Part shown: positions 1 to 64,000 of the stretch, in pieces
How the letters are laid out: each line of letters opens with the position of its first letter
How positions within the stretch are numbered: position 1 is the first letter of the stretch
Assembly: GCA_012862575.1 (NCBI GenBank)
Contig: BLSF01000056.1
Location: 231,692 to 295,691 of the forward strand
Direction of reading: 5' to 3'
Length of the DNA stretch: 64,000 bases
DNA from: Parietichytrium sp. I65-24A
Lineage: Eukaryota > Sar > Bigyra > Thraustochytrida > Thraustochytriidae
Made by a program: the position numbers and the translations under genes
Notes under the pieces: model-generated
The model's database searches: none
Told to the model about the DNA's origin: nothing
Seen by the model: only the letters and a program-made list of their open reading frames with translations

Positions 1-2423
1 TACTGCAACCGTAGTGCACACCGTAAAGCAGGAGAATTGCTTTCCGACTCGTGGGAATCGAGATGAAATAATTTAATGAATCCAGAGAATCCAAAGACAA
101 GTTCTCATCCCTGCGCAAGGTGGCTCTCACGGCCCGGACGTATCGATGTGGTATGATGTGGTACAGTACTCACAGTCAGTACCCAGTACATTTCTCGTCC
201 GTGGTCTGAATTAAAATTACTGTCGGAGCGAATGTGTGTAGTCTTGGAGGAGTCAGAAATGACACGTGAGGAAAAGTCGTGGCTGGAAAGTACTCGTTTA
301 CATTCCCAAAAGGACTCTTCCTTTCTTCCTCTTACTCACAGATGATTCGTGGAACAATTACTTTTAGTTCAGATATCAGTTCAGAACTGTTGTGCTCCCT
401 CTTGTTGTTTGGCAAATGCGCGTCGTCACTGGGGGAGAGAGAACCTTGCAACAAGAAACACTTATGATTATCTCTGGGTACAGTTCTATTACCGGTTCAA
501 CTTGTAGGGCGCAGGTACTAGGTACAGTACCGTACTCCTCGTTGTTCTTGAGAGAGTGTGCAGTCGAGAATATACTTTCCACAGCCATGAGTTTTGCTCC
601 ACATTTCACCCTTCTCACATTCCAACAAGGGTTGTCATCGAGACCTCATTTCTAACCATTCACCCACTTCAAAGAAAACAAGTTTAGCCAGTCAATCACA
701 TGACGATCACAGTCATGATGACGACGGGGGAACATCAACTTTCTACTCAGTGCTACGCACCCTCAGCTTTGGTAGAATTACATTTGCGTCCTGATTCGCC
801 GTTGGATCTGAGATCATCACATATCTATCACAGAACCAAAGCCAAAGCGAGATGGGAAGAGAGAGTTGATTTGTTGCGATGGGAAGAGACCCACCTCTCT
901 TTGGTCATCAGCTCAATTATTGCTTTACTGCTAATAACTTTGAGAAGCCCGACGCCTTGCGCGTTTGCTAGCCATGGGAGGCTTCCGAGCCAGGCTCTAT
1001 TCGATTGTTTAAGAGAGCATAACACAGTGCTTGCCAGTGCTGTCCACTTTTTACGCTACGCAATTTTTGCGGTCCCTCACAAATATCTTGCCTCCTGGTT
1101 GGGGCCAGGGCAGGAAGCAAGTAGGAGAAAGAAGTCCTATAGAAGCTGCTCTCAATCCCGTGATGCACCGATCTGAAATATAGGAGTATGACTACTAAGC
1201 AGCGTTGCTGGCTTCCGACTAGTAGAACTCTGGGCGAAGGGCCGTCTCTACTTTTTCGTAGAGCACAAAAATTGCAATGCTTGCAAGCGTCATAAAAGAG
1301 AGCAATGTTTTGTATTTCACAGTCGATCTCAAATGAAAGTTTCAACCCGCTCGAATGCTCCTACTGCGCTGCGTACGTGGGATCACCAGTATCACCTTTG
1401 GAAGGGCGGGTTGAAATATGTTGATTGAAATACTCAATTTCTTTCCGTTTCGCGTCACTAACGATTGCTATGCTGTCCTTTACAGTCCACAGGCAAGCCG
1501 ACGTACTTTTAGGCTAGCACGAAACTATACACATCCCACTAAGTCGCAGGTCTCCCCTTTCGTACCTACCAGGTGCTGAACGGCAACATACCCGGATTCT
1601 AGTCTAAAAGCTATAGGCAACTTACAAGAACTTGTCAGGTCAGACCACCTTTCCGTCTCTCCCCTCCTTGCCTCCCCTTCACCTTTTTCCTGCCTGCACC
1701 ATCTGGTACCGGTACTAGTAACAATGGATACCAATGGAGAAACTTTTTGGAAAAGCAGAATCAGAATTCAAGTTTTGAAACAAAATTTTCTCCTTTGCCT
1801 CACGTGCTGAGACACTTGGACATCACTGTTCTGAGGCTATTTTGTCGATGTTTTGGATCGTTCACGTCCATTGGACGAATTAGACGTCGCTATTCTCTCA
1901 AACAGAGTGAACAAGTCGCTCGATTCGCTCGATCTCTTTTTTGCGGTACTAGTACTACCTGTGAGTACAGTATGCAAAGGTCTTATTTAGCATATGTAGC
2001 AGGAGGGTTTTCCAATCAACACAGTTGTTGATCCCCCTCTAGAAAGACTCTCTCTTTCTTATTCCCATTTTAGACGGGGCACTACTAGTTCTACTAGTTC
2101 ACCTCCTCCGCCTCCTTGCCAAGTTCTCACATGGTGGAGCAGTATCAAGGCATAGGCTTACAGCACCAACGCTCGATCCAACTCACAGAAAATTTAGGTA
2201 CGGAGGATGGACCGCGTGAAGGGCTGCAAGAAAACAAATGAGCCACTTTTCATTTCTTGACTGAATTTGATTGATTTTGATTGATTGATTGAGAGAAAGT
2301 AAAAGAAAATGAGTTGAGTTGAGTTAATGATGGAGGCGGAGGTTGCTCAGTGTCTCTCCATAGCCACCCAATCCCAATACGACCCTCGCAGTCAATTGAC
2401 CCTCCTCCACGTCTCTCCACTTC

Positions 2424-2464
2424 TTCACAATTCACAATTCACAATTCACAATTCAGAATTCAGA
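2424..2464. repeat. Heptanucleotide TTCACAA tandem array
   Basis: The 7-bp unit TTCACAA is repeated about four times and then degenerates into TTCAGAA. A TTGATTGA-type array lies just upstream at 2266-2291. Both sit in non-coding DNA. Confidence 0.8.
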
Positions 2465-2819
2465 TTCCCTTGAGGAAAACAGCACTCGCTCATCCTTTCG
2501 ACATCTCAGAATCTCTCTCGAGCTCAGAATCTCTCTATTTGTCCTGTTAACTCGGCGTGTTTTTCTGGTGGGAAAGGGGAGTGGGGAAGGGGGTAACGAG
2601 GGAGGGAAAATAGCGGTGGAATCACTGGGTGCCAGTGGAATCTTGCAGAAACGAGGATCAGTTTTCTGTTGCTGATCAAGGAAAAGCCTTTGTTCTCGTT
2701 CTACAGGATCGTGGAGCCACGCAAGTGGATACTCAATATTTCCTAATTATATTTAAGACTGACCTGCGTGCTATTCGCATCTTCCAACGAATGACGCGCT
2801 CCTAGCAACAGGTGAAAGG

Positions 2820-3090
2820 GCTTTCACTACTCTCAACGTATTTCGAGGTCCTAGATATGGAACAGGGTGCTTCTGTCATCGACCCAGCGTGTTCCCAAGG
2901 CCTAAGTACTGGCCTAAAAGGAAGGAGGTTCATGGAACTCCTGAGAGACTCCCTCCAGGTGCCTATGATATCGACCTGTCGTTACTTGCATCTTGCCAAA
3001 GTTTAAACCGCGCAGCCCGGTTCGAGAGGATTGGCGCCTGTAATGTTCGGCTTATTCGATATCCTGTTCAGGTGTGGTTTAAAGTTGCGA
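2820..3090 (+). pseudogene. Possible relic of an STPG-repeat (sperm-tail PG-rich) protein
   Basis: One plus-strand frame (third-phase codons, for example 2889) has no usable ATG but reads like protein. It contains PPGAYDID followed after about ten residues by SLNRAARFE, preceded by FRGPRYGTG. The spacing P-G-A-Y-D ... F/L-N-x-A-x-R-F resembles sperm-tail PG-rich repeats of axonemal proteins. The frame then degenerates into low-quality sequence and stops at about 3212. I see no start, and other frames nearby also look coding-like for short spans, which fits a decayed or frame-broken gene. A chance similarity is possible. Confidence 0.28.
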
Positions 3091-3143
3091 TTCACATAAA
3101 GTGTATTCTCCGCTATGCTCCTTGCATCCCAACTTGTTTAACA

Positions 3144-3187
3144 CATCACTACGGCAAGGTTACAGCTGCTCATTATCGTTCGCCTCG
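3144..3187 (-). repeat. Dispersed CAGCTG-core repeat, copy 1
   Basis: The reverse complement matches the shared core found at five other places in the window: (A)CGA..GA..GTGAGCAGCTGTAACC followed by TGCCGTAGTG. All copies lie in non-coding DNA. Confidence 0.6.
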
Positions 3188-3399
3188 ATGTTTATCAGAG
3201 GGCAAATGCTAGAGTTTGCGTTTATTTTCTATTTCATACTCCTGAATTCTGATTTTCATGGTGGTCACTACAGCTGCAAGTAGAACTTGGAAGCACGAAA
3301 GTCGGGCGCTGGGCAAGTGTGGGTGTGCAGCCCTACTCCTCTCTCCTATTTTTTCAGTAATGTAGAACTTTCCATCTTGTTAGCTGTCAGCATAGCTGT

Positions 3400-4080
3400 G
3401 TTTGCTAGCTAGCGAATTCAAGAGTTCATCTGAAGCTCTCGACAACTTGCCGCCATTGACGACCGACCACCCATTCTTGAAAAATGAGCTCTACCAGATG
3501 TTAGATGCAAACTGCGAGGAACTGCAAGACTTCAAGAAGAATGCAAACAATCCAAGGAGCAACTAACTCCACGAGAGTGTTGTGCATGTAATCTGCGATG
3601 TGGGTTCTAGTCAGCTTTGCTCTGCGATTCTGGGCTCTCCCTTCACCGGACTAGAACAATCTATATCAAAGCCTTATTCAGAACAAAAGGTCGGCCTTCC
3701 TGATCCACAGATATCCGCAGTCTCGATGGGCTGAGCTCATTCAAGCGATCCAACGGGGCCCTCAACGCCGCTGTGACGCGAACGCGGTTCCCTCTGCAGT
3801 CCACTGAACTCCGAGCAAATGCTCGTCGACTCCGTTCCAAAGCGTCGATGAATGCGGTATACAGATTGGATGTCGCAGTTCTGCTCACCCCAAAGCATGG
3901 CGCACTTTGCAAGCTACCTGTGTCAATTTCCCTTGGGTTCTGCACGACTATGAACTCTAAATAAAAATGTTGACTACGAACCTGCAGCCATTGCGGAACT
4001 GCAGCGGATGAGCTTGCCAACAGTGCGGAATTCAAGAATTCGTCAAGAAGCTACTAGTCCCCAAGCTCCTCCCCACTAGT
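3400..4080 (+). pseudogene. Patch of short coding-like fragments, possible gene relic
   Basis: Between 3404 and 3569 a plus frame without ATG reads as an acidic, helix-like peptide (for example DHPFLKNELYQMLDANCEEL). A second short frame near 4010-4060 contains ANSAEFKNSS, which resembles ASEFKSSSEA in the first patch. Each piece ends at a stop after 30-60 codons. This could be a duplicated, decayed exon, but no family is recognised. Confidence 0.22.
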
Positions 4081-4691
4081 AGTGAGGTATGAATGAATAC
4101 TACATGGACAAATGGGAGGAACAGTTCTATCTTCCAGCATTGGGGTCTCAAATACCTCTGGACAGCCGCTGAGGAATCATTTATGTATGAGGTCAGTCGC
4201 GGCCATCGGGGCCACGGTTTGATTCGCTGTCAAGCTCGTCAACGTCACGTGCATTATCTATCATAAGCCCAAGGTCAGAGTCCAAAACTCTCGAGTTAAT
4301 TCTCGAGGCTTAGCTATACTAAGACTATTATAAGACTCAGAGAGCTGAACGGATCTATCGCCACATTCACATTCAAGGCTCATTCTTGTCGCGTTCCTAT
4401 CGCCTCTTTTTAATCGAAAGTGGTAGAGAAGATATTGAATTGATCGTTTTCGCGCTCTTGCTCAGGCTGAGAAGGAAAGGACACGCGCCTGATGCAATCA
4501 ACAAGATGATTATGAATAATAAAAATAATTGTGAAACCTCATCATGGCCCCGGAAGCAGGCCCCTTTAGATAGATCATTTTATATAAATCGTTCTTTCAA
4601 TTTCGAATTCAGAATTCTAAAATTAAACTTTGAGCTCCGGTCTTCCTTCCTTCCTTCCTCAAGCGAAGCGCGATGTGGAGGGAGTAGGACC

Positions 4692-4717
4692 AGGAGAAGG
4701 AGAAGGAGAAGGAGAAG
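4692..4717. repeat. AGGAGA purine tandem array
   Basis: About four 6-bp units of AGGAGA type lie in non-coding DNA. A TATC/CATC tetranucleotide array follows at 4748-4773. Confidence 0.8.
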
Positions 4718-4897
4718 ACGATTGTGCACTGACTGACAGAAGGCAATGTATCTATCCATCTATCTATCTATCTCACCGTGATGATAGATAGCCATCGATG
4801 ATGCAGACGAGGGAGTTGCGAAGCGTGGTAGAGAATGGCCTAAGCAAGAGCACTGGCGAGTGGAAAATAGAGCTGTTGTGTGCGTGGAGATCATCAT

Positions 4898-4956
4898 GAT
4901 GGAGATGGAGATGGAGATGGAGATGGAGATGGAGATGGAGATGGAGATGGAGATGA
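4898..4956. repeat. GATGGA hexanucleotide tandem array
   Basis: About ten nearly perfect copies of GATGGA lie in tandem with no coding frame that makes sense around them. This is a typical replication-slippage microsatellite and likely polymorphic. Confidence 0.9.
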
Positions 4957-5250
4957 CTAACTATAATTCATTTCGTTTGTCCAATGAACAATGAAACGAA
5001 ATAATTTATGAAAAGTGTCTGTCAGAGATCACCTTCGGAAGGAAATAGCGCACAGTTAGCGCCAGCATTGGCTTGTCCATCTTGTCCATCCTGTCCTCGG
5101 AAAGCTGTCCAAGTAGGCTTCATCAACTTGGCGCCAACCCACCTACCTACATACCCACGCATCCGTTCATCGGGTTTGCAACTTGGCAACTTGGCAACAC
5201 TGCGCTGGCAGTCGCAAGCTAGGGAAACGAAAGTCCGAGACCTTGACCGG

Positions 5251-5287
5251 TGACCTGTGACCTGTGACCTTTGACCTTTGACCTTTG
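5251..5287. repeat. TGACCTK heptanucleotide array upstream of FN3/IQ gene
   Basis: Five 7-bp units run in a row (two TGACCTG, then three TGACCTT). The array ends about 187 bp before the chosen ATG at 5474, so it probably lies in the promoter or 5' leader. Confidence 0.8.
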
Positions 5288-5473
5288 TCCTGTGCGTTGG
5301 GGTAGTCACGAGGGCGCTGCGAAGACGGGCCGGAGAGCTGCCCGTCGCGGTCGGTGGGAGCGGCGCATGTGGAGGGCGTGCTTGACGCGCGAAGGAGATT
5401 GGCGAGTGAGAAAGAGCGGGGCAAGTGCTTGTGCTTGGAGGCCACGGCCGTGGGCCTTCCGCGCCTGGAAAAC

Positions 5474-8400
5474 ATGGTGCAAGGCCTTGTATCGTGGACG
5501 TGCAGTGGAGACACGTGGATAGAGCTTCACAGCTCCGTGGTTGGGCAAATATTATTAGGAGATGAAGGATGGAGCCCGGAGCAGACTCCCTCCGATGAAA
5601 CCCTCAGATTCGAGAATCTGACAAACAATTGTGTCTATTTAATTCGTGTCTACCTTCCTCACTCACAGGAGGAGTCGAATTACCATCACATTCTCGCTTG
5701 CACAACTCCAGAAACGCCAATGGCAGCGCCTTTCGACGCAAATGATCATGATGTGCAGGCGAACAAGCTCAAACTTGTTTGGAATCCGCTGAGGACAGCT
5801 ATGGTGACCGACCCCAGAATGGAGAAGGTTGCGGTCAAATACTCTATTGTGCTCCGGCAGCTGACCGCTTCCGGGACGCCAGGCACAATGCCAGAGATTA
5901 TTGCATGCGGGCTGCAGACCACGCAAACGATACAACTTGGACACAACCCAAGCGAGCTTGCCTTTTATGAGCTCAGGCTGCAGGCCTCGCTCCTTCCCAA
6001 GTGCAAGGATCAAGAAATGAAGTTTGCGTCGCAAGAGAAAAGATCCAAGAGAAATGAGTTGTCCGCCATTATGAGGTATGTAGCGCCGCCTGCGATGCCT
6101 CAGCCATACAAGGGATCTCCGAACACACTTTTCTTCCGGTGGGCTCCGCAGACATTTCAAAACATCCAGGCTTGGAGCTCTGGAGGTTCGAAACTTATTA
6201 GTAACCAGCCCCTGATCGTAGACGTGGGGGTTGATTCCAGGCCAAGGGGCAGCTTCCCGACACATCCAATGTTCTTTCCTGAGAACCTCAGTATTCGTTT
6301 CAACTCCCTAGCAGAGGTTCCTGAGACATTTTCGGTTCAAGGGCTCGAGGGCAAATCCTGGTATTGGTGTCGGGTCAGGTGCCCCCAGCCAAATTCAGTG
6401 TCAAGCGAATCTCCATCTGTCGCTGTGGAAACCCCCGCCGGGCGCCCGGGTCAGCCATCAGACCTGTACGCCTCGTTCACCATGTACAACGACGACAAGC
6501 GACAAATGCGGCACATCTTTATCAAGCTACAGTGGACTCCGTCCGCTGACAACGGAGCCGCGGTCCAGGAGTATGTCATCCTGCGCTCAGATACTGGCAA
6601 ACAAGGAGATTGGGAAGCTGTTCTCCGGACAACGGACGCAGCCTGTGTCTTGAGTGGCTTGGTCTCGGTGAACGAATTTGAGTACCGGTGCTATTTTATC
6701 GTCAGAGCGCGCTCAGCCCTTGGCTGGAGCGAGAGTGCTTCGCTTCCAGTGCACATCAAAGCCGATGCTTCTGCTTCGTTTTTGAGCAAGCGTGAACAAG
6801 TCATGGCCAAGAGGGCTGAGAAGCGGATGGTGGCGTCTGCTAAAGAGCAAGAACTCTTGGACAAAACCCGTCAGCTTGTGAAGGACTATCTCAATAGCGA
6901 TCTCGTCATCTCGAAAGCCAAAGTCAACAATAGGCCTATCATCGAAGCGATAAAAATTGAAAGGATCCCCGGGGCAACGAAGGCAAGTGGCGCTTCCGGC
7001 CCGAAAAGTCCGAGAAGCCCAAAGGGGCCAAGTGCTCCTCGCGGTGCGTCTCCAACCTCACCTCGGTCTCCACGAGCTAAAAATTGGAGGGCAATCGATC
7101 AAGCTGTCGGGTCGGAGCTCTCTCAGGCAGACATTGCAGACCAATTTCTGAAAATTCCGGCTATAGGACAGACTCAGTTGCCGCCGACTCTTTCTCATCA
7201 GGCTCGTAATAAAACCACCCGGACGCTGACCAGCGAGGTGTCACACTTTACATATCAACCGAAACCCCCAGGACTGCACACCCATGGCGACCCTCTGCGA
7301 GCAAATGGACAGTTTCACATGAGTCCTTACCGCCAGCCGCTGTCCAAGCGCTCTCTCAGAGCAGCCGGGCTTGATTCCACGACTGACGGGACAACAAAGG
7401 ATCCTAAGGCCATCTCCAAGAACGTATACCGGGACTTGGGTCTCCCAGACTTTTCCAACCTCAAAGGAGTACACTGCGAGCTCGAAGTTCAGCGCCGTCT
7501 GCGCGAGCGAGAGGTGCAGCTGGTGTGGACTTTTGGCTTTGCTGGTGCCAAGGAAAGCAATTCGCCAACGGATAAAGGCCAGGAGATACCGGTCGGAAGT
7601 CTGAGCGACCCGGCAGAGGATTGCGTCTTTGACCTACGAACTCAATCTGAAACCACGAAGCTGAGTCGCAGCGTATCACTTGCCGAGAATGGCTCTGCAA
7701 ATCCGTCCGAACCTGGATTTAGAACGGTGGACCAGCTGGAGGCTGATTCTCGCAAGCGGAGCGGCATGGGGATGAGCCGAAGCGCTGCTGCGCTTCCGCC
7801 AAACTCCTCCTCTCATCTGGACCAACCACTCTTGAGAAAAAATACGTGCAACTCAAGATCGATAAGCCGAGCTGACGAAGCAACGTCTTCCACCGCATCC
7901 GGATCAAAGTCTCTTAAAGAGGGTCCTGCCCCAGACGCACCTCAAGAAGCGCAGCAAGCGTACCCGACATTTTCTCCCGATGACATAGAGAACTGGTCGG
8001 CAGTAAGAATTCAGAGCACCTTCCGAATGCATCAACATTCGAATTACATCCTCGAGAATCGAGGAAGCTTGGAGAATGTCAAGCAGTCTCGCCGGAAAGC
8101 TTCAATCACGCTCACCTCGTTCGGTCGAATGACAGCAAAGCGATCCCAGTACCTGGCCTTGAGAGCAATGATGGAGCAAGAACTAAAGGCGCAAGACACT
8201 GCCGCTCGGACCATTCAAGTGAGGTACCGAACATTTCAAGATCTTCTCGAGAAGAGGAAACAAGCCGCCGCAACCTCTATTCAAAACAAATATCGACAGT
8301 CCGTGGCGACCGGCAAAGTCGCAGAGCTCAAGATGGAGAAGATGAAAATCGACTTGGCGGCAACCAGAATTCAGAACCAGTTTCGCTCTCTGGAGGCCAA

Positions 8401-9475
8401 GCGAGAGATGGAGAGAAGAAAAGCAGCGTTTAAAGTCCGTCAAGAAAAGGCAGCTACTCAGATTCAGGCACAGGTACGATCAAAGCAATGCCAGGCAGAT
8501 CTCGACAAAAAGAAGATTGCGGCCATCCAAATTCAGGCACGCTTTCGATCCCATCAGGAACAACTGGACTTTCAAAGACGAGTGGAGGCAATCGTCCTTC
8601 GTGCCGCGATCCGACTGCAAACGCGATTTCGTGGTCACAACGCTCGAAAACAGCTCGAGGTGCGAAAAAGATTCCAGGTAAAGAGCGTGGTGCGCCTCAA
8701 CGTAACTCGGTGTGGCCACCATGAAGCTGTTGGAATTTATGAGGCGATGGGTGTGAGCGATGCGGCCCAATTCGTTCTTCTCTCACCAAACAGCGACGAC
8801 TCTTATGTGATCGAGCGGTCTTGCGATGAAGGGTCGTCCGTACCTTACTGGACTCTGAAGATGGTCAAGGGCACAGGCGAGGCTGTTTTACTGTACGCAA
8901 ACAAAGTGGAAGGGGCCTCCCTGAGGCCGCCGAGACGGTCTTGGCAACCCGTGGGTGGGAAGGCGCCAGTGCCCGTTATTCACTGGAAGTCGAGCGAGAG
9001 CTACCTTCACCACATGTCGATGATGCATCGCGATGCCTTTGTCATCACTGATGGCGGAAATCCAGAAGTTAACGGCAAGTATCTACAGAGCGGTGTGTCT
9101 GATGGCATCCCTCAGTATCTGCTGCAAAAGAAGGGCAGCACAATGATGCTCTTCCGTGTAACCTACGAGGGTCAAGGCAAGATTTGGCTCATCACTGGAT
9201 CAATTCAGCTGCAGACTATTATGGGAGACTCATCTGAGTCACTTACGGACGCATCCGAAGATGGCGCGGAGCCAGCATCTCCCAACAGGAAACCAAAGGA
9301 AAAGCCGAAAGATGCCAGCAACAAGGCCAAATCGATCAGGAAAGTGTACTATGTGAATATGGAGAACGGGTCGAGCGACTCGCCTCCTCTTGATGGCTGG
9401 ATCATGGGTCAGGATGGCATTGCTCCGCCTCCTCTCCTGATTCGCCAGAACAAGGTGCAAAAAGACCCGTCTTAA
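5474..9475 (+). CDS. FN3-repeat and IQ-motif (calmodulin-binding) scaffold protein
   Basis: The product has 1333 residues if it starts at the first in-frame ATG (5474). The frame is open upstream to a TAG at 5303 but has only a GTG at 5354, so an upstream exon is possible: the sequence before the ATG also looks like a fibronectin strand. I see four fibronectin type III-like domains (about residues 1-80, 80-200, 205-320 and 322-435; the fourth carries the clearest W...Y pattern). A Ser/Pro/Lys-rich linker (510-540) and a long low-complexity part follow. Seven IQ-type motifs (839-1063) include IQARFRSHQ and the best one, LQTRFRGHNARKQ. Two related C-terminal modules (1074-1155 and 1185-1245) share a G-x-Y...G-x-x-x-x-x-Q-Y/F-x-L pattern. 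The IQ motifs predict calmodulin or myosin-light-chain binding, so a cytoskeletal scaffold is inferred. Its role is unknown. It converges with the PDZ gene (138 bp between stops). Confidence 0.85.
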   Translation: MVQGLVSWTCSGDTWIELHSSVVGQILLGDEGWSPEQTPSDETLRFENLTNNCVYLIRVYLPHSQEESNYHHILACTTPETPMAAPFDANDHDVQANKLKLVWNPLRTAMVTDPRMEKVAVKYSIVLRQLTASGTPGTMPEIIACGLQTTQTIQLGHNPSELAFYELRLQASLLPKCKDQEMKFASQEKRSKRNELSAIMRYVAPPAMPQPYKGSPNTLFFRWAPQTFQNIQAWSSGGSKLISNQPLIVDVGVDSRPRGSFPTHPMFFPENLSIRFNSLAEVPETFSVQGLEGKSWYWCRVRCPQPNSVSSESPSVAVETPAGRPGQPSDLYASFTMYNDDKRQMRHIFIKLQWTPSADNGAAVQEYVILRSDTGKQGDWEAVLRTTDAACVLSGLVSVNEFEYRCYFIVRARSALGWSESASLPVHIKADASASFLSKREQVMAKRAEKRMVASAKEQELLDKTRQLVKDYLNSDLVISKAKVNNRPIIEAIKIERIPGATKASGASGPKSPRSPKGPSAPRGASPTSPRSPRAKNWRAIDQAVGSELSQADIADQFLKIPAIGQTQLPPTLSHQARNKTTRTLTSEVSHFTYQPKPPGLHTHGDPLRANGQFHMSPYRQPLSKRSLRAAGLDSTTDGTTKDPKAISKNVYRDLGLPDFSNLKGVHCELEVQRRLREREVQLVWTFGFAGAKESNSPTDKGQEIPVGSLSDPAEDCVFDLRTQSETTKLSRSVSLAENGSANPSEPGFRTVDQLEADSRKRSGMGMSRSAAALPPNSSSHLDQPLLRKNTCNSRSISRADEATSSTASGSKSLKEGPAPDAPQEAQQAYPTFSPDDIENWSAVRIQSTFRMHQHSNYILENRGSLENVKQSRRKASITLTSFGRMTAKRSQYLALRAMMEQELKAQDTAARTIQVRYRTFQDLLEKRKQAAATSIQNKYRQSVATGKVAELKMEKMKIDLAATRIQNQFRSLEAKREMERRKAAFKVRQEKAATQIQAQVRSKQCQADLDKKKIAAIQIQARFRSHQEQLDFQRRVEAIVLRAAIRLQTRFRGHNARKQLEVRKRFQVKSVVRLNVTRCGHHEAVGIYEAMGVSDAAQFVLLSPNSDDSYVIERSCDEGSSVPYWTLKMVKGTGEAVLLYANKVEGASLRPPRRSWQPVGGKAPVPVIHWKSSESYLHHMSMMHRDAFVITDGGNPEVNGKYLQSGVSDGIPQYLLQKKGSTMMLFRVTYEGQGKIWLITGSIQLQTIMGDSSESLTDASEDGAEPASPNRKPKEKPKDASNKAKSIRKVYYVNMENGSSDSPPLDGWIMGQDGIAPPPLLIRQNKVQKDPS

Positions 9476-9491
9476 CTGACGATAGTGAAAG

Positions 9492-9497
9492 AATAAA
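9492..9497 (+). terminator. AATAAA polyadenylation-type signal
   Basis: A canonical AATAAA lies 17 bp after the TAA of the FN3/IQ gene and is followed by a T-rich stretch. It is a plausible cleavage/polyadenylation signal. The convergent gene ends at 9614, so the 3' regions of the two genes nearly touch. Confidence 0.5.
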
Positions 9498-9613
9498 TAT
9501 GTTTTTTGGTAAGAACTGCTTCACCTCAAGCGCTGTCATCTTCGCTTTACAGAAAAAAATGAATAAGTAAATTTGCGAGGCCGGCACAGCAGCAATGACT
9601 CCTCTGGTGTACT

Positions 9614-12499
9614 TCATTGCTTGCTGGCGCGGCTGATTGCATTGGAAACGGCCCTTTCCAAAACACGATGAAATTCTGGGTCTTTCAGAAGCTCCTCTAC
9701 TACCAATTTGGGCAGCTCCATTTCTTCGGCCCATGCTTTGCGCTCAAGATCGGAATCTGTGTCTGTCGTTGTCTCTCTCCGCTCTTCAAGCTCTCTCTGC
9801 GCGGGTTCTTCCTCGAAAGGCTTGTCCTCTCCCACCTCCACCTCCACATCCTCACCCTCATCAACATCAATGTGGGCAGGGCAGGAAATTACATCCGAAA
9901 GATGGACGTCGAGAGGGACGTTCAGTGAACCCCGCAGTAAAACCCATTCGCTCGTGCCTTCAGAACCAGCCAGAATGCTCTGAGCACTACTGACGTCTTG
10001 AACGGGAAAACCGCCCATTGACACAATGCGATCCCCCACATGAATGTTGCTCATTTCAAACGGGGTAGTGAGACGGATCACGTGAAGAGCTCCTGATTTG
10101 GGCATGAGGATCGGAGAGTGTTTGAAGAAGAGCTCGAGATTCCCAGTCACTGTCGTGTTGAAGTATAGTGCTCTTCCGGACTCGTGGTGATCTACCAGAT
10201 CACGCTCAAAGACGAGTGTGACATTGGATGGTCTGGAATCGACCGCTTCCTTCAAGCCGTGTAAACTATCTATCCGCCTGCCATTCACAATCATAATTCT
10301 ATCGCCTTCCTCAACTCCAAGGTCAAGCCACTTTTCATTCAGCACTTCTTTTACGTACACAGCCCCTTCCTCGCCATGTTTGCTAGCACGGAACCCAAGC
10401 GGATCCGTTTCGCACTTGTCTACATGAATGACATAGCTAGCGGGCTTCACTTGGAGTGACACCCTCTCGGCCTCTAGCTGAAACATGCGCTGTTCTTCTT
10501 CGATCTTGAGCTGCAAATTTACACTTGCCCGCTGGGGCTGCTTCTCAGATGGGGCGGCACGATCGAGATTCTGATCTACTTCCGCACTTTTCGGTCGCCT
10601 AACGCGGATGTTATGCTCTTGGGACTGGGGGTCCTTGCAAGAGTTGAGATTGCTGAGAGTTATGGTTTTAAGGAAAGAAGCAGGATCGCCTCGGAAAAAC
10701 TCAGCGGTTATACTCTCCGAGTGACCAAGGGACTCTTGCAGGACGAGGCTGTTGAGTACTCTTGCAGAGTCGACTCTTACAAGTACATCTCCGCTCTGGA
10801 CGACCGGAGAGAGGTACGGATGCTCAGCGGAAACAGTTGCGCCGTACTGCCCAGGTTCCAGATGCTGGGACAGAGTTTCAACCTCTGCAGGATCCAAATT
10901 GACTGTATAGAACCCGGCTTGAGGCTGTTTGGGGGCATCTAATTGCCGGCTGAATACGACGCGCAAGAAGCGCTTGTCCTTCGCCAAACCTTCTTGCAAC
11001 GATTCAACGGAGTCTACAAATTTGCCATTCATTGTGAATATTCGATCGCCAGGGAGCACCCCCGTGTCTGCCCATGCGCTTAACTTCAGGGCTTTGACAT
11101 CAATCACATTTGACTGAGGTTTAAGCCCTACTTTGAGCCCAAGATTTTGATCAGGGCACTTGGACACACCGACATAGAAATAGTAGAGGTTCTCCCTCCC
11201 ACTCTGCAGTTCCATGTCTGTTGAGAGAAACGGATCTTGGCTAGGGTCCGTCAAGTATTCCACCACTGGATCCACCACCTCTTCGTCCGTCTCTGCTTCG
11301 ATCTCTTTCGCCAGCACCCCGTCTTCTTCGCCAGCATCAGGTGCCCCTGCCTTATCATGAGACTCATCATGAGACTCCTCCAGGATTTGCGAAGGGCAAA
11401 ACTCTGGGTCCGAGCACTCATCCGTATCTTCCGTTTCTTGGTAGTAGTCAGATTCCACTTCTTCAGAAGATTCACTGCCGGCGCCCTCAGGGGCCAGGGT
11501 ATCTTTTAGTGCCCCAGAATATACGTCATCTGACGCAGACTCCTCGCTCTCGTTTAGAGTAGTCTCCTCGACGATTGCGTCAGCGTCAATATACTCCTCA
11601 ATGTTTTCGAGTAACTCGTCAAGTTTATAGTCCGGCTCTAAGGGACCACTCTCTTCCGTGAATCTACTTTCCACAGACTCGGCAGACTCTTCGGCTCTTG
11701 CAAAATCTTCAACCCCCTTGGCGCCCAGAATTTCCGCGTCGGCCTCGAGATCAGCGTGCACTCTGTCCTCTTCCAGGTCCAAAGGGTCGTCGTCTTGCCG
11801 TTCATCGCCGTCGCGGGCCCCGGCAGAATCCTCCGCAGCGTGCATTTCCTCAGAAGCACTCCCCTCCACCTCCATTTCCACCTCCATCTCCGGCGACTCA
11901 GCTCCCGCCTCATCTCGCCCTTTCTCGGGCCCCGGACTGCCTCGCCCATCACCGCCATCATCTCGACGATCCCTTCTCTCGTTCAAATCTCTTCCAGCAT
12001 CGCCATCTCCATCGCCATCTCCGTCGCCTGGAGGATGCGAATCCGTCCCCGCTGCGTCGCCGCCCACAGGGCCGGCACCTCCGGCACCTCCGGCATCTCC
12101 TCTAGCATTGGCTGCGGCGTCCGCGCACGGGAACGCAAAGTCGATCTCCACCTTGCCGGCGTTCCTGCTTCGCTCCTCCGCGAGCATGGCCGTCACCTGG
12201 TCGATCCTCGGCGGCGCCTTCTTGCCCGCGATGGCGCGCACTCTGTGCCCCTTGCGCACGCCCAGCCGCCACGCCGCCTTGCGCGCCTGCACGCTTTGCA
12301 CCACCACCGCGCCATCTTCCTCCACCGCCTTCAGCCGCATGCCCAGCCCCACGCCCAGCCTCTCCGCGAACGCCACGCGCTCCACGCACCACGCCGCCTC
12401 CTCCTCCGCCGCCGACGCCGACGTCGACGCCACTGAGACAAGCAGAACGTACGCCACCACGCACAGCGCGGACGCCGCCAGCTGTGGGGCGCCGCGCAT
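9614..12499 (-). CDS. Secreted or luminal multi-PDZ-like acidic protein
   Basis: The product has 961 residues, starting at the first ATG (12499); the frame is open a further three codons to a GTG. The N-terminus is a classical signal peptide (Arg, then a hydrophobic core, then an Ala/Ser-rich cleavage region, about residues 1-30). A PDZ-like domain (39-125) follows, then an extremely Asp/Glu-rich low-complexity stretch (about 130-440). Four more PDZ-like modules come next (about 448-540, 545-625, 690-775 and 780-870). They show the PDZ hallmarks: a GLKV or GFRA carboxylate-binding-type loop, then a LGV-x-x-GDRI or TGVLPGDRI turn, then VNG/MNG. The C-terminus is again acidic. No membrane segment or ER-retention signal is visible (it ends SRASKQ). 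The luminal PDZ modules could bind chaperone clients or protease substrates; no protease domain is seen. The acidic blocks suggest calcium or matrix binding, which is inference. Confidence 0.8.
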   Translation of the reverse strand: MRGAPQLAASALCVVAYVLLVSVASTSASAAEEEAAWCVERVAFAERLGVGLGMRLKAVEEDGAVVVQSVQARKAAWRLGVRKGHRVRAIAGKKAPPRIDQVTAMLAEERSRNAGKVEIDFAFPCADAAANARGDAGGAGGAGPVGGDAAGTDSHPPGDGDGDGDGDAGRDLNERRDRRDDGGDGRGSPGPEKGRDEAGAESPEMEVEMEVEGSASEEMHAAEDSAGARDGDERQDDDPLDLEEDRVHADLEADAEILGAKGVEDFARAEESAESVESRFTEESGPLEPDYKLDELLENIEEYIDADAIVEETTLNESEESASDDVYSGALKDTLAPEGAGSESSEEVESDYYQETEDTDECSDPEFCPSQILEESHDESHDKAGAPDAGEEDGVLAKEIEAETDEEVVDPVVEYLTDPSQDPFLSTDMELQSGRENLYYFYVGVSKCPDQNLGLKVGLKPQSNVIDVKALKLSAWADTGVLPGDRIFTMNGKFVDSVESLQEGLAKDKRFLRVVFSRQLDAPKQPQAGFYTVNLDPAEVETLSQHLEPGQYGATVSAEHPYLSPVVQSGDVLVRVDSARVLNSLVLQESLGHSESITAEFFRGDPASFLKTITLSNLNSCKDPQSQEHNIRVRRPKSAEVDQNLDRAAPSEKQPQRASVNLQLKIEEEQRMFQLEAERVSLQVKPASYVIHVDKCETDPLGFRASKHGEEGAVYVKEVLNEKWLDLGVEEGDRIMIVNGRRIDSLHGLKEAVDSRPSNVTLVFERDLVDHHESGRALYFNTTVTGNLELFFKHSPILMPKSGALHVIRLTTPFEMSNIHVGDRIVSMGGFPVQDVSSAQSILAGSEGTSEWVLLRGSLNVPLDVHLSDVISCPAHIDVDEGEDVEVEVGEDKPFEEEPAQRELEERRETTTDTDSDLERKAWAEEMELPKLVVEELLKDPEFHRVLERAVSNAISRASKQ

Positions 12500-12578
12500 C
12501 GCGGACACTTTCGGGGACGAGACAAGAGGGAGGAAGACAACAGCAGCTTGTACCTCAGGGATGGGTCAGAGAGCCGAG

Positions 12579-12644
12579 GACTGGGACTGGGACTGGGACT
12601 GGGACTGGGACTGGGACGGGGACGGGGACGGGGACGGGGACTGG
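12579..12644. repeat. GGGACT/GGGACG hexamer array in 5' leader of PDZ gene
   Basis: About ten hexamers, first GGGACT and then GGGACG, lie 80-145 bp upstream of the ATG at 12499. The plus strand has many closely spaced G-triplets and so could form a G-quadruplex. The leader of the minus-strand gene is correspondingly C-rich. A GAT trinucleotide array (12744-12775) lies further upstream. Confidence 0.85.
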
Positions 12645-14778
12645 CCGCGCGCACACTTGTGCTGGGGTGTGCTTGGATGTGGGTGAGGCTTAGCTGAAGG
12701 TGTAGATGAAGGGAACCGGGAGTCAACGATAGTCAACGGCGGAGATGGTGATGATGATGATGATGATGATGATGACGAAGCAGGAACGGGAGTGAGAGAT
12801 GAAAGCGTGGGTGACGGATGGAGAAAGATCTTTGTTGTCTAGTTTGACATGCTTCTGCGAACCAATGCCTATTGTTGGAGGTTTAAAGGAAGTGGCGGGT
12901 GTTTTTTTCTAGAAAAGAACAGTGAATTAATAGGGTGGCCGGCGTGGAGCCAGTATTCAAGTTCGTCGCTTTTGATTGATATCCATCCACCAACCCCCTG
13001 CCGACGATGCGGCTCTTTCGCCAAGAACACTTTCTCGAAGCTGGCCTGTTTCAGTGATCCAGCGTGGGAGAGCAGGAGTGGCGCCAAGTTTAGCCTTGGT
13101 TGTGGGATTGGCGGAGCTATTCACTTGCATGGTTTGGCATTAGGTTGGCCACCAACACGCTTATGTGCAAGTCGATGGAAATCGAACTGCGACACCGACA
13201 AAGTCAGTCAGCAACGTCTGACTGGCCCTAAAGGCTCCTTTGAGCACTCGATCCCCATGGGCCTGAATTACGCGCTCCCCTGCTCTTTGGCTCGCCTCTC
13301 TTTCTCCAAATTCTGAACCGTGCGTAGAGGTCGCTGCACATCCCAGGCCCGTTGTCTACTTCTGTAGATCTGTCTGCCGGTGTTGCGTTCTCTTGTCAAG
13401 ATGAACCATTTCCGATCGTTAAGCAGAGCGCAAGGACTGACCAAAGAACTGGAAACCGCAGACCATGAACGCGAAGAGAGAATGTGAACCGGTTTTGCGA
13501 AATTGTCGACAAAACGGCGTCCGCAATGGCTGGCAATTTCATGTCTTGACTCATCTTCAAGTTGTATTGCCACTGACTCGGAGGAGCATCAGTGATCGGG
13601 ATCGCGCGTCGGGGAGAGAACAATCGAGTCCAGGGTCCCAGCCTCTTGCAGCGAACCCGATCTGAGTGCCTTCCAAGATTTTGGACAAATTAAGTGGCAG
13701 GCAACACTGCAGTTGGATACGAGTTGGGTTGAATGCTTCTCGAGCATTTCTCCTTCGAAACCAACACCCTCATACGTGTAAGAGCGGTACCGCTATCTGT
13801 TCTGCCTCCATAGGTCACGGTTGAGAGCTCGGGTCTTGGACGGATGTAAAGCAAAAGCAATCTGGCGTGAGCATCACGACGCCTTGTCACATGTCAACCT
13901 CGTAGACCTTGTGCCCGGAGGAGCACATCCGAAGCTCGTGATCCAGGCCGTTTCCGTAGTGATACTCGTTCGACTCCGCTTCTAAAGCTGTCTTCTAAAC
14001 CTTCTGCTAAATTTAGTCAGAACTGAAACAACCACGTGAAACAACAGACTTTTCAGGTGCACACAGTGCAGGTACTTTTGTGAACATCAACCCGAAAGGG
14101 AATAACCTCACACGTCACAGCCACAGTCGCTGTCAGCTCCATTTTCATAATGTGTCCAATCATGACAGCCACCAACCTCATCCATGACTTTAGCTGCCCG
14201 ACTTGCGCGAAATGACATCGCAGTCAGTCAACTTTCAGACCTGCCTCACTTGACCCATCTTGACACTTGACACTTGACTTGTGCACTTAGATGCACACGT
14301 GACTGCTATGATGTCCAATAAGCACGTTAAGTGCAGACTGGCCACATGAGTATGTATCTGTCTCACAGTATCTCACAGTAATTACCCTGAAAAGGGGTAC
14401 CGGTGAATTAATGAAAAAAAGGTAAGACCAATTTATTACGTAACAGGGAGGTGTGATGGTTGTGATGATGATGATCTCATCATCTGTGATCTGTGGCGGA
14501 AATTAGAGGACAGTGATGGACAGTGGATGACAGTGCGAAGCAGCATGGATAGTTAGGAGCTAGGAGCTAGTAGAGGCCAAAGAGATGAGAGGGTAGGTAC
14601 TGTGCTGGTAAAAAGAGTGCGACAAGCGAGATGAGACACCTAGCATACACATACAACGCAATGTAGTGCATGGCAATGCTATTTATTCGATGTGTTGGCG
14701 GAGCAAAAGAGCGTGAAAGATTGGAATTTGGAAGCTACCGTAGCGATCGCTGGACCACTGTGGCACATGATGTCAAGG

Positions 14779-14828
14779 CCGAAACGACAGTGAGGAGCTG
14801 TAATCCCTGCGTAGTGGGGTGGTGAAAG
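14779..14828 (+). repeat. Dispersed CAGCTG-core repeat, copy 2
   Basis: It reads CGAAACGACAGTGAGGAGCTG, then TAATCCCTGCGTAGTGGGGTGG. It matches the other copies except GAGCTG for CAGCTG. It ends 446 bp before the 7TM-RGS start codon and is followed directly by a perfect palindrome. Confidence 0.65.
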
Positions 14829-14840
14829 GTGGGAAGAGAT

Positions 14841-14862
14841 GTGCATGTGCATGCACATGCAC
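14841..14862. repeat. 22-bp perfect palindrome (alternating purine-pyrimidine)
   Basis: The left half GTGCATGTGCA and right half TGCACATGCAC are exact reverse complements with no spacer. The whole alternates purine and pyrimidine, so it could extrude a cruciform or adopt Z-DNA, or bind a dimeric factor. It sits about 410 bp upstream of the 7TM-RGS gene. Confidence 0.9.
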
Positions 14863-15273
14863 GTGTATGGAAAAGGACGAGCCAGTTCAAGCTGCCAAGT
14901 TGAGGAGGAACGGAATCGAGGAACTTCCCGGGCCAAGCAATCGACCCACGTTCGAGTAGAGCTGAGCAGAGTGAGCAGAGGGGGGAAAAGAGTGATGGAC
15001 AGCGAATTTGTGCTCTGATCCTAAGCAGCGTGGGAGAGCGCACTAACGCTGCCTTGTTTTATGCTTACACTCTATGCCACCTTACGGGCTTTATGTCGTT
15101 TTTCTGTGTCAAAAAGTTGCAGAGTTGCTGTCCAGCAGGCTGCGCTCTAGAGAAACCCTAGAGAGTGGCTTCCACGAAAGTCGAAACAGTAGAAACCTAA
15201 ACCCGGAGTCTCTTCCGTGCGAGTGAGATCACGCAACGCACAGTGGAGGAGTGCGCTGCTCGGACCAAGGAGA

Positions 15274-16764
15274 ATGTCGGGGACCAGCGGCGACGGCGAT
15301 TGCCCTGACCCAGAAGCGAACGCGACAGCGTTCACGCCGGCAAACAAATGGCTTGGCCTGGTTGTATTCGTATTTTGCACTGTTTACTTTGCGGGAAGTA
15401 TCGTTTGGTGGTACCTGCGCCGGGAACACCCAGTCTTGCGACACCGCAGCTTTCTAATGTTTTGCGTTGCTGTCTTCGGCTCGTATTTTCAGATCATCAC
15501 CACTGCGCTTTCGAACTTCATCGGGCGGGACAATATCCCTTGTGACCTCTTCCTCTTGCTCACTTATTTGATAATCCCTTTCGGGGCCGGACCAATTGCG
15601 GTGCGACTTGTGACCTTCTACAACAATGCCGAGTACCAGAAACTGTTATCCAGAAGGACGGGCGAGCGTCGCAGCCTGAATAGGACGCAACGGAATAGAT
15701 TTTGGGTCTGGCTAAGGCATCTGTTCAAAAGGTCAAGGGGCACGAGGCAGACGCGAGATGATGCTGAAGAGGAACCCGGCGAATCGAGCGGGCGAAGGGG
15801 GTCCGACACATCCAGCACAGGCCAAGCGATGCACTTTGCGACGACGGAATGGTTTGCAGTTATAGTCGAAGCTGCCTTTGTGGTCAGTGCGGTTGGAATC
15901 GTCATCAAGTTCTTTGCCGACGCCACGGGCCCATATGCGAAAGGGTGCTACGGATGCGTCATATCTGGGAAAGACTTTGTACCATTTGCGATACAAGTGT
16001 TCATTATTTTTTTTGTCGGAATAGTGATGCTTGCCAAACTGTGGGGAGTTCCGGATCCGAGGGGAATCTTATTTGAGCTCCGCCTCGCTTACTGCACCGC
16101 ATTCGTGATGGTTATTGGCACAGTATTGTCCATTGTCGACCCCGGACAATTGCGGTCGAATGGGACATTTGACTGGCTATATTTGGTGTCCTTTGCAATT
16201 ATTGTCTTTGTGACAATCATTGGCCCGGCTCAGATATACAAGACACACAGCACCAACCAGGTCTCCCCTGCCGCCATGGCCTCTTACAACCAGTCCACTC
16301 GGAAGCTGCAGGTGTCAGGCGAGGAGTTTAGCCTCAGTGAAATACTCGCTTCACGCAGTGGCAAGATCGCTTTCACAAAATATCTTGAGACAGAATTCTC
16401 TCTCGAAAATCTACTCTTTCTGGATGCTGTTGAGCGTTACAAGTCAGAGTACGACAACTGCACTGGACGTGAAATTGCCCTTCGAGCCGTTGATATCTAT
16501 TCTTCGTACTTGGAAGAGGGTTCGATGCTCCAAGTCAATGTGAGCTCGGCTTGCAGGAAAACTGCCACTGCGGCACTTCAGACTTTTTTAGTTGGGCAAC
16601 GCTATTCAGTAGGGCAACCCCCAGTAGATATTTTCGACACCAGCGTGCTTGAAGTGAACGACCTGCTCGAAACGGACTCCTTTCCCCGCTTTACCAGATC
16701 GAACATTTATCGAACTTGGTTGAACGACGGGGAAAAGCAAGTTGCCAACTCGTTTGTGGCTTGA
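15274..16764 (+). CDS. Seven-transmembrane RGS protein (RGS1-like, G-protein GTPase accelerator)
   Basis: The product has 496 residues from the first ATG (15274); the open frame extends upstream only through a GTG at 15217. A short extracellular N-terminus is followed by seven hydrophobic helices: about residues 25-48, 58-78, 88-110, then after a charged loop 190-213, 230-252, 262-282 and 295-318. A C-terminal RGS domain (about 347-487) begins FSLSEILASRSGKIAFTKYL and continues FSLENLLFLDAVERYK, the conserved helix that contacts G-alpha. The architecture equals plant AtRGS1 and related protist proteins, where a 7TM part restrains or targets an RGS domain that speeds GTP hydrolysis by G-alpha at the plasma membrane. 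The first intracellular loop is long and Arg/Ser-rich. The ligand is unknown. It is convergent with the next gene (325 bp between stops). Confidence 0.93.
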   Translation: MSGTSGDGDCPDPEANATAFTPANKWLGLVVFVFCTVYFAGSIVWWYLRREHPVLRHRSFLMFCVAVFGSYFQIITTALSNFIGRDNIPCDLFLLLTYLIIPFGAGPIAVRLVTFYNNAEYQKLLSRRTGERRSLNRTQRNRFWVWLRHLFKRSRGTRQTRDDAEEEPGESSGRRGSDTSSTGQAMHFATTEWFAVIVEAAFVVSAVGIVIKFFADATGPYAKGCYGCVISGKDFVPFAIQVFIIFFVGIVMLAKLWGVPDPRGILFELRLAYCTAFVMVIGTVLSIVDPGQLRSNGTFDWLYLVSFAIIVFVTIIGPAQIYKTHSTNQVSPAAMASYNQSTRKLQVSGEEFSLSEILASRSGKIAFTKYLETEFSLENLLFLDAVERYKSEYDNCTGREIALRAVDIYSSYLEEGSMLQVNVSSACRKTATAALQTFLVGQRYSVGQPPVDIFDTSVLEVNDLLETDSFPRFTRSNIYRTWLNDGEKQVANSFVA

Positions 16765-17089
16765 TTTCCTTCTTTGCCTGCCGTTCATCACGGACCTGTC
16801 CTTGTTAGAGTATGTATGTGTTCACGAAATTGTCTCTCACTCGCATGATTGTTTTTGTCTTTAGAGGAAAATTCAACGGTATTCCCTCTCGCTGGCCGAC
16901 CGACCATCCGTTGCATACAAATCTCATATGATATTTCTTCTTGTTTTTTTTTTTTGTAAAGACCCAACTAAAATTGACTGCGAGCTTGTTGCTCCGATGC
17001 TATGACTCAAGTACTACAAATGAGTGAGTGTACATACAGTGAAATACACCTTGAAGGGCGATTTGGTAGATCGCGACATAAAGTTAGAT
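16765..17089. other. Short convergent intergenic spacer
   Basis: This is a 325-bp spacer between two stop codons, containing a T-run (about 16945-16957). It holds both 3' untranslated regions. I see no canonical AATAAA. Confidence 0.6.
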
Positions 17090-18349
17090 TCAAGCTTTCG
17101 GGGACGCGATACCCAAGATCAAGTTCAAGGAGAAAAGGATGACGAGGGCACCAATAATGTTGCGCATCGCGTAGATCATTGAGACAGCCGGCCACAAGTA
17201 ACCGTCAAAAAAGTTTGCCACACGCATGGCAAATTTGATCTGCTTGTTGAACGCCTTTAGATCACTTCGCTTTAGTTCGCGTAGTTCGATGAGGTTTTCT
17301 CGCGCGGCGTCATTTACTTTATCATAGGCAAAGAGGCGCACAACAAACTTGGAAATATGACGCAGCTCGGCAGGATAGCGGCGAACGGGACGATACTGTT
17401 CAAGGTTGACAATCTTGGAGTCGAAGACCATCTCATAGGTGGCTAGCCAAAAGTCCCGCCCAAGCATTGTAAGCCACCCGAAAGCTTGCATCGCTGTGCG
17501 CTGCAACTCTGAAACTTCAGGTCGCAGTGTCGCGAGTCTCCTCGGCAGCCAAGCCATGTAATCCTCGAAAGCGGCATCCATGGTTTGCAAACTAGAACAT
17601 ACATTGTATTCGTCTTCGATGCCCAAATGGTAACCCACAAATCTCCAAAAGTAGCACATGTCCTCGCGGTCCGCTGCGAGCTTCTTGTACCCGATGGCGT
17701 TCTCGAGGTAATGCATGCAAACAGCCGAAAAGCCAAGAAGAACCTCTGCCAGATCTAGCTGGCTGAGAGCGACTCCCTCGCCTGCTTTGGCGTCGAACAG
17801 GTCACGGCACTTTCTGCGAGAAAAAGCGTGCATTGCGCGAACCGTATAAATGGACTTGCGCGCAATGGACTTTGGGTCACGCAACGAGAACCGCATCCAA
17901 TCTCCAGTCGCATATGCCGTGTCGGTGTATCGAGCCATGGCAGTGCGCTCGTCGTGCGCGTATCCAATTTGATGCAGAACCTTGGAAATGCGCCCGTTCG
18001 GGTATACGAGCAGCAGGGTCAGTACAAGCGCAGGCAGCGAGCGTCCAAAGTGTTTGCGCCACAGCTTTTGCCCGCGATCCAGCTTGTCCCAGTCCACCCA
18101 ATCCGGCTCTGGCGACTGCTCCAGCTCCCCGGCGCTCTGGCCGTGGCACACCAGTAGGTTCGCGGGCACCTCGTCCAGCAGCGCATCGCCCACGCCCACC
18201 CCTTCCGCGGCCGCCGCCAGCCCGTGCTTGAACGGCGGCGGCACCATAGACTCTCTCTGGTCCCACGCCTCCATCTCCTCCGTGCTGTACATGTCTGCGA
18301 TTCTCCTGCGCACGCTGCTGCGCCGCCTCTCCATCGACGACCGTCCCAT
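17090..18349 (-). CDS. MpaB/Lcp-like ER-bound oxygenase homologue (DUF2236 family)
   Basis: The product has 419 residues from the first in-frame ATG (18349); the frame is open to a GTG at 18430. A charged N-terminus precedes a hydrophobic segment (about 100-118, LPALVLTLLLVYPNG). The helical core contains the family-type stations R-A-M-H-A-F (His near 171) and a later W-R-x-x-G-Y-H-L-G-I-E-D motif (about 237-248). The second His/Gly/Leu block is typical of the rubber-oxygenase / MpaB catalytic domain. A C-terminal hydrophobic helix (about 385-412) would anchor it to a membrane. Characterised relatives bind haem b and cleave polyprenyl chains (latex-clearing protein, MpaB'). Which lipid this one acts on, and whether it binds haem, is not visible. 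The family assignment is from motif order only. Confidence 0.7.
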   Translation of the reverse strand: MGRSSMERRRSSVRRRIADMYSTEEMEAWDQRESMVPPPFKHGLAAAAEGVGVGDALLDEVPANLLVCHGQSAGELEQSPEPDWVDWDKLDRGQKLWRKHFGRSLPALVLTLLLVYPNGRISKVLHQIGYAHDERTAMARYTDTAYATGDWMRFSLRDPKSIARKSIYTVRAMHAFSRRKCRDLFDAKAGEGVALSQLDLAEVLLGFSAVCMHYLENAIGYKKLAADREDMCYFWRFVGYHLGIEDEYNVCSSLQTMDAAFEDYMAWLPRRLATLRPEVSELQRTAMQAFGWLTMLGRDFWLATYEMVFDSKIVNLEQYRPVRRYPAELRHISKFVVRLFAYDKVNDAARENLIELRELKRSDLKAFNKQIKFAMRVANFFDGYLWPAVSMIYAMRNIIGALVILFSLNLILGIASPKA

Positions 18350-19139
18350 TCTCGATTTGTCGACACGCTCCCGACCAAGACACACTCCTGCGCCGACGCC
18401 ACTGCGACCCTTCCACGAGCCACTCCACACTCCACACTCCGCACTACACTCTTGACTCTCGACTCAGAGCAATGTAAAAATGACTGGCGCACTAGGACTT
18501 GCGGCTACGACTTGCTCGTTCGTTCACTGTCACTGTGTGTACTAAGAGCTAAAGGTAGTGTACACATGGTACACACAATAGTTGCGTATAGGAAATGAAA
18601 TACCTTTTGCATTCATTCTTCATTCTTCACATGAACATGAACATGAAGATCAATGAACATGAAGATCAATGTTTTGAACATCAATCAATCTCAACAATCG
18701 ATTCAAATGAGCATGGAGTTTACAGTGAGAACAACCTCAAGTTCAATGGCCAAAGGGAGAAGATTGGGACGTTGTGACAACACACAATGCAATGATTGGC
18801 ACTGTGGCACACGACCTTCATCGCGCGCGTCACAGTACCGGTACCGGTACTTGAGTACTGACAGTGAGCAATGTACACCTAGTTGAAGAATGAACCCAAA
18901 TGAGAAGGCGGATGCGGGTGTGAATGTAGATGTGGATGTAGGATGGGAGAGAGCACAGCTGAATGACTCTTGCAGATCGAGCTCCGTGGAGCAAACATGC
19001 CGATAGGTTATGAATTATAGATTTTGTTGCAAGCTGACTGGTGCTGCAAACCATTAGTCGAGGCGACCGGAACCTTAGGAAGCAAGTCGATGACGATGCA
19101 GGCAGAACAGAAATTGCCAACTCTCAATCCAAGGTATAT
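18350..19139. other. Intergenic region with short tandem repeats
   Basis: It holds an ACTCCAC-type array (18421-18444) in the leader of the oxygenase gene, an AACATGAA/GATCAATG repeat cluster (about 18630-18680), and a GTACCGGTACCGGTAC palindromic cluster (18835-18851). The cluster is followed by GTACTGACAGTGAG, which recurs at 45347-45360. No gene is seen. Confidence 0.6.
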
Positions 19140-21380
19140 TCACTTCCAGGACAGATCGCAACAAAGGCTGATGTGATCGGAGGGGAATTGTTTGCTTGGC
19201 AGCGCCACGTCCTCGGAAACGACGTCCTCGCTAGGTATATCCGCGAAACACGTGCAGCTCAAGTGCTCGCTGGAGGCAAGGATCCAGTCAATGTCGCCTT
19301 GCCACGAGCGGCAATAGTTGGTGTACTTTGGGGTACCACATGCACTAAAAAGATTGAAATTGTGCACCAGATTTGCGCCCACGCCGATGGCAATGTCAGC
19401 CTCGTCCTTGCGAGGATGTTCGTTGACGACCTCCTTCTGATGAGCGATAAGTTGTTGACGTGCGTCCTCCAGATGCCGATTCATACGTTTCAAAAGTTGC
19501 TCGATCTGCTCCACATCCTGGTGGCGATTACAGTCTCTACAGTGTTCCAGCAGGTGGCGGAGCTCTGCAACGACATTTATCTTGTCAAACCAGCTGTGCG
19601 AGCTGTCGATTGCATCGACCTGGGCAGTCAGATCTTCCACTGATCGCATCCGGCCGGATTTTGTCTTGCTCAACAAAACATCAGGGTATCGATCGCTTTC
19701 CTCCTCAAAGACTTGGTCCCTCGCGAGGTTCGCTTTGGAGTTCCAGCGAAACAGCGAGGCGGTCGCCCATTCCATGTGACTCGCGCTGACTTTGCCATTG
19801 AGTAGAAACTCCAACGATAAGTCGAATGACTGTGCGTTCAAGTCTCCACAAATCATGGCTCCGCAGCTCTTCTTTGAACCTTCCGCGTCGTGAGACTCAG
19901 CCATCATTTGTCTCATCTTTTCCACCAAGATTTTGGCTTGAATGACTCTTACGGAGCCCGCCCCGGGGTGAAAGAAACTGTGCGTATTGCACAGAACCAG
20001 GCTATTTCCCGAGGAGTGCTGAAAATGAAATAGTTGGGCGACGGTGGTGACCTTTTCCAGGACGGTTTCGAGCGCTGGAACTGCGGCAAGAAGCCCCGAG
20101 AGCCACGAGAGGTCCTTAAGAGAGGACTTTACAACATCTCGAAAAGCAAAGGACTCCTCTGCGTGAAGCTCAAACGCTTCTCGCCTCCAAAAGGTGGCGC
20201 AGCCTTCTTGGACCTCGCCAGCCTTGCTCGTGAAACGCCCGCTGAAGCCTCGCTCTTCCAACAACGCAAGCCAGGTGGCGTATACTTTGGCATCCACCTC
20301 CTGCAAGCAAACCAAGTCCGCGTCGTAGTTCTCCACCTCCCTGAGCAGGAGAGAAAGTCGAAAGTTGACGTCCAAATGCTCCTCCTTGCAGTACTCGTAC
20401 ATCTCGCTCCATGTGTGTGAATAAGCGTCTGCCAGAACATTGTACGTGACGACTCGGAACCCATTGAATCCCTGCTGCTTGCGCTTTTGGGCTGCCTCTT
20501 CCGCGAAAGCCTTCTGTCTCTCCTGCACCGCGGCGCCTCCCGGCGTCTCGGCGACTGGATCTTCCAGCACCGCTCGCACCGGCGTGGGAAACTCCGTGTC
20601 CAGCGCGCAGCTCACCGCGAGAAACTTGCCCACGTGCTCCGCGGCAGGATAGAAGACTCTCTCGCGCGACACGATGGCGCCGTTCCCATCGCCAAAGTGC
20701 ATATCGTCCCTCGCCTCCCACGTCCACAGCTTGTCCACGTCCTGCGCGAACTCGCACTGCATCGTGGGCGCTAGCGGGCAGCCCACCATTGGCGCGTTGC
20801 GCACCTCCACGGCGTCCACGCGCGGCGCATTTCGCAGCACCTCCAGCACGCCTTCCGCGCCAACATACACGCGCACTTTGCCGCTTCCCCACAGCAGCTC
20901 CTCATTCGTCGCCGCGGACGCGTCCGCCTCGCGCCCGTCCTCGTGCACCACCTTCACTGCCAGCTCGTCCTCCTCCTCCTCCTCCTCCTGCTCCTCATCT
21001 TCCTCGTCCAGCTCCTTCTCCTTCTCCTGCTCACCGTCGCTGGCGCGGGAATGTTCCGCGTTCTTGCGCTTGCGGCCGCTCTTGCTCCGCTTCTTCTTGC
21101 GCCTGCCCTTGCCCTTGCTCTTGCCGTTCTTGCCGTTCTTGCCGGCCCCGAGGACGTCCTCGAGGACCCTGCGCAGCCGCAGCAACGTCTTGTCCGCGGC
21201 GTCCGCTCTCCCGCGCCGCAGGCACCTCTCGCTGCCCTGCTGCGCCTCCTGCGCAGACGTGGCCTCGTGCGCAGACGTGTCCTCGGGGGTGCGCGGCGGG
21301 AGGAGGTGTACGCGGACGAGCAGGCGCGACTCGTCCTGCGCGTCCTGCGAGACGAACAGCGCGCCCAGCACCGTCCTCAT
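19140..21380 (-). CDS. PDE12: 2',5'-phosphodiesterase 12-type nuclease (EEP superfamily)
   Basis: The product has 746 residues from the first ATG (21380). Residues 1-75 are variable, followed by a strongly basic block (78-106, Gly/Lys/Arg) and an acidic block. A conserved pre-catalytic domain includes W-T-W-E and RVFYPAAEHVGKFLAVSC, which matches the beta-rich N-domain of animal PDE12. The catalytic endonuclease/exonuclease/phosphatase fold (about 305-746) has the Mg2+ and substrate residues in place: YNVLAD (Asn), CLQEVD (Glu), CNTHSFFHP (His), CGDLNAQ (Asp, Asn) and the final PSDHISL (Asp, His). The stretch SACGTPKYTNY also matches PDE12. Family members degrade 2-5A oligoadenylates and trim poly(A), in mitochondria in animals. 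A helical insertion of about 120 residues lies between HMEW and the SACGTPKYTNY segment. Targeting is unclear: no convincing presequence is seen. Confidence 0.88.
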   Translation of the reverse strand: MRTVLGALFVSQDAQDESRLLVRVHLLPPRTPEDTSAHEATSAQEAQQGSERCLRRGRADAADKTLLRLRRVLEDVLGAGKNGKNGKSKGKGRRKKKRSKSGRKRKNAEHSRASDGEQEKEKELDEEDEEQEEEEEEDELAVKVVHEDGREADASAATNEELLWGSGKVRVYVGAEGVLEVLRNAPRVDAVEVRNAPMVGCPLAPTMQCEFAQDVDKLWTWEARDDMHFGDGNGAIVSRERVFYPAAEHVGKFLAVSCALDTEFPTPVRAVLEDPVAETPGGAAVQERQKAFAEEAAQKRKQQGFNGFRVVTYNVLADAYSHTWSEMYEYCKEEHLDVNFRLSLLLREVENYDADLVCLQEVDAKVYATWLALLEERGFSGRFTSKAGEVQEGCATFWRREAFELHAEESFAFRDVVKSSLKDLSWLSGLLAAVPALETVLEKVTTVAQLFHFQHSSGNSLVLCNTHSFFHPGAGSVRVIQAKILVEKMRQMMAESHDAEGSKKSCGAMICGDLNAQSFDLSLEFLLNGKVSASHMEWATASLFRWNSKANLARDQVFEEESDRYPDVLLSKTKSGRMRSVEDLTAQVDAIDSSHSWFDKINVVAELRHLLEHCRDCNRHQDVEQIEQLLKRMNRHLEDARQQLIAHQKEVVNEHPRKDEADIAIGVGANLVHNFNLFSACGTPKYTNYCRSWQGDIDWILASSEHLSCTCFADIPSEDVVSEDVALPSKQFPSDHISLCCDLSWK

Positions 21381-22004
21381 GGCGTGCACGCTCACTGCGG
21401 GGGACCTGTGGGACCTCGGGGACCTGTGGGACCACTCGCTACTGTGGGGGACGCGCGGGTGGGACGCGCGGACACTGCGCGGACACTGCGGGGACTGTGG
21501 GGACTGTGGGGACTGGCGGAAGGTGGGAGATGGGCAAGTGAAGCTGGGCTGAAGCAGCGGCGAAGCTGGCGAAGATGGAGAAGCTGGCGCAGCAGCGAGT
21601 GGGCTGCGGTGGGGACTCTCAAGGGGGAAACGGTGCGGAGTCCTGCGGGGAGTGGCATGCGTGGTAGCCCGCGGACAGGTCTCTGACTCGCGAGCGAGCG
21701 TGAAGGGTGTGGGGAAGTTGGTAGGGTGCGCCGCGACTTGGTGGGGATAGGGTTTTTATTTCCAAGCCAAGTCGTGTGTATTGTAGTGTTTTGTTTTCTT
21801 TTCTTTTCTTTGGCGGTTGATCGAGGCCAAAGCCGATCAACCCCTGTTGGCTCCCTCAGTTGGCAGCAAGCGAGGCAAGTGGACACCATAGCGACTGGGA
21901 GCAACGTGAAAGAATACATTTTTTAAAGCCAAACTGTGGGCATCTCTTATTTGTTGAATGTTGAAAGTAGATGGGAGCTGTGCGGAAGGGTGGACAACGC
22001 TTAA
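21381..22004. other. Intergenic spacer with GGGAC-rich leader repeats
   Basis: The first 160 bp (21406-21540) contain repeated GGGACCTGT and GGACACTGC/GGGGACTGT units directly upstream of the phosphodiesterase ATG, resembling the GGGACT array before the PDZ gene. The rest is the presumed 3' region of ABCA paralogue 1. No gene is seen. Confidence 0.65.
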
Positions 22005-25000
22005 TCATGCGGTTCCGTATGTCTCCTCAGATGTCTTGGCAATTTGCAGGAAGACGTCGTGGAGACTGGAGCAAGCGATCTCCATGTCCTGGATGCCGTA
22101 CTGCGCGGTGGAGGAGATCATCATCTCCCAGACGTCAGCCAGTCGGACACTGTTGGTGCTGCTTTCAATACGAAAGGTCATCTTAGCATTGACGTGGCTC
22201 TCCAGGATTGCGCCAGGCAGGCGAGTAGCAACGAATGCCTCGGCCTTGCTTGCGTCTGACACGACCAAGGTAAGCTTGAAGCCTTCGTTGTACTTTTGCT
22301 TGAGGTAGTTGGCGGTTCCGATCGTCTTCAAGTGTCCATGTGCCATAATCGCGATGCGATCACTCAGCTTCTCAGACTCGCTCATGAGATGCGTCGTCAG
22401 CACGATACACCGCTTGCTCTTCTCCTGCAAGATAAGCTCGTGCACGTCGCTACGAGTCACGGGGTCGACTCCGGTCGTTGGCTCATCCAAAAACACCACG
22501 CGAGGATTTCCGATAAAGCTGATGGCAATACTCAAGCGACGACGCTGTCCACCGGAGAGCTGGCGGGAGCGCTTCTTTTCATGGCCGGTGAGCTTCACAG
22601 CGTCGATCGCGTTCCTAACCAACGACTTCTCGTAATTCTTTGGAACGCCCTTCAGACGAGCAAACAGCAGCAAATGCTCGCTTACAGTCAGCTCCGGCCA
22701 GGTGATATCATGCTGTGGGCAAACGCCAATCACATTGTGCACGGCGCTCATCTCCGTCGCGATGTTTTTGTTGTCCACGTAGGCCGCGCCGCTCGTCGGG
22801 CCGTACAGTCCGGTGAGAATGGAGATCGTGGTGGACTTTCCTGCTCCGTTGGGTCCGAGCAAGCTTGTAACTGACTTGTCTTCCATGTGCATCGTGAGTC
22901 CGTCTACTGCTTGGAATCGGCCAAACTGCTTTCGCAAGTTCTCGATGCGGATCGGAGCGTCGTTTGCCTTCCCGCAACGCACGTAGTCTGCTTCTTCGAC
23001 AACATCATCATCCTCGCCCATGTTCAGTCGCGCCTCCGCTGCCTGCGCTGGAACCTCATGCTCGAGCCCGTCCTTGACTTGAACGCCTTGGCCCCGTCTG
23101 CGAATCGCCGCAAAGGTATCGGAGATGAAGAAGAGTGGTGAGCGACGAGTGCCAAACTCCTTGGGCAGAACCTCGTCCAAATAGAACGCGGCCGCGAATT
23201 GTACAATAATCTGGATCACCAGGTAGCCCCACACCTTGACCAACTCATCGTCGCCGGAGAGGTCCTCCCAATAGTAGGATCGAGAACTCAGCAAATAGAT
23301 GCCTCGCGAAAAGGTGAATGGCGGGAACCACATGAACCATCCTGGCGCAGGAAGGAATGGGGTCTCTTCAAACACGACAATATTGAGAATGAACGCCGCT
23401 ATCGTAGAGCCCAGGACCAACAGGTAACATGCAATGTTGGCGTTGCGGGTCTTCCGAAAGAAAGTGGAGAGAAGGAAAGCCATCGCAATCTGGGCGTTGG
23501 CCCACAGAAGGAACAGGATCAACACGACTCCAAACTGGTGATTGGTAATGAGCTGTATGCCGAGAATAGACGTGAGGAGGTACAAAGAGAGGAGCACAAC
23601 CAAACTTATGCTGATATCGAAGAGATACTGCACGAGCCAGTAGACTCTCATCTGCATTCCCATCATGAGCAAGCTGCTCCGAAGCTTGTGTTCTTTTTCA
23701 TGAACGAGGTGGAACACTAGCACAGGCAACAAGAAGGTGCAAGCAAGCGGAATAATCATTGCCGCTAAATATCCCCCGATCAAATCGCCAACCTGAACAT
23801 AGCCGTCTGTAGTGACGCCTGCGTAGTACGGGAATGGTCTTAGACCAGTCATGACAATCGGGTTCACTGCATCTGCAAACGGGCTGCTTGGGTTCGGATA
23901 CGCTCGAATCATGGCAGACACAAGACCATTCAAAATGCGGTTCGCGGCGCCGTAATAATTGTCACTTCCCACATTGCTATAAGGGGCGTATCCCCTATGA
24001 TTTGGGTAAACTGCGGCTTCGTTGCATTCCGGTCTATACGACGAGGGTGACTCACCTAGAGCGGCGTCCGCGGCTGTGAATGGATAGTGTTCGCTGCAGT
24101 AAGAGCTTCGAGCGGCGTAGTATCCCAATGAAGTATAACGCAGTTTTCCAGAGGATGGACTTACTTCTGAAAACAAGAGCCCAGCGCTGGGAAAGTAGTC
24201 ATTGAAGAGAGAGTCCAAAGCTTTGAACCCATTTTCGTCATTGGCATAGAGGCCCGCGAATCGCCCAGCTCTATTTTTGTAATCCGTTTGGCCCTTGAGA
24301 AGCAGCTCGTTAAATACGAGGCTCTGGTTCTTCGAGGTTTTGATATCGTCACTCAGCTCCGCAAAGGCACCAGAGCTTTTGATGTCGCAGAATTGCACCA
24401 GCGATTGAATATATTCGACTCCAGATCCGTCGGGGTACCTGAATCGATAGGGACTTGCAATGCTCAATCGCACTGGGTACGATGCAAAAAGGCCGGATGC
24501 CGCTGCGAAGCTTTTCTCAAGGGCATCGGAAACATTGTACGCACTGATATTGGAGCCAGGGTTCAACTGAGAACTGAAGTAGCAGAACGAGTCCGACTCA
24601 TCCATCAAAAGCGGCGCTTTAGAGCATTCCTTTGGCACACTTCGATCACTATCCGTGAACATGCTGACCCCCTCACACATGTCTCCGAGAGCATTCGCGA
24701 GGTTGATATCTTCAGTGTTCTCGAGACCGAATAAAATTCCTGGAACGGAAAATTCGTAATTACTGACTTCCTCGAAGAACGGAGAGAGCCATGTCACGGG
24801 CTCTAAGATCGGCTTGCCACTCTGAGTCTGCTCAAAGGCGGAACACGTATTGAAGGAAGGAGACTCGACACAGGTGGCATACAAAAGGTTTTCGGTGGTA
24901 AACCATGTCTCGTCGTAAGCACTACCTACACTTGCAGCCAGCTCTTCGAGGCTCTCGAAATTTGGGTCGTAACCTAAAGTGTAGTAGAGCGCGTTGTGCA

Positions 25001-28000
25001 TCTTTACGAGATATGGAGGAACTGAATCATTGCTTTGGTACACAGCAACCGCACAAGTAGGACACGTGTTGTTATTGACGATCAAATCATGCAGATGGAC
25101 CAACTCAGATCTCATGCAGTCCATACAAGGGCTAATCGGACTGTCCGTGGAAGATGCATCATCAAGAATGCTCGAGAGATAAGAAATCAAAGCTGCCAAT
25201 CCACCAATCAAAATGAGCGGAATGAGAACCTGGCAGCAAACGGTCTTTCTTTGGCGAAGCTGAAGAGTGGATGACTTGTAGAACAACCCGCGAACTTGAC
25301 CGCCGAACGTTCGCTCAAAATTGATATCTGTTTGGAATCCGTCTGAGACACTGGCTTTTGCTGCTTCCTCCATGTCAATCATGTTCATGGCGTCGCCCTG
25401 GTAGGACCCCATTCCGATTTGTTGCAACTCTGCGTCAGCATGGGAGTGATCATTCAACGATACAAAGACGTCTTCCAAGCTGGTTTGGCTCAGACCCCAG
25501 TCCTCTACGAGCGACTGACCATCCTTTGAGTCGATCCATCGCAAGGCTTTTGTGGCGTCTTCAAACATGTCCGGCGTGATTGTGAAGACCAGAGAGCCAG
25601 AAGGCCCGACTTGGGGCTGTGGAACTCGGCTGATTCGAGAACGCAGATTCGCTGAGATCTTGTCTCCAGCGCCAGGGACCTCTTGCTTCGGGTTGATCGA
25701 CAGGTTGTACTTTCCTCCAAACTTGGACTTTAGGTGAAGCGCGTTGCCAAGTGCGATCAAACGGCCTTTCGACATGATCCCAATACGGTCCCCGAGAAGA
25801 TCAGCCTCGTCCATGAGGTGAGTGGTCAGAATCACCACCCTGTCCTTCTTCAGGTCATTGATCATATCCCACACATGTCGCTGGTTCTGTGGATCCAGAC
25901 CGGTGGTGGGCTCGTCCAAGAAGATCACGCGCTTGTGGCCCAGCGCGGCCACCGTCATCGAGAGACGGCGACGCATGCCTCCACTGTACTCTCCGGCCAG
26001 GCGCTTCACGCTGTCCAGGTGCACCTGTTTGAGCAGGTGATTGCCTTGCTCGCGCAGGCTTCCCAGACTCATCCCTTGAAAGTGACCATAGAACCGAATG
26101 TGCTCCCAAGCAGTCAGCTGAGCCCAAAGGATGTCGTGCTGGGGGCACACGCCAATGTCTGGCCGAATGGACCCCATATTGTCCCGTACGCTCTTGCCGT
26201 AGATATGGCAGTCTCCGCCGCTTGGAGAGAGCATGCCAGACAAAATGTTGATGGCCGTGGACTTTCCGGCGCCGTTGTGGCCGAGGAGAGCAAAGCAAGA
26301 GCCGTTTTCAAGAGCAAGAGTCAGGCCGTCTACAGCGCGGAACTTGCTTTTACTCAAGAAGCCGCTGCCAAACTCCTTGACGAGACCTTGTATCACCACA
26401 GGGTATTTAGCCACCTCGGCACGTAGACCGGCGCGGATCTCTTGCTCTTCTCGTTGCACATCAACGTCCATATCATTGGCGGCAGCCGCTGAACGTAAAA
26501 GGCCGGGCCCGCTGACTGGGTTCTTCATGAGGCCAGCCGCCCAGTACCAAGGAGTAAAGACGAACCACAGTGGCTCTGGTCTTCCATGACCAAACGTGAA
26601 CACCTGGCCGAGGTACCACGCAAGGAACACCCAAAACACACTGGCGCCAATGAGCCTCCACATCGACTCGGAATCGCTTGGGATGGTATATTGGCAGGAG
26701 CAACTTGTGGTAGGCATTGTTTCGCGGTACACAGCGCCAGGCGTGGCAAGGCATTCGGCTTTTGATACGGCGCTGGACCAGTAAGAAGAGCACATTAGGT
26801 CGGCACAACCATAGTAGTTGTAACAGCGCTCCGTGTGGGAGCGACATACTGAGGCAGAAATGGCACCACTCGAGCATCCGGCTTCGTAGTCGATTGACCG
26901 ATTAAAACCGTCAATACCTATATCAACCTCGTACAAGTCAGCAAACTGGTAAGGCCCTTCAGCTGCATCGGACCAAAGATACTCGCCATGAACTTCTTGT
27001 AGCACGCCGTTAACAGGAATTTGCGCAGCTCTGGTGAGTGTGTACATGTTAGCATCCATTTTGGCGTAGAGGAACGGTGGGTATAGGTTGATCAAGTCCG
27101 TGACGGCTGCGCTCATCTCGTAGGGGTTGTATACTCTCCCGATCAAATCCAGAGCCTGGAAAGTGACCATCAGTTGCAGAATTAGGCCCACTGTCATGAT
27201 GAGGAAGCCAAACATGACCGCCACCTTTGTGTTCGGCATTACTGAGCTTACAGCCATGGCGAGCGATGACATCGAGAGCAAGTAGAAGTAAAGAACGAGG
27301 AACAACCAGGTCTTGTTGGTGTAGAGGAACATAGGAATTGACATCAGGGAGCCGGCGAGTAACATGAGCAGAGTGGTGGGGATAAGCAACAGGGCGTAAT
27401 AAATTACCCACGACAGCCAGTAACACGACTCGTTCAAGCCCATCATGCGGAGTGCGTCAAGAATCTTGTCGTCTTTTTCTTGCACAATCTGACGAAGACT
27501 GATGATAAAGCTCATCATGATTCCGATGATGTAGAACAGTGACCCGAGTGCTTCGATCTGAAAGAAACCACCAGCATTTGAGGCATTGTCACCTTCGACG
27601 ACGGGAAACGCTCTGAGGTTGATCTCTATGGATGCATCCGCTTTCCCAGTGTGCACTGCCAAGATGGCTTCGTTGACAGCTCGCTGGATCTGCAGCACAT
27701 AGCTCGATTGGGCCCCATCGGTTGTAAATGAAAGCATATCAACACCAGCTTCCCCCATGAAAGCAGCTGTAGTTTGATTGTACCAAATCTCGTATGAGAT
27801 GAGAGAGATGTTCGTCAAACTATCGAGAAGCCCATAATCAAGACCAGTAAACTGCCTCACATCTGTTACGTTGGAGAGTAGATCCCCGGTGTCGTTGAAG
27901 GCCACCGCAGCGAGCACAGGCGTGCCACTCTGGTCTGCCAACCGTAATGCCATATCGTCGACTGAGTCGTATCCAATCACATCCTGTTCGATGCTGAGAC

Positions 28001-28364
28001 CGTCATTCGAAGCCACGATTGAGGCCATGATCTGATCTGTCAATGGAGATTTTGGGGAATAAATGATCGGTATACATTCAGCTCGAGTCATTGGCTTGCC
28101 AAAACCAAATCGACCTCCCACGCGGTCGAAGACGAGGCATCTGGACTGCAAGGATGCTCCATTGTCTCCACCAAAAATTCCCAGTGATGGAGGATCCCGG
28201 TCAATACTGGTTGAATCATTCACCTTCAAGATGGCGCCAAAAATAATGACACACACCATCGGCGCCAAGAGGTGCACCAGCGTGCCCACGCGATTCCTTT
28301 TCATCAGCACATAGTTCTTGTACAGCAGCGCGTACAGCTGCCACAGATACGACCCGCACCCCAT
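22005..28364 (-). CDS. ABCA-subfamily full-size lipid transporter, paralogue 1
   Basis: The product has 2119 residues from the first ATG (28364); the frame is open upstream to a TTG. The layout is that of ABCA: TM1 (about 27-50), first extracellular domain (about 50-290), TM2-5 (about 290-430), a Cys-rich extracellular loop (about 440-600), TM6, NBD1, a linker, TM7 (about 1045-1070), second extracellular domain (1075-1540), TM8-12 (1540-1730), NBD2 and a C-tail. Both ATPase sites look intact. NBD1 has GHNGAGKST (near 693), YSGGMRRR, FLDEPTTGLDP and TTH. NBD2 has GPNGAGKST (near 1838), LSGGQRRR, FLDEPTTGVDP and TTH. ABCA proteins move phospholipids or sterols across membranes; the substrate here is unknown. 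It is the last of three tandem paralogues transcribed in one direction, and its NBD DNA is nearly identical to theirs. Confidence 0.96.
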   Translation of the reverse strand: MGCGSYLWQLYALLYKNYVLMKRNRVGTLVHLLAPMVCVIIFGAILKVNDSTSIDRDPPSLGIFGGDNGASLQSRCLVFDRVGGRFGFGKPMTRAECIPIIYSPKSPLTDQIMASIVASNDGLSIEQDVIGYDSVDDMALRLADQSGTPVLAAVAFNDTGDLLSNVTDVRQFTGLDYGLLDSLTNISLISYEIWYNQTTAAFMGEAGVDMLSFTTDGAQSSYVLQIQRAVNEAILAVHTGKADASIEINLRAFPVVEGDNASNAGGFFQIEALGSLFYIIGIMMSFIISLRQIVQEKDDKILDALRMMGLNESCYWLSWVIYYALLLIPTTLLMLLAGSLMSIPMFLYTNKTWLFLVLYFYLLSMSSLAMAVSSVMPNTKVAVMFGFLIMTVGLILQLMVTFQALDLIGRVYNPYEMSAAVTDLINLYPPFLYAKMDANMYTLTRAAQIPVNGVLQEVHGEYLWSDAAEGPYQFADLYEVDIGIDGFNRSIDYEAGCSSGAISASVCRSHTERCYNYYGCADLMCSSYWSSAVSKAECLATPGAVYRETMPTTSCSCQYTIPSDSESMWRLIGASVFWVFLAWYLGQVFTFGHGRPEPLWFVFTPWYWAAGLMKNPVSGPGLLRSAAAANDMDVDVQREEQEIRAGLRAEVAKYPVVIQGLVKEFGSGFLSKSKFRAVDGLTLALENGSCFALLGHNGAGKSTAINILSGMLSPSGGDCHIYGKSVRDNMGSIRPDIGVCPQHDILWAQLTAWEHIRFYGHFQGMSLGSLREQGNHLLKQVHLDSVKRLAGEYSGGMRRRLSMTVAALGHKRVIFLDEPTTGLDPQNQRHVWDMINDLKKDRVVILTTHLMDEADLLGDRIGIMSKGRLIALGNALHLKSKFGGKYNLSINPKQEVPGAGDKISANLRSRISRVPQPQVGPSGSLVFTITPDMFEDATKALRWIDSKDGQSLVEDWGLSQTSLEDVFVSLNDHSHADAELQQIGMGSYQGDAMNMIDMEEAAKASVSDGFQTDINFERTFGGQVRGLFYKSSTLQLRQRKTVCCQVLIPLILIGGLAALISYLSSILDDASSTDSPISPCMDCMRSELVHLHDLIVNNNTCPTCAVAVYQSNDSVPPYLVKMHNALYYTLGYDPNFESLEELAASVGSAYDETWFTTENLLYATCVESPSFNTCSAFEQTQSGKPILEPVTWLSPFFEEVSNYEFSVPGILFGLENTEDINLANALGDMCEGVSMFTDSDRSVPKECSKAPLLMDESDSFCYFSSQLNPGSNISAYNVSDALEKSFAAASGLFASYPVRLSIASPYRFRYPDGSGVEYIQSLVQFCDIKSSGAFAELSDDIKTSKNQSLVFNELLLKGQTDYKNRAGRFAGLYANDENGFKALDSLFNDYFPSAGLLFSEVSPSSGKLRYTSLGYYAARSSYCSEHYPFTAADAALGESPSSYRPECNEAAVYPNHRGYAPYSNVGSDNYYGAANRILNGLVSAMIRAYPNPSSPFADAVNPIVMTGLRPFPYYAGVTTDGYVQVGDLIGGYLAAMIIPLACTFLLPVLVFHLVHEKEHKLRSSLLMMGMQMRVYWLVQYLFDISISLVVLLSLYLLTSILGIQLITNHQFGVVLILFLLWANAQIAMAFLLSTFFRKTRNANIACYLLVLGSTIAAFILNIVVFEETPFLPAPGWFMWFPPFTFSRGIYLLSSRSYYWEDLSGDDELVKVWGYLVIQIIVQFAAAFYLDEVLPKEFGTRRSPLFFISDTFAAIRRRGQGVQVKDGLEHEVPAQAAEARLNMGEDDDVVEEADYVRCGKANDAPIRIENLRKQFGRFQAVDGLTMHMEDKSVTSLLGPNGAGKSTTISILTGLYGPTSGAAYVDNKNIATEMSAVHNVIGVCPQHDITWPELTVSEHLLLFARLKGVPKNYEKSLVRNAIDAVKLTGHEKKRSRQLSGGQRRRLSIAISFIGNPRVVFLDEPTTGVDPVTRSDVHELILQEKSKRCIVLTTHLMSESEKLSDRIAIMAHGHLKTIGTANYLKQKYNEGFKLTLVVSDASKAEAFVATRLPGAILESHVNAKMTFRIESSTNSVRLADVWEMMISSTAQYGIQDMEIACSSLHDVFLQIAKTSEETYGTA

Positions 28365-28555
28365 GACGCCGTGCTTGCTCGAACTTCTCTTGGACTTTTG
28401 CGCAAGCTCCAAATGCCTGCACGCCTTCCTCTTCGTTGCCTGGCCGTTGCGAGTCTGCCCACTCTCACTCGCTCACTCAGCTGAAAGCCCTCCTCCCCAG
28501 CATTAGTGGACTTTCTCTCCCCCTCTATCTCACTACTACATCTCAGCTATGACAG

Positions 28556-28593
28556 CGACTACAGCTGCTCACTATCTCACTATCGTTTGCCAC
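28556..28593 (-). repeat. Dispersed CAGCTG-core repeat, copy 3 (with 8-bp internal duplication)
   Basis: The reverse complement gives the core of the family. The plus-strand octamer TCACTATC is duplicated inside it. It ends about 190 bp upstream of the ABCA paralogue 1 start codon. Confidence 0.5.
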
Positions 28594-30193
28594 ACACTGC
28601 ACTTGCATATCCACTGTGTCGCACACACTTTCCAGTTGAATGTTCGTTTTGATTTGATTCATTCGTAAGTTAAAGGTTTAGTGAATGAAGACAGGACGCC
28701 ATAGGACGCGCACAACACGCACAACGCCAACTCCGCCACCCAAACAAAGCTACTCGCAACTACGCAATACATTAAAGTGAGGTACTCTTCTGGCGAAGAA
28801 GAAGACACACGGCGCTGGAATGCGCTGGAGGCGGATTTTGAATCGTAAAGTCCATGATAAGCGTAGGTGAGTTGTATTGGTCGCGGCTACCTCTTGCAAG
28901 TGGGTCAATTTGCGCGATCTTCACTTAACACAAAGCATAAGTTATCTCTAAAATCTGATTACTAGTGTAGCGATCAATTCACGACAACCAATAACTTGGC
29001 TCTTCGTCTCGTCCTTTCCCTTCTTTCCCTACTCTCTACTCTAGATAAGCGGATAGCGGATGCTGATTGAAAATGCACTGTTCTAAAAATTGTCTGTGAA
29101 CAAGCGGCGCTTGCTAACGAATAATGTAGCTTGAGCTACGTCGCGCCAGTGTGCACTCACAGAGTTGACACATCCGCAAAACCCATGATTGGTGGGGTGG
29201 ATGCACGAGCAAAAGTCAACCAACAAGCTTAGCAAGACTGTATCCCCCGCCAGTGTGGATTTTTTTTTCTGAATCTTTATCTTAAAAATTGAGTTTTTTG
29301 ATGGTTTCATAGATTTCATTTCATTTTTGATGATTTGATTTTACTGTTAATAAATTTTCATTGAGCCTAGTCTACACTTTCTCATTACTCACCACAAGAA
29401 ACTACTCCATTAGCTACTAGATAGAGTAAAGGTACTGATTTATGTCATGACATAGGGACTCATACCGGTACTGTACTAGCACTCGGTACTGTACGTACCT
29501 CAGTGAGCGCAGCGCATGCCTGACATTGCCTGACCGACTTTCTGTGACAGGCCCAGGGTAATACAGTATACGCTAACATGCCAGCTATTCATCTGGCTCT
29601 CCGCGTTTGACTCATTTCTGGCACGCGTTAAGTCTGTTGCTGACTGGGAGTACTAGTGAACTACGACTGTGGCGGTGGCAGTGAATTGGACACTCGTAAA
29701 ACTGGAAACTTCCAAAATCCTCGATGATTGATTTGGCATGGTTTGGCACACCCACGAATACCACGCTTACCAAGTTGAACATCCGCCAACCATCAGACTC
29801 TGAGAGTTCTGAAAGTGAATTTTGATTGATTCGTGACTTGTAAAACTTGTGATCTTCTGACGGCGAATTGATTATTCTTTTCGTGCCAAGTGAAGGCAGT
29901 GGCTTGGCAGCGCGTATTCAGAATTCAGCTCATATGTATGGCAGTCGGAACCAACCGATGATCATACCCGTGGAGCGAGACGTCAGCAGCGCATGATTCC
30001 CGCTGACTTTGACTCGACTTCGCGTTTACCACGCTTAGCTCGCATTGTTTTGTCGGCCGTGATCGTGGCTATGGCAGCTGTGACCAATGAAGGAAACACA
30101 CTATTACAAACTGGACAAGCTAATTAATTCTTACGAAGAGATGGCTCTTTGGCGCCCTTTTTTCCGTTCCGACTGCCAGCGTCCAAGTCCGAG

Positions 30194-30470
30194 TCAGAAC
30201 AGCGGAAGCGAGCGACAGTGACAGAGGCGACCCCTTCCATAACGGGGCGCAGACACAAGCAATGGTCCAACGTCATAGTCGGTGATGAAGCCTTGGCCTT
30301 CTGCGTGCTCTTCGGAAAGAGAAATCCAGTGCCCCAGTTCGGCGAATGGATCGTTTTCCAGCGTGAGATGGGTGCACTCCATGTGCAAAATGTGTGCAGA
30401 GGATGATGGCGTGGTTCTGGGTGTAGAAAGCGCGTGCTGTGCTTACCCTGGTTCCGCTGCGTTCCATTTA
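30194..30470 (-). pseudogene. Short frame-broken coding-like patch, possible gene relic
   Basis: Two minus-strand frames overlap near 30380. The upstream one starts with ATG at 30467 (MERSGTRVSTARAFY...). The downstream one continues as MECTHLTLENDPFAELGHW and then a varied, protein-like stretch to about 30250. Joined by a one-base shift they would make about 75 plausible residues, but no family is recognised and nothing comparable follows. A decayed fragment or a small spliced gene are both possible. Confidence 0.22.
30199..30249 (+). repeat. Dispersed CAGCTG-core repeat, copy 4 (divergent)
   Basis: It shares ACAGCGGAAGCGA.CGACAGTGA with copy 5. The CAGCTG core is lost (CAGAGGCG), but the CCCC...CGGGG pairing at the 3' part is kept. 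Confidence 0.45.
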
Positions 30471-30985
30471 CCGGCGGCGTGTGGAGAAGCCTCGACAGGA
30501 CCGGCCCATTACCAGTTTAAGCCGCATGGCGATGCATGCGGCAGAGCCGGGACGAAACAAAACGGCATCCTAGCAAGTCCTTCCCTTGCTGGAAACGCGG
30601 AACTTAAAATACATGGGAAGAGCCCAGGCTGTGGCTTCATTGTTCTCCTGAGAACCGGTCCCGGACCCGGCAGGAAGCCGAAAGAATAGCTTTGTAGGTC
30701 CGCTCGAACCGCAGTGCACGGTTTTGGCGAAGAGCAGTGAAGATCAGTGAAGAGCAGTTCATATCTGCACGCCAAGTAGGGAGATGTTCCCGTCATGAGA
30801 TGTTTCAACGGTCCCAATAATAGCCCTCCTTGATCTTGGACGCGAGGTGTGCATCATCTGAGTGGCATGATGTTCTTATGTAGCATCTCACTCTTGTTTT
30901 CAACATAGGTGTACCCTAGATAAAAAGCTCTGCGGTTTGCAGTCAACTATTTCATTCTTTTCTAAAATAATAAAAGAGATGTGAA

Positions 30986-33900
30986 TTATGCGGTTCCGTG
31001 TGCTTCCTCGGAGGCCTTGGCAATGTGCAAGAAGACTTCGTGGAGACTGGAGCAAGCGATCTCCATGTCCTGGATGCCGTACTGCGCGGTGGAGGAGATC
31101 ATCATCTCCCATACATCTGCGAGTCGAATGTGGGACTCGCCGGAATTGATACGAAAGGTCATCTTGGCATTGATGTGGCTCTCCAGGATTGCGCCAGGCA
31201 TGCGAGTAGCAACGAATGCCTCGGCCTTGCTTGCGTCTGACACGACCAAGGCAAGCTTGAAGCCTTCGTTGTACTTTTGTTTGAGGTAACTGGCGGTTCC
31301 AACTGTCTTCAATAGTCCATGTGCCATAATCGCGATGCGATCACTCAGCTTCTCAGACTCGCTCATGAGATGCGTCGTCAGCACAATACACCGCTTGCTC
31401 TTCTCCTGCAAGATGAGCTTGTGCACGTCGCTACGAGTCACGGGGTCGACTCCGGTCGTTGGCTCATCCAAAAACACCACGCGAGGATTTCCGATAAAGC
31501 TGATGGCAATACTCAAGCGACGACGCTGTCCACCGGAGAGCTGGCGGGAGCGCTTCTTTTCGTGACCGGCGAGCCTGACAGCCTCGATCGCGTTTGTAAC
31601 CAAGGACTTCTCGTACTTCTTTGGAACGCCCTTCAGACGCGCAAACAGCAGCAAATGCTCGCTTACAGTCAGCTCCGGCCAGGTGATATCATGCTGTGGG
31701 CAAACGCCGATCACGTTGTGTACGGCGCTCATCTCCGTCGCGATGTTTTTGTTGTCCACGTAGGCCGCGCCGCTCGTCGGGCCGTACAGTCCGGTGAGAA
31801 TGGAGATCGTGGTGGACTTTCCTGCTCCGTTGGGTCCGAGCAAGCTCGTAACTGACTTGTCTTCCATGTGCATCGTGAGTCCGTCTACTGCTTGGAATCG
31901 GCCAAACTGCTTTCGCAAGTTCTCGATGCGGATCGGAGCGTCGTTTGCCTTCCCGCAACGCACGTAGTCTGCTTCTTCGACGACATCATCATCTTCGCCC
32001 ATGTTCAGTCGCGCCTCCGCTGCCTGCGCTGGAACCTCATGCTCGAGCCCGTCCTTGACTTGAACTCTTTGACCCCGTCTGCGAATCGCCGCAAAGGTAT
32101 CGGAGATGAAGAAGAATGGTGAGCGACGAATTCCGAACTCCTTGGGCAGAACCTCGTCCAAATAGAACGCGGCCGCGAATTGTACAATAATCTGGATCAC
32201 CTGGTAGCCCCACACCTGGACCAACTCATCGTCGCCGGAGAGGTCCTCCCAATAGTAGGATCGAGAACTCAGCAAATAGATGCCTCGCGAAAAGGTGAAT
32301 GGCGGGAACCACATGAACCATCCTGGCGCAGGAAGGAATGGGGTCTCTTCAAACACGACAATATTGAGAATGAACGCCGCTATCGTAGAGCCCAGGACCA
32401 GCAAGTAGCATAAGATATTGGCGTTGCGGGTCTTCTGAAAGAACGCAGAGAGAAGGAAAGCCATCGCAATCTGGGCGTTGGCCCACAGAAGGAACAGAAC
32501 CAATACAATTCCGAATTGGTGATTGGTGAGGAGTCTGATGCCAAAAAGCGAAGCGAGAAAGTACACAGAGAAGAGCACAATTAAGCTCAAGCAGAGATCA
32601 AAGAGATACTGCACGAGCCAGTAGACTCTCATCTGCATTCCCATCATGAGCAAGCTGCTCCGAAGCTTGTGTTCTTTCTCATGAACGAGGTGGAACACCA
32701 ACACAGGCAACAAGAAGGTGCATGCCAGGGGGATCATTAATGAAGACAAGTAACTTGTCTCCAAGCTGTCGCGACCCTCGCTGTAGCTGTAATACCTTGA
32801 ATACATGGGAAAGGCCCTCACACCGGTAATCACCATCGGGTTGGAAGCGTTGGCGAAAGGACTGGACGGATTGGGAGAGGCGCGAATCATTGCTGACACC
32901 AATCCATTCAAAACTCGATTTGATGTACTAAAGAGCTTGAATCTGTAGCTCTCAACGCCAGAATAAACTGCGCGTGGATTGCATACATACAGGTATGAGC
33001 CCGACGTTGTCTCTGTGTCAGCATCCACCGCCACGAAAGGGTAAGATGGGCTACAACCTGAAGGCTTCGAGATGAAGTATCCTAAGGTTGTATATTTCAA
33101 TTTCCCTGCAGATGGGTCAGCGTCCGAGAACAACAAACCCGTCGTTGGAAAGTAGTCGTCAAACAATTTGTCCGCCAGCTTCAGTCCTTCCACGTCGTCC
33201 GGAATTCGGGCTGCAAAAGCACCTTCTTTGTTCTGGTAATCCGTTTGGCCTTTGAGTAAAAGCTCATTGAAGACCATGCTTTGGTTTTTGGCTGATTGGA
33301 CAGCGTCGTCAAGGAGAGAGAAGGCCCCAGAGGTTGAGACATCACAGATGCGATGAATAGTCTGAATGGATACCGCCTCCGAGAAAATGGAAGACTCGAC
33401 ATAGTTCATTCGCGCGGGATACGATGACAAAAGACCAGACGCTTTCAAGAGACTCTCGGAGAATGCATTGGACAGATTTTGTACACTTGAGCTTTCCGCC
33501 ATTCCGAAAGAAGAACGCAAAGTGCACCCATATTCATCGTCCCAATCGGAATAATCACAGTAGACTTCGGTTTCGACCAGGCCCGACTTATTCAAAAAGT
33601 ACTCGCTGACAGTACTACACGCGTCTCCAAGCGAGACTCTGAGAGCAGCATCACCCGTGTCCTCTAGCCCAAATAACAGGCGGGGAAGCCGAACTGCTCT
33701 ATATGAGCTGTAAACTGGTTCAAGAAATGGCGAGTACCACACCACCGGATCTTGAAATGGCCATCGGCTCTCCTCGAACGAAGCGCATTCGTCCCCATAT
33801 CTCGCCTGTGCCATACAGTAGCTGTAAACTGCATTCTTTTCGGAAAACCAATCGGCCTCATATTCGCCGCCAAGGGATTCAATAAGCTCTTCTATCGAGG

Positions 33901-36900
33901 TGAACTCGCTTTCAGCGAGCTTATTACCCAGAGCGTTGTACATGACCACTAAACTCACAGGAACTGATGAGGAATTTTCGTATTGCGAGACTGCACACAC
34001 TGTTTCGTCGCACGTAGTTCCAGAGTTCAAGAGACCACCCAGATACTCCAGCTGAGTCGCGAGACAGGATTGGCATCTGTAAAAGTCGCTATAATAATAG
34101 GAAGAAGGACTTTCACTCTTCTCAAACACGTACTTGATGACCAATGCTAATCCAACAACCAGAACGAGTGGAATGAAAATTTGGCAGCAAGTGGTCTTCT
34201 TCTGCCGAAGCTGCAACGTTGCTGACTTCAAGAAAAGTCCCCGGACTTGACTCTTGAATGTCCTTTTGAAACTGATCTCTGTCTGAAACCCGTCCGAGAC
34301 ACTGACTTTCGATGCATCCTCCAACACGTTCGCGGTGTCGCCCTCGTAGACACCCAACTCCGTTTGCGACGAACGCGACCACGGGGAAGAATGGGTATTC
34401 AGCGATACAAAGACGTCTTCCAAGCTGGTTTGGCTCAGACCCCAGTCCTGTACAAGCGACTGACCATCCTTGGAGTCGATCCATCGCAAGGCTTTTGTGG
34501 CATCTTCAAACATGTCCGGCGTGATTGTGAAGATCAGAGAGCCAGAAGGCCCCACTTTAGGCTGAGGAACTCGGCTCATTTGGGAACGCAGATTCGCCGA
34601 GATCTTGTCTCTGGCGCCAGGGACCTCTTGCTTCGGGTTGATCGACAGTTTGTACTTTCCTCCAAACTTGGACTTTAAGTGAAGAGCGTTGCCAAGTGCG
34701 ATCAAACGGCCATTTGACATGATCCCAATACGGTCCCCGAGAAGATCAGCCTCGTCCATGAGGTGAGTGGTCAGAATCACCACCCTGTCCTTCTTCAGGT
34801 CATTGATCATGTCCCACACATGTCGCTGGTTCTGCGGATCCAGACCGGTGGTGGGCTCGTCCAAGAAGATCACGCGCTTGTGGCCCAGCGCGGCCACCGT
34901 CATCGAGAGACGGCGACGCATGCCTCCACTGTACTCTCCGGCCAGGCGCTTCACGCTGTCCAGGTGCACTTGTTTGAGCAGGTGATTGCCTTGCTCGCGC
35001 AGGCTTCCCAGACTCATCCCTTGAAAGTGACCATAGAACCGAATGTGCTCCCAAGCAGTCAGCTGAGCCCAAAGGATGTCGTGCTGGGGGCACACGCCAA
35101 TGTCTGGCCGAATGGACCCCATATTGTCCCGTACGCTCTTGCCGTAGATATGGCAGTCTCCGCCGCTTAGAGAGAGCATGCCAGACAAAATGTTGATGGC
35201 CGTGGACTTTCCGGCGCCGTTGTGGCCGAGGAGAGCAAAGCAAGAGCCGTTTTCAAGAGCAAGAGTCAGGCCGTCTACAGCGCGGAAGCTGCTACCAAAA
35301 GGAAAGAACCCGGCAAACTCCTTGACGAGACCTTGTATCACCACAGGGTATTTAGCCACCTCGGCACGTAGACCGGCGCGGATCTCTTGCTCTTCTCGTT
35401 GCACATCAACGTCCATATCATTGGCGGCAGCCGCTGAACGTAAAAGGCCGGACCCACTGAATGGGTTCTTCATGAGGCCAGCCGCCCAGTACCAAGGAGT
35501 AAAGACGAACCACAGTGGCTCTGGTCTTCCATGACCAAACGTGAACACCTGGCCGAGGTACCATGCAAGGAACACCCAAAACACGCTGGCGCCAAAGAGC
35601 GCCCACAAAGCCTCCGCGTCACTTGGGATGGTATATTGACAGGAGCAATCTGACCCTGACGAGGTATTCCGAAATACGGCGCCCGGGACGGCATTACATT
35701 CTTTCTTTGTGGATTTAGATGACCATTCACCGGTGCAGATTTGCTTTGAGCATACCCTGGTATAGCATTCGGAAGAGTAACAGTTATCGTGATATATGCA
35801 GTGTTCAACGTGCTTTCGGCACAGCGAAGAAGATGATTCTTCGCTCGCGCATACGGCTTCGTAGTCGATTGATCGATTGAAACCGTCAAGACCAATTGCA
35901 ATTTTATTTATGTTTGCAAACTGGTACGCTCCGTCGAAAGCATCAGACCAGGTGTACTCACCGTGCACCTCCCTCGAGACGCCCTCGACAGAGATACGGT
36001 TTACCCTGGACATTGTGTACATGTTGACATCAATTTTGGCGTAGAGGAGTGGGGGATACAGGTTGATAAGCCCCCTCGCTGCCACGCTGATCCTGTATGG
36101 ATCATAGAATTTGCCTGTGACATCAAGAGCTTGCATGCTGACGATCGCCTGGAGAATCAGACCCAAAGCCATGATGAGAAATCCGAACATGACCGCCACC
36201 TTTGTATTCGGCATTACAGAGCTCACAGCCATGGCTACAGAGGACATCGCGAGCAGGTAGGCGTAGAGAACTAGAAAGAGCCACGTCTTGTTGGTGTACA
36301 GAAACATGGGAACGGACATTTGGTATCCGGCAAGCAGCATCAGTAGAGCGGTGGGAATGAGCAACAAGGCGTAATAAATAAACCAGGACAGCCAATAGCA
36401 AGACTCCTTCAAGCCCATCATACGGAGGGCGTCAAGAATCTTGTCGTCCTTTTCTTGCACGATTTGTCGAAGGCTAATGATGAAGCTCATCAGAATTCCG
36501 GTGATGTAAAATAGCGACCCCAGCCCTTCGATCTGGAAAAGTCCGCCTGAGTCTGATTCATTGTTTCCTTCAACGATTGGGAATGCCCTGATGTTCATCT
36601 CAATTGAGGCATCTGGATTTCCAGTGTGCATTGCTAGAATGGCTTCGTTGACAGCTCGCTGGACCTGCAGAATATAGCTCGAATGTGCGTCGTTACTCGC
36701 AAAGGACAACATATCAGCGCCTGCCGGTCCCATGTATGATTTTGAAGTTTGGTTGTACCAAACTTCGTACGAGATGAGGGAGATGTTGGTCAAACCGTCC
36801 ACAGATACATTGTCAAGACCCGTAAAACGCGAAATATCGTCAACGCTGGAGAGCAGCTCTCCAGAATTGTTAAAAGCCACCGCAGCAAGAACAGGGGTGC

Positions 36901-37339
36901 CAGACTTGTCTGCCAATCGCGCTGCCATATCCTCCACAGAGTCGTATCCAATCACCGCCTGGTCGGCTTGAAGCCCGTCGTCAGAAGCCACAATTAACGC
37001 CATGAGTTGATCGGTCAATGGAGATGTTGGGGCGTATAAAAGCGGGATGCACGGGGCCCGAGGAATAGGCTTGCCGAGGCCAAACCGGCCTCCCAAACGA
37101 TCGTAGACAAGGCATTTAGATTGCATCGATTCACCACTGTCTCCACCGAAGATTCCAAGCGACTGCGGATCTCGGTCGATACTGGTTGTCTCATTGACCT
37201 TCAAAATGGCGCCAAATATAATAACGCAGACCATCGGCGCCAAAAGGTGCACCAGCGTGCCCACGCGATTCCTTTTCATCAGCACATAGTTCTTGTACAG
37301 CAGCGCGTACAGCTGCCACAGGTACGGCCCGCACCCCAT
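30986..37339 (-). CDS. ABCA-subfamily full-size lipid transporter, paralogue 2
   Basis: The product has 2117 residues and starts at the ATG at 37339 (MGCGPYLWQLYALLYKNYV), which aligns with paralogue 1. It has the same 6+6 TM layout with two extracellular domains and two NBDs. NBD1 has GHNGAGKST (near 705) and YSGGMRRR. NBD2 has GPNGAGKST (near 1837) and LSGGQRRR. Both Walker B motifs are FLDEPTTG-x-DP, so two active sites are expected. The Cys-rich loop between TM5 and TM6 is longer and richer in Cys than in paralogue 1 (CYSSECYTRVCSKQIC). One difference in NBD1 is SLSGG for SPSGG. The second extracellular domain is strongly diverged (rich in Tyr/Ser near its start), while the TM11-12 region and NBD2 DNA are nearly identical to paralogue 1. 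A tandem duplicate with its own intergenic region is expected to be expressed separately. Confidence 0.96.
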   Translation of the reverse strand: MGCGPYLWQLYALLYKNYVLMKRNRVGTLVHLLAPMVCVIIFGAILKVNETTSIDRDPQSLGIFGGDSGESMQSKCLVYDRLGGRFGLGKPIPRAPCIPLLYAPTSPLTDQLMALIVASDDGLQADQAVIGYDSVEDMAARLADKSGTPVLAAVAFNNSGELLSSVDDISRFTGLDNVSVDGLTNISLISYEVWYNQTSKSYMGPAGADMLSFASNDAHSSYILQVQRAVNEAILAMHTGNPDASIEMNIRAFPIVEGNNESDSGGLFQIEGLGSLFYITGILMSFIISLRQIVQEKDDKILDALRMMGLKESCYWLSWFIYYALLLIPTALLMLLAGYQMSVPMFLYTNKTWLFLVLYAYLLAMSSVAMAVSSVMPNTKVAVMFGFLIMALGLILQAIVSMQALDVTGKFYDPYRISVAARGLINLYPPLLYAKIDVNMYTMSRVNRISVEGVSREVHGEYTWSDAFDGAYQFANINKIAIGLDGFNRSIDYEAVCASEESSSSLCRKHVEHCIYHDNCYSSECYTRVCSKQICTGEWSSKSTKKECNAVPGAVFRNTSSGSDCSCQYTIPSDAEALWALFGASVFWVFLAWYLGQVFTFGHGRPEPLWFVFTPWYWAAGLMKNPFSGSGLLRSAAAANDMDVDVQREEQEIRAGLRAEVAKYPVVIQGLVKEFAGFFPFGSSFRAVDGLTLALENGSCFALLGHNGAGKSTAINILSGMLSLSGGDCHIYGKSVRDNMGSIRPDIGVCPQHDILWAQLTAWEHIRFYGHFQGMSLGSLREQGNHLLKQVHLDSVKRLAGEYSGGMRRRLSMTVAALGHKRVIFLDEPTTGLDPQNQRHVWDMINDLKKDRVVILTTHLMDEADLLGDRIGIMSNGRLIALGNALHLKSKFGGKYKLSINPKQEVPGARDKISANLRSQMSRVPQPKVGPSGSLIFTITPDMFEDATKALRWIDSKDGQSLVQDWGLSQTSLEDVFVSLNTHSSPWSRSSQTELGVYEGDTANVLEDASKVSVSDGFQTEISFKRTFKSQVRGLFLKSATLQLRQKKTTCCQIFIPLVLVVGLALVIKYVFEKSESPSSYYYSDFYRCQSCLATQLEYLGGLLNSGTTCDETVCAVSQYENSSSVPVSLVVMYNALGNKLAESEFTSIEELIESLGGEYEADWFSEKNAVYSYCMAQARYGDECASFEESRWPFQDPVVWYSPFLEPVYSSYRAVRLPRLLFGLEDTGDAALRVSLGDACSTVSEYFLNKSGLVETEVYCDYSDWDDEYGCTLRSSFGMAESSSVQNLSNAFSESLLKASGLLSSYPARMNYVESSIFSEAVSIQTIHRICDVSTSGAFSLLDDAVQSAKNQSMVFNELLLKGQTDYQNKEGAFAARIPDDVEGLKLADKLFDDYFPTTGLLFSDADPSAGKLKYTTLGYFISKPSGCSPSYPFVAVDADTETTSGSYLYVCNPRAVYSGVESYRFKLFSTSNRVLNGLVSAMIRASPNPSSPFANASNPMVITGVRAFPMYSRYYSYSEGRDSLETSYLSSLMIPLACTFLLPVLVFHLVHEKEHKLRSSLLMMGMQMRVYWLVQYLFDLCLSLIVLFSVYFLASLFGIRLLTNHQFGIVLVLFLLWANAQIAMAFLLSAFFQKTRNANILCYLLVLGSTIAAFILNIVVFEETPFLPAPGWFMWFPPFTFSRGIYLLSSRSYYWEDLSGDDELVQVWGYQVIQIIVQFAAAFYLDEVLPKEFGIRRSPFFFISDTFAAIRRRGQRVQVKDGLEHEVPAQAAEARLNMGEDDDVVEEADYVRCGKANDAPIRIENLRKQFGRFQAVDGLTMHMEDKSVTSLLGPNGAGKSTTISILTGLYGPTSGAAYVDNKNIATEMSAVHNVIGVCPQHDITWPELTVSEHLLLFARLKGVPKKYEKSLVTNAIEAVRLAGHEKKRSRQLSGGQRRRLSIAISFIGNPRVVFLDEPTTGVDPVTRSDVHKLILQEKSKRCIVLTTHLMSESEKLSDRIAIMAHGLLKTVGTASYLKQKYNEGFKLALVVSDASKAEAFVATRMPGAILESHINAKMTFRINSGESHIRLADVWEMMISSTAQYGIQDMEIACSSLHEVFLHIAKASEEAHGTA

Positions 37340-38149
37340 GCTCCAGTGTATATGTGTTCTGTGCTGGCCCCTCTTCGCTCTTCGCTCGACAGCTGTTCAA
37401 TGCACCTTATGGGTCTGGTCTCCATATCCCCACTTCATCTCTCTCTCTCTCTCTCTGGCCTCTCTCTCCCCACATCGCAGCACCTCACAAGACAATACTC
37501 TATCTGCGCGCTATCGCCTCTTATTTGCCTTTAGGCCCACATTGATTGCCACCTGACACTCTTTTCTTCAAAGCAATACGCTCTCTGACATTCTCTGACG
37601 GCCACTGGGCTCTGATAGCTCTGATGTACTCTTTCGGGACGGGTACGGCGCCCGCTAGGCGCTGACGTAACTGACACTTCTCTCCACTAGCCAGCGTTGT
37701 TCTCAACAATGGATAGAGAGGGCGAGAGATACCGTTAGCCGACTGTTTACCGTGACCGGTGACCGTGGCACTGTTCTTCGAATCGGGCTCAGCTCTGAGT
37801 CAGGAGCTCCTACTCTCGTTTATCGCACACTCTGAAGATGGCGCTGAGAGCCAAAAAGTGGAATTTGGAATGAATGAAAACCTAGTGAAAAGGTAGAAAC
37901 ACGGGAAAGGGGCGCTGGCTTTCGAAAGGCGCGGTGTTCATTGTAAAGTGCTGATTGGTGTGCGTGCCGTAAAGTCGGGACGGTCACGGTGATTGATTGT
38001 ACGCCAGTTGACAGTTAGTCTCTCTTGCTCCCATGAAACGTCAGGTACAGCGGAAGCGAACGACAGTGAGCAGCTGTGACCCCTGCCACGGTAGGGTGAT
38101 GAAACGAGGACAAATGGTCGCGCAAAGAGTTCGATTATTCTTTTAAAAA
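37340..38149. other. Intergenic region between ABCA paralogues 2 and 3
   Basis: A CT dinucleotide tract (37439-37456, then further CT-rich DNA to 37470) lies about 100 bp upstream of the paralogue 2 ATG, as an initiator-like pyrimidine tract. Dispersed-repeat copy 5 lies at 38047-38104, just beyond the stop codon of paralogue 3. No gene is seen. Confidence 0.65.
38047..38104 (+). repeat. Dispersed CAGCTG-core repeat, copy 5
   Basis: It reads ACAGCGGAAGCGAACGACAG, then TGAGCAGCTGTGACCCCTGCC, then ACGGTAGGGTGATG. It is the best-preserved copy together with copy 6. It lies between ABCA paralogues 2 and 3. Confidence 0.65.
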
Positions 38150-41100
38150 TTAAGCAGTCCCAAACGTGTCTTCGGAAGTCTCGGCAATGCGCAGGAAGAC
38201 GTCGTGGAGATTGGAGCAAGCGATCTCCATGTTCAAAATGCCTTCACGCGCAGAAGCAGACAGCATGAATGCCCAGACATCTGCGAGCCGGACACTGGAG
38301 CTCTTCGCGCCGATTCGAAAGGTCATCTTGGCGTTGACGTGGCTCTCCAGAGTCGCTCCTGGAATTTGAGCAGTGATAAAAGACATTGCTCTATTTTGGT
38401 CTGAGACTACCACGGTAATTTTGAACCCTTGGTTGTACTTTTGCTTGAGGTAACTGGCGGTTCCGATCGTCTTCAATTGTCCATGTGCCATAATCGCGAT
38501 GCGATCACTTAGCTTCTCGGACTCGCTCATGAGATGCGTCGTCAGCACAATACACCGCTTGCTCTTCTCCTGCAAGATGAGCTCGTGCACATCGCTACGA
38601 GTCACGGGGTCGACTCCGGTCGTTGGCTCATCCAAAAACACCACGCGAGGATTTCCGATAAAGCTGATGGCAATACTCAAGCGACGATGTTGCCCACCGG
38701 AGAGTTGGCGGGTGCGCTTCTTTTCGTGGCCGGCGAGCCTCACAGCGTTAATTGCGTTCGTAACCAAGGACTTCTCGTACTTCTTTGGAACGCCCTTCAG
38801 ACGCGCAAACAGCAGCAAATGCTCGCTTACAGTCAGCTCCGGCCAGGTGATATCATGCTGTGGGCAAACGCCAATCACGTTGTGTACAGCGCTCATCTCC
38901 GTCGCGATGTTTTTGTTGTCCACGTAGGCCGCGCCGCTCGTCGGGCCGTACAGCCCGGTGAGAATAGAGATCGTGGTGGACTTTCCTGCTCCGTTGGGTC
39001 CGAGCAAGCTCGTAACTGACTTGTCTTCCATGTGCATCGTGAGTCCGTCTACTGCTTGGAATCGGCCAAACTGCTTTCGCAAGTTCTCGATGCGGATCGG
39101 AGCGCCGTTCGCCATCCCGCGACGCACGTAGTCTGCTTCTTCGACGACATCATCATCTTCGCCCATGTTCAGTCGCGCCTCCGCTGCCTGCGCTGGAACC
39201 TCATGCTCGAGCCCGTCCTTGACTTGAACTCTTTGACCCCGTCTGCGAAGCGCCGCAAAGGTATCGGTGATGAAGAAGAATGGTGAGCGACGAGTGCCAA
39301 ACTCCTTGGGCAGAACCTCATCCAAGTAGAACGCGGCCGCGAATTGTACAATAATCTGGATCACCTGGTAGCCCCACACCTTGACCAACTCATCGTCGCC
39401 GGAGAGGTCCTCCCAGAAATAGGATCGAAAACCCAGCAAATAGATGCCGCGTGAAAAGGTGAATGGCGGGAACCACATGAACCATCCTGGCGCAGGTTGA
39501 AACGGAGTCTCTGTAAACATCTGTGTATTGAGAATGAACGCCGCTGTTGTAGAGCCCAGGACCAGCAAGTAGCATGCGATATTGGCGTTGCGGGTCTTCT
39601 GAAAGAATGCGGAGAGAAGGAAAGCCATCGCAACCTGGGCGTTGGCCCACAGAAGGAACAGGACCAACACAATTCCGAACTGATGATTGGTGATGAGCTC
39701 AATACTTGTAGCAGACGCAAGGATGTATACAGAGAAGAACACAACCAAGCTCAAGCAGAGGTCAAAGAGATACTGCACGAGCCAGTAGACTCTCATCTGC
39801 ATTCCCATCATGAGCAAGCTGCTCCGAAGCTTGTGTTCCTTCTCATGAACAAGGTGGAACACGAACACAGGCAACAAGAAGGTACACGCCAGTGAGAATG
39901 TTAGGGTAGACATCTCCCTGATGGTGGCAAGATGCGACTCCAAGAAACTGGTATCGTCGGTGCCAGGGAGGTAAGGAAACTCCCTCACCCCAGTCAACAA
40001 GATCGGATTCACCGCATTAGCGAATGGGCTCGATGGATTTGGGTGAGAGCGAATCATTGCTGATACCAAGCCGTTGAGGATGCGATTCGCAACGTTAAAC
40101 TCTGAGCTATCGAAGCCGTCCACATCCGGCGAGATTCGAAAGTCGCTGCAATACGCCCCTGAGTTGATTGCTCTGTCTGAGCCGATATCAATGTCTGCAT
40201 CTACCCCAACGTTTGGGTAATAGCTGCAAAACGAATTTGCTTTGCTGTAGTAGCCCAGAGTTGTGTACTTCAGCTTTCCTGCAGACGGATTCACCTCTGA
40301 GAATACCAAGCCCGCGCTGGGAAAATAGTCTTCTATGAGATCAACGGACTTCTTCAAACCCTCTATTCCTGCAGGCATACGCTCGGCAAAGTCCCCTTCT
40401 TTGTTCTGATAGTCCAATTGACCCTTGAGATGAAGCCGAAAAAAGATTTCGGTCTGGTTTTTGGCTTTTTGAACGCTTTCTTCCAAAAGCGAGACTGCCC
40501 GAGATGAAGTGATGCTACACATTCTCGAAATCGTCTGTATACTTAAAGCCTGGGAAAATCCCGTTGAGTTGACAAGATTCAGCCGCACAGGGTACGAGCC
40601 GAGGAGTCCAGAGGCTGCAGAGAGGCTATCCGAAAACGCTTCAGCAAGCTCTTGCGCCGCCGAAGCGCCATTCAAAGAGGTACTCTGAAAATAGCAGTTT
40701 TCGATCTCTGCATCAAGCATTTGTGTAAAGTTGCTTTCACAAATGTACTCTGTGTTCGCCAACTCGGTTAAGTCAGTGACGTACCGGCTCACAGTCTCGC
40801 ACATGTCTCCGACTATGCCCGGGAGGGCCATATCCTCGGTGTTTTCATAACCAACAAAAATCCGAGGCATTCTGGTCTGCTTCATGAAACTGTTGACCGG
40901 CCCAAGAAACGGTGTGTACCATTGGGCCTGAGGATGGATTGCTGCCCCTTCCCGGTTGCGATTGAAGTCGGAACAGCTATAACCCTCCACTGTTGACGAT
41001 GCTTCGCAAAATGCGTAAAGTGGATTGGTCAGAGAAAACCACTCTGCGTTGTACGTGCTACCCATCTGCACAATGAGATCCTCCAACGTCGAGTCATAAT

Positions 41101-44100
41101 AACTGTTTTCTAATACACCAGTTAGAATACTGTGCATTTCCACGAGGTCTGCAGGAACCGAGGAAGAGTTTCTATACTGAGAGACCGCGCAGGAGCCGAT
41201 CGCGCATGGGGTGTTCGAGTTGATCAAATCCCCCAGATAGGCCAGCTCTGTACTCATACATAGACTGCATGACCGGAATCCATCGTTCCTCAGGACAGAG
41301 TCTTGAAACATAGCCCAATCCTCCATCAACTTCATGAGGACGACTGCCAGCCCCCCAATCAACAGCAAAGGAATAAGAACTTGACAGCAGCAAGTTTTCT
41401 TTTGGCGAAGCTGAAGTGTTGCGGACTTGAAGAAGAGCCCGCGAACTTGACTCCTTACTGTCCGCTGAAAACTGACATCTGTCTGGAAACCATCTGAGAC
41501 GCTGATCCTGGTTGTTTCTGGCTCACCAAAGTTGCTGCCCTCATAGATGCCAATTTCGGCTTGCTGCAGATCTGCACCTGTGGCGGATTGATGGTTTGAC
41601 GAGTTTAACGAAACGAAGACGTCTTCCAAGCTGGTTTGGCTCAGGCCCCAGTCCTCTACGAGCGACCGGCCTTCCTTTGAATCGATCCATCGGAATCCAT
41701 CTGTCGCTTCTTGGAACATCTCCGGGCTGATTGTGAAGACCAGAGAGCCAGAAGGCCCCACTTTAGGCTGTGAAACTCGGCTGATTCGAGAACGCAGATT
41801 CGCCGAGATCTTGTCTCCAGCGCCAGGGACCTCTTGCTTCGGGTTGATCGACAGGTTGTACTTTCCTCCAAACTTGGACTTTAAGTGAAGAGCGTTGCCA
41901 AGTGCGATCAAACGGCCATTTGACATGATCCCAATACGGTCCCCGAGAAGATCAGCCTCGTCCATGAGGTGAGTGGTCAGAATCACCACCCTGTCCTTCT
42001 TCAGGTCATTGATCATGTCCCACACATGTCGCTGGTTCTGCGGATCCAGACCGGTGGTGGGCTCGTCCAAGAAGATCACGCGCTTGTGGCCCAGCGCGGC
42101 CACCGTCATCGAGAGACGGCGACGCATGCCTCCACTGTACTCTCCGGCCAGGCGCTTCACGCTGTCCAGGTGCACTTGTTTGAGCAGGTGATTGCCTTGC
42201 TCACGCAGGCTTCCCAGACTCATCCCTTGAAAGTGACCATAGAACCGAATGTGCTCCCAAGCAGTCAGCTGAGCCCAAAGGATGTCGTGCTGGGGGCACA
42301 CGCCAATGTCTGGACGAATGGACCCCATATTGTCCCGTACGCTCTTGCCGTAGATATGGCAGTCTCCGCCGCTTGGAGAGAGCATGCCAGACAAAATGTT
42401 GATGGCCGTGGACTTTCCGGCGCCGTTGTGGCCGAGTAGAGCAAAGCAAGAGCCGTTTTCAAGAGCAAGAGTCAGGCCGTCCACCGCGCGGAACTTGCTT
42501 TTGCGGGAGAAGCTGCTGCCAAACTCCTTGACGAGACCTTGTATCACCACAGGGTACCTACTAGTATCGTTTCGCTTGCCTCCAAAGATGTCTTGTTCTT
42601 CTTGTTGCACATCGGGGTCATCTGCAGACTGCTCACAGGAAGGTTGCGGACCAGATCGGCGGAATGGGTTCTTCATGAGGCCAGCCGCCCAGTACCAAGG
42701 AGTAAAGACGAACCACAGTGGCTCTGGTCTTCCATGACCAAACGTGAACACCTGGCCAAAGTACCACGAAAAAAAGATCCAGAACGCGCAAGACCCAACT
42801 AATTTGCCCAGTGAGGCTGCGTCGCTTGGAATGGTAAATTGGCAAACGCATCCGTCGTCGTTGAAGACCGGCCCAGAGGTGGCCTCGCACTCTGCCTCTG
42901 ACACAGTCGCAGTCCATTCATAAGAGCACTTTTGTTCTTGACAGTACGCTCCATAGTAAAAAGAACATTCTTCCCGGTGGCTCCTGCAAAAATCCGAGGA
43001 AAGCTCGCCGCTCGCACATTGTGCTCCATAGTCAATAGAGCGATTAAACACCTCTTCCCGCCCCAGTAGATCCAGGTCCACAAATTGGTACGCCCCATTC
43101 GTTGCGTCTGACCAGAGATACTCCCCATAAATATTTTCCAAGGCGCCATTAGTTGCCCTTTGAGTTACCTTTGTGAGGGTGTACATGTTTGCGTCGATCT
43201 TTGCGAAGAGAAGGGGTGGGTAAAGATTCAAAAGGTCCGTGCCCGCAGGACCAATCGTGTAAGGGTTATAGATTTTCTCAATGATCTTGAGCTCTTGAAA
43301 GCTTATCACAACCTGCAAAGCAATCCCAATGGTCATGACGAGAAAGCCGAACATGACCGCCATCTTTGTGTTTGGCATCACCGAGCTCACCCCCATTGCG
43401 AAGGTAGACATCGACACCAAGTAAAAGTACAGAACCAAGAACAGCCACAGTCCATTTGTGTAGAGAAACATGGGAATCGATGTGATGTAGCCTGCAAGTA
43501 ACATCAAAAGCGCGCTTGGTATCATCAACAGGGCAAAGTAAATTGCCCACGAAAACCAGTAGCAAGACTCCTTGAGACCCATCATGCGGAGCGCGTCAAG
43601 AATCTTGTCGTCCTTCTCTTGGACAATCTGTCTGAGGCTGATGATAAAACTCATCAGAATCCCGACGATGTAAAAGAGCGATCCGAGTGCCTCGATCTGA
43701 AATATCTCAGCCGACGAGGATTTCTTCCCAGAACCCACGTCTGGAAATGTTCCCAGGTTGAGCTCGATTGTAGCGGCAGAGTTACCGGTGTGAACAGACA
43801 AAATTGCCTCGTTGACTGCACGCTGAACTTGCAAGACGTAGCTTGATCCACCAGTGGCACGCCAGAGCGAGTCAACTCCCGCCCGGCCCATGAATTCGAA
43901 CGTAGTGGCATTGTACCAAACTTCATAAGAGATGAGCGACACGGAGCTTAGACCATCAATGGTGTTCTCGGGGAGCCCGGTGAACCGCCGCATGTCGGCA
44001 GAGTTGGACACAAGCTCACCGGTTTCATTGAATGCCACGGCAGCAAAAACGGGGATCGCCTCAATATTCACCAACCGGGCGGAGAGTTCCTTGATGCTGT

Positions 44101-44497
44101 TGAATCCGATGACGTCTTGGTTAAAGACAAGGCCGCTTGAGGCAGCGAGCGAAGACATGATGCGATCGATGACATCCGATTTTGGCGCATACAAAAGAGG
44201 GGTGCACTCAGCGTTTGGGATTGGAGCCCCTAAGCCAAAGTGCCCCCCGGCGGTGTCGTATACGAGGCATCTGGATTTGATGGTATCTTCGCTTTCTCCC
44301 CCGAGTCTTATCAAGGATGCCGGATTTTCGTCCAGAGGCGATGTTTCATTGAGCTTCAAGACAATGCCAAACGCCAAAACGCATAGCATTGGTGCGAGAA
44401 GATGCACCAGAGTGCCAATCTTGTTTCTTTTCATGAGCACATAGTTCTTGTAGAGCAAAGCATATAGCTGCCAGACATAGGCCTGTATCATAGACAT
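38150..44497 (-). CDS. ABCA-subfamily full-size lipid transporter, paralogue 3
   Basis: The product has 2115 residues and starts at the ATG at 44497. It has the same architecture as paralogues 1 and 2. Walker A motifs are near residues 690 (GHNGAGKST) and 1836 (GPNGAGKST), and signature motifs are YSGGMRRR and LSGGQHRR. The His in the second signature block replaces the Arg of the other two copies. Walker B and switch His are intact in both NBDs. It is the most diverged paralogue: the N-terminus (MSMIQAYVWQLY), both extracellular domains, the TM6-NBD1 linker and the C-terminal 60 residues all differ, yet the central parts of NBD1 and NBD2 keep near-identical DNA. The last segment before the stop (DTFGTA) still matches the GTA ending of its relatives. 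It is first in the transcription direction of the array. Confidence 0.96.
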   Translation of the reverse strand: MSMIQAYVWQLYALLYKNYVLMKRNKIGTLVHLLAPMLCVLAFGIVLKLNETSPLDENPASLIRLGGESEDTIKSRCLVYDTAGGHFGLGAPIPNAECTPLLYAPKSDVIDRIMSSLAASSGLVFNQDVIGFNSIKELSARLVNIEAIPVFAAVAFNETGELVSNSADMRRFTGLPENTIDGLSSVSLISYEVWYNATTFEFMGRAGVDSLWRATGGSSYVLQVQRAVNEAILSVHTGNSAATIELNLGTFPDVGSGKKSSSAEIFQIEALGSLFYIVGILMSFIISLRQIVQEKDDKILDALRMMGLKESCYWFSWAIYFALLMIPSALLMLLAGYITSIPMFLYTNGLWLFLVLYFYLVSMSTFAMGVSSVMPNTKMAVMFGFLVMTIGIALQVVISFQELKIIEKIYNPYTIGPAGTDLLNLYPPLLFAKIDANMYTLTKVTQRATNGALENIYGEYLWSDATNGAYQFVDLDLLGREEVFNRSIDYGAQCASGELSSDFCRSHREECSFYYGAYCQEQKCSYEWTATVSEAECEATSGPVFNDDGCVCQFTIPSDAASLGKLVGSCAFWIFFSWYFGQVFTFGHGRPEPLWFVFTPWYWAAGLMKNPFRRSGPQPSCEQSADDPDVQQEEQDIFGGKRNDTSRYPVVIQGLVKEFGSSFSRKSKFRAVDGLTLALENGSCFALLGHNGAGKSTAINILSGMLSPSGGDCHIYGKSVRDNMGSIRPDIGVCPQHDILWAQLTAWEHIRFYGHFQGMSLGSLREQGNHLLKQVHLDSVKRLAGEYSGGMRRRLSMTVAALGHKRVIFLDEPTTGLDPQNQRHVWDMINDLKKDRVVILTTHLMDEADLLGDRIGIMSNGRLIALGNALHLKSKFGGKYNLSINPKQEVPGAGDKISANLRSRISRVSQPKVGPSGSLVFTISPEMFQEATDGFRWIDSKEGRSLVEDWGLSQTSLEDVFVSLNSSNHQSATGADLQQAEIGIYEGSNFGEPETTRISVSDGFQTDVSFQRTVRSQVRGLFFKSATLQLRQKKTCCCQVLIPLLLIGGLAVVLMKLMEDWAMFQDSVLRNDGFRSCSLCMSTELAYLGDLINSNTPCAIGSCAVSQYRNSSSVPADLVEMHSILTGVLENSYYDSTLEDLIVQMGSTYNAEWFSLTNPLYAFCEASSTVEGYSCSDFNRNREGAAIHPQAQWYTPFLGPVNSFMKQTRMPRIFVGYENTEDMALPGIVGDMCETVSRYVTDLTELANTEYICESNFTQMLDAEIENCYFQSTSLNGASAAQELAEAFSDSLSAASGLLGSYPVRLNLVNSTGFSQALSIQTISRMCSITSSRAVSLLEESVQKAKNQTEIFFRLHLKGQLDYQNKEGDFAERMPAGIEGLKKSVDLIEDYFPSAGLVFSEVNPSAGKLKYTTLGYYSKANSFCSYYPNVGVDADIDIGSDRAINSGAYCSDFRISPDVDGFDSSEFNVANRILNGLVSAMIRSHPNPSSPFANAVNPILLTGVREFPYLPGTDDTSFLESHLATIREMSTLTFSLACTFLLPVFVFHLVHEKEHKLRSSLLMMGMQMRVYWLVQYLFDLCLSLVVFFSVYILASATSIELITNHQFGIVLVLFLLWANAQVAMAFLLSAFFQKTRNANIACYLLVLGSTTAAFILNTQMFTETPFQPAPGWFMWFPPFTFSRGIYLLGFRSYFWEDLSGDDELVKVWGYQVIQIIVQFAAAFYLDEVLPKEFGTRRSPFFFITDTFAALRRRGQRVQVKDGLEHEVPAQAAEARLNMGEDDDVVEEADYVRRGMANGAPIRIENLRKQFGRFQAVDGLTMHMEDKSVTSLLGPNGAGKSTTISILTGLYGPTSGAAYVDNKNIATEMSAVHNVIGVCPQHDITWPELTVSEHLLLFARLKGVPKKYEKSLVTNAINAVRLAGHEKKRTRQLSGGQHRRLSIAISFIGNPRVVFLDEPTTGVDPVTRSDVHELILQEKSKRCIVLTTHLMSESEKLSDRIAIMAHGQLKTIGTASYLKQKYNQGFKITVVVSDQNRAMSFITAQIPGATLESHVNAKMTFRIGAKSSSVRLADVWAFMLSASAREGILNMEIACSNLHDVFLRIAETSEDTFGTA

Positions 44498-45545
44498 TGT
44501 TGGTTCGTTTCCTCAAGCCACGGGGTTCTTGTTCACAACTCTCGTCCTTTCGGAGTTTGGTGCTTGCGAAGGAAGGGCAGAAGCCTGAAAGGTCGATTGA
44601 AAGATTGCACAGCAATGCACAGCATGCTTAAATTATTCCGTAACCTTGCTTATTGCTGCAGCAAAGTCGAGATGCCCTTTCTCAGTTTCCAATCGTCGCA
44701 TCTCTTTCTCACATGCTCTTTCTATTTGCTTCGCCACAGTCGTTCCTGGTCCAGATGAATATCAATGCCAAGTTCCCCCCGTCAAATTTGCCACCGAACC
44801 GTGGCCTATGACTTGCTTGCGATACGTCGCAGTTCATCTTTCTGCACAAACCACGAAACATTGATTGGAAATACTTGGGAATCGTTGGCCGTGAAGAGGT
44901 GTTGTGTCTCTTCACACACCTGTACACACTTGGAGACAGGGAAAGAAAGCACTAAGCAGACTTTGCTCGATGCTATACTTGTTAGGCAGGGCAATGTGTT
45001 TTGGCAAAAGTATCTTTACTGGTAAACGCAAGCTGGAACTTCGAATCATTCTGTTTCGATCATGCATCTCTACATGCTTCCCTCTGACATGGAGGTCACA
45101 AAAGCAAGCGCGGTACATGTTCGACTTGGAAGAAGAGACGCGTGCTGCAAAGACTCACAGAGCCCCGCCCCAGGTGAAGACTGTCTCGAGTTTCGGTACC
45201 GACGATAAGCACAACGTACTCGGCAAGTGCGAACGACTCGCACGCAACCAACCTCACAGACTCCATTGACTCCATGAACCTGGTTTGCGACGGTAGCCAT
45301 CGGTAGCCCCGGCATGCCCCGGCTAGCTGAGCGGGGTGAGTGCACCGGTACTGACAGTGAGTACCGGTACAACCATCAGGTGGACGTTGGTTGGTAAGTA
45401 GTTAGTGTTGTGCTCACAGCCTAACCGTGCCTACCTCCGACAGGTAGAGTTTAGCGCTCTTTGCCTTTTATGTCGCTCAAGCAATTTATCGGGCACGTGT
45501 GCTGTTGTACACACCTGGAGAGCTGTAAGTTTTGATTGCGTCCAC

Positions 45546-45598
45546 GACAGCAGAGCGAAAGGTAGTGAGCAGCTGTAACCGCTGCCGTAGTGGGGTGC
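45546..45598 (+). repeat. Dispersed CAGCTG-core repeat, copy 6
   Basis: It reads ACAGCAGAGCGAAAGGTAG, then TGAGCAGCTGTAACCGCTGC, then CGTAGTGGGGTG. It is about 1.05 kb upstream of the ABCA paralogue 3 start codon. Confidence 0.65.
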
Positions 45599-46944
45599 TT
45601 GCACGACGAGCACCACGAGCACGATGGCACTTTTCTGGCAGGATAGTAAGTGTTGGCAGATCACACGCTTAAGTACCCCATCAGTGTGAGGAAAAAGAGG
45701 AGCTGCTTGGTCCGTCCGCCCATTTAAAAGTGTCGTATGTGTCGAGCGGATGCAAAGGGAATGTGGCACAAACCGATGCCGATGGGGTGAACCATCAATC
45801 ATCTCATGCTGCACATTGCTTTTGTATCATGCGCACAAAAACCATGCCCTGGAAGTTTCGATGGCACTCCAAATTGTCACTGGGTTCACGCACCGAAGGC
45901 GTATGAGGGAAGGCGTACGAGTTATCGCGACAGACAAGCTTGTGTTTGGAAAAAAAGAAGAAGGAATTGTGGAACAGTGTGAACAGTGAGTGGTACCAGT
46001 ATTGGTAATCTGCTTTGGACCGAAAAACTGAAATTTTGGACAGAGACTGACTTCGAACATCACGAGTTTAGGTAAGACCTGCCGATAAACCAAGGCTTAA
46101 ATTTGACAGGGGAGCGAGACATTATGGTTGCTGCACTTCCTATGTTCCAATTTGCCTAGCCTGCCAGTTCGCGGTTCGAGTGCGCATACGCTCCAAGCTG
46201 ACTGTGAGTGCAACGTGCAAGCCTTTAACATTGACAGACATTAACATGACAGCATCGAAGATAGAAGTCCAGCTCAGTTCTGGAAGAGAGAATTTGAATC
46301 GAGTTGCTGCATTGGCGACGCTATTGGCGCACAGCAATCGTGCCTGGGATATGTGTCAGGTTAGCACTCTGGGAGAAATTCTCAGGATCTGCACAAGATC
46401 GTTTGTGTGTCATAGTCATCATTCAGCGCCTGATTCGAGTCAGAAGAGAGAATCAATACACGTTGAAATTGTGCAAGATACAAATTGACAGCAGTGCAAC
46501 GAAAACATTCAATTGATTGCCACAAAATCGAGCTTTCGCATATCCCGAGGTCCATGTCTCAATTGGTTCTTGAAGAATGCAAGAACAACTTTCGAACCGT
46601 CGAAGCCTTTTCCTTTCGACTCCAGGATGACTTCACCGAGTGGCATGAGGTGTGGATTGTGTTGTTGAAAAAGTGTTGCAACCGGCCACACACAGCAAGC
46701 TTTGCAAACATCTATTGAACGAAAGGATTATCTGCATTCGTAGAATGTAGCTTCATGAACAAACATCACGAAGATCGGTTCAACGTTTCCCCATCCTCCA
46801 ATAGCTACTTGCAAAAGTTAATGAAGGTTCAGGTGTTTCAGATACTCCACAGCGCATTCATTCTGTCCGTCTGTCATCAACTTGAAAGACAACTCACCAG
46901 CACACCTTTCAAGTTCGTACGATACCACTTTTGTGTAAATCTGA

Positions 46945-47427
46945 ATGCTTGTATTCCTTGGCACAAGAAGTCATTACAAGCTCCGACTCTGTGGTCCGAG
47001 AACTGCAGTCCAGCTTTACTTGTCTGAGCCCAAAATGGTTCTGTGGATGTTGTTTCGCTCAGAGAACAGATTGAAAGCACCCATCCAGGCAGACGAATCG
47101 CGTCGCAAGGTGGGTGTCGCTTCATCTCAGAGTGTCACTTTTGGCCAGGCCAGTGGAAGCGTTGCTATCGATGCGTCAGGCGGCAGCACCCAAGACGTGC
47201 ACTTTCGAGACCTGGGCATTTCTATACATTTTGGCTGGCTCCTGAAGCGCAGGCAAGCTGGCTTGATTCGAAAGCCTTGGATTGGTTCGAAAACATTGCA
47301 ATGCACCTTTCGCGAGAGACTCAAGCCCACCCGCCACCAGCGCCATCAGAATTGTCAGCTCGCTCACCAAGCTCAATCCAGGGCTGCTATTAAAATCCCC
47401 TCCCGTAGCTACACTTGGCGCATCTGA
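46945..47427 (+). CDS. Uncertain ORF of 160 codons
   Basis: An ATG-initiated frame encodes a basic protein with no recognised domain. The central part (about residues 55-115) has varied, protein-like composition, whereas the ends look random. An overlapping frame (47043-47393) is also open, so chance is a real possibility. It lies directly upstream of an octamer array and the transposon-like element. I list it only because it is the longest ATG frame in a 3.1-kb stretch. Confidence 0.18.
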   Translation: MLVFLGTRSHYKLRLCGPRTAVQLYLSEPKMVLWMLFRSENRLKAPIQADESRRKVGVASSQSVTFGQASGSVAIDASGGSTQDVHFRDLGISIHFGWLLKRRQAGLIRKPWIGSKTLQCTFRERLKPTRHQRHQNCQLAHQAQSRAAIKIPSRSYTWRI

Positions 47428-47462
47428 AGCGCTTCCGCGCCAGCCCGTCGATTTCGAGTCTG

Positions 47463-47521
47463 GAGTTTGCGAGTTTGCGAGTCTGCGAGTCTGCGAGTCT
47501 GCGAGTCTGCGAGTCTGCGAG
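47463..47521. repeat. GAGTYTGC octanucleotide tandem array
   Basis: Seven tandem 8-bp units occur: two GAGTTTGC, then five GAGTCTGC, then a partial. A CGTA/GTAC tetranucleotide array lies at about 47596-47621, just outside the transposon-like element. Confidence 0.9.
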
Positions 47522-47645
47522 CGAGCCCTCGTGCTGGGCTCGTGTACGCTTCGAGAAAGTTTTGTTACCCTTCAACACAAGCCCAGTTCTTTCAGCGTAC
47601 GTACGTACGTAAGTACGTACACGCGCACACATGCTCGAAGATAGC

Positions 47646-47653
47646 CTTCCAAC
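47646..47653. repeat. Left 8-bp target-site duplication CTTCCAAC
   Basis: The octamer CTTCCAAC directly abuts the left inverted repeat. The identical octamer abuts the right inverted repeat at 49656-49663. It fits the nTnnnnAn target consensus known for Ac-type hAT elements. Confidence 0.75.
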
Positions 47654-47670
47654 ATGGGGTGCCTCACGCC
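47654..47670 (+). repeat. Left terminal inverted repeat, 17 bp
   Basis: ATGGGGTGCCTCACGCC is exactly complementary to 49639-49655. The match stops abruptly beyond 17 bp on the inner side. Confidence 0.8.
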
Positions 47671-47860
47671 ACCTTCGTTGTGAGGGGCAACAGACCTACG
47701 TGGTGCACCAGATACCGGAATATTTGCGAAACGCTTTTGCTTCGGTGTATTATCGTGCAATAAGAATATATACGAAATATGATAAGACCAAATTATATAG
47801 AAATCTATGGTGATCTGATTGACAGTGAATTGGGTGACACATGCAACGTGACCTCACATG

Positions 47861-49348
47861 TCAAGTCACGTCTGGTCGATATCTCTTGCACTGCTCCTCA
47901 CCAGCTGGTCTACACCGCTGCTCCGGGCTTCGCTCAGCTAAGCGCTTTGAGCGCCTTGGCGATGAGCTCTCTGCGACATTCTTTGAACCAATGGAAGCCG
48001 ACGGGCTGGTGGGTTCTTCAAAGTCGTAGTTCAAGTATGAGAGCCATTCTTGTGAAGCTTTTGCTTCTGCATCTTTCAATGCTTCCATCCTTGTAGTGAA
48101 ACAAAGAAGATCGCTATCGTTGAAGCCAAGCCGTGGCGTGCCCATTTGTACAGCGCTGAGAAGTTCATTGTCCCAGCGATAAAATTTTTTGAGCCATTCA
48201 GGCTGAAACTTAGGATAGATCTTGATGAGAGTGTGAGCAATGGACCCGTTCCGCCGATGCCCAATGTGCCAATATACTGATGCCTCGTCCATCGGAAGGA
48301 AACTGTATGCGAAAATATCTTCGGAGCTAATGGTGACTTGCTCTTGCGCCAGAGAAGCGCTTGAAACAATCACTTGCAACAAAAACCCTGACGGACTGCC
48401 ATCTCTTCTCTTGGGCCTGATTCGAATGGTGGGGAGCACAAACTCTGTGCCCAGGAGCTCATCAAGATACGAGGCTTCAAAGCAAATCTGAGTGTCCCCC
48501 GTTTCACTAAATTGGAGAACTGCGCTGGCAAGGAACTCAATCGTGTTGCCTCGTTTTACATTCGACGGATCATAGAGTTTTGGATTCAGCATCAATTTTT
48601 TAAATGTCGTTATCTCTCNNNNNNNNNNNNNNNNNNNNNNNNNNNNNNNNNNNNNNNNNNNNNNNNNNNNNNNNNNNNNNNNNNNNNNNNNNNNNNNNNN
48701 NNNNNNNNNNNNNNNNNNNNNNNNNNNNNNNNNNNNNNNNNNNNNNNNNNNNNNNNNNNNNNNNNNNNNNNNNNNNNNNNNNNNNNNNNNNNNNNNNNNN
48801 NNNNNNNNNNNNNNNNNNNNNNNNNNNNNNNNNNNNNNNNNNNNNNNNNNNNNNNNNNNNNNNNNNNNNNNNNNNNNNNNNNNNNNNNNNNNNNNNNNNN
48901 NNNNNNNNNNNNNNNNNNNNNNNNNNNNNNNNNNNNNNNNNNNNNNNNNNNNNNNNNNNNNNNNNNNNNNNNNNNNNNNNNNNNNNNNNNNNNNNNNNNN
49001 NNNNNNNNNNNNNNNNNNNNNNNNNNNNNNNNNNNNNNTTCTGTCAGACCGCGCTTGGTGCATGCGCTATTTTTGTAGAAATGGACGGTGCTCCAACTTT
49101 TACCCTTGATTGAGTCTATGCCTCGATGCCAATTGGCTCCGCTTGTGACACCTCTTGGGAGCCTTGAAATAAAGATTGGTAGCTCTGTTGCACCCATGCC
49201 ATGTTCGATTACCTTCACCAGGTGTTGAATCGGAACCACCCAATAATCGCGCTTGAAACCTCCCGTGCTCGATGAAGTCAAGAATTGAAAGATGGTTTTT
49301 CAGGTCCAGTTTCTCTGACATTAGGTTGACTTTCTCACTTCGCTCCAT
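47861..49348 (-). CDS. Transposon-internal ORF of unknown family, interrupted by gap and frame change
   Basis: The coding region probably starts at the ATG at 49348 (MERSEKVNLMSEKLDL). At a GGG run (plus-strand CCC at 49262-49264) the sensible reading shifts by one base into a frame that continues GFKRDYWVVPIQHLVKV up to the gap. After the gap (48618 downward) the protein resumes in the first frame with about 250 residues, ending in a Ser/Pro-rich basic tail with RRSKRLAERS, a likely nuclear-localisation signal. Total size would be near 495 residues. The visible part mixes W/F/Y-rich stretches (EASVYWHIGHRR, PEWLKKFYRWDNELL) and matches no family I know. Position inside matched termini suggests a transposase or cargo gene. 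The frame change next to a gap may be an assembly error as well as real decay. Confidence 0.5.
48619..49038. other. Assembly gap (420 N)
   Basis: A run of 420 undetermined bases lies within the transposon-like element. The frames on the two sides disagree, so the gap length is likely an estimate. Repeats often cause such gaps, consistent with a multicopy element. Confidence 1.
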
Positions 49349-49359
49349 GCGGAATGTTG

Positions 49360-49440
49360 CGACTTAAACAAAGCACTTTGTTTATATCGAGAGAAGAACC
49401 TCAAAGCTCGCGATCAACCCTTTTTGCTTTGTTTAAGTCG
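49360..49440. repeat. 15-bp inverted repeat near right end of transposon-like element
   Basis: CGACTTAAACAAAGC (49360-49374) and its exact reverse complement (49426-49440) are separated by 51 bp. They lie just upstream of the internal ORF start and inside the right terminus. Such subterminal repeats are often transposase-binding sites, and a promoter hairpin is also possible. Confidence 0.85.
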
Positions 49441-49638
49441 TCTTGCTCGACTCGCTGCGCGGCAGCGAAGTCAAAGGATCTCGCACGATTTTGCCCATAC
49501 ATTTGATATGAAACGGATAAATCGGAAGCTTCGCGGAAGAATTGATTTCTAGAACCAGACTTGAATGCTAGTTAAACTTTTCTCAGAACATAGGCATAAA
49601 AATAGGATAGTTTTCCATGGCGGAGGTCTTTTTAATTA

Positions 49639-49655
49639 GGCGTGAGGCACCCCAT
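49639..49655 (-). repeat. Right terminal inverted repeat, 17 bp
   Basis: GGCGTGAGGCACCCCAT is the exact reverse complement of 47654-47670. Confidence 0.8.
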
Positions 49656-49663
49656 CTTCCAAC
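49656..49663. repeat. Right 8-bp target-site duplication CTTCCAAC
   Basis: Identical to 47646-47653 and directly outside the right inverted repeat. Confidence 0.75.
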
Positions 49664-50031
49664 CCGATCAACCCCTTCATTAACAGTAATTACCGATTAT
49701 CGACGCACTAGTGTAGTACGAAAAGCCTCGGCAACTCACTTTGGTTGCCGCGGGTACACACCTTATCTTAGGCCTGTCTAAATAGGTGGAGCGTAACGGT
49801 GAAATGAAGTGAAGGGACGCTATCTCAGAATGGAGAGGTGGAGAAGGTGTCTCGGTTTTACGATCCCATTGTTCACTCTCGCTAGCAACTTGGTGCAGTC
49901 GGATTGCACTTTGGGTTGGGCACAGATATGCACAGATAGCACAAACTTTGTGTCCAAGTCGCCGTGGAAGAGGACTTCGAAACTGACGAGTTGCTGGCTG
50001 CGAGAGAAGGGCAGTCTGGGAATCTTCGAGA
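49664..50031. other. Intergenic spacer between transposon-like element and next gene
   Basis: This 368-bp stretch should contain the promoter and leader of the gene at 50032. I see no distinctive motif in it. Confidence 0.5.
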
Positions 50032-50814
50032 ATGGCGAAGCGGACGCTGGGAGGCGACGAGGCGCTGAGCAGCCCGAGCAAGCTCTTGAAGCTGGAAACA
50101 GGGTGCCAAATGGAGGTCTTTCGCGTTTGCTTTGTCCACCAAACTGACCCGGAAAGTGGGAAAGGACAAGCAATGGTTTTCCAAGGAGGCGTGGTGGATG
50201 ATGTGCGATTTGACAGCGAGCTTTGCTGCCTTCGAGCTTGCGTTCTTGAAAACGTTGGAGCGCTCCTGGGAAATGCAGATTACTTGCCCGACTTCATCAC
50301 CGATCGGAGGAGGGTCGCAGCACTCTTCGAGCGACAGTCGATATACATAAGTCTCGAGGATATGGAGGAAGCTCTCGATTTCTTAGGAGAGGACCGTGAC
50401 TCTGCCTTGGGAGATGAATCCTCGGATGTGGACAGCGATGTGTGGACAGAGTTTTGGAGGACGACTATTCAGCTTATTGCCGGTGACGATGAGGAAATAG
50501 GGGCGACGTTCAAGTTCGGTCCTGATGACGTCAAAAACTTATCTCGAGACTCGCTCGAGATTCTGTTGGACTTTCAGGAAACCGTCTTTGGCGTCTTGTA
50601 TTCCTCGGGCCTCTTTCCAGCCGACGAGCTCCCATTGACGCCTAACCCAAACGAACACGGGGCTTTGTACAGCAAAGGCAACCCGAAATTTCTCTGCCCA
50701 CGCAGGAAACCTGCGACACATGCACCTTACACTTTCGCAACATACGCATCTTCTGAAATGATGGGGTCCCAGTCCAACTTCTTCTCTGCATCGCAAGAAA
50801 GTCCCCACAGCTGA
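50032..50814 (+). CDS. Acidic protein of unknown function
   Basis: The product has 260 residues starting with ATG (MAKRTLGGDEALSSPSK). The first 25 residues include a short basic/Ser-Pro patch (SPSKLLKLE) that could be a regulatory or nuclear-targeting segment. Residues 27-110 alternate hydrophobic and charged residues as in a compact fold (VFRVCFVHQTD, VFQGGVVDDVRFDSEL). The rest is acidic and helix-rich (LEDMEEALDFLGEDRD). No domain is recognised. In the +1 frame, immediately overlapping the 3' end and running past the stop to 50971, there is a Cys-rich stretch (YCCGCPFCGRHLM) that looks like a zinc-binding tail. The true C-terminus may therefore be joined by a small intron or a frame change. 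Confidence 0.6.
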   Translation: MAKRTLGGDEALSSPSKLLKLETGCQMEVFRVCFVHQTDPESGKGQAMVFQGGVVDDVRFDSELCCLRACVLENVGALLGNADYLPDFITDRRRVAALFERQSIYISLEDMEEALDFLGEDRDSALGDESSDVDSDVWTEFWRTTIQLIAGDDEEIGATFKFGPDDVKNLSRDSLEILLDFQETVFGVLYSSGLFPADELPLTPNPNEHGALYSKGNPKFLCPRRKPATHAPYTFATYASSEMMGSQSNFFSASQESPHS

Positions 50815-51128
50815 TGCACAGCTCCAATACTGCTGCGGTTGTCCATTCTGCGGGCGGCATTTGATGCGAATCACCGCAAGCGGTTGCAAAACCCTTCGCC
50901 GCGCTGAATCTACTGCTGCACATCAGGTATCTATTCCGCATCCGAAAACGAAAAAAACACTGCTACGCATTTGATAATAACAGCAGAGCCTTTACGATGA
51001 TAAAGACTCGTCAAGACTACTTCAAGCTCAACTTGTTCCCGCTCGTCCGATGATGAATCTCTTTCTGACTGTTCTGACCTAACCAACCAACCCCCCCCTA
51101 CCACCGAAATGGCCGGTATCTGGGTTCT

Positions 51129-51136
51129 CTATAAAT
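51129..51136 (+). promoter_or_regulatory. Possible TATA box
   Basis: CTATAAAT lies in a C/T-rich context about 490 bp upstream of the ATG at 51621. If used, the mRNA would have a leader of about 450 bases. The evidence is position and sequence only. Confidence 0.25.
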
Positions 51137-51571
51137 TCGCTCAGCTTCATCCAAGCTTTCCAAGTTCTCTCCGTTACTTCTCAGTTATTGCTTCGCGTTC
51201 TTCCTTCGTTCACGCAGCTCTCTTCCAAGGCTAGGTTGAAGTGGTGGTCTGTGGAGGACCGAACCGTACGCCATCTCAGACCTCATCCTCACCACATCTC
51301 ATCATCATCAATCTTCAATTCATTCACTCACAGTCACTCAACAATCGCACGTCAATCTTCTCCACTCAAAGTGACTCCCCGCACGCCTCCTCCTAAGATG
51401 AACTAACAATATCCACTAGCAGTCCAACCTCTTGCCTACAGTATTGTTTCGTTCTCCGCCGCGTACACTGCGTACACTGCGTATGCCAGGCAGTCCGCGA
51501 CGTGAAGACACGGACTTCCGAGGACCGGGGGGCTAGGGGGCGCCAAGTGGCGAGCAGCGGGGATAGCATAA

Positions 51572-51611
51572 TAGCAGGAGTAGCAGGAGTAGCAGGAATA
51601 GCAGGAGCAGG
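51572..51611. repeat. TAGCAGGAG nonamer array abutting start codon
   Basis: Four to five units of TAGCAGGAG/TAGCAGGAA/AGCAGGAGCAGG run up to 10 bp before the ATG of the CHY-finger gene, so the array lies in its leader. Confidence 0.85.
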
Positions 51612-51620
51612 CGGAGGGCG

Positions 51621-53948
51621 ATGGCGAGCACGGAATGGGACCAGCTGCGGCGGCGCGTGAACGGGCAACTTGGCTCCGGAGCGTTCCGGGAACTTGCGCG
51701 CGGACGCGTGGCGGAGCTGGTGCTGAATACGTCCGACCCGGATATGGACCCCGCCAGATTGCCGCTTGTGCTCGTGCGTGGGGACGACCAAACCCCGAAC
51801 GGGGCGGCCGCCGAGAAGGAGGTGCGGGGCGTGGCCTGGCGGCTGGAGATTCCCCGCGAGTACCCGGCGGCGCCTCCCAAAGCGCGTGTGCTCGCGCAGG
51901 ACGCGCTGGGAAAGTACCTGCAGCGCAAGAGCGATGACTTTTTGCGAGATAACGCTGGCGCGGAACTGCTCAGGCCTTGGGCAAAGTTCGTGGACAGGGC
52001 CATTGGCGAGTGGCGATTTGACCCGTCTTTCCAGGAGCAACAATCGCATGAGGAGTCGGAGGAGCTGGAGAAAATGGAAGATTTGGAAGAAGGGGACGAG
52101 GAGGGAACCTCCGGGGCCGAGCTAGATGTCACTGAAGAAGAAGAAGAATTAGAAGAAGAGGATGAGGAAGAAGAAGATGAAGTTGGAGAAGAAGAAGAAG
52201 AAGATGATGATGATGATGAAGGAGAAGAAGTTGCTGATGGAGGCGAGAAAGTAGAAGGTGGGGAAGAGCCTGTAGAAGACGGCGCTCAGGGGCTAGATGC
52301 TGAGGATGATGGCAGCGGTGGAGTTGGAGACTCGGCTGATCAAAAGGATGCTCCTATGGATTCTCTTGCCGAGGCACGCCACGGGGCAGAGGCTGGCCAG
52401 GATGCACTTCAAACTGACCCGCACGCTGCCCTCCAGGACGGAGCTGAGGAGCCTGTCGAGGTCGACGAGACGACACTGTGGACCCTGAGACAACAGATCA
52501 TGCTAGAAAAGGCTTTGCAGCGCTTCCCGGTCTCGATGGAGAAGCACAAACGGTGGCGGCTGATAGGCAAAGCTGTGGATGGGAAAAGCAAAAAGCAGTG
52601 CGTCGAGCGGTTCGAAAAGCTTCGAACGGAGATTAGGCGGAAAAGAGGGATCGATGCAGGCAGCACGATTCAGGAAGCAGAGCAAGTAAGCGATGCGGAG
52701 GTTTTGGATGGCCATCAGGATGTCGAGCCGCAAATGTACTTTGAGGAGGAGCCCAAGCAGGCCACGCAGCCAGCAAATGCCGTATTACAGTGGTCCACGT
52801 CCCAGCAGACTTGTCTTGATGAAGCGCTTGCAAAGTATTCTGCGGAAATGGACAAGAACGAAAGGTGGAAGGCAATCGCCAAATGTGTTCCTGGGAAGAC
52901 AAAGCGGGAGTGTGTTGATCGGTTTAAATACGTGCGGGAGCAGATTCGACAGGGTAAAGGCAGGCCCCCTACTTTTGACCATGAAATTGAAGAGGGCGAC
53001 GGAGCTGCAGCTGAAGCGGAGGAGGTCTCCCAGGAACTCCCGGAATTGAACCCTGTTGAGCGTGGCACCAAAGGAACGCTCACCGACTTGGCTCTTGCTA
53101 ACGTGGGCTGGTGTTACGCCCATGAAGTGCGGTTGCATTGTTCGTGTGAAAGTTGCGGCGTCGAGCTCTTCCCGGTAGTCGGGCACCAAAAAACCTTCAA
53201 GCAGTGGTGCACGGGGTGCTCTGCCCTTCTCGAGATTAAGTTTCACCCAGCGCTCTTGCACAGCCAGAGCCATGGGAAGATTGGTTTTTTTGATCTAGGA
53301 AACACCTACGTGGTTGACTTGGTGGAATGCTCCTTTCGATTAGGATGCTTCGAGTGCAGCGCGGTGTCACCAACCGGGATGGTGAAGCGCGCTTCCCCGT
53401 TCGAGACAAACTGCCGCAGTTGTCATGTCAAGCTGAGAGTTGCCTACAGTGGTTGGGTCAGCGAAGCCGTCGGCGGCGACGAGTTGGGGTACAAAGTCTA
53501 CAACTCAAAGTCTGCTGCGCACAGAACGGGTGCCAAGAAGATTCGGGATCCGGCAATTGTGCCTGGCAAACCTCTTCCCGACGAGGGAACCTGCAAGCAC
53601 TACAGGAAAAGTCATCGCTGGCTGCGGTTTCCTTGCTGTGGGGTCGCTTATCCGTGTGATGTTTGCCATGATGAGAAGGCAAATTGCCAAGAGACTAAGA
53701 TGGCCACTTTGCAAATTTGTGGGTTCTGCGCGCATGAGCAGGCATTCTCCAATACGAAGCCATGTAACAAGTGCGGCAAGACTATCGGCGTGGCGAAAGG
53801 CACCCGGCATTGGGAGGGCGGCAAAGGGTGTCGAAATAAATCAATGATGAGTTCCAAAGACTCCCGCAAGTTTAGTAACTCGCGTCTGAAAACCCATTCC
53901 AAAAAGTCGCAGCGGGTTGGGCCAAAGGGTGGTCCCTCTCCATCTTGA
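51621..53948 (+). CDS. RWD-like / double SANT / CHY zinc-finger protein
   Basis: The product has 775 residues starting at an ATG. The N-terminal 135 residues look RWD/UBC-like (WRLEIPREYPAAPPKARV, the Y-P-x-x-P turn, then a helix WAKFVDRAIGEW). An acidic stretch follows (about 140-255). Two SANT/Myb-like domains follow (281-340 and 389-448), both with W...K...RW..IGKAV/IAKCVPGKTK..CV.RF...R, close to the pair at the end of ZRF1/DNAJC2 proteins. A Cys-rich block (about 495-605, several C-x-x-C) precedes a CHY zinc finger (655-735) with CKHYRKSHRWLRFPCC, YPCDVCHDE, ICGFCAHEQ and CNKC. The tail HWEGGKGCRNK...SRKFSN is typical of fungal CHY proteins. CHY fingers bind zinc and occur in ubiquitin and redox proteins; SANT domains bind DNA or histones. 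A chromatin or quality-control role is inference. Confidence 0.85.
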   Translation: MASTEWDQLRRRVNGQLGSGAFRELARGRVAELVLNTSDPDMDPARLPLVLVRGDDQTPNGAAAEKEVRGVAWRLEIPREYPAAPPKARVLAQDALGKYLQRKSDDFLRDNAGAELLRPWAKFVDRAIGEWRFDPSFQEQQSHEESEELEKMEDLEEGDEEGTSGAELDVTEEEEELEEEDEEEEDEVGEEEEEDDDDDEGEEVADGGEKVEGGEEPVEDGAQGLDAEDDGSGGVGDSADQKDAPMDSLAEARHGAEAGQDALQTDPHAALQDGAEEPVEVDETTLWTLRQQIMLEKALQRFPVSMEKHKRWRLIGKAVDGKSKKQCVERFEKLRTEIRRKRGIDAGSTIQEAEQVSDAEVLDGHQDVEPQMYFEEEPKQATQPANAVLQWSTSQQTCLDEALAKYSAEMDKNERWKAIAKCVPGKTKRECVDRFKYVREQIRQGKGRPPTFDHEIEEGDGAAAEAEEVSQELPELNPVERGTKGTLTDLALANVGWCYAHEVRLHCSCESCGVELFPVVGHQKTFKQWCTGCSALLEIKFHPALLHSQSHGKIGFFDLGNTYVVDLVECSFRLGCFECSAVSPTGMVKRASPFETNCRSCHVKLRVAYSGWVSEAVGGDELGYKVYNSKSAAHRTGAKKIRDPAIVPGKPLPDEGTCKHYRKSHRWLRFPCCGVAYPCDVCHDEKANCQETKMATLQICGFCAHEQAFSNTKPCNKCGKTIGVAKGTRHWEGGKGCRNKSMMSSKDSRKFSNSRLKTHSKKSQRVGPKGGPSPS

Positions 53949-54057
53949 ACGATTCCACTGAACACGTCCTGAAGAGCCAAGCGCAACCTTCACGCAACCT
54001 ACAAGATTTATTAATTAATGAAAACAAAACTAAACTCATGAAGATTCATGAAGCAAC

Positions 54058-54438
54058 TCAACCTTCTTCGACTCCTTCGGCTTGACAGGAGTGTGCTGAC
54101 AGCAACTGCACCATCCGCTGGCAGAACTTGTGTGCTCCGACTCTTTCTTTCATTTCAACTTTCCATCTTCGTACATGGCCAACATCACTGTCACAGTCAA
54201 TCAAACGAAAGGATTCACTGAACTCTTCGTAATTTCGTCTGGCTCTTTTCGTAGGAGCGCCACCATAGTCACGATAGGAATCACTGCATAGGATTACCTC
54301 CTCCCCCTCCAACCTTCTCCTCTCAACCTCCTCCTTGTGACTTACCGGTATGACTGTTGTTAAGGTTTTTAGCAAATGTGACGTTACAGGTACACTAGCG
54401 AACACTACCTGCTGGAGCCAGCGGTGAAAGTCGGTCAT
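54058..54438 (-). CDS. Possible small gene of unknown function
   Basis: A 126-residue frame starts with ATG at 54438 and converges with the CHY-finger gene (109 bp between stops). Composition is protein-like: charged helices (HKEEVERRRLEGEEV), a basic patch (TKRARRNYEEF) and VRRWKVEMKERVG. No domain is recognised. Nothing overlaps it and no better frame exists, so a real gene is plausible. Confidence 0.4.
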   Translation of the reverse strand: MTDFHRWLQQVVFASVPVTSHLLKTLTTVIPVSHKEEVERRRLEGEEVILCSDSYRDYGGAPTKRARRNYEEFSESFRLIDCDSDVGHVRRWKVEMKERVGAHKFCQRMVQLLSAHSCQAEGVEEG

Positions 54439-55060
54439 ACTTAGTCGCTGTTAGTGGGGCTCCTACCGAAAACCATGATTTGGATTGCACACCCAGTGGG
54501 ATGAAATAGGACACAGTTAGTTAAACCACTAGCGATAAAGATGGCCACCCTCCTCACCCTTCTTACTAACCTGCTACACCCATTCGCTATACCAAGCCGT
54601 ACACTCTGCACGAGTTGACCAGTACAGTACTCTACCCTGGCTCGCTATGCTAATAATTAAGTCCTCTAACAGCGAAATAGCGCATTAGTACAGTACGGTA
54701 GAGCCCACGCTGCTAATGATAAGCCTTGAGAGGTATGGGTACTATCAATACTGATTACTGACTACTGGGTACCAGTGACATTAGTGAGGTGACAGTGTGA
54801 GTGGGCGAAAGCCAAGAAAAAGCTAGAGTTAGTAGACAACGTAAAACTTCGAGTAGCCCTTTTGTTTTGATTGGGATCAAAAAGGGAGCAGCGAAAGTCA
54901 CATAAAGTTACGTCACAGTCCAACAAAAGCGAATCGAAAGTAAGTTATCGAAAGTGTCAAAAGTATCGAAAGGTTGGGCGTTTACAGAATTCAGACGTTC
55001 CGGGTTTCGAGTTAGTTTGGAGTGGAGAAGGGCTGGTGGGCTGAGGGAGCGCGTTGAAAG
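54439..55060. other. Intergenic region with GTAC palindromes and TCGAAAG repeats
   Basis: TACAGTAC-type motifs occur near 54622-54630 and 54689-54698, and GGGTACCAGT near 54766. Three copies of ATCGAAAG (54933-54975) lie about 90-130 bp before the arrestin ATG. No gene is seen. Confidence 0.6.
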
Positions 55061-56146
55061 ATGGGCAAGATAAACCACCTGACCACGGCGCTGGACAAGG
55101 CGTATTACCTGCCCGGAGAGAAGGTGACTGGAACGGTGTTCGTGGACGTGGGCGCGCAAGTGGCGCTGGAGAACGTGTGGCTCAAGGTGAAAGGCAAGCA
55201 GAAGGTGGAGTGGACGGACGAATGGGATGAGACTATTTGGGAAGACCACGAAGAGGGCCGGCGAATGGTGGGCAAGGAGACCAAGGAAGAGGAATATGAC
55301 GACAAGGAAGGCTTCTTCAAACTTAAAATCATGCTACAGACGGACACGCCCTATTTAGCGCCTGGCAAATACGCCTTCCCATTTGCGTTCGACCTCCCTA
55401 CCCACGGAAAGAAGGGCAGCCCGCTCCCCGGGTCTTTCGAGCTGAAAGAGAAAAAGGAAAAGTGGGGTTTCAACTGGTGGGGCCCGCGCGGCAAAGTCAA
55501 GCACCTGAAGGCCAAGATTGAATACTCCATCAAGACCAAGGTCGATTTGGCGGACAGCAAGGATGTTGAGGTGAAGCAAAACTTCATAGTGTATGCTCGG
55601 CCGCCAGAGTCAATCGAGCCAGCGTCCGCCTCCAAAGAGGCGAATGTGATGTTTCTGTGCTGCATTAACAAAGGCAGCATCAGCATGAATGGGTATTTGG
55701 AGAAAAATGTGTATTACGAAGGTGAGAAGGCGCGGGCCGTGCTTGACGTTACCAACAATTCGACCATGGACATCACTGCAATGATCGAGTTCAACACAAA
55801 CGTGCATCTCATCGCTGATCGAAAGCGTATCACGAGGCATACCGAGCGCAACCTCGGTCGCTTTGAAACCGTGGCTCCTGGGGAGACCAAGAAGGTGTTT
55901 ATGGAATTTGAGATTCCAGACTCTCTACCGGTCACCAAGGGCAAAGGCCTCGAGTGCAGTCACGTACTTGACATCGTCAGTGAGATTTCTTGGGCGCCGG
56001 ACATCGAACTCCACTTTCCGGTGCACATTCTCGAACGTCCGATTGACCCCAGCGAGTGGATCCAGAACATTGGGCCTACCGATCAATACACCGTCGCCGG
56101 AGCTTGTACTGTAGAGGAAATGGAACTCAAACCCGGTTACGCTTGA
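55061..56146 (+). CDS. Alpha-arrestin (arrestin-domain protein)
   Basis: The product has 361 residues starting at an ATG (MGKINHLTTALDKAYYLPGE). It is two beta-sandwich arrestin domains: the N-domain (about 1-185) with KAYYLPGEKVTGTVFVDV and the core Y-L-A-P-G-K-Y-A-F-P-F-A-F-DLP turn, and the C-domain (about 195-345) with CCINKGSISMNGYLEKNVYYEGEK and an APGETKKVFMEFEIPDSLP segment. These are diagnostic positions of the arrestin N and C domains. Alpha-arrestins act as adaptors for ubiquitin ligation and endocytic sorting of membrane transporters or receptors. No PPxY motif is visible, so ligase recruitment would need another contact. The protein ends shortly after the C-domain, without a long tail. 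It is convergent with the giant IQ gene (281 bp between stops). Confidence 0.92.
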   Translation: MGKINHLTTALDKAYYLPGEKVTGTVFVDVGAQVALENVWLKVKGKQKVEWTDEWDETIWEDHEEGRRMVGKETKEEEYDDKEGFFKLKIMLQTDTPYLAPGKYAFPFAFDLPTHGKKGSPLPGSFELKEKKEKWGFNWWGPRGKVKHLKAKIEYSIKTKVDLADSKDVEVKQNFIVYARPPESIEPASASKEANVMFLCCINKGSISMNGYLEKNVYYEGEKARAVLDVTNNSTMDITAMIEFNTNVHLIADRKRITRHTERNLGRFETVAPGETKKVFMEFEIPDSLPVTKGKGLECSHVLDIVSEISWAPDIELHFPVHILERPIDPSEWIQNIGPTDQYTVAGACTVEEMELKPGYA

Positions 56147-56427
56147 AAACAGTAATACGGCGAACATCTATTTGGTTGAATATGAACATACGACTTGCAA
56201 CCCCTCCATACAAGTAGACCTATTCTCATCGTTACATGTTCAGAATGAAATGAAAGGTAATAACAGCATTAAAGAACATGTTTTACATTCACAGTGGAGT
56301 GCTTCTTTCCTCGGCTCGAAGAGGAAGCAAAGGTTACAGAAAGAGACAAGTCCATTCACACCAACGCATATGCACTGCAAAACCGTAGACACAATCGCCG
56401 CCCTTGAAGTGCATGGTCAGGTCACCT

Positions 56428-59400
56428 TTACAAGCCTCTACCTTGTTTTGTGACCTGGTTTGGGAGATCTTTGCTCTTGTGGCTTCGGCGGTGACCCTTT
56501 TGATGCAAAGAGACAAAGCAAGCCTGGCAATACACGTCATCACACTCTTCGCAAGTGACTGTCGCCACCTCGCGCTCGCACTCCACGCATGAGAGTGCCG
56601 TCGCCTTGTAGGATATCCACTCGTGTTCCTTGCGTTTTCCGCGATTATGAAACCTGCGAAAGCAAGCGAGGCAATAGAAGTCGCCGCAGTCGATACATTT
56701 TCGCGAGCCAGCTGCTTGGCATTGCCCGCAGAGCAGCGAGGATGGGGCATCGCTGGTTGCTTGCGCGGCTCGAACGACTTCAAAAGTGTGTCTTGCGTAC
56801 TCCTGGCCGCCAAAGTCGTGAACTTGTGAAAAGCACTGGAAGCAGAATTCCCGACAGATGCCGTTTTTGTTGATGCATTGCAGACATCGTCGAACAGCCT
56901 CTTCAGTCTTGCAGATGAAACACAATCCCTCTGGAACTGGCTCATCGTCTGGATGGGGAGGCCACCAACCGTAGGGCTTGTAAGGTTCCTGTGGGGCCTC
57001 CCACTGGGAAGTCTGCGTGAGGTTGTTGAAGTAATAAAAGCTTTGCTCCGACGAGTCAAAGAGTTCTTCCCAGTGGGAATGGAACTGATAATATCTCATA
57101 TTGAGTGTTTGCCTTGCAAAATACTTTCGCCATGCGCATTGCATAACGAGCACCTTGCTTCTGTACCATGCTGCTGCTTTTCGCCATTGCTGCAAATTGT
57201 AATAGTCACGAAATTTGCGCTGAATTCTCCCTGCCATCCGAATCCACGTGAGCACTAGACTGAGAGCCTCACGTACCTTATATGCCGCTGCCTCTGCACG
57301 CGGCCATTTCCGCTTGCAGTGCCATGGCCCGGGTTGAAGCTCGACCGGCTCCTCGCTCATGAGGATTGGCTCGTGATCCATCTCTCGTTGGAGTAGTATG
57401 GCTTGCGCTTGCGCGACTTCGCGACCAAGAATATTACACAGCTTGTCTAATTTCATGTTTGCTGCAATCACCATAACGCGCCGCACGGCACCGACAAGAA
57501 GGTAAAACGCGTCTTCCACGTCTTTAACAGAGCTGCAAGTGGGAATGTTGAACACTTCTTCTTGCAGCTGCACTGTTGCCAATGACGGTTTACCTTTGTA
57601 CTTTTCCAGATGCTGTACAAGCTGCCGCATTGTAATAGGGGTATCTGAGAGGTCTGTCGCCTGCTCTGCAAATTTGAACGCTCTAGCCCCTTGATTCGGG
57701 TAGTATGTGGAAAACAGTTCCTTCGCGGGATCCCCTGTGCGAAGAATGCTGAGAAGAGTATCTCCGCCTTCCTCCTCGGCCTTCGTCTGGTACGCCATAA
57801 CTTGCGCTATCGCAGAAGCCTCGCTAATGGAGAACCGTTTTTTAAGGACTTTCTCAGACCATGGCAAATCTACTCTTTCATTCACCACTGCCGAAAAGGC
57901 TTTTCCCAGAGCCACGCTTTGATTTCCATGCGAGGCGAGGGTGTCTTTGATAATATGATAAAGCCCTCGGCGCGCAAACCACATTCGAACGGAAACTCCT
58001 TCCTCTTTGGCTGCCGGTGTATCTCTTCGCACATAACCATACCAGGCCTTGGACGCTGCTTTCTGAACAGCGTTTTCTACCAAGTCCATTAGACTTTCGT
58101 TGCGCAGTGCTCGAATAAAGTTTTGCCTGCCCCTCCACCCACGGTACACGCGTTGAATATTCCTACATGCAAGCTCGTCTTTCCACTGATACTCTGGTCG
58201 TTCCCAAACTGACTCCCCAGAGAGCGTAGACACAAAGAACCGCCTCCCATATCCGTCCTTATGCTCCTCCCATCCATACGGCATGTCGCAAAACGTATAA
58301 GCGCTCGTTAGCCGAACGCCGACAAACATGCTCGCGATTTTGGAGCGCAAAGCCAGCTCTACTCGTTCGGTTTCCGCAATGTCAAGCGCAAGCTTTTCTG
58401 CACTCTTCGCCATGGCCTCCAGGCGATACCTGTTACGTACCGTAAAACCTCGCAACACTCGCTGGATCAACGTCGAGGCTCGAGTCTGAGTCTTGCAACG
58501 AACTTTGATGTCATACGAGCTCATTTGCTCGGAGGGGGCCAGGTAGAGATATACAAAGTCGAGATTTTGTTTTCCGAAGGATATTCGCTCTAGCTCGCTT
58601 GAACGCTCATCTTCCGCACTCATTTCCGTGCGCTCCCTCTCGAGGTCTGGGCTTGTCCGTTCTTCTTTCTCCATAAAGTGCTGCTCCAAGCAATTCGTCG
58701 CTTGAAACTTGGCCATAGTAATCCGGTTTTCATAAAATGCGTGCCTGGACAAGACAACTTTGCGATTTGCTGTTGCTTCAAAAGCGGTTGGCGAGCTTTC
58801 GTCAGGTTCCATGACCTCATACTCCTCATCTCCTTTGATCTGGACATCCTCATCTCCTGCATCCTGACTGCCATCGTACTCCAATTTGTAAACAAGCTTC
58901 CATCTGTGCTGCTCTTGGTCAGCTGACGCAACGTAATTTTGCCCAAGCTCTTTACCTGTTCTCACGAAGCGAAACCACCGGTCTCCGTCCAGTCTTCCGC
59001 GAGCCTTTTTGGCCGCTGCAATCTCGAGGATGCGAAGGACCTCTTGGTGTTTTGCTTGCAGGTTCAGCTTTTTCATCACAACATCTTGCAGTGTCTTCCA
59101 ATTACAATTGTGTGCATCATGGAAAGTCTGGTTTCCGCACCCTTTCCAATTTTTTCTCCACGACGGCGTGAAAGCAAGCTTATATGCCTCTTCCGCAATA
59201 CCATACGAGTCGGTGGAGACGTCGATTGGGTTGATTGCGTCCTCGCCAGATGCTTCGGTTCCACAGAGAAGGTCCAGATTAATCCTGAACGTAACAAGGT
59301 TTCGTCTATCAGCCGCAGCGGCTTCCCACTTCATCTGCTCTCGCAATTCGAGAATCAAATTTGCATTCTCGTGTTCCAGCTTTGCTCGAGACAACTTTGC

Positions 59401-62400
59401 CAGGACCATGCGGAAAACCGCTTGAAGTTTGACTGCGCTACAATCTTGTTCGAACGTATACATTGGTCGCTCCCACACACAATCTGATGGATCTTTTGTA
59501 TTCGTAAAATAAAAGGCCTGGTTGTACGGATCCCAGGTCTCTACATAATCGAATCTTGTAATCCACATAAGTTTCTGCTCCACCTCATATTTTTTGCAGG
59601 CAAGAATGTAATCCTCCCATTCCTTGGCCTCTCGTTCCTTTTCCCTAAGCCAGTTCGCGCGAAGAATTCCCCCTTGCAATAAGTCTTGATGATATCTTTT
59701 CTTGGCCAGCATTGCTCGAAAGAAGGCGCGACTGAGCTTTCCTCGAACGATTCGCTGAACGGCTTGAGCAGCACGTGTGGTTTTTATGACCATTTCTAGC
59801 GCTACATAAAGTTCGTTGCAGCCCCTCATTGTGTCTCTGACACCGGGCCGCCCACCTCGGGTCTGACTATCAGCGACCAGCTGTTTAAGATCGTCCGTGA
59901 GCTGCCGCTTGGAGATTGTTTCCAGTGCCATATCATAGAGGTTGTAGCACTGCACAAATCTCCGCTTCGACCACTCTTTAACACTCTCCGAATCTGGAAC
60001 CTGAAGAAGCCTTTCTTGTGCATAATCTTTGGCTTCCTTTGGACGATCAGCGAACTCTTCAAAGTGTCTGCTCAGCTGCAATGTGGATACGGTATTACCT
60101 GGAACCTTTTGCGAGAAATTGTCGGCGCGAGTCTCTTGTGAAGGATAGTGCTGGAGAAACATGTCTCTTACCGCAGCCGAGCTTCGAATGAGCTGGAAGT
60201 TTTGAAGAAGCTTTTGCGACTCCTTGTCAAGACTCGCGGTTGACAGTCCGTCAAGTAGGTCGCGAGTGACGACTTGCATCTTGCTGACAAGACTGAGGTC
60301 ATCGAGGTTTTCAACACCGGAACTCTTCAGCACCGACTCTGGGGTCACGAGCAGCTTAGACAGGTCCTTCACTTTCGCTGGACCATTTGCAATCAAGTCC
60401 CAGTGCTTTCCAAGCCCGAGTCTCTGTAGCCAAATGGCAGGGTGCATCCCGGCCAAGTCATTCCATGGATGATAATAAGCGGTGGCGTGCTTGATCACGC
60501 TCTTGGAGATATCGGCGGGATTCACACTGTTCCTATACCTGTTGGTTCTGATTCTCCTCTCCATCGCGCGCAGCTTTTTCAGATGCTTTCTGCAACTATA
60601 TCCCCTATAGTACCTTTGAAGCACCTTTGCAAAGCGGTTTCTCTTTGCAATCCAGCGCCTCATGATTCTGAGTTTGAAGAACTGTCTGCGACCGCGATAC
60701 CAGGCTTGGATGCGAGTTGCCGCAGCTCTGTTTTTACGGGTAATTGCGGCGCTCACTGCTATCACCTGTTCATGAGTGATTGAACTAATGTACGAGGAAG
60801 CCACTCGCGAACATACTTGAAGGTAGAGTCTTTGACGGCACCTTTTCGCTAGGACGCAACGGAATATAGATTGCAAATAAAGAACTGATCTCCTCTTCTC
60901 AGCCAGTTTTCTGCTTTGATGGGCTCGAATGCAGCACTGAATCCGTAACGCTGCCATACTTTCAGCGCGATACAATTTTTCTGTCAAAAGTCGGGTGCTC
61001 ACCCGCTTCTTTGCGGCGTCAAACGCGAGATCTGGACGAAATACGCAGAGGATCCTTTGGCAAAATCGCTGCACAACGAGAGCCGAAGAATGAACTCGAA
61101 ATCTCCATGCACGAAAACATCTCTGTATCTTGCGCATCTTGTGGATAAATTGCCGGAAACGCTTTACCTTCTGTCGAGCCACGAACGATCGCGCTACTGC
61201 CTGGATTTGCTTTGAAGCAGCATACTCTTCTTTAAGACGAGCCATTAGACGCCGAGAATAAACTCCTCGCAACATACATTGAATAACCGTAGCCGAGAAC
61301 CAACGTCTGGATTTCTTCTCCAGGCGTTTTTCAAGCTTATCCACTTGATCTGTGATCAAATAAGATCTCACCATTACAAACGCCGAGAACTGGTCTTTGA
61401 ATCGATACCACGCCAATTGGAGCCTGAGAGCGGCATTTTCCTCTCGGGTTTCAAAGTCGACTATCTGTTTGACTGCTATTCGCGATAATACTGATCGCCA
61501 CCAGAACTGAAGGACGATCGTGGCGTTCCACTGGTTCTCAAAAGCAAGCATTTGTTCGTGCATCATGACTTTGAAGCGAACTCGTGCGAGGACTGCGCGA
61601 TAATTCGCCTGGATAAGAATTGTAGCAGCCTTAAGTTTCAAAAAAGCCCATCTGTGTTTTATCATTCGAGGCAAGGTTTCGAACCGAGTTGCATTTGCAT
61701 GGAGAACTTTGAGGTGGCGTTGCACAGCCCACTTTCTCTCATGCTTTTGGATCACCGACACGCTGACCAAAACAACCTTATAGGCTGCGCGGACTGCGTT
61801 TCTGCGTGCCCACGCCTGCATAGTCCTCGCAGCAAGCCACCGTGTGCGATGAATACGGAAAGCCCGGCGGCCTAGGTTTCCTCGCCGAATACGCTGTACA
61901 AGCAAGCATGCTTCTAGGAGTTCGCGCTCCCGTTCTTCTTGCATGAACTCCACCCATCGCTCCCAAGCAAGCAATAATTTACCCTGAATCATCTTTAGGA
62001 TGACAGCTCGCGCCTTCTGTTGCCCTGCGTACTTTACAAACTCTTTAAAGCGCTCTGACAACGTATGCTCATGCCATTTCCTGAATGGCGCGCGTAGCGG
62101 CTCTCTCCCAGCGTATATGAAGAGCCTCTCAAGGACCCGCCGTGCAAGCTCGCGCGAGTAAGCGACCTCTAATCCTTGACTGAGCAGAAAATTAGTGGGA
62201 AGTTGCTGGCGTTGGCTGGAGATCTGGTCATGGATGTTCGCCCAGATCGAGCGTTCCTCCTCTAACACGTTTTGCAATTGCTCCTCATTGGCGTTCTGCA
62301 AGTCATCTAACTTATCTATTGTATTGTCAATCTCAACCTCGGACTGGTTTCCACCACCGTGCGGCGACCGAGGGGAGAAATCATTTGTCCATTGTTTAGG

Positions 62401-63342
62401 ACTTGATGGAGATCCCGAAGCCAGCGGCGACCTCTTGAATCTCGCGAGGCCACTTTTGGGTGACGTTTTACCATTCTTGGTGGGTGAGCGAGGCGAGCGC
62501 TCCGAATCGTGATTTGGAGAATATTGAGGCGTCATCGGACCTTTGGGGCTGTGCTTTGGCGAAGCAGCGGTCTTGATCGGGGGCAGCCGGTCGATCAAGT
62601 CTTTCGTTCTCTTTTTGCTTTTGTTTGAGGTTGCAGATGACGACGAGGAAGACTTTGGAAACCACATCATGGGAATGACATAGCCTAGTTTGCTTGCTGA
62701 GTTCATCTCGTCGGGTACGTTCTTCTTCTCTGAGCCTGTAATCATCCCAACCAAACCGGGATGCGAGGGGACCTTCTTCTTTGCCTCGGACTCATAGGCA
62801 GCAAGCGCACTTCCCCTTTTTGGACGCAGTCTCCATGACCGCTTGGCAGGTTTTGGGGACCCTTTGCGCAAAATCTGTGCGCTGTCTTCATTGCCTTGGT
62901 TCCCGCTCTCGAGTAGCTGTCCGTCTTCAACACCATGGTTCACGTTCATCTCTGCGACTATCTGAGGCTCGCTTTGCGCGGACTGTGCAGATGTGGGTGC
63001 AACTTGTGGGTCTTCATCTTCGACAGAAAGCATAAGCGCACGGTTGATTCGCTTCCAACCGAGGCCAGTTTTGCTGTCGAGAAGCGCCCCCAGCGCTCTG
63101 CAAGCTCGAATGCGCGACTTTCGCGGTGCCTCTGCGTCATTCACGTGAGAAAGAAGTCCCGCCAAAAGCCGTTCCCGAAGCGCCCCGCTTAATTGAGGCA
63201 GTTTGTCGCTGCGCGCATACAGTTCAGCCACCGCAGTTACTCGATTCGTCATTGACGCATTTTGAGACGATGGGTATGCGTCTCCAAGCAATGGCGACGA
63301 AAGCGCGTGTACACATTCCACAATCCGCTCATCCTCGCTCAT
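56428..63342 (-). CDS. Giant IQ / WW / B-box scaffold protein with a duplicated unnamed domain
   Basis: The product has 2304 residues starting at an ATG. A helical N-terminus (1-130) and a Ser/Pro/Lys-rich linker (to about 340) are followed by many IQ-type motifs between about 474 and 945 (for example IQRCFRAWRFR, VLQRYYRGYSCRKHL). A SAM-like segment (about 955-1020, IWLQRLGLGKHWDLI) comes next. An unnamed domain occurs twice (about 1052-1142 and 1867-1959; FLQHYPSQ / FSTYYPNQ). Scattered IQ motifs lie near 1194, 1300, 1625, 1730, 2040 and 2065. There are three WW domains (near 1270, 1694 and 2104, each ending in S-x-W-E/W-E-x-P). Three C-terminal B-box-type zinc fingers (about 2134-2180, 2197-2237 and 2247-2285) have repeated C-x-x-C...C-x-x-C-F...H. 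It likely binds calmodulin and Pro-rich partners as a cytoskeletal scaffold, which is inferred. No enzyme domain is seen. It lacks a RING, so it is not an obvious ubiquitin ligase. Confidence 0.9.
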   Translation of the reverse strand: MSEDERIVECVHALSSPLLGDAYPSSQNASMTNRVTAVAELYARSDKLPQLSGALRERLLAGLLSHVNDAEAPRKSRIRACRALGALLDSKTGLGWKRINRALMLSVEDEDPQVAPTSAQSAQSEPQIVAEMNVNHGVEDGQLLESGNQGNEDSAQILRKGSPKPAKRSWRLRPKRGSALAAYESEAKKKVPSHPGLVGMITGSEKKNVPDEMNSASKLGYVIPMMWFPKSSSSSSATSNKSKKRTKDLIDRLPPIKTAASPKHSPKGPMTPQYSPNHDSERSPRSPTKNGKTSPKSGLARFKRSPLASGSPSSPKQWTNDFSPRSPHGGGNQSEVEIDNTIDKLDDLQNANEEQLQNVLEEERSIWANIHDQISSQRQQLPTNFLLSQGLEVAYSRELARRVLERLFIYAGREPLRAPFRKWHEHTLSERFKEFVKYAGQQKARAVILKMIQGKLLLAWERWVEFMQEERERELLEACLLVQRIRRGNLGRRAFRIHRTRWLAARTMQAWARRNAVRAAYKVVLVSVSVIQKHERKWAVQRHLKVLHANATRFETLPRMIKHRWAFLKLKAATILIQANYRAVLARVRFKVMMHEQMLAFENQWNATIVLQFWWRSVLSRIAVKQIVDFETREENAALRLQLAWYRFKDQFSAFVMVRSYLITDQVDKLEKRLEKKSRRWFSATVIQCMLRGVYSRRLMARLKEEYAASKQIQAVARSFVARQKVKRFRQFIHKMRKIQRCFRAWRFRVHSSALVVQRFCQRILCVFRPDLAFDAAKKRVSTRLLTEKLYRAESMAALRIQCCIRAHQSRKLAEKRRSVLYLQSIFRCVLAKRCRQRLYLQVCSRVASSYISSITHEQVIAVSAAITRKNRAAATRIQAWYRGRRQFFKLRIMRRWIAKRNRFAKVLQRYYRGYSCRKHLKKLRAMERRIRTNRYRNSVNPADISKSVIKHATAYYHPWNDLAGMHPAIWLQRLGLGKHWDLIANGPAKVKDLSKLLVTPESVLKSSGVENLDDLSLVSKMQVVTRDLLDGLSTASLDKESQKLLQNFQLIRSSAAVRDMFLQHYPSQETRADNFSQKVPGNTVSTLQLSRHFEEFADRPKEAKDYAQERLLQVPDSESVKEWSKRRFVQCYNLYDMALETISKRQLTDDLKQLVADSQTRGGRPGVRDTMRGCNELYVALEMVIKTTRAAQAVQRIVRGKLSRAFFRAMLAKKRYHQDLLQGGILRANWLREKEREAKEWEDYILACKKYEVEQKLMWITRFDYVETWDPYNQAFYFTNTKDPSDCVWERPMYTFEQDCSAVKLQAVFRMVLAKLSRAKLEHENANLILELREQMKWEAAAADRRNLVTFRINLDLLCGTEASGEDAINPIDVSTDSYGIAEEAYKLAFTPSWRKNWKGCGNQTFHDAHNCNWKTLQDVVMKKLNLQAKHQEVLRILEIAAAKKARGRLDGDRWFRFVRTGKELGQNYVASADQEQHRWKLVYKLEYDGSQDAGDEDVQIKGDEEYEVMEPDESSPTAFEATANRKVVLSRHAFYENRITMAKFQATNCLEQHFMEKEERTSPDLERERTEMSAEDERSSELERISFGKQNLDFVYLYLAPSEQMSSYDIKVRCKTQTRASTLIQRVLRGFTVRNRYRLEAMAKSAEKLALDIAETERVELALRSKIASMFVGVRLTSAYTFCDMPYGWEEHKDGYGRRFFVSTLSGESVWERPEYQWKDELACRNIQRVYRGWRGRQNFIRALRNESLMDLVENAVQKAASKAWYGYVRRDTPAAKEEGVSVRMWFARRGLYHIIKDTLASHGNQSVALGKAFSAVVNERVDLPWSEKVLKKRFSISEASAIAQVMAYQTKAEEEGGDTLLSILRTGDPAKELFSTYYPNQGARAFKFAEQATDLSDTPITMRQLVQHLEKYKGKPSLATVQLQEEVFNIPTCSSVKDVEDAFYLLVGAVRRVMVIAANMKLDKLCNILGREVAQAQAILLQREMDHEPILMSEEPVELQPGPWHCKRKWPRAEAAAYKVREALSLVLTWIRMAGRIQRKFRDYYNLQQWRKAAAWYRSKVLVMQCAWRKYFARQTLNMRYYQFHSHWEELFDSSEQSFYYFNNLTQTSQWEAPQEPYKPYGWWPPHPDDEPVPEGLCFICKTEEAVRRCLQCINKNGICREFCFQCFSQVHDFGGQEYARHTFEVVRAAQATSDAPSSLLCGQCQAAGSRKCIDCGDFYCLACFRRFHNRGKRKEHEWISYKATALSCVECEREVATVTCEECDDVYCQACFVSLHQKGHRRSHKSKDLPNQVTKQGRGL

Positions 63343-63510
63343 CCTTTCCAGACGCGAGCCTTGAGCTCGGCAATCTCCTACTATCGAAAGTCACCAAGCT
63401 TCCGGCCGAGGGAAGCCCTCCCCCGGCCGCACAGACCTGGTTATGAATCGGCTTGCCCAGCTTTCAAGCTCCGCAGTCGCTTGCTCCGTTTCCCCCGTTC
63501 CCTGTCTGAC

Positions 63511-63550
63511 GCCAATGCCAATGCCAATGCCACTGTCAATGCCAATGCCG
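63511..63550. repeat. GCCAAT hexanucleotide array in leader of giant IQ gene
   Basis: About six to seven hexamers (GCCAAT with one GCCACT and one GTCAAT variant) lie upstream of the ATG at 63342. Confidence 0.85.
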
Positions 63551-63809
63551 AGACTACAGTAACACGCCTTGCTGCCATGCGATCCGCGCTCCTTCTCCGA
63601 GTTAATAGTTCAGCTTCCCACCGTTCTAAAGTCCCCAGTTCGAGGTCTCTTTCTTTCTTTGATGATCTCTCTGCTGCTCTGGTTTTCTTGAGGCTATTTC
63701 CTGTGCCACTGATCCTGAAGCAATGTGATCCGTGTTCGGTGCATAAGACTACTAGACGATCTATAGAGGTCGGTACTGGTCCTCGGTAGTGTTGAGGGTG
63801 TACTCGCGT

Positions 63810-63838
63810 ACTCACTCACTCACTCACTCACTCACTCG
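63810..63838. repeat. ACTC tetranucleotide array
   Basis: Seven tandem ACTC units lie in non-coding DNA. Confidence 0.9.
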
Positions 63839-64000
63839 CCGGTAAGTTTGGCAAGCAGGAGTGCTCTTACATTTCACCATACGCAACTGCTATTACAACA
63901 GTAGCACCGAGAGCCCTTCTCCATCAGACTATAAAAACGTCTAGTAATTCAATTAAGAGGTCTGCGGAACGTCTTCGCACAACCGTTACGATACGCTTAC

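What the first reader, a model, noticed from the sequence alone, without database searches (positions are those of the whole stretch)
47646..49663. Complete-looking DNA transposon with unfamiliar internal protein
An exact 8-bp direct repeat (CTTCCAAC) flanks an exact 17-bp inverted repeat (ATGGGGTGCCTCACGCC) about 2.0 kb apart, and a single ORF lies between. Perfect terminal and target repeats imply recent insertion. The duplication fits the nTnnnnAn pattern of Ac-type hAT elements, but the visible protein (a C-terminal 250 residues ending in a basic Ser/Pro tail) shows no hATC or DDE signature I can recognise. It may be a new hAT-like lineage, another superfamily with 8-bp duplications, or a non-autonomous element carrying a captured gene.
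Basis: partly seen in the sequence, partly recalled or inferred. Interest (0 to 1): 0.75.

Follow-up and report, generated by a model that had tools for sequence, protein, structure and literature searches.

The report
Recently moved, internally deleted DNA transposon
This is a recently inserted "jumping gene" that probably lost the middle (cutting) part of its own transposase and is moved by a relative's enzyme; it is a sound new element of a familiar kind, whose full-length cousin in the same genome carries a transposase that no library searched here recognised.

Summary
It is a real mobile element: two further copies, 99.9% identical outside one 5-bp indel, sit at different sites (C14, C19). 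A 420-base assembly gap (48619-49038) hides its middle in the window.

The gene is not a captured host gene. It reads on the minus strand; its N-terminal part lies right of the gap, its C-terminal part left. Both parts match a diverged element on C24 and, more weakly, a complete 4070-bp element on C43 (8-bp TSD, 16-bp TIR) whose ~1200-aa transposase contains D...DxxH...E motifs. C24 and the C42/C46 elements are the same transposase with the catalytic core deleted. The window element, by its size, is most likely core-less too: a KP-like non-autonomous derivative.

hAT is not supported: the nTnnnnAn pattern fails in the other three complete TSDs and no hAT profile matches. Motif order and TSD resemble the P superfamily, but no P profile or pairwise score does, so superfamily stays open. 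The true gap length, and hence core loss, is the main uncertainty.

The parts
47646..47653 (.). left 8-bp target-site duplication CTTCCAAC
   Evidence: exact repeat
47654..47670 (+). left terminal inverted repeat (3' end of the gene)
   Evidence: same end at C14:584741 and C19:201186
47672..47694 (+). subterminal motif CCTTCGTTGTGAGGGGNAANAGA shared exactly with the C24 element near the same end; candidate transposase-binding site
47861..48618 (-). C-terminal part of the transposase-derived gene (251 aa, basic Ser/Pro/Lys/Arg tail)
   Evidence: C24 39% id E 1e-30, C43 28% id
48619..49038 (.). assembly gap of 420 N inside the gene
49039..49348 (-). N-terminal part of the same gene; ATG at 49348-49346; one frame break near 49240-49260
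   Evidence: 39% id to C24 residues 7-89, E 1.5e-14
49360..49440 (.). perfect 16-bp inverted repeat (49360-49375 / 49425-49440) just upstream of the start codon
   Evidence: C24 and C43 also have inverted repeats upstream of or overlapping their start, with different sequence
49490..49513 (-). subterminal motif TTTCATATNAAATGTATGGGNAAA, identical in C24 at nearly the same distance (~142 bp) from the end
49639..49655 (-). right terminal inverted repeat (5' end of the gene)
49656..49663 (.). right 8-bp target-site duplication CTTCCAAC

Best explanation
A non-autonomous cut-and-paste DNA transposon: an internally deleted derivative of an 8-bp-TSD, TIR-bearing element family whose full-length form (C43, 4070 bp) encodes a ~1200-aa DDE-type transposase. 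The window copy keeps both ends (TIRs and subterminal sites), the first ~115 codons and the last ~250 codons, and most likely lacks the helix-turn-helix/RNase H core. Transposase made by an autonomous relative binds the ends, cuts the element out and inserts it with an 8-bp stagger (shown: TSD, TIR, several near-identical copies; inferred: cut-and-paste and mobilisation in trans). The remaining N+C-terminal protein, if made, should bind the element ends or multimerise without cutting, and so could act as a KP-like repressor (inferred, untested).
For: TSD/TIR exact and beyond chance. Three copies with different flanks; 1 substitution in 879 bp against C19, and 1 substitution plus one 5-bp indel in 965 bp against C14. 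The blind TSD+TIR scan finds exactly one pair in each of the C43 (4070 bp, GGTCCGTC), C46 (2077 bp, GATTGCGA) and C76 (710 bp, CGCGAGAG) regions. Control pattern count for the C43 TIR is 0 against 9 hits. Both ends of the window gene match C24 (E 1e-30 and 1.5e-14) and the C-terminal part matches C43 (E 2.5e-7). C42 and C46 share one 2.4-kb deletion of the core (C43 positions ~900 to 3322), and C24 joins N and C parts in one 361-codon frame without a core. C43 has SMDEI, FDCASLN, FDPEHVLK and CNETIHS in catalytic order. dN/dS between window and C24 is about 0.35 in both parts, with dS near saturation.
Against: The window gene is interrupted by a gap whose stated 420 bases may be wrong: the C14 and C19 gaps (294 and 847 N) do not fit a 2002-bp element either. 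A core-bearing copy is therefore not excluded. The N-terminal frame of the only visible copy is broken, so the protein may not be made. Purifying selection could date from a time when the lineage still encoded full transposase. The C43 TIR differs from the window TIR, so C43 may not be the helper.
Confidence: 0.75

Rival explanations
1. Full-length autonomous element whose catalytic core is collapsed in the assembly gap.
For: All three copies break inside the gene, two at the identical base; gap lengths are inconsistent between copies. Recent near-identical copies need an active transposase somewhere.
Against: The gap is given as 420 bases and ~2.4 kb would be needed; C24, C42 and C46, which assembled across, are core-less; no core sequence except C43's is found anywhere in the genome.
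Confidence: 0.18
2. A hAT element (Ac-like).
For: 8-bp TSD; [quoted passage not shown]
Against: No hAT profile in Pfam at E up to 10 for the window or C43 proteins; three of four complete TSDs do not fit nTnnnnAn; ends start ATGGGG/ACGGGG.
Confidence: 0.07
3. Non-autonomous element carrying a captured host gene.
For: No family profile recognises the protein.
Against: All genome matches to it are other elements of this group, and it corresponds to the two ends of the C43 transposase.
Confidence: 0.02

Closest known systems
P superfamily (Drosophila P element, vertebrate THAP9) and its internally deleted derivatives such as KP
   Same: 8-bp TSDs; full-length plus internally deleted copies that keep N-terminal coding sequence and both ends (PMC7776569, PMC12393704); subterminal inverted repeats; motif order D, D..N, DxxHhhK, long insertion, E in C43.
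   Different: No THAP, HTH, RNase H, GBD or C-terminal P profile matches, while the same scan gives six for Drosophila P; pairwise score to Drosophila P (sequence verified against 6p5a for residues 1-569) is not above shuffles; transposase is ~1200 aa with an extra C-terminal domain.
hAT superfamily
   Same: 8-bp TSD, DxxH-type signature
   Different: no hAT profile, TSD consensus not met, different terminal bases
C43 element (this genome, C43:313349-317418)
   Same: same transposase family at N and C ends; 8-bp TSD; TIR A[CT]GGGG
   Different: complete core; TIR and protein strongly diverged (C-terminal part 28% identity)

Membership tests
cut-and-paste DNA transposon with TIRs | matching TIRs flanked by target-site duplication | tested here: met
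cut-and-paste DNA transposon with TIRs | several copies at different sites | tested here: met
cut-and-paste DNA transposon with TIRs | empty site in another strain or allele | not testable with these tools
   only one assembly held
P superfamily | 8-bp TSD | tested here: met
   four complete TSDs of 8 bp
P superfamily | P-type RNase H, GBD, HTH or THAP domains by profile | tested here: not met
   no Pfam hit for the joined C43 protein; positive control works
P superfamily | catalytic D, D, E with DxxH and long insertion in order | tested here: inconclusive
   motifs seen by eye in C43 only; no significant alignment to Drosophila P
hAT superfamily | nTnnnnAn 8-bp TSD (Ac-type) | tested here: not met
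   1 of 4 complete TSDs fits
hAT superfamily | hATC or hAT RNase H domain | tested here: not met
Kolobok | TTAA TSD | tested here: not met
KP-like repressor element | N-terminal region and ends kept, catalytic core deleted | tested here: inconclusive
   shown for C24, C42 and C46; gap prevents proof in the window
KP-like repressor element | product represses transposition | not testable with these tools
   needs experiment

The most novel reading that the evidence does not exclude
The C43-type transposase founds a new superfamily-level lineage of 8-bp-TSD DDE transposons in this protist group, and core-less N+C-terminal copies have been kept under selection in two sublineages as a trans-acting repressor.
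Probability: 0.15. Interest if true: 0.6.

Novelty: new member of a known kind. Interest (0 to 1): 0.4.

Why it matters
It identifies a recently active DNA transposon group, with a full-length and several deleted members, in a little-studied eukaryote genome. Its transposase escapes current profile libraries, so such elements would be missed by routine annotation. If the core-less proteins are functional, it would give a second natural case, far from insects, to test whether deletion derivatives restrain their parent element.

Tried and rejected
Pfam scans of all pieces and of the joined C43 protein: only a HopW1-1 match at E 0.02-0.19, far below its cut-off, treated as chance. PDB sequence search of the C43 pieces: nothing relevant. 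IMG/VR scans with C43 core and C24 protein: no relatives. PF21788 in the own genome: nothing, and no control genome rang either, so uninformative. Pairwise and hhalign comparison of the C43 core with Drosophila P: not above shuffles. AlphaFold2 of the window C-terminal part alone: pLDDT 34, discarded, no fold search made. C43 proteins were not handed to structure prediction because that tool admits only window proteins and certain fetched loci. Introns were considered for the two C43 frame breaks; overlapping frames (about 50 bp each) fit single-base shifts just as well, so this is left open.

Full report
Observation. The sequence contains exactly what was described. CTTCCAAC lies at 47646-47653 and 49656-49663; ATGGGGTGCCTCACGCC lies at 47654-47670 and, inverted, at 49639-49655. 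In a scan of the whole window for exact 8-bp duplications around exact inverted repeats of at least 10 bp this pair is the only one, and shuffled windows give none at 9 or 10 bp.

Mobility. The genome (42.5 Mb, 172 contigs, organism not named) has two more copies, at C14:584741 and C19:201186. Over the readable part, C19 differs by 1 base in 879 and C14 by 1 base and one 5-bp deletion in 965. Left flanks differ completely, so these are separate insertions and recent ones. All three copies break off in an assembly gap; C56 and C14 stop at the same base. The right-hand part occurs only in the window copy.

The gene. It runs on the minus strand. The C-terminal 251 residues lie left of the gap (47864-48616). 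The N-terminal part lies right of it, from an ATG at 49348, with a frame break near 49240-49260. A protein search of the genome found, besides the three copies, only C24:326680 (39% identity, E 1e-30) and C43:316537 (28%, E 2.5e-7). The C24 protein matches both window pieces (C part E 5e-30, N part E 1.5e-14), which shows that the two pieces belong to one gene.

The full-length relative. Around C43 the blind scan returns one pair: TIR ACGGGGCTGAGCACCG with TSD GGTCCGTC, 4070 bp apart (C43:313349-317418). Inside is one gene of about 1200 codons with two frame breaks. Joined for searching only, it reads SMDEI (D419), FDCASLN (D530), FDPEHVLK (D554-H557) and CNETIHS (E793), numbered from MSSK. 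[quoted passage not shown] These motifs were recognised by eye; no profile or alignment confirms them.

Deleted relatives. C46 (2077 bp, TSD GATTGCGA) and C42 share one deletion of C43 positions ~900 to 3322, that is, the whole core; C25 keeps the same left breakpoint; C76 (710 bp, TSD CGCGAGAG) is shorter still. Their frames are broken by several stops. C24 is another core-less element with an open frame of 361 codons. Its TIRs are ATGGGGCTAACCAGAC and NTGGCCCTGACCAGAC. Window and C24 share two exact subterminal motifs, one near each end, at nearly the same distances, which are good candidates for transposase-binding sites. Between window and C24 dN/dS is about 0.35 in both parts, with dS close to saturation.

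How it most likely works. Shown: TIRs, 8-bp TSD, multiple recent copies, and a gene made of transposase ends. Inferred: excision and insertion by a transposase supplied by another copy; loss of the core in the window copy (from the 420-base gap against the ~2.4 kb needed, and from C24, C42 and C46). Speculative: the leftover protein represses its relatives, as the KP protein does for P elements (PMC7776569; PMC12393704). The broken N-terminal frames in the window and near the C24 start argue for caution.

Classification. The joined C43 protein gives no transposase hit in Pfam, although the same scan of Drosophila P gives six (its residues 1-569 agree letter for letter with 6p5a). Pairwise comparison with P is not above shuffles. 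hAT fails on profile and on TSD pattern. The superfamily is therefore unassigned; by motif order and TSD size, P-like is my first guess (about even odds), with an undescribed lineage next. Repbase could not be searched, so this family may already be listed there.

Verdict. A real, recent, probably core-deleted DNA transposon of a known kind, with an unrecognised transposase lineage behind it.

Noticed in passing
L033:1630-1673 and 3473-3515 (C24): The right flank of the C24 element begins CGGTACTA and then repeats most of the ~33 bp found just left of the element, next to a single N; this may be an empty allele stitched into the left flank, i.e. a heterozygous insertion.
   Followed up: partly
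L059:2610-3881 (C65) and L058:1912-4182 (C10): Two open reading frames with host-like surroundings share the C43 transposase's CxxC and 'CFFHKF...KG.R.W.W' region (32% and 30% identity, E 4e-17 and 4e-5) but not its catalytic core; possible domestication of a transposase DNA-binding region.
   Followed up: partly
L064:1484-1516 (C4): A lone 33-bp stretch identical to the 3' end of the C43 element, with no other element sequence matched in the 3 kb held around it.
   Followed up: partly
L034:1731-1786 and 2420-2469 (C43): Two frame changes in the full-length transposase, each inside a ~50-bp overlap of open frames; decay, sequencing error or introns not distinguished.
   Followed up: partly
window 47460-47525: Tandem array of the 8-bp unit GAGTCTGC about 120 bp from the insertion site.
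   Followed up: no
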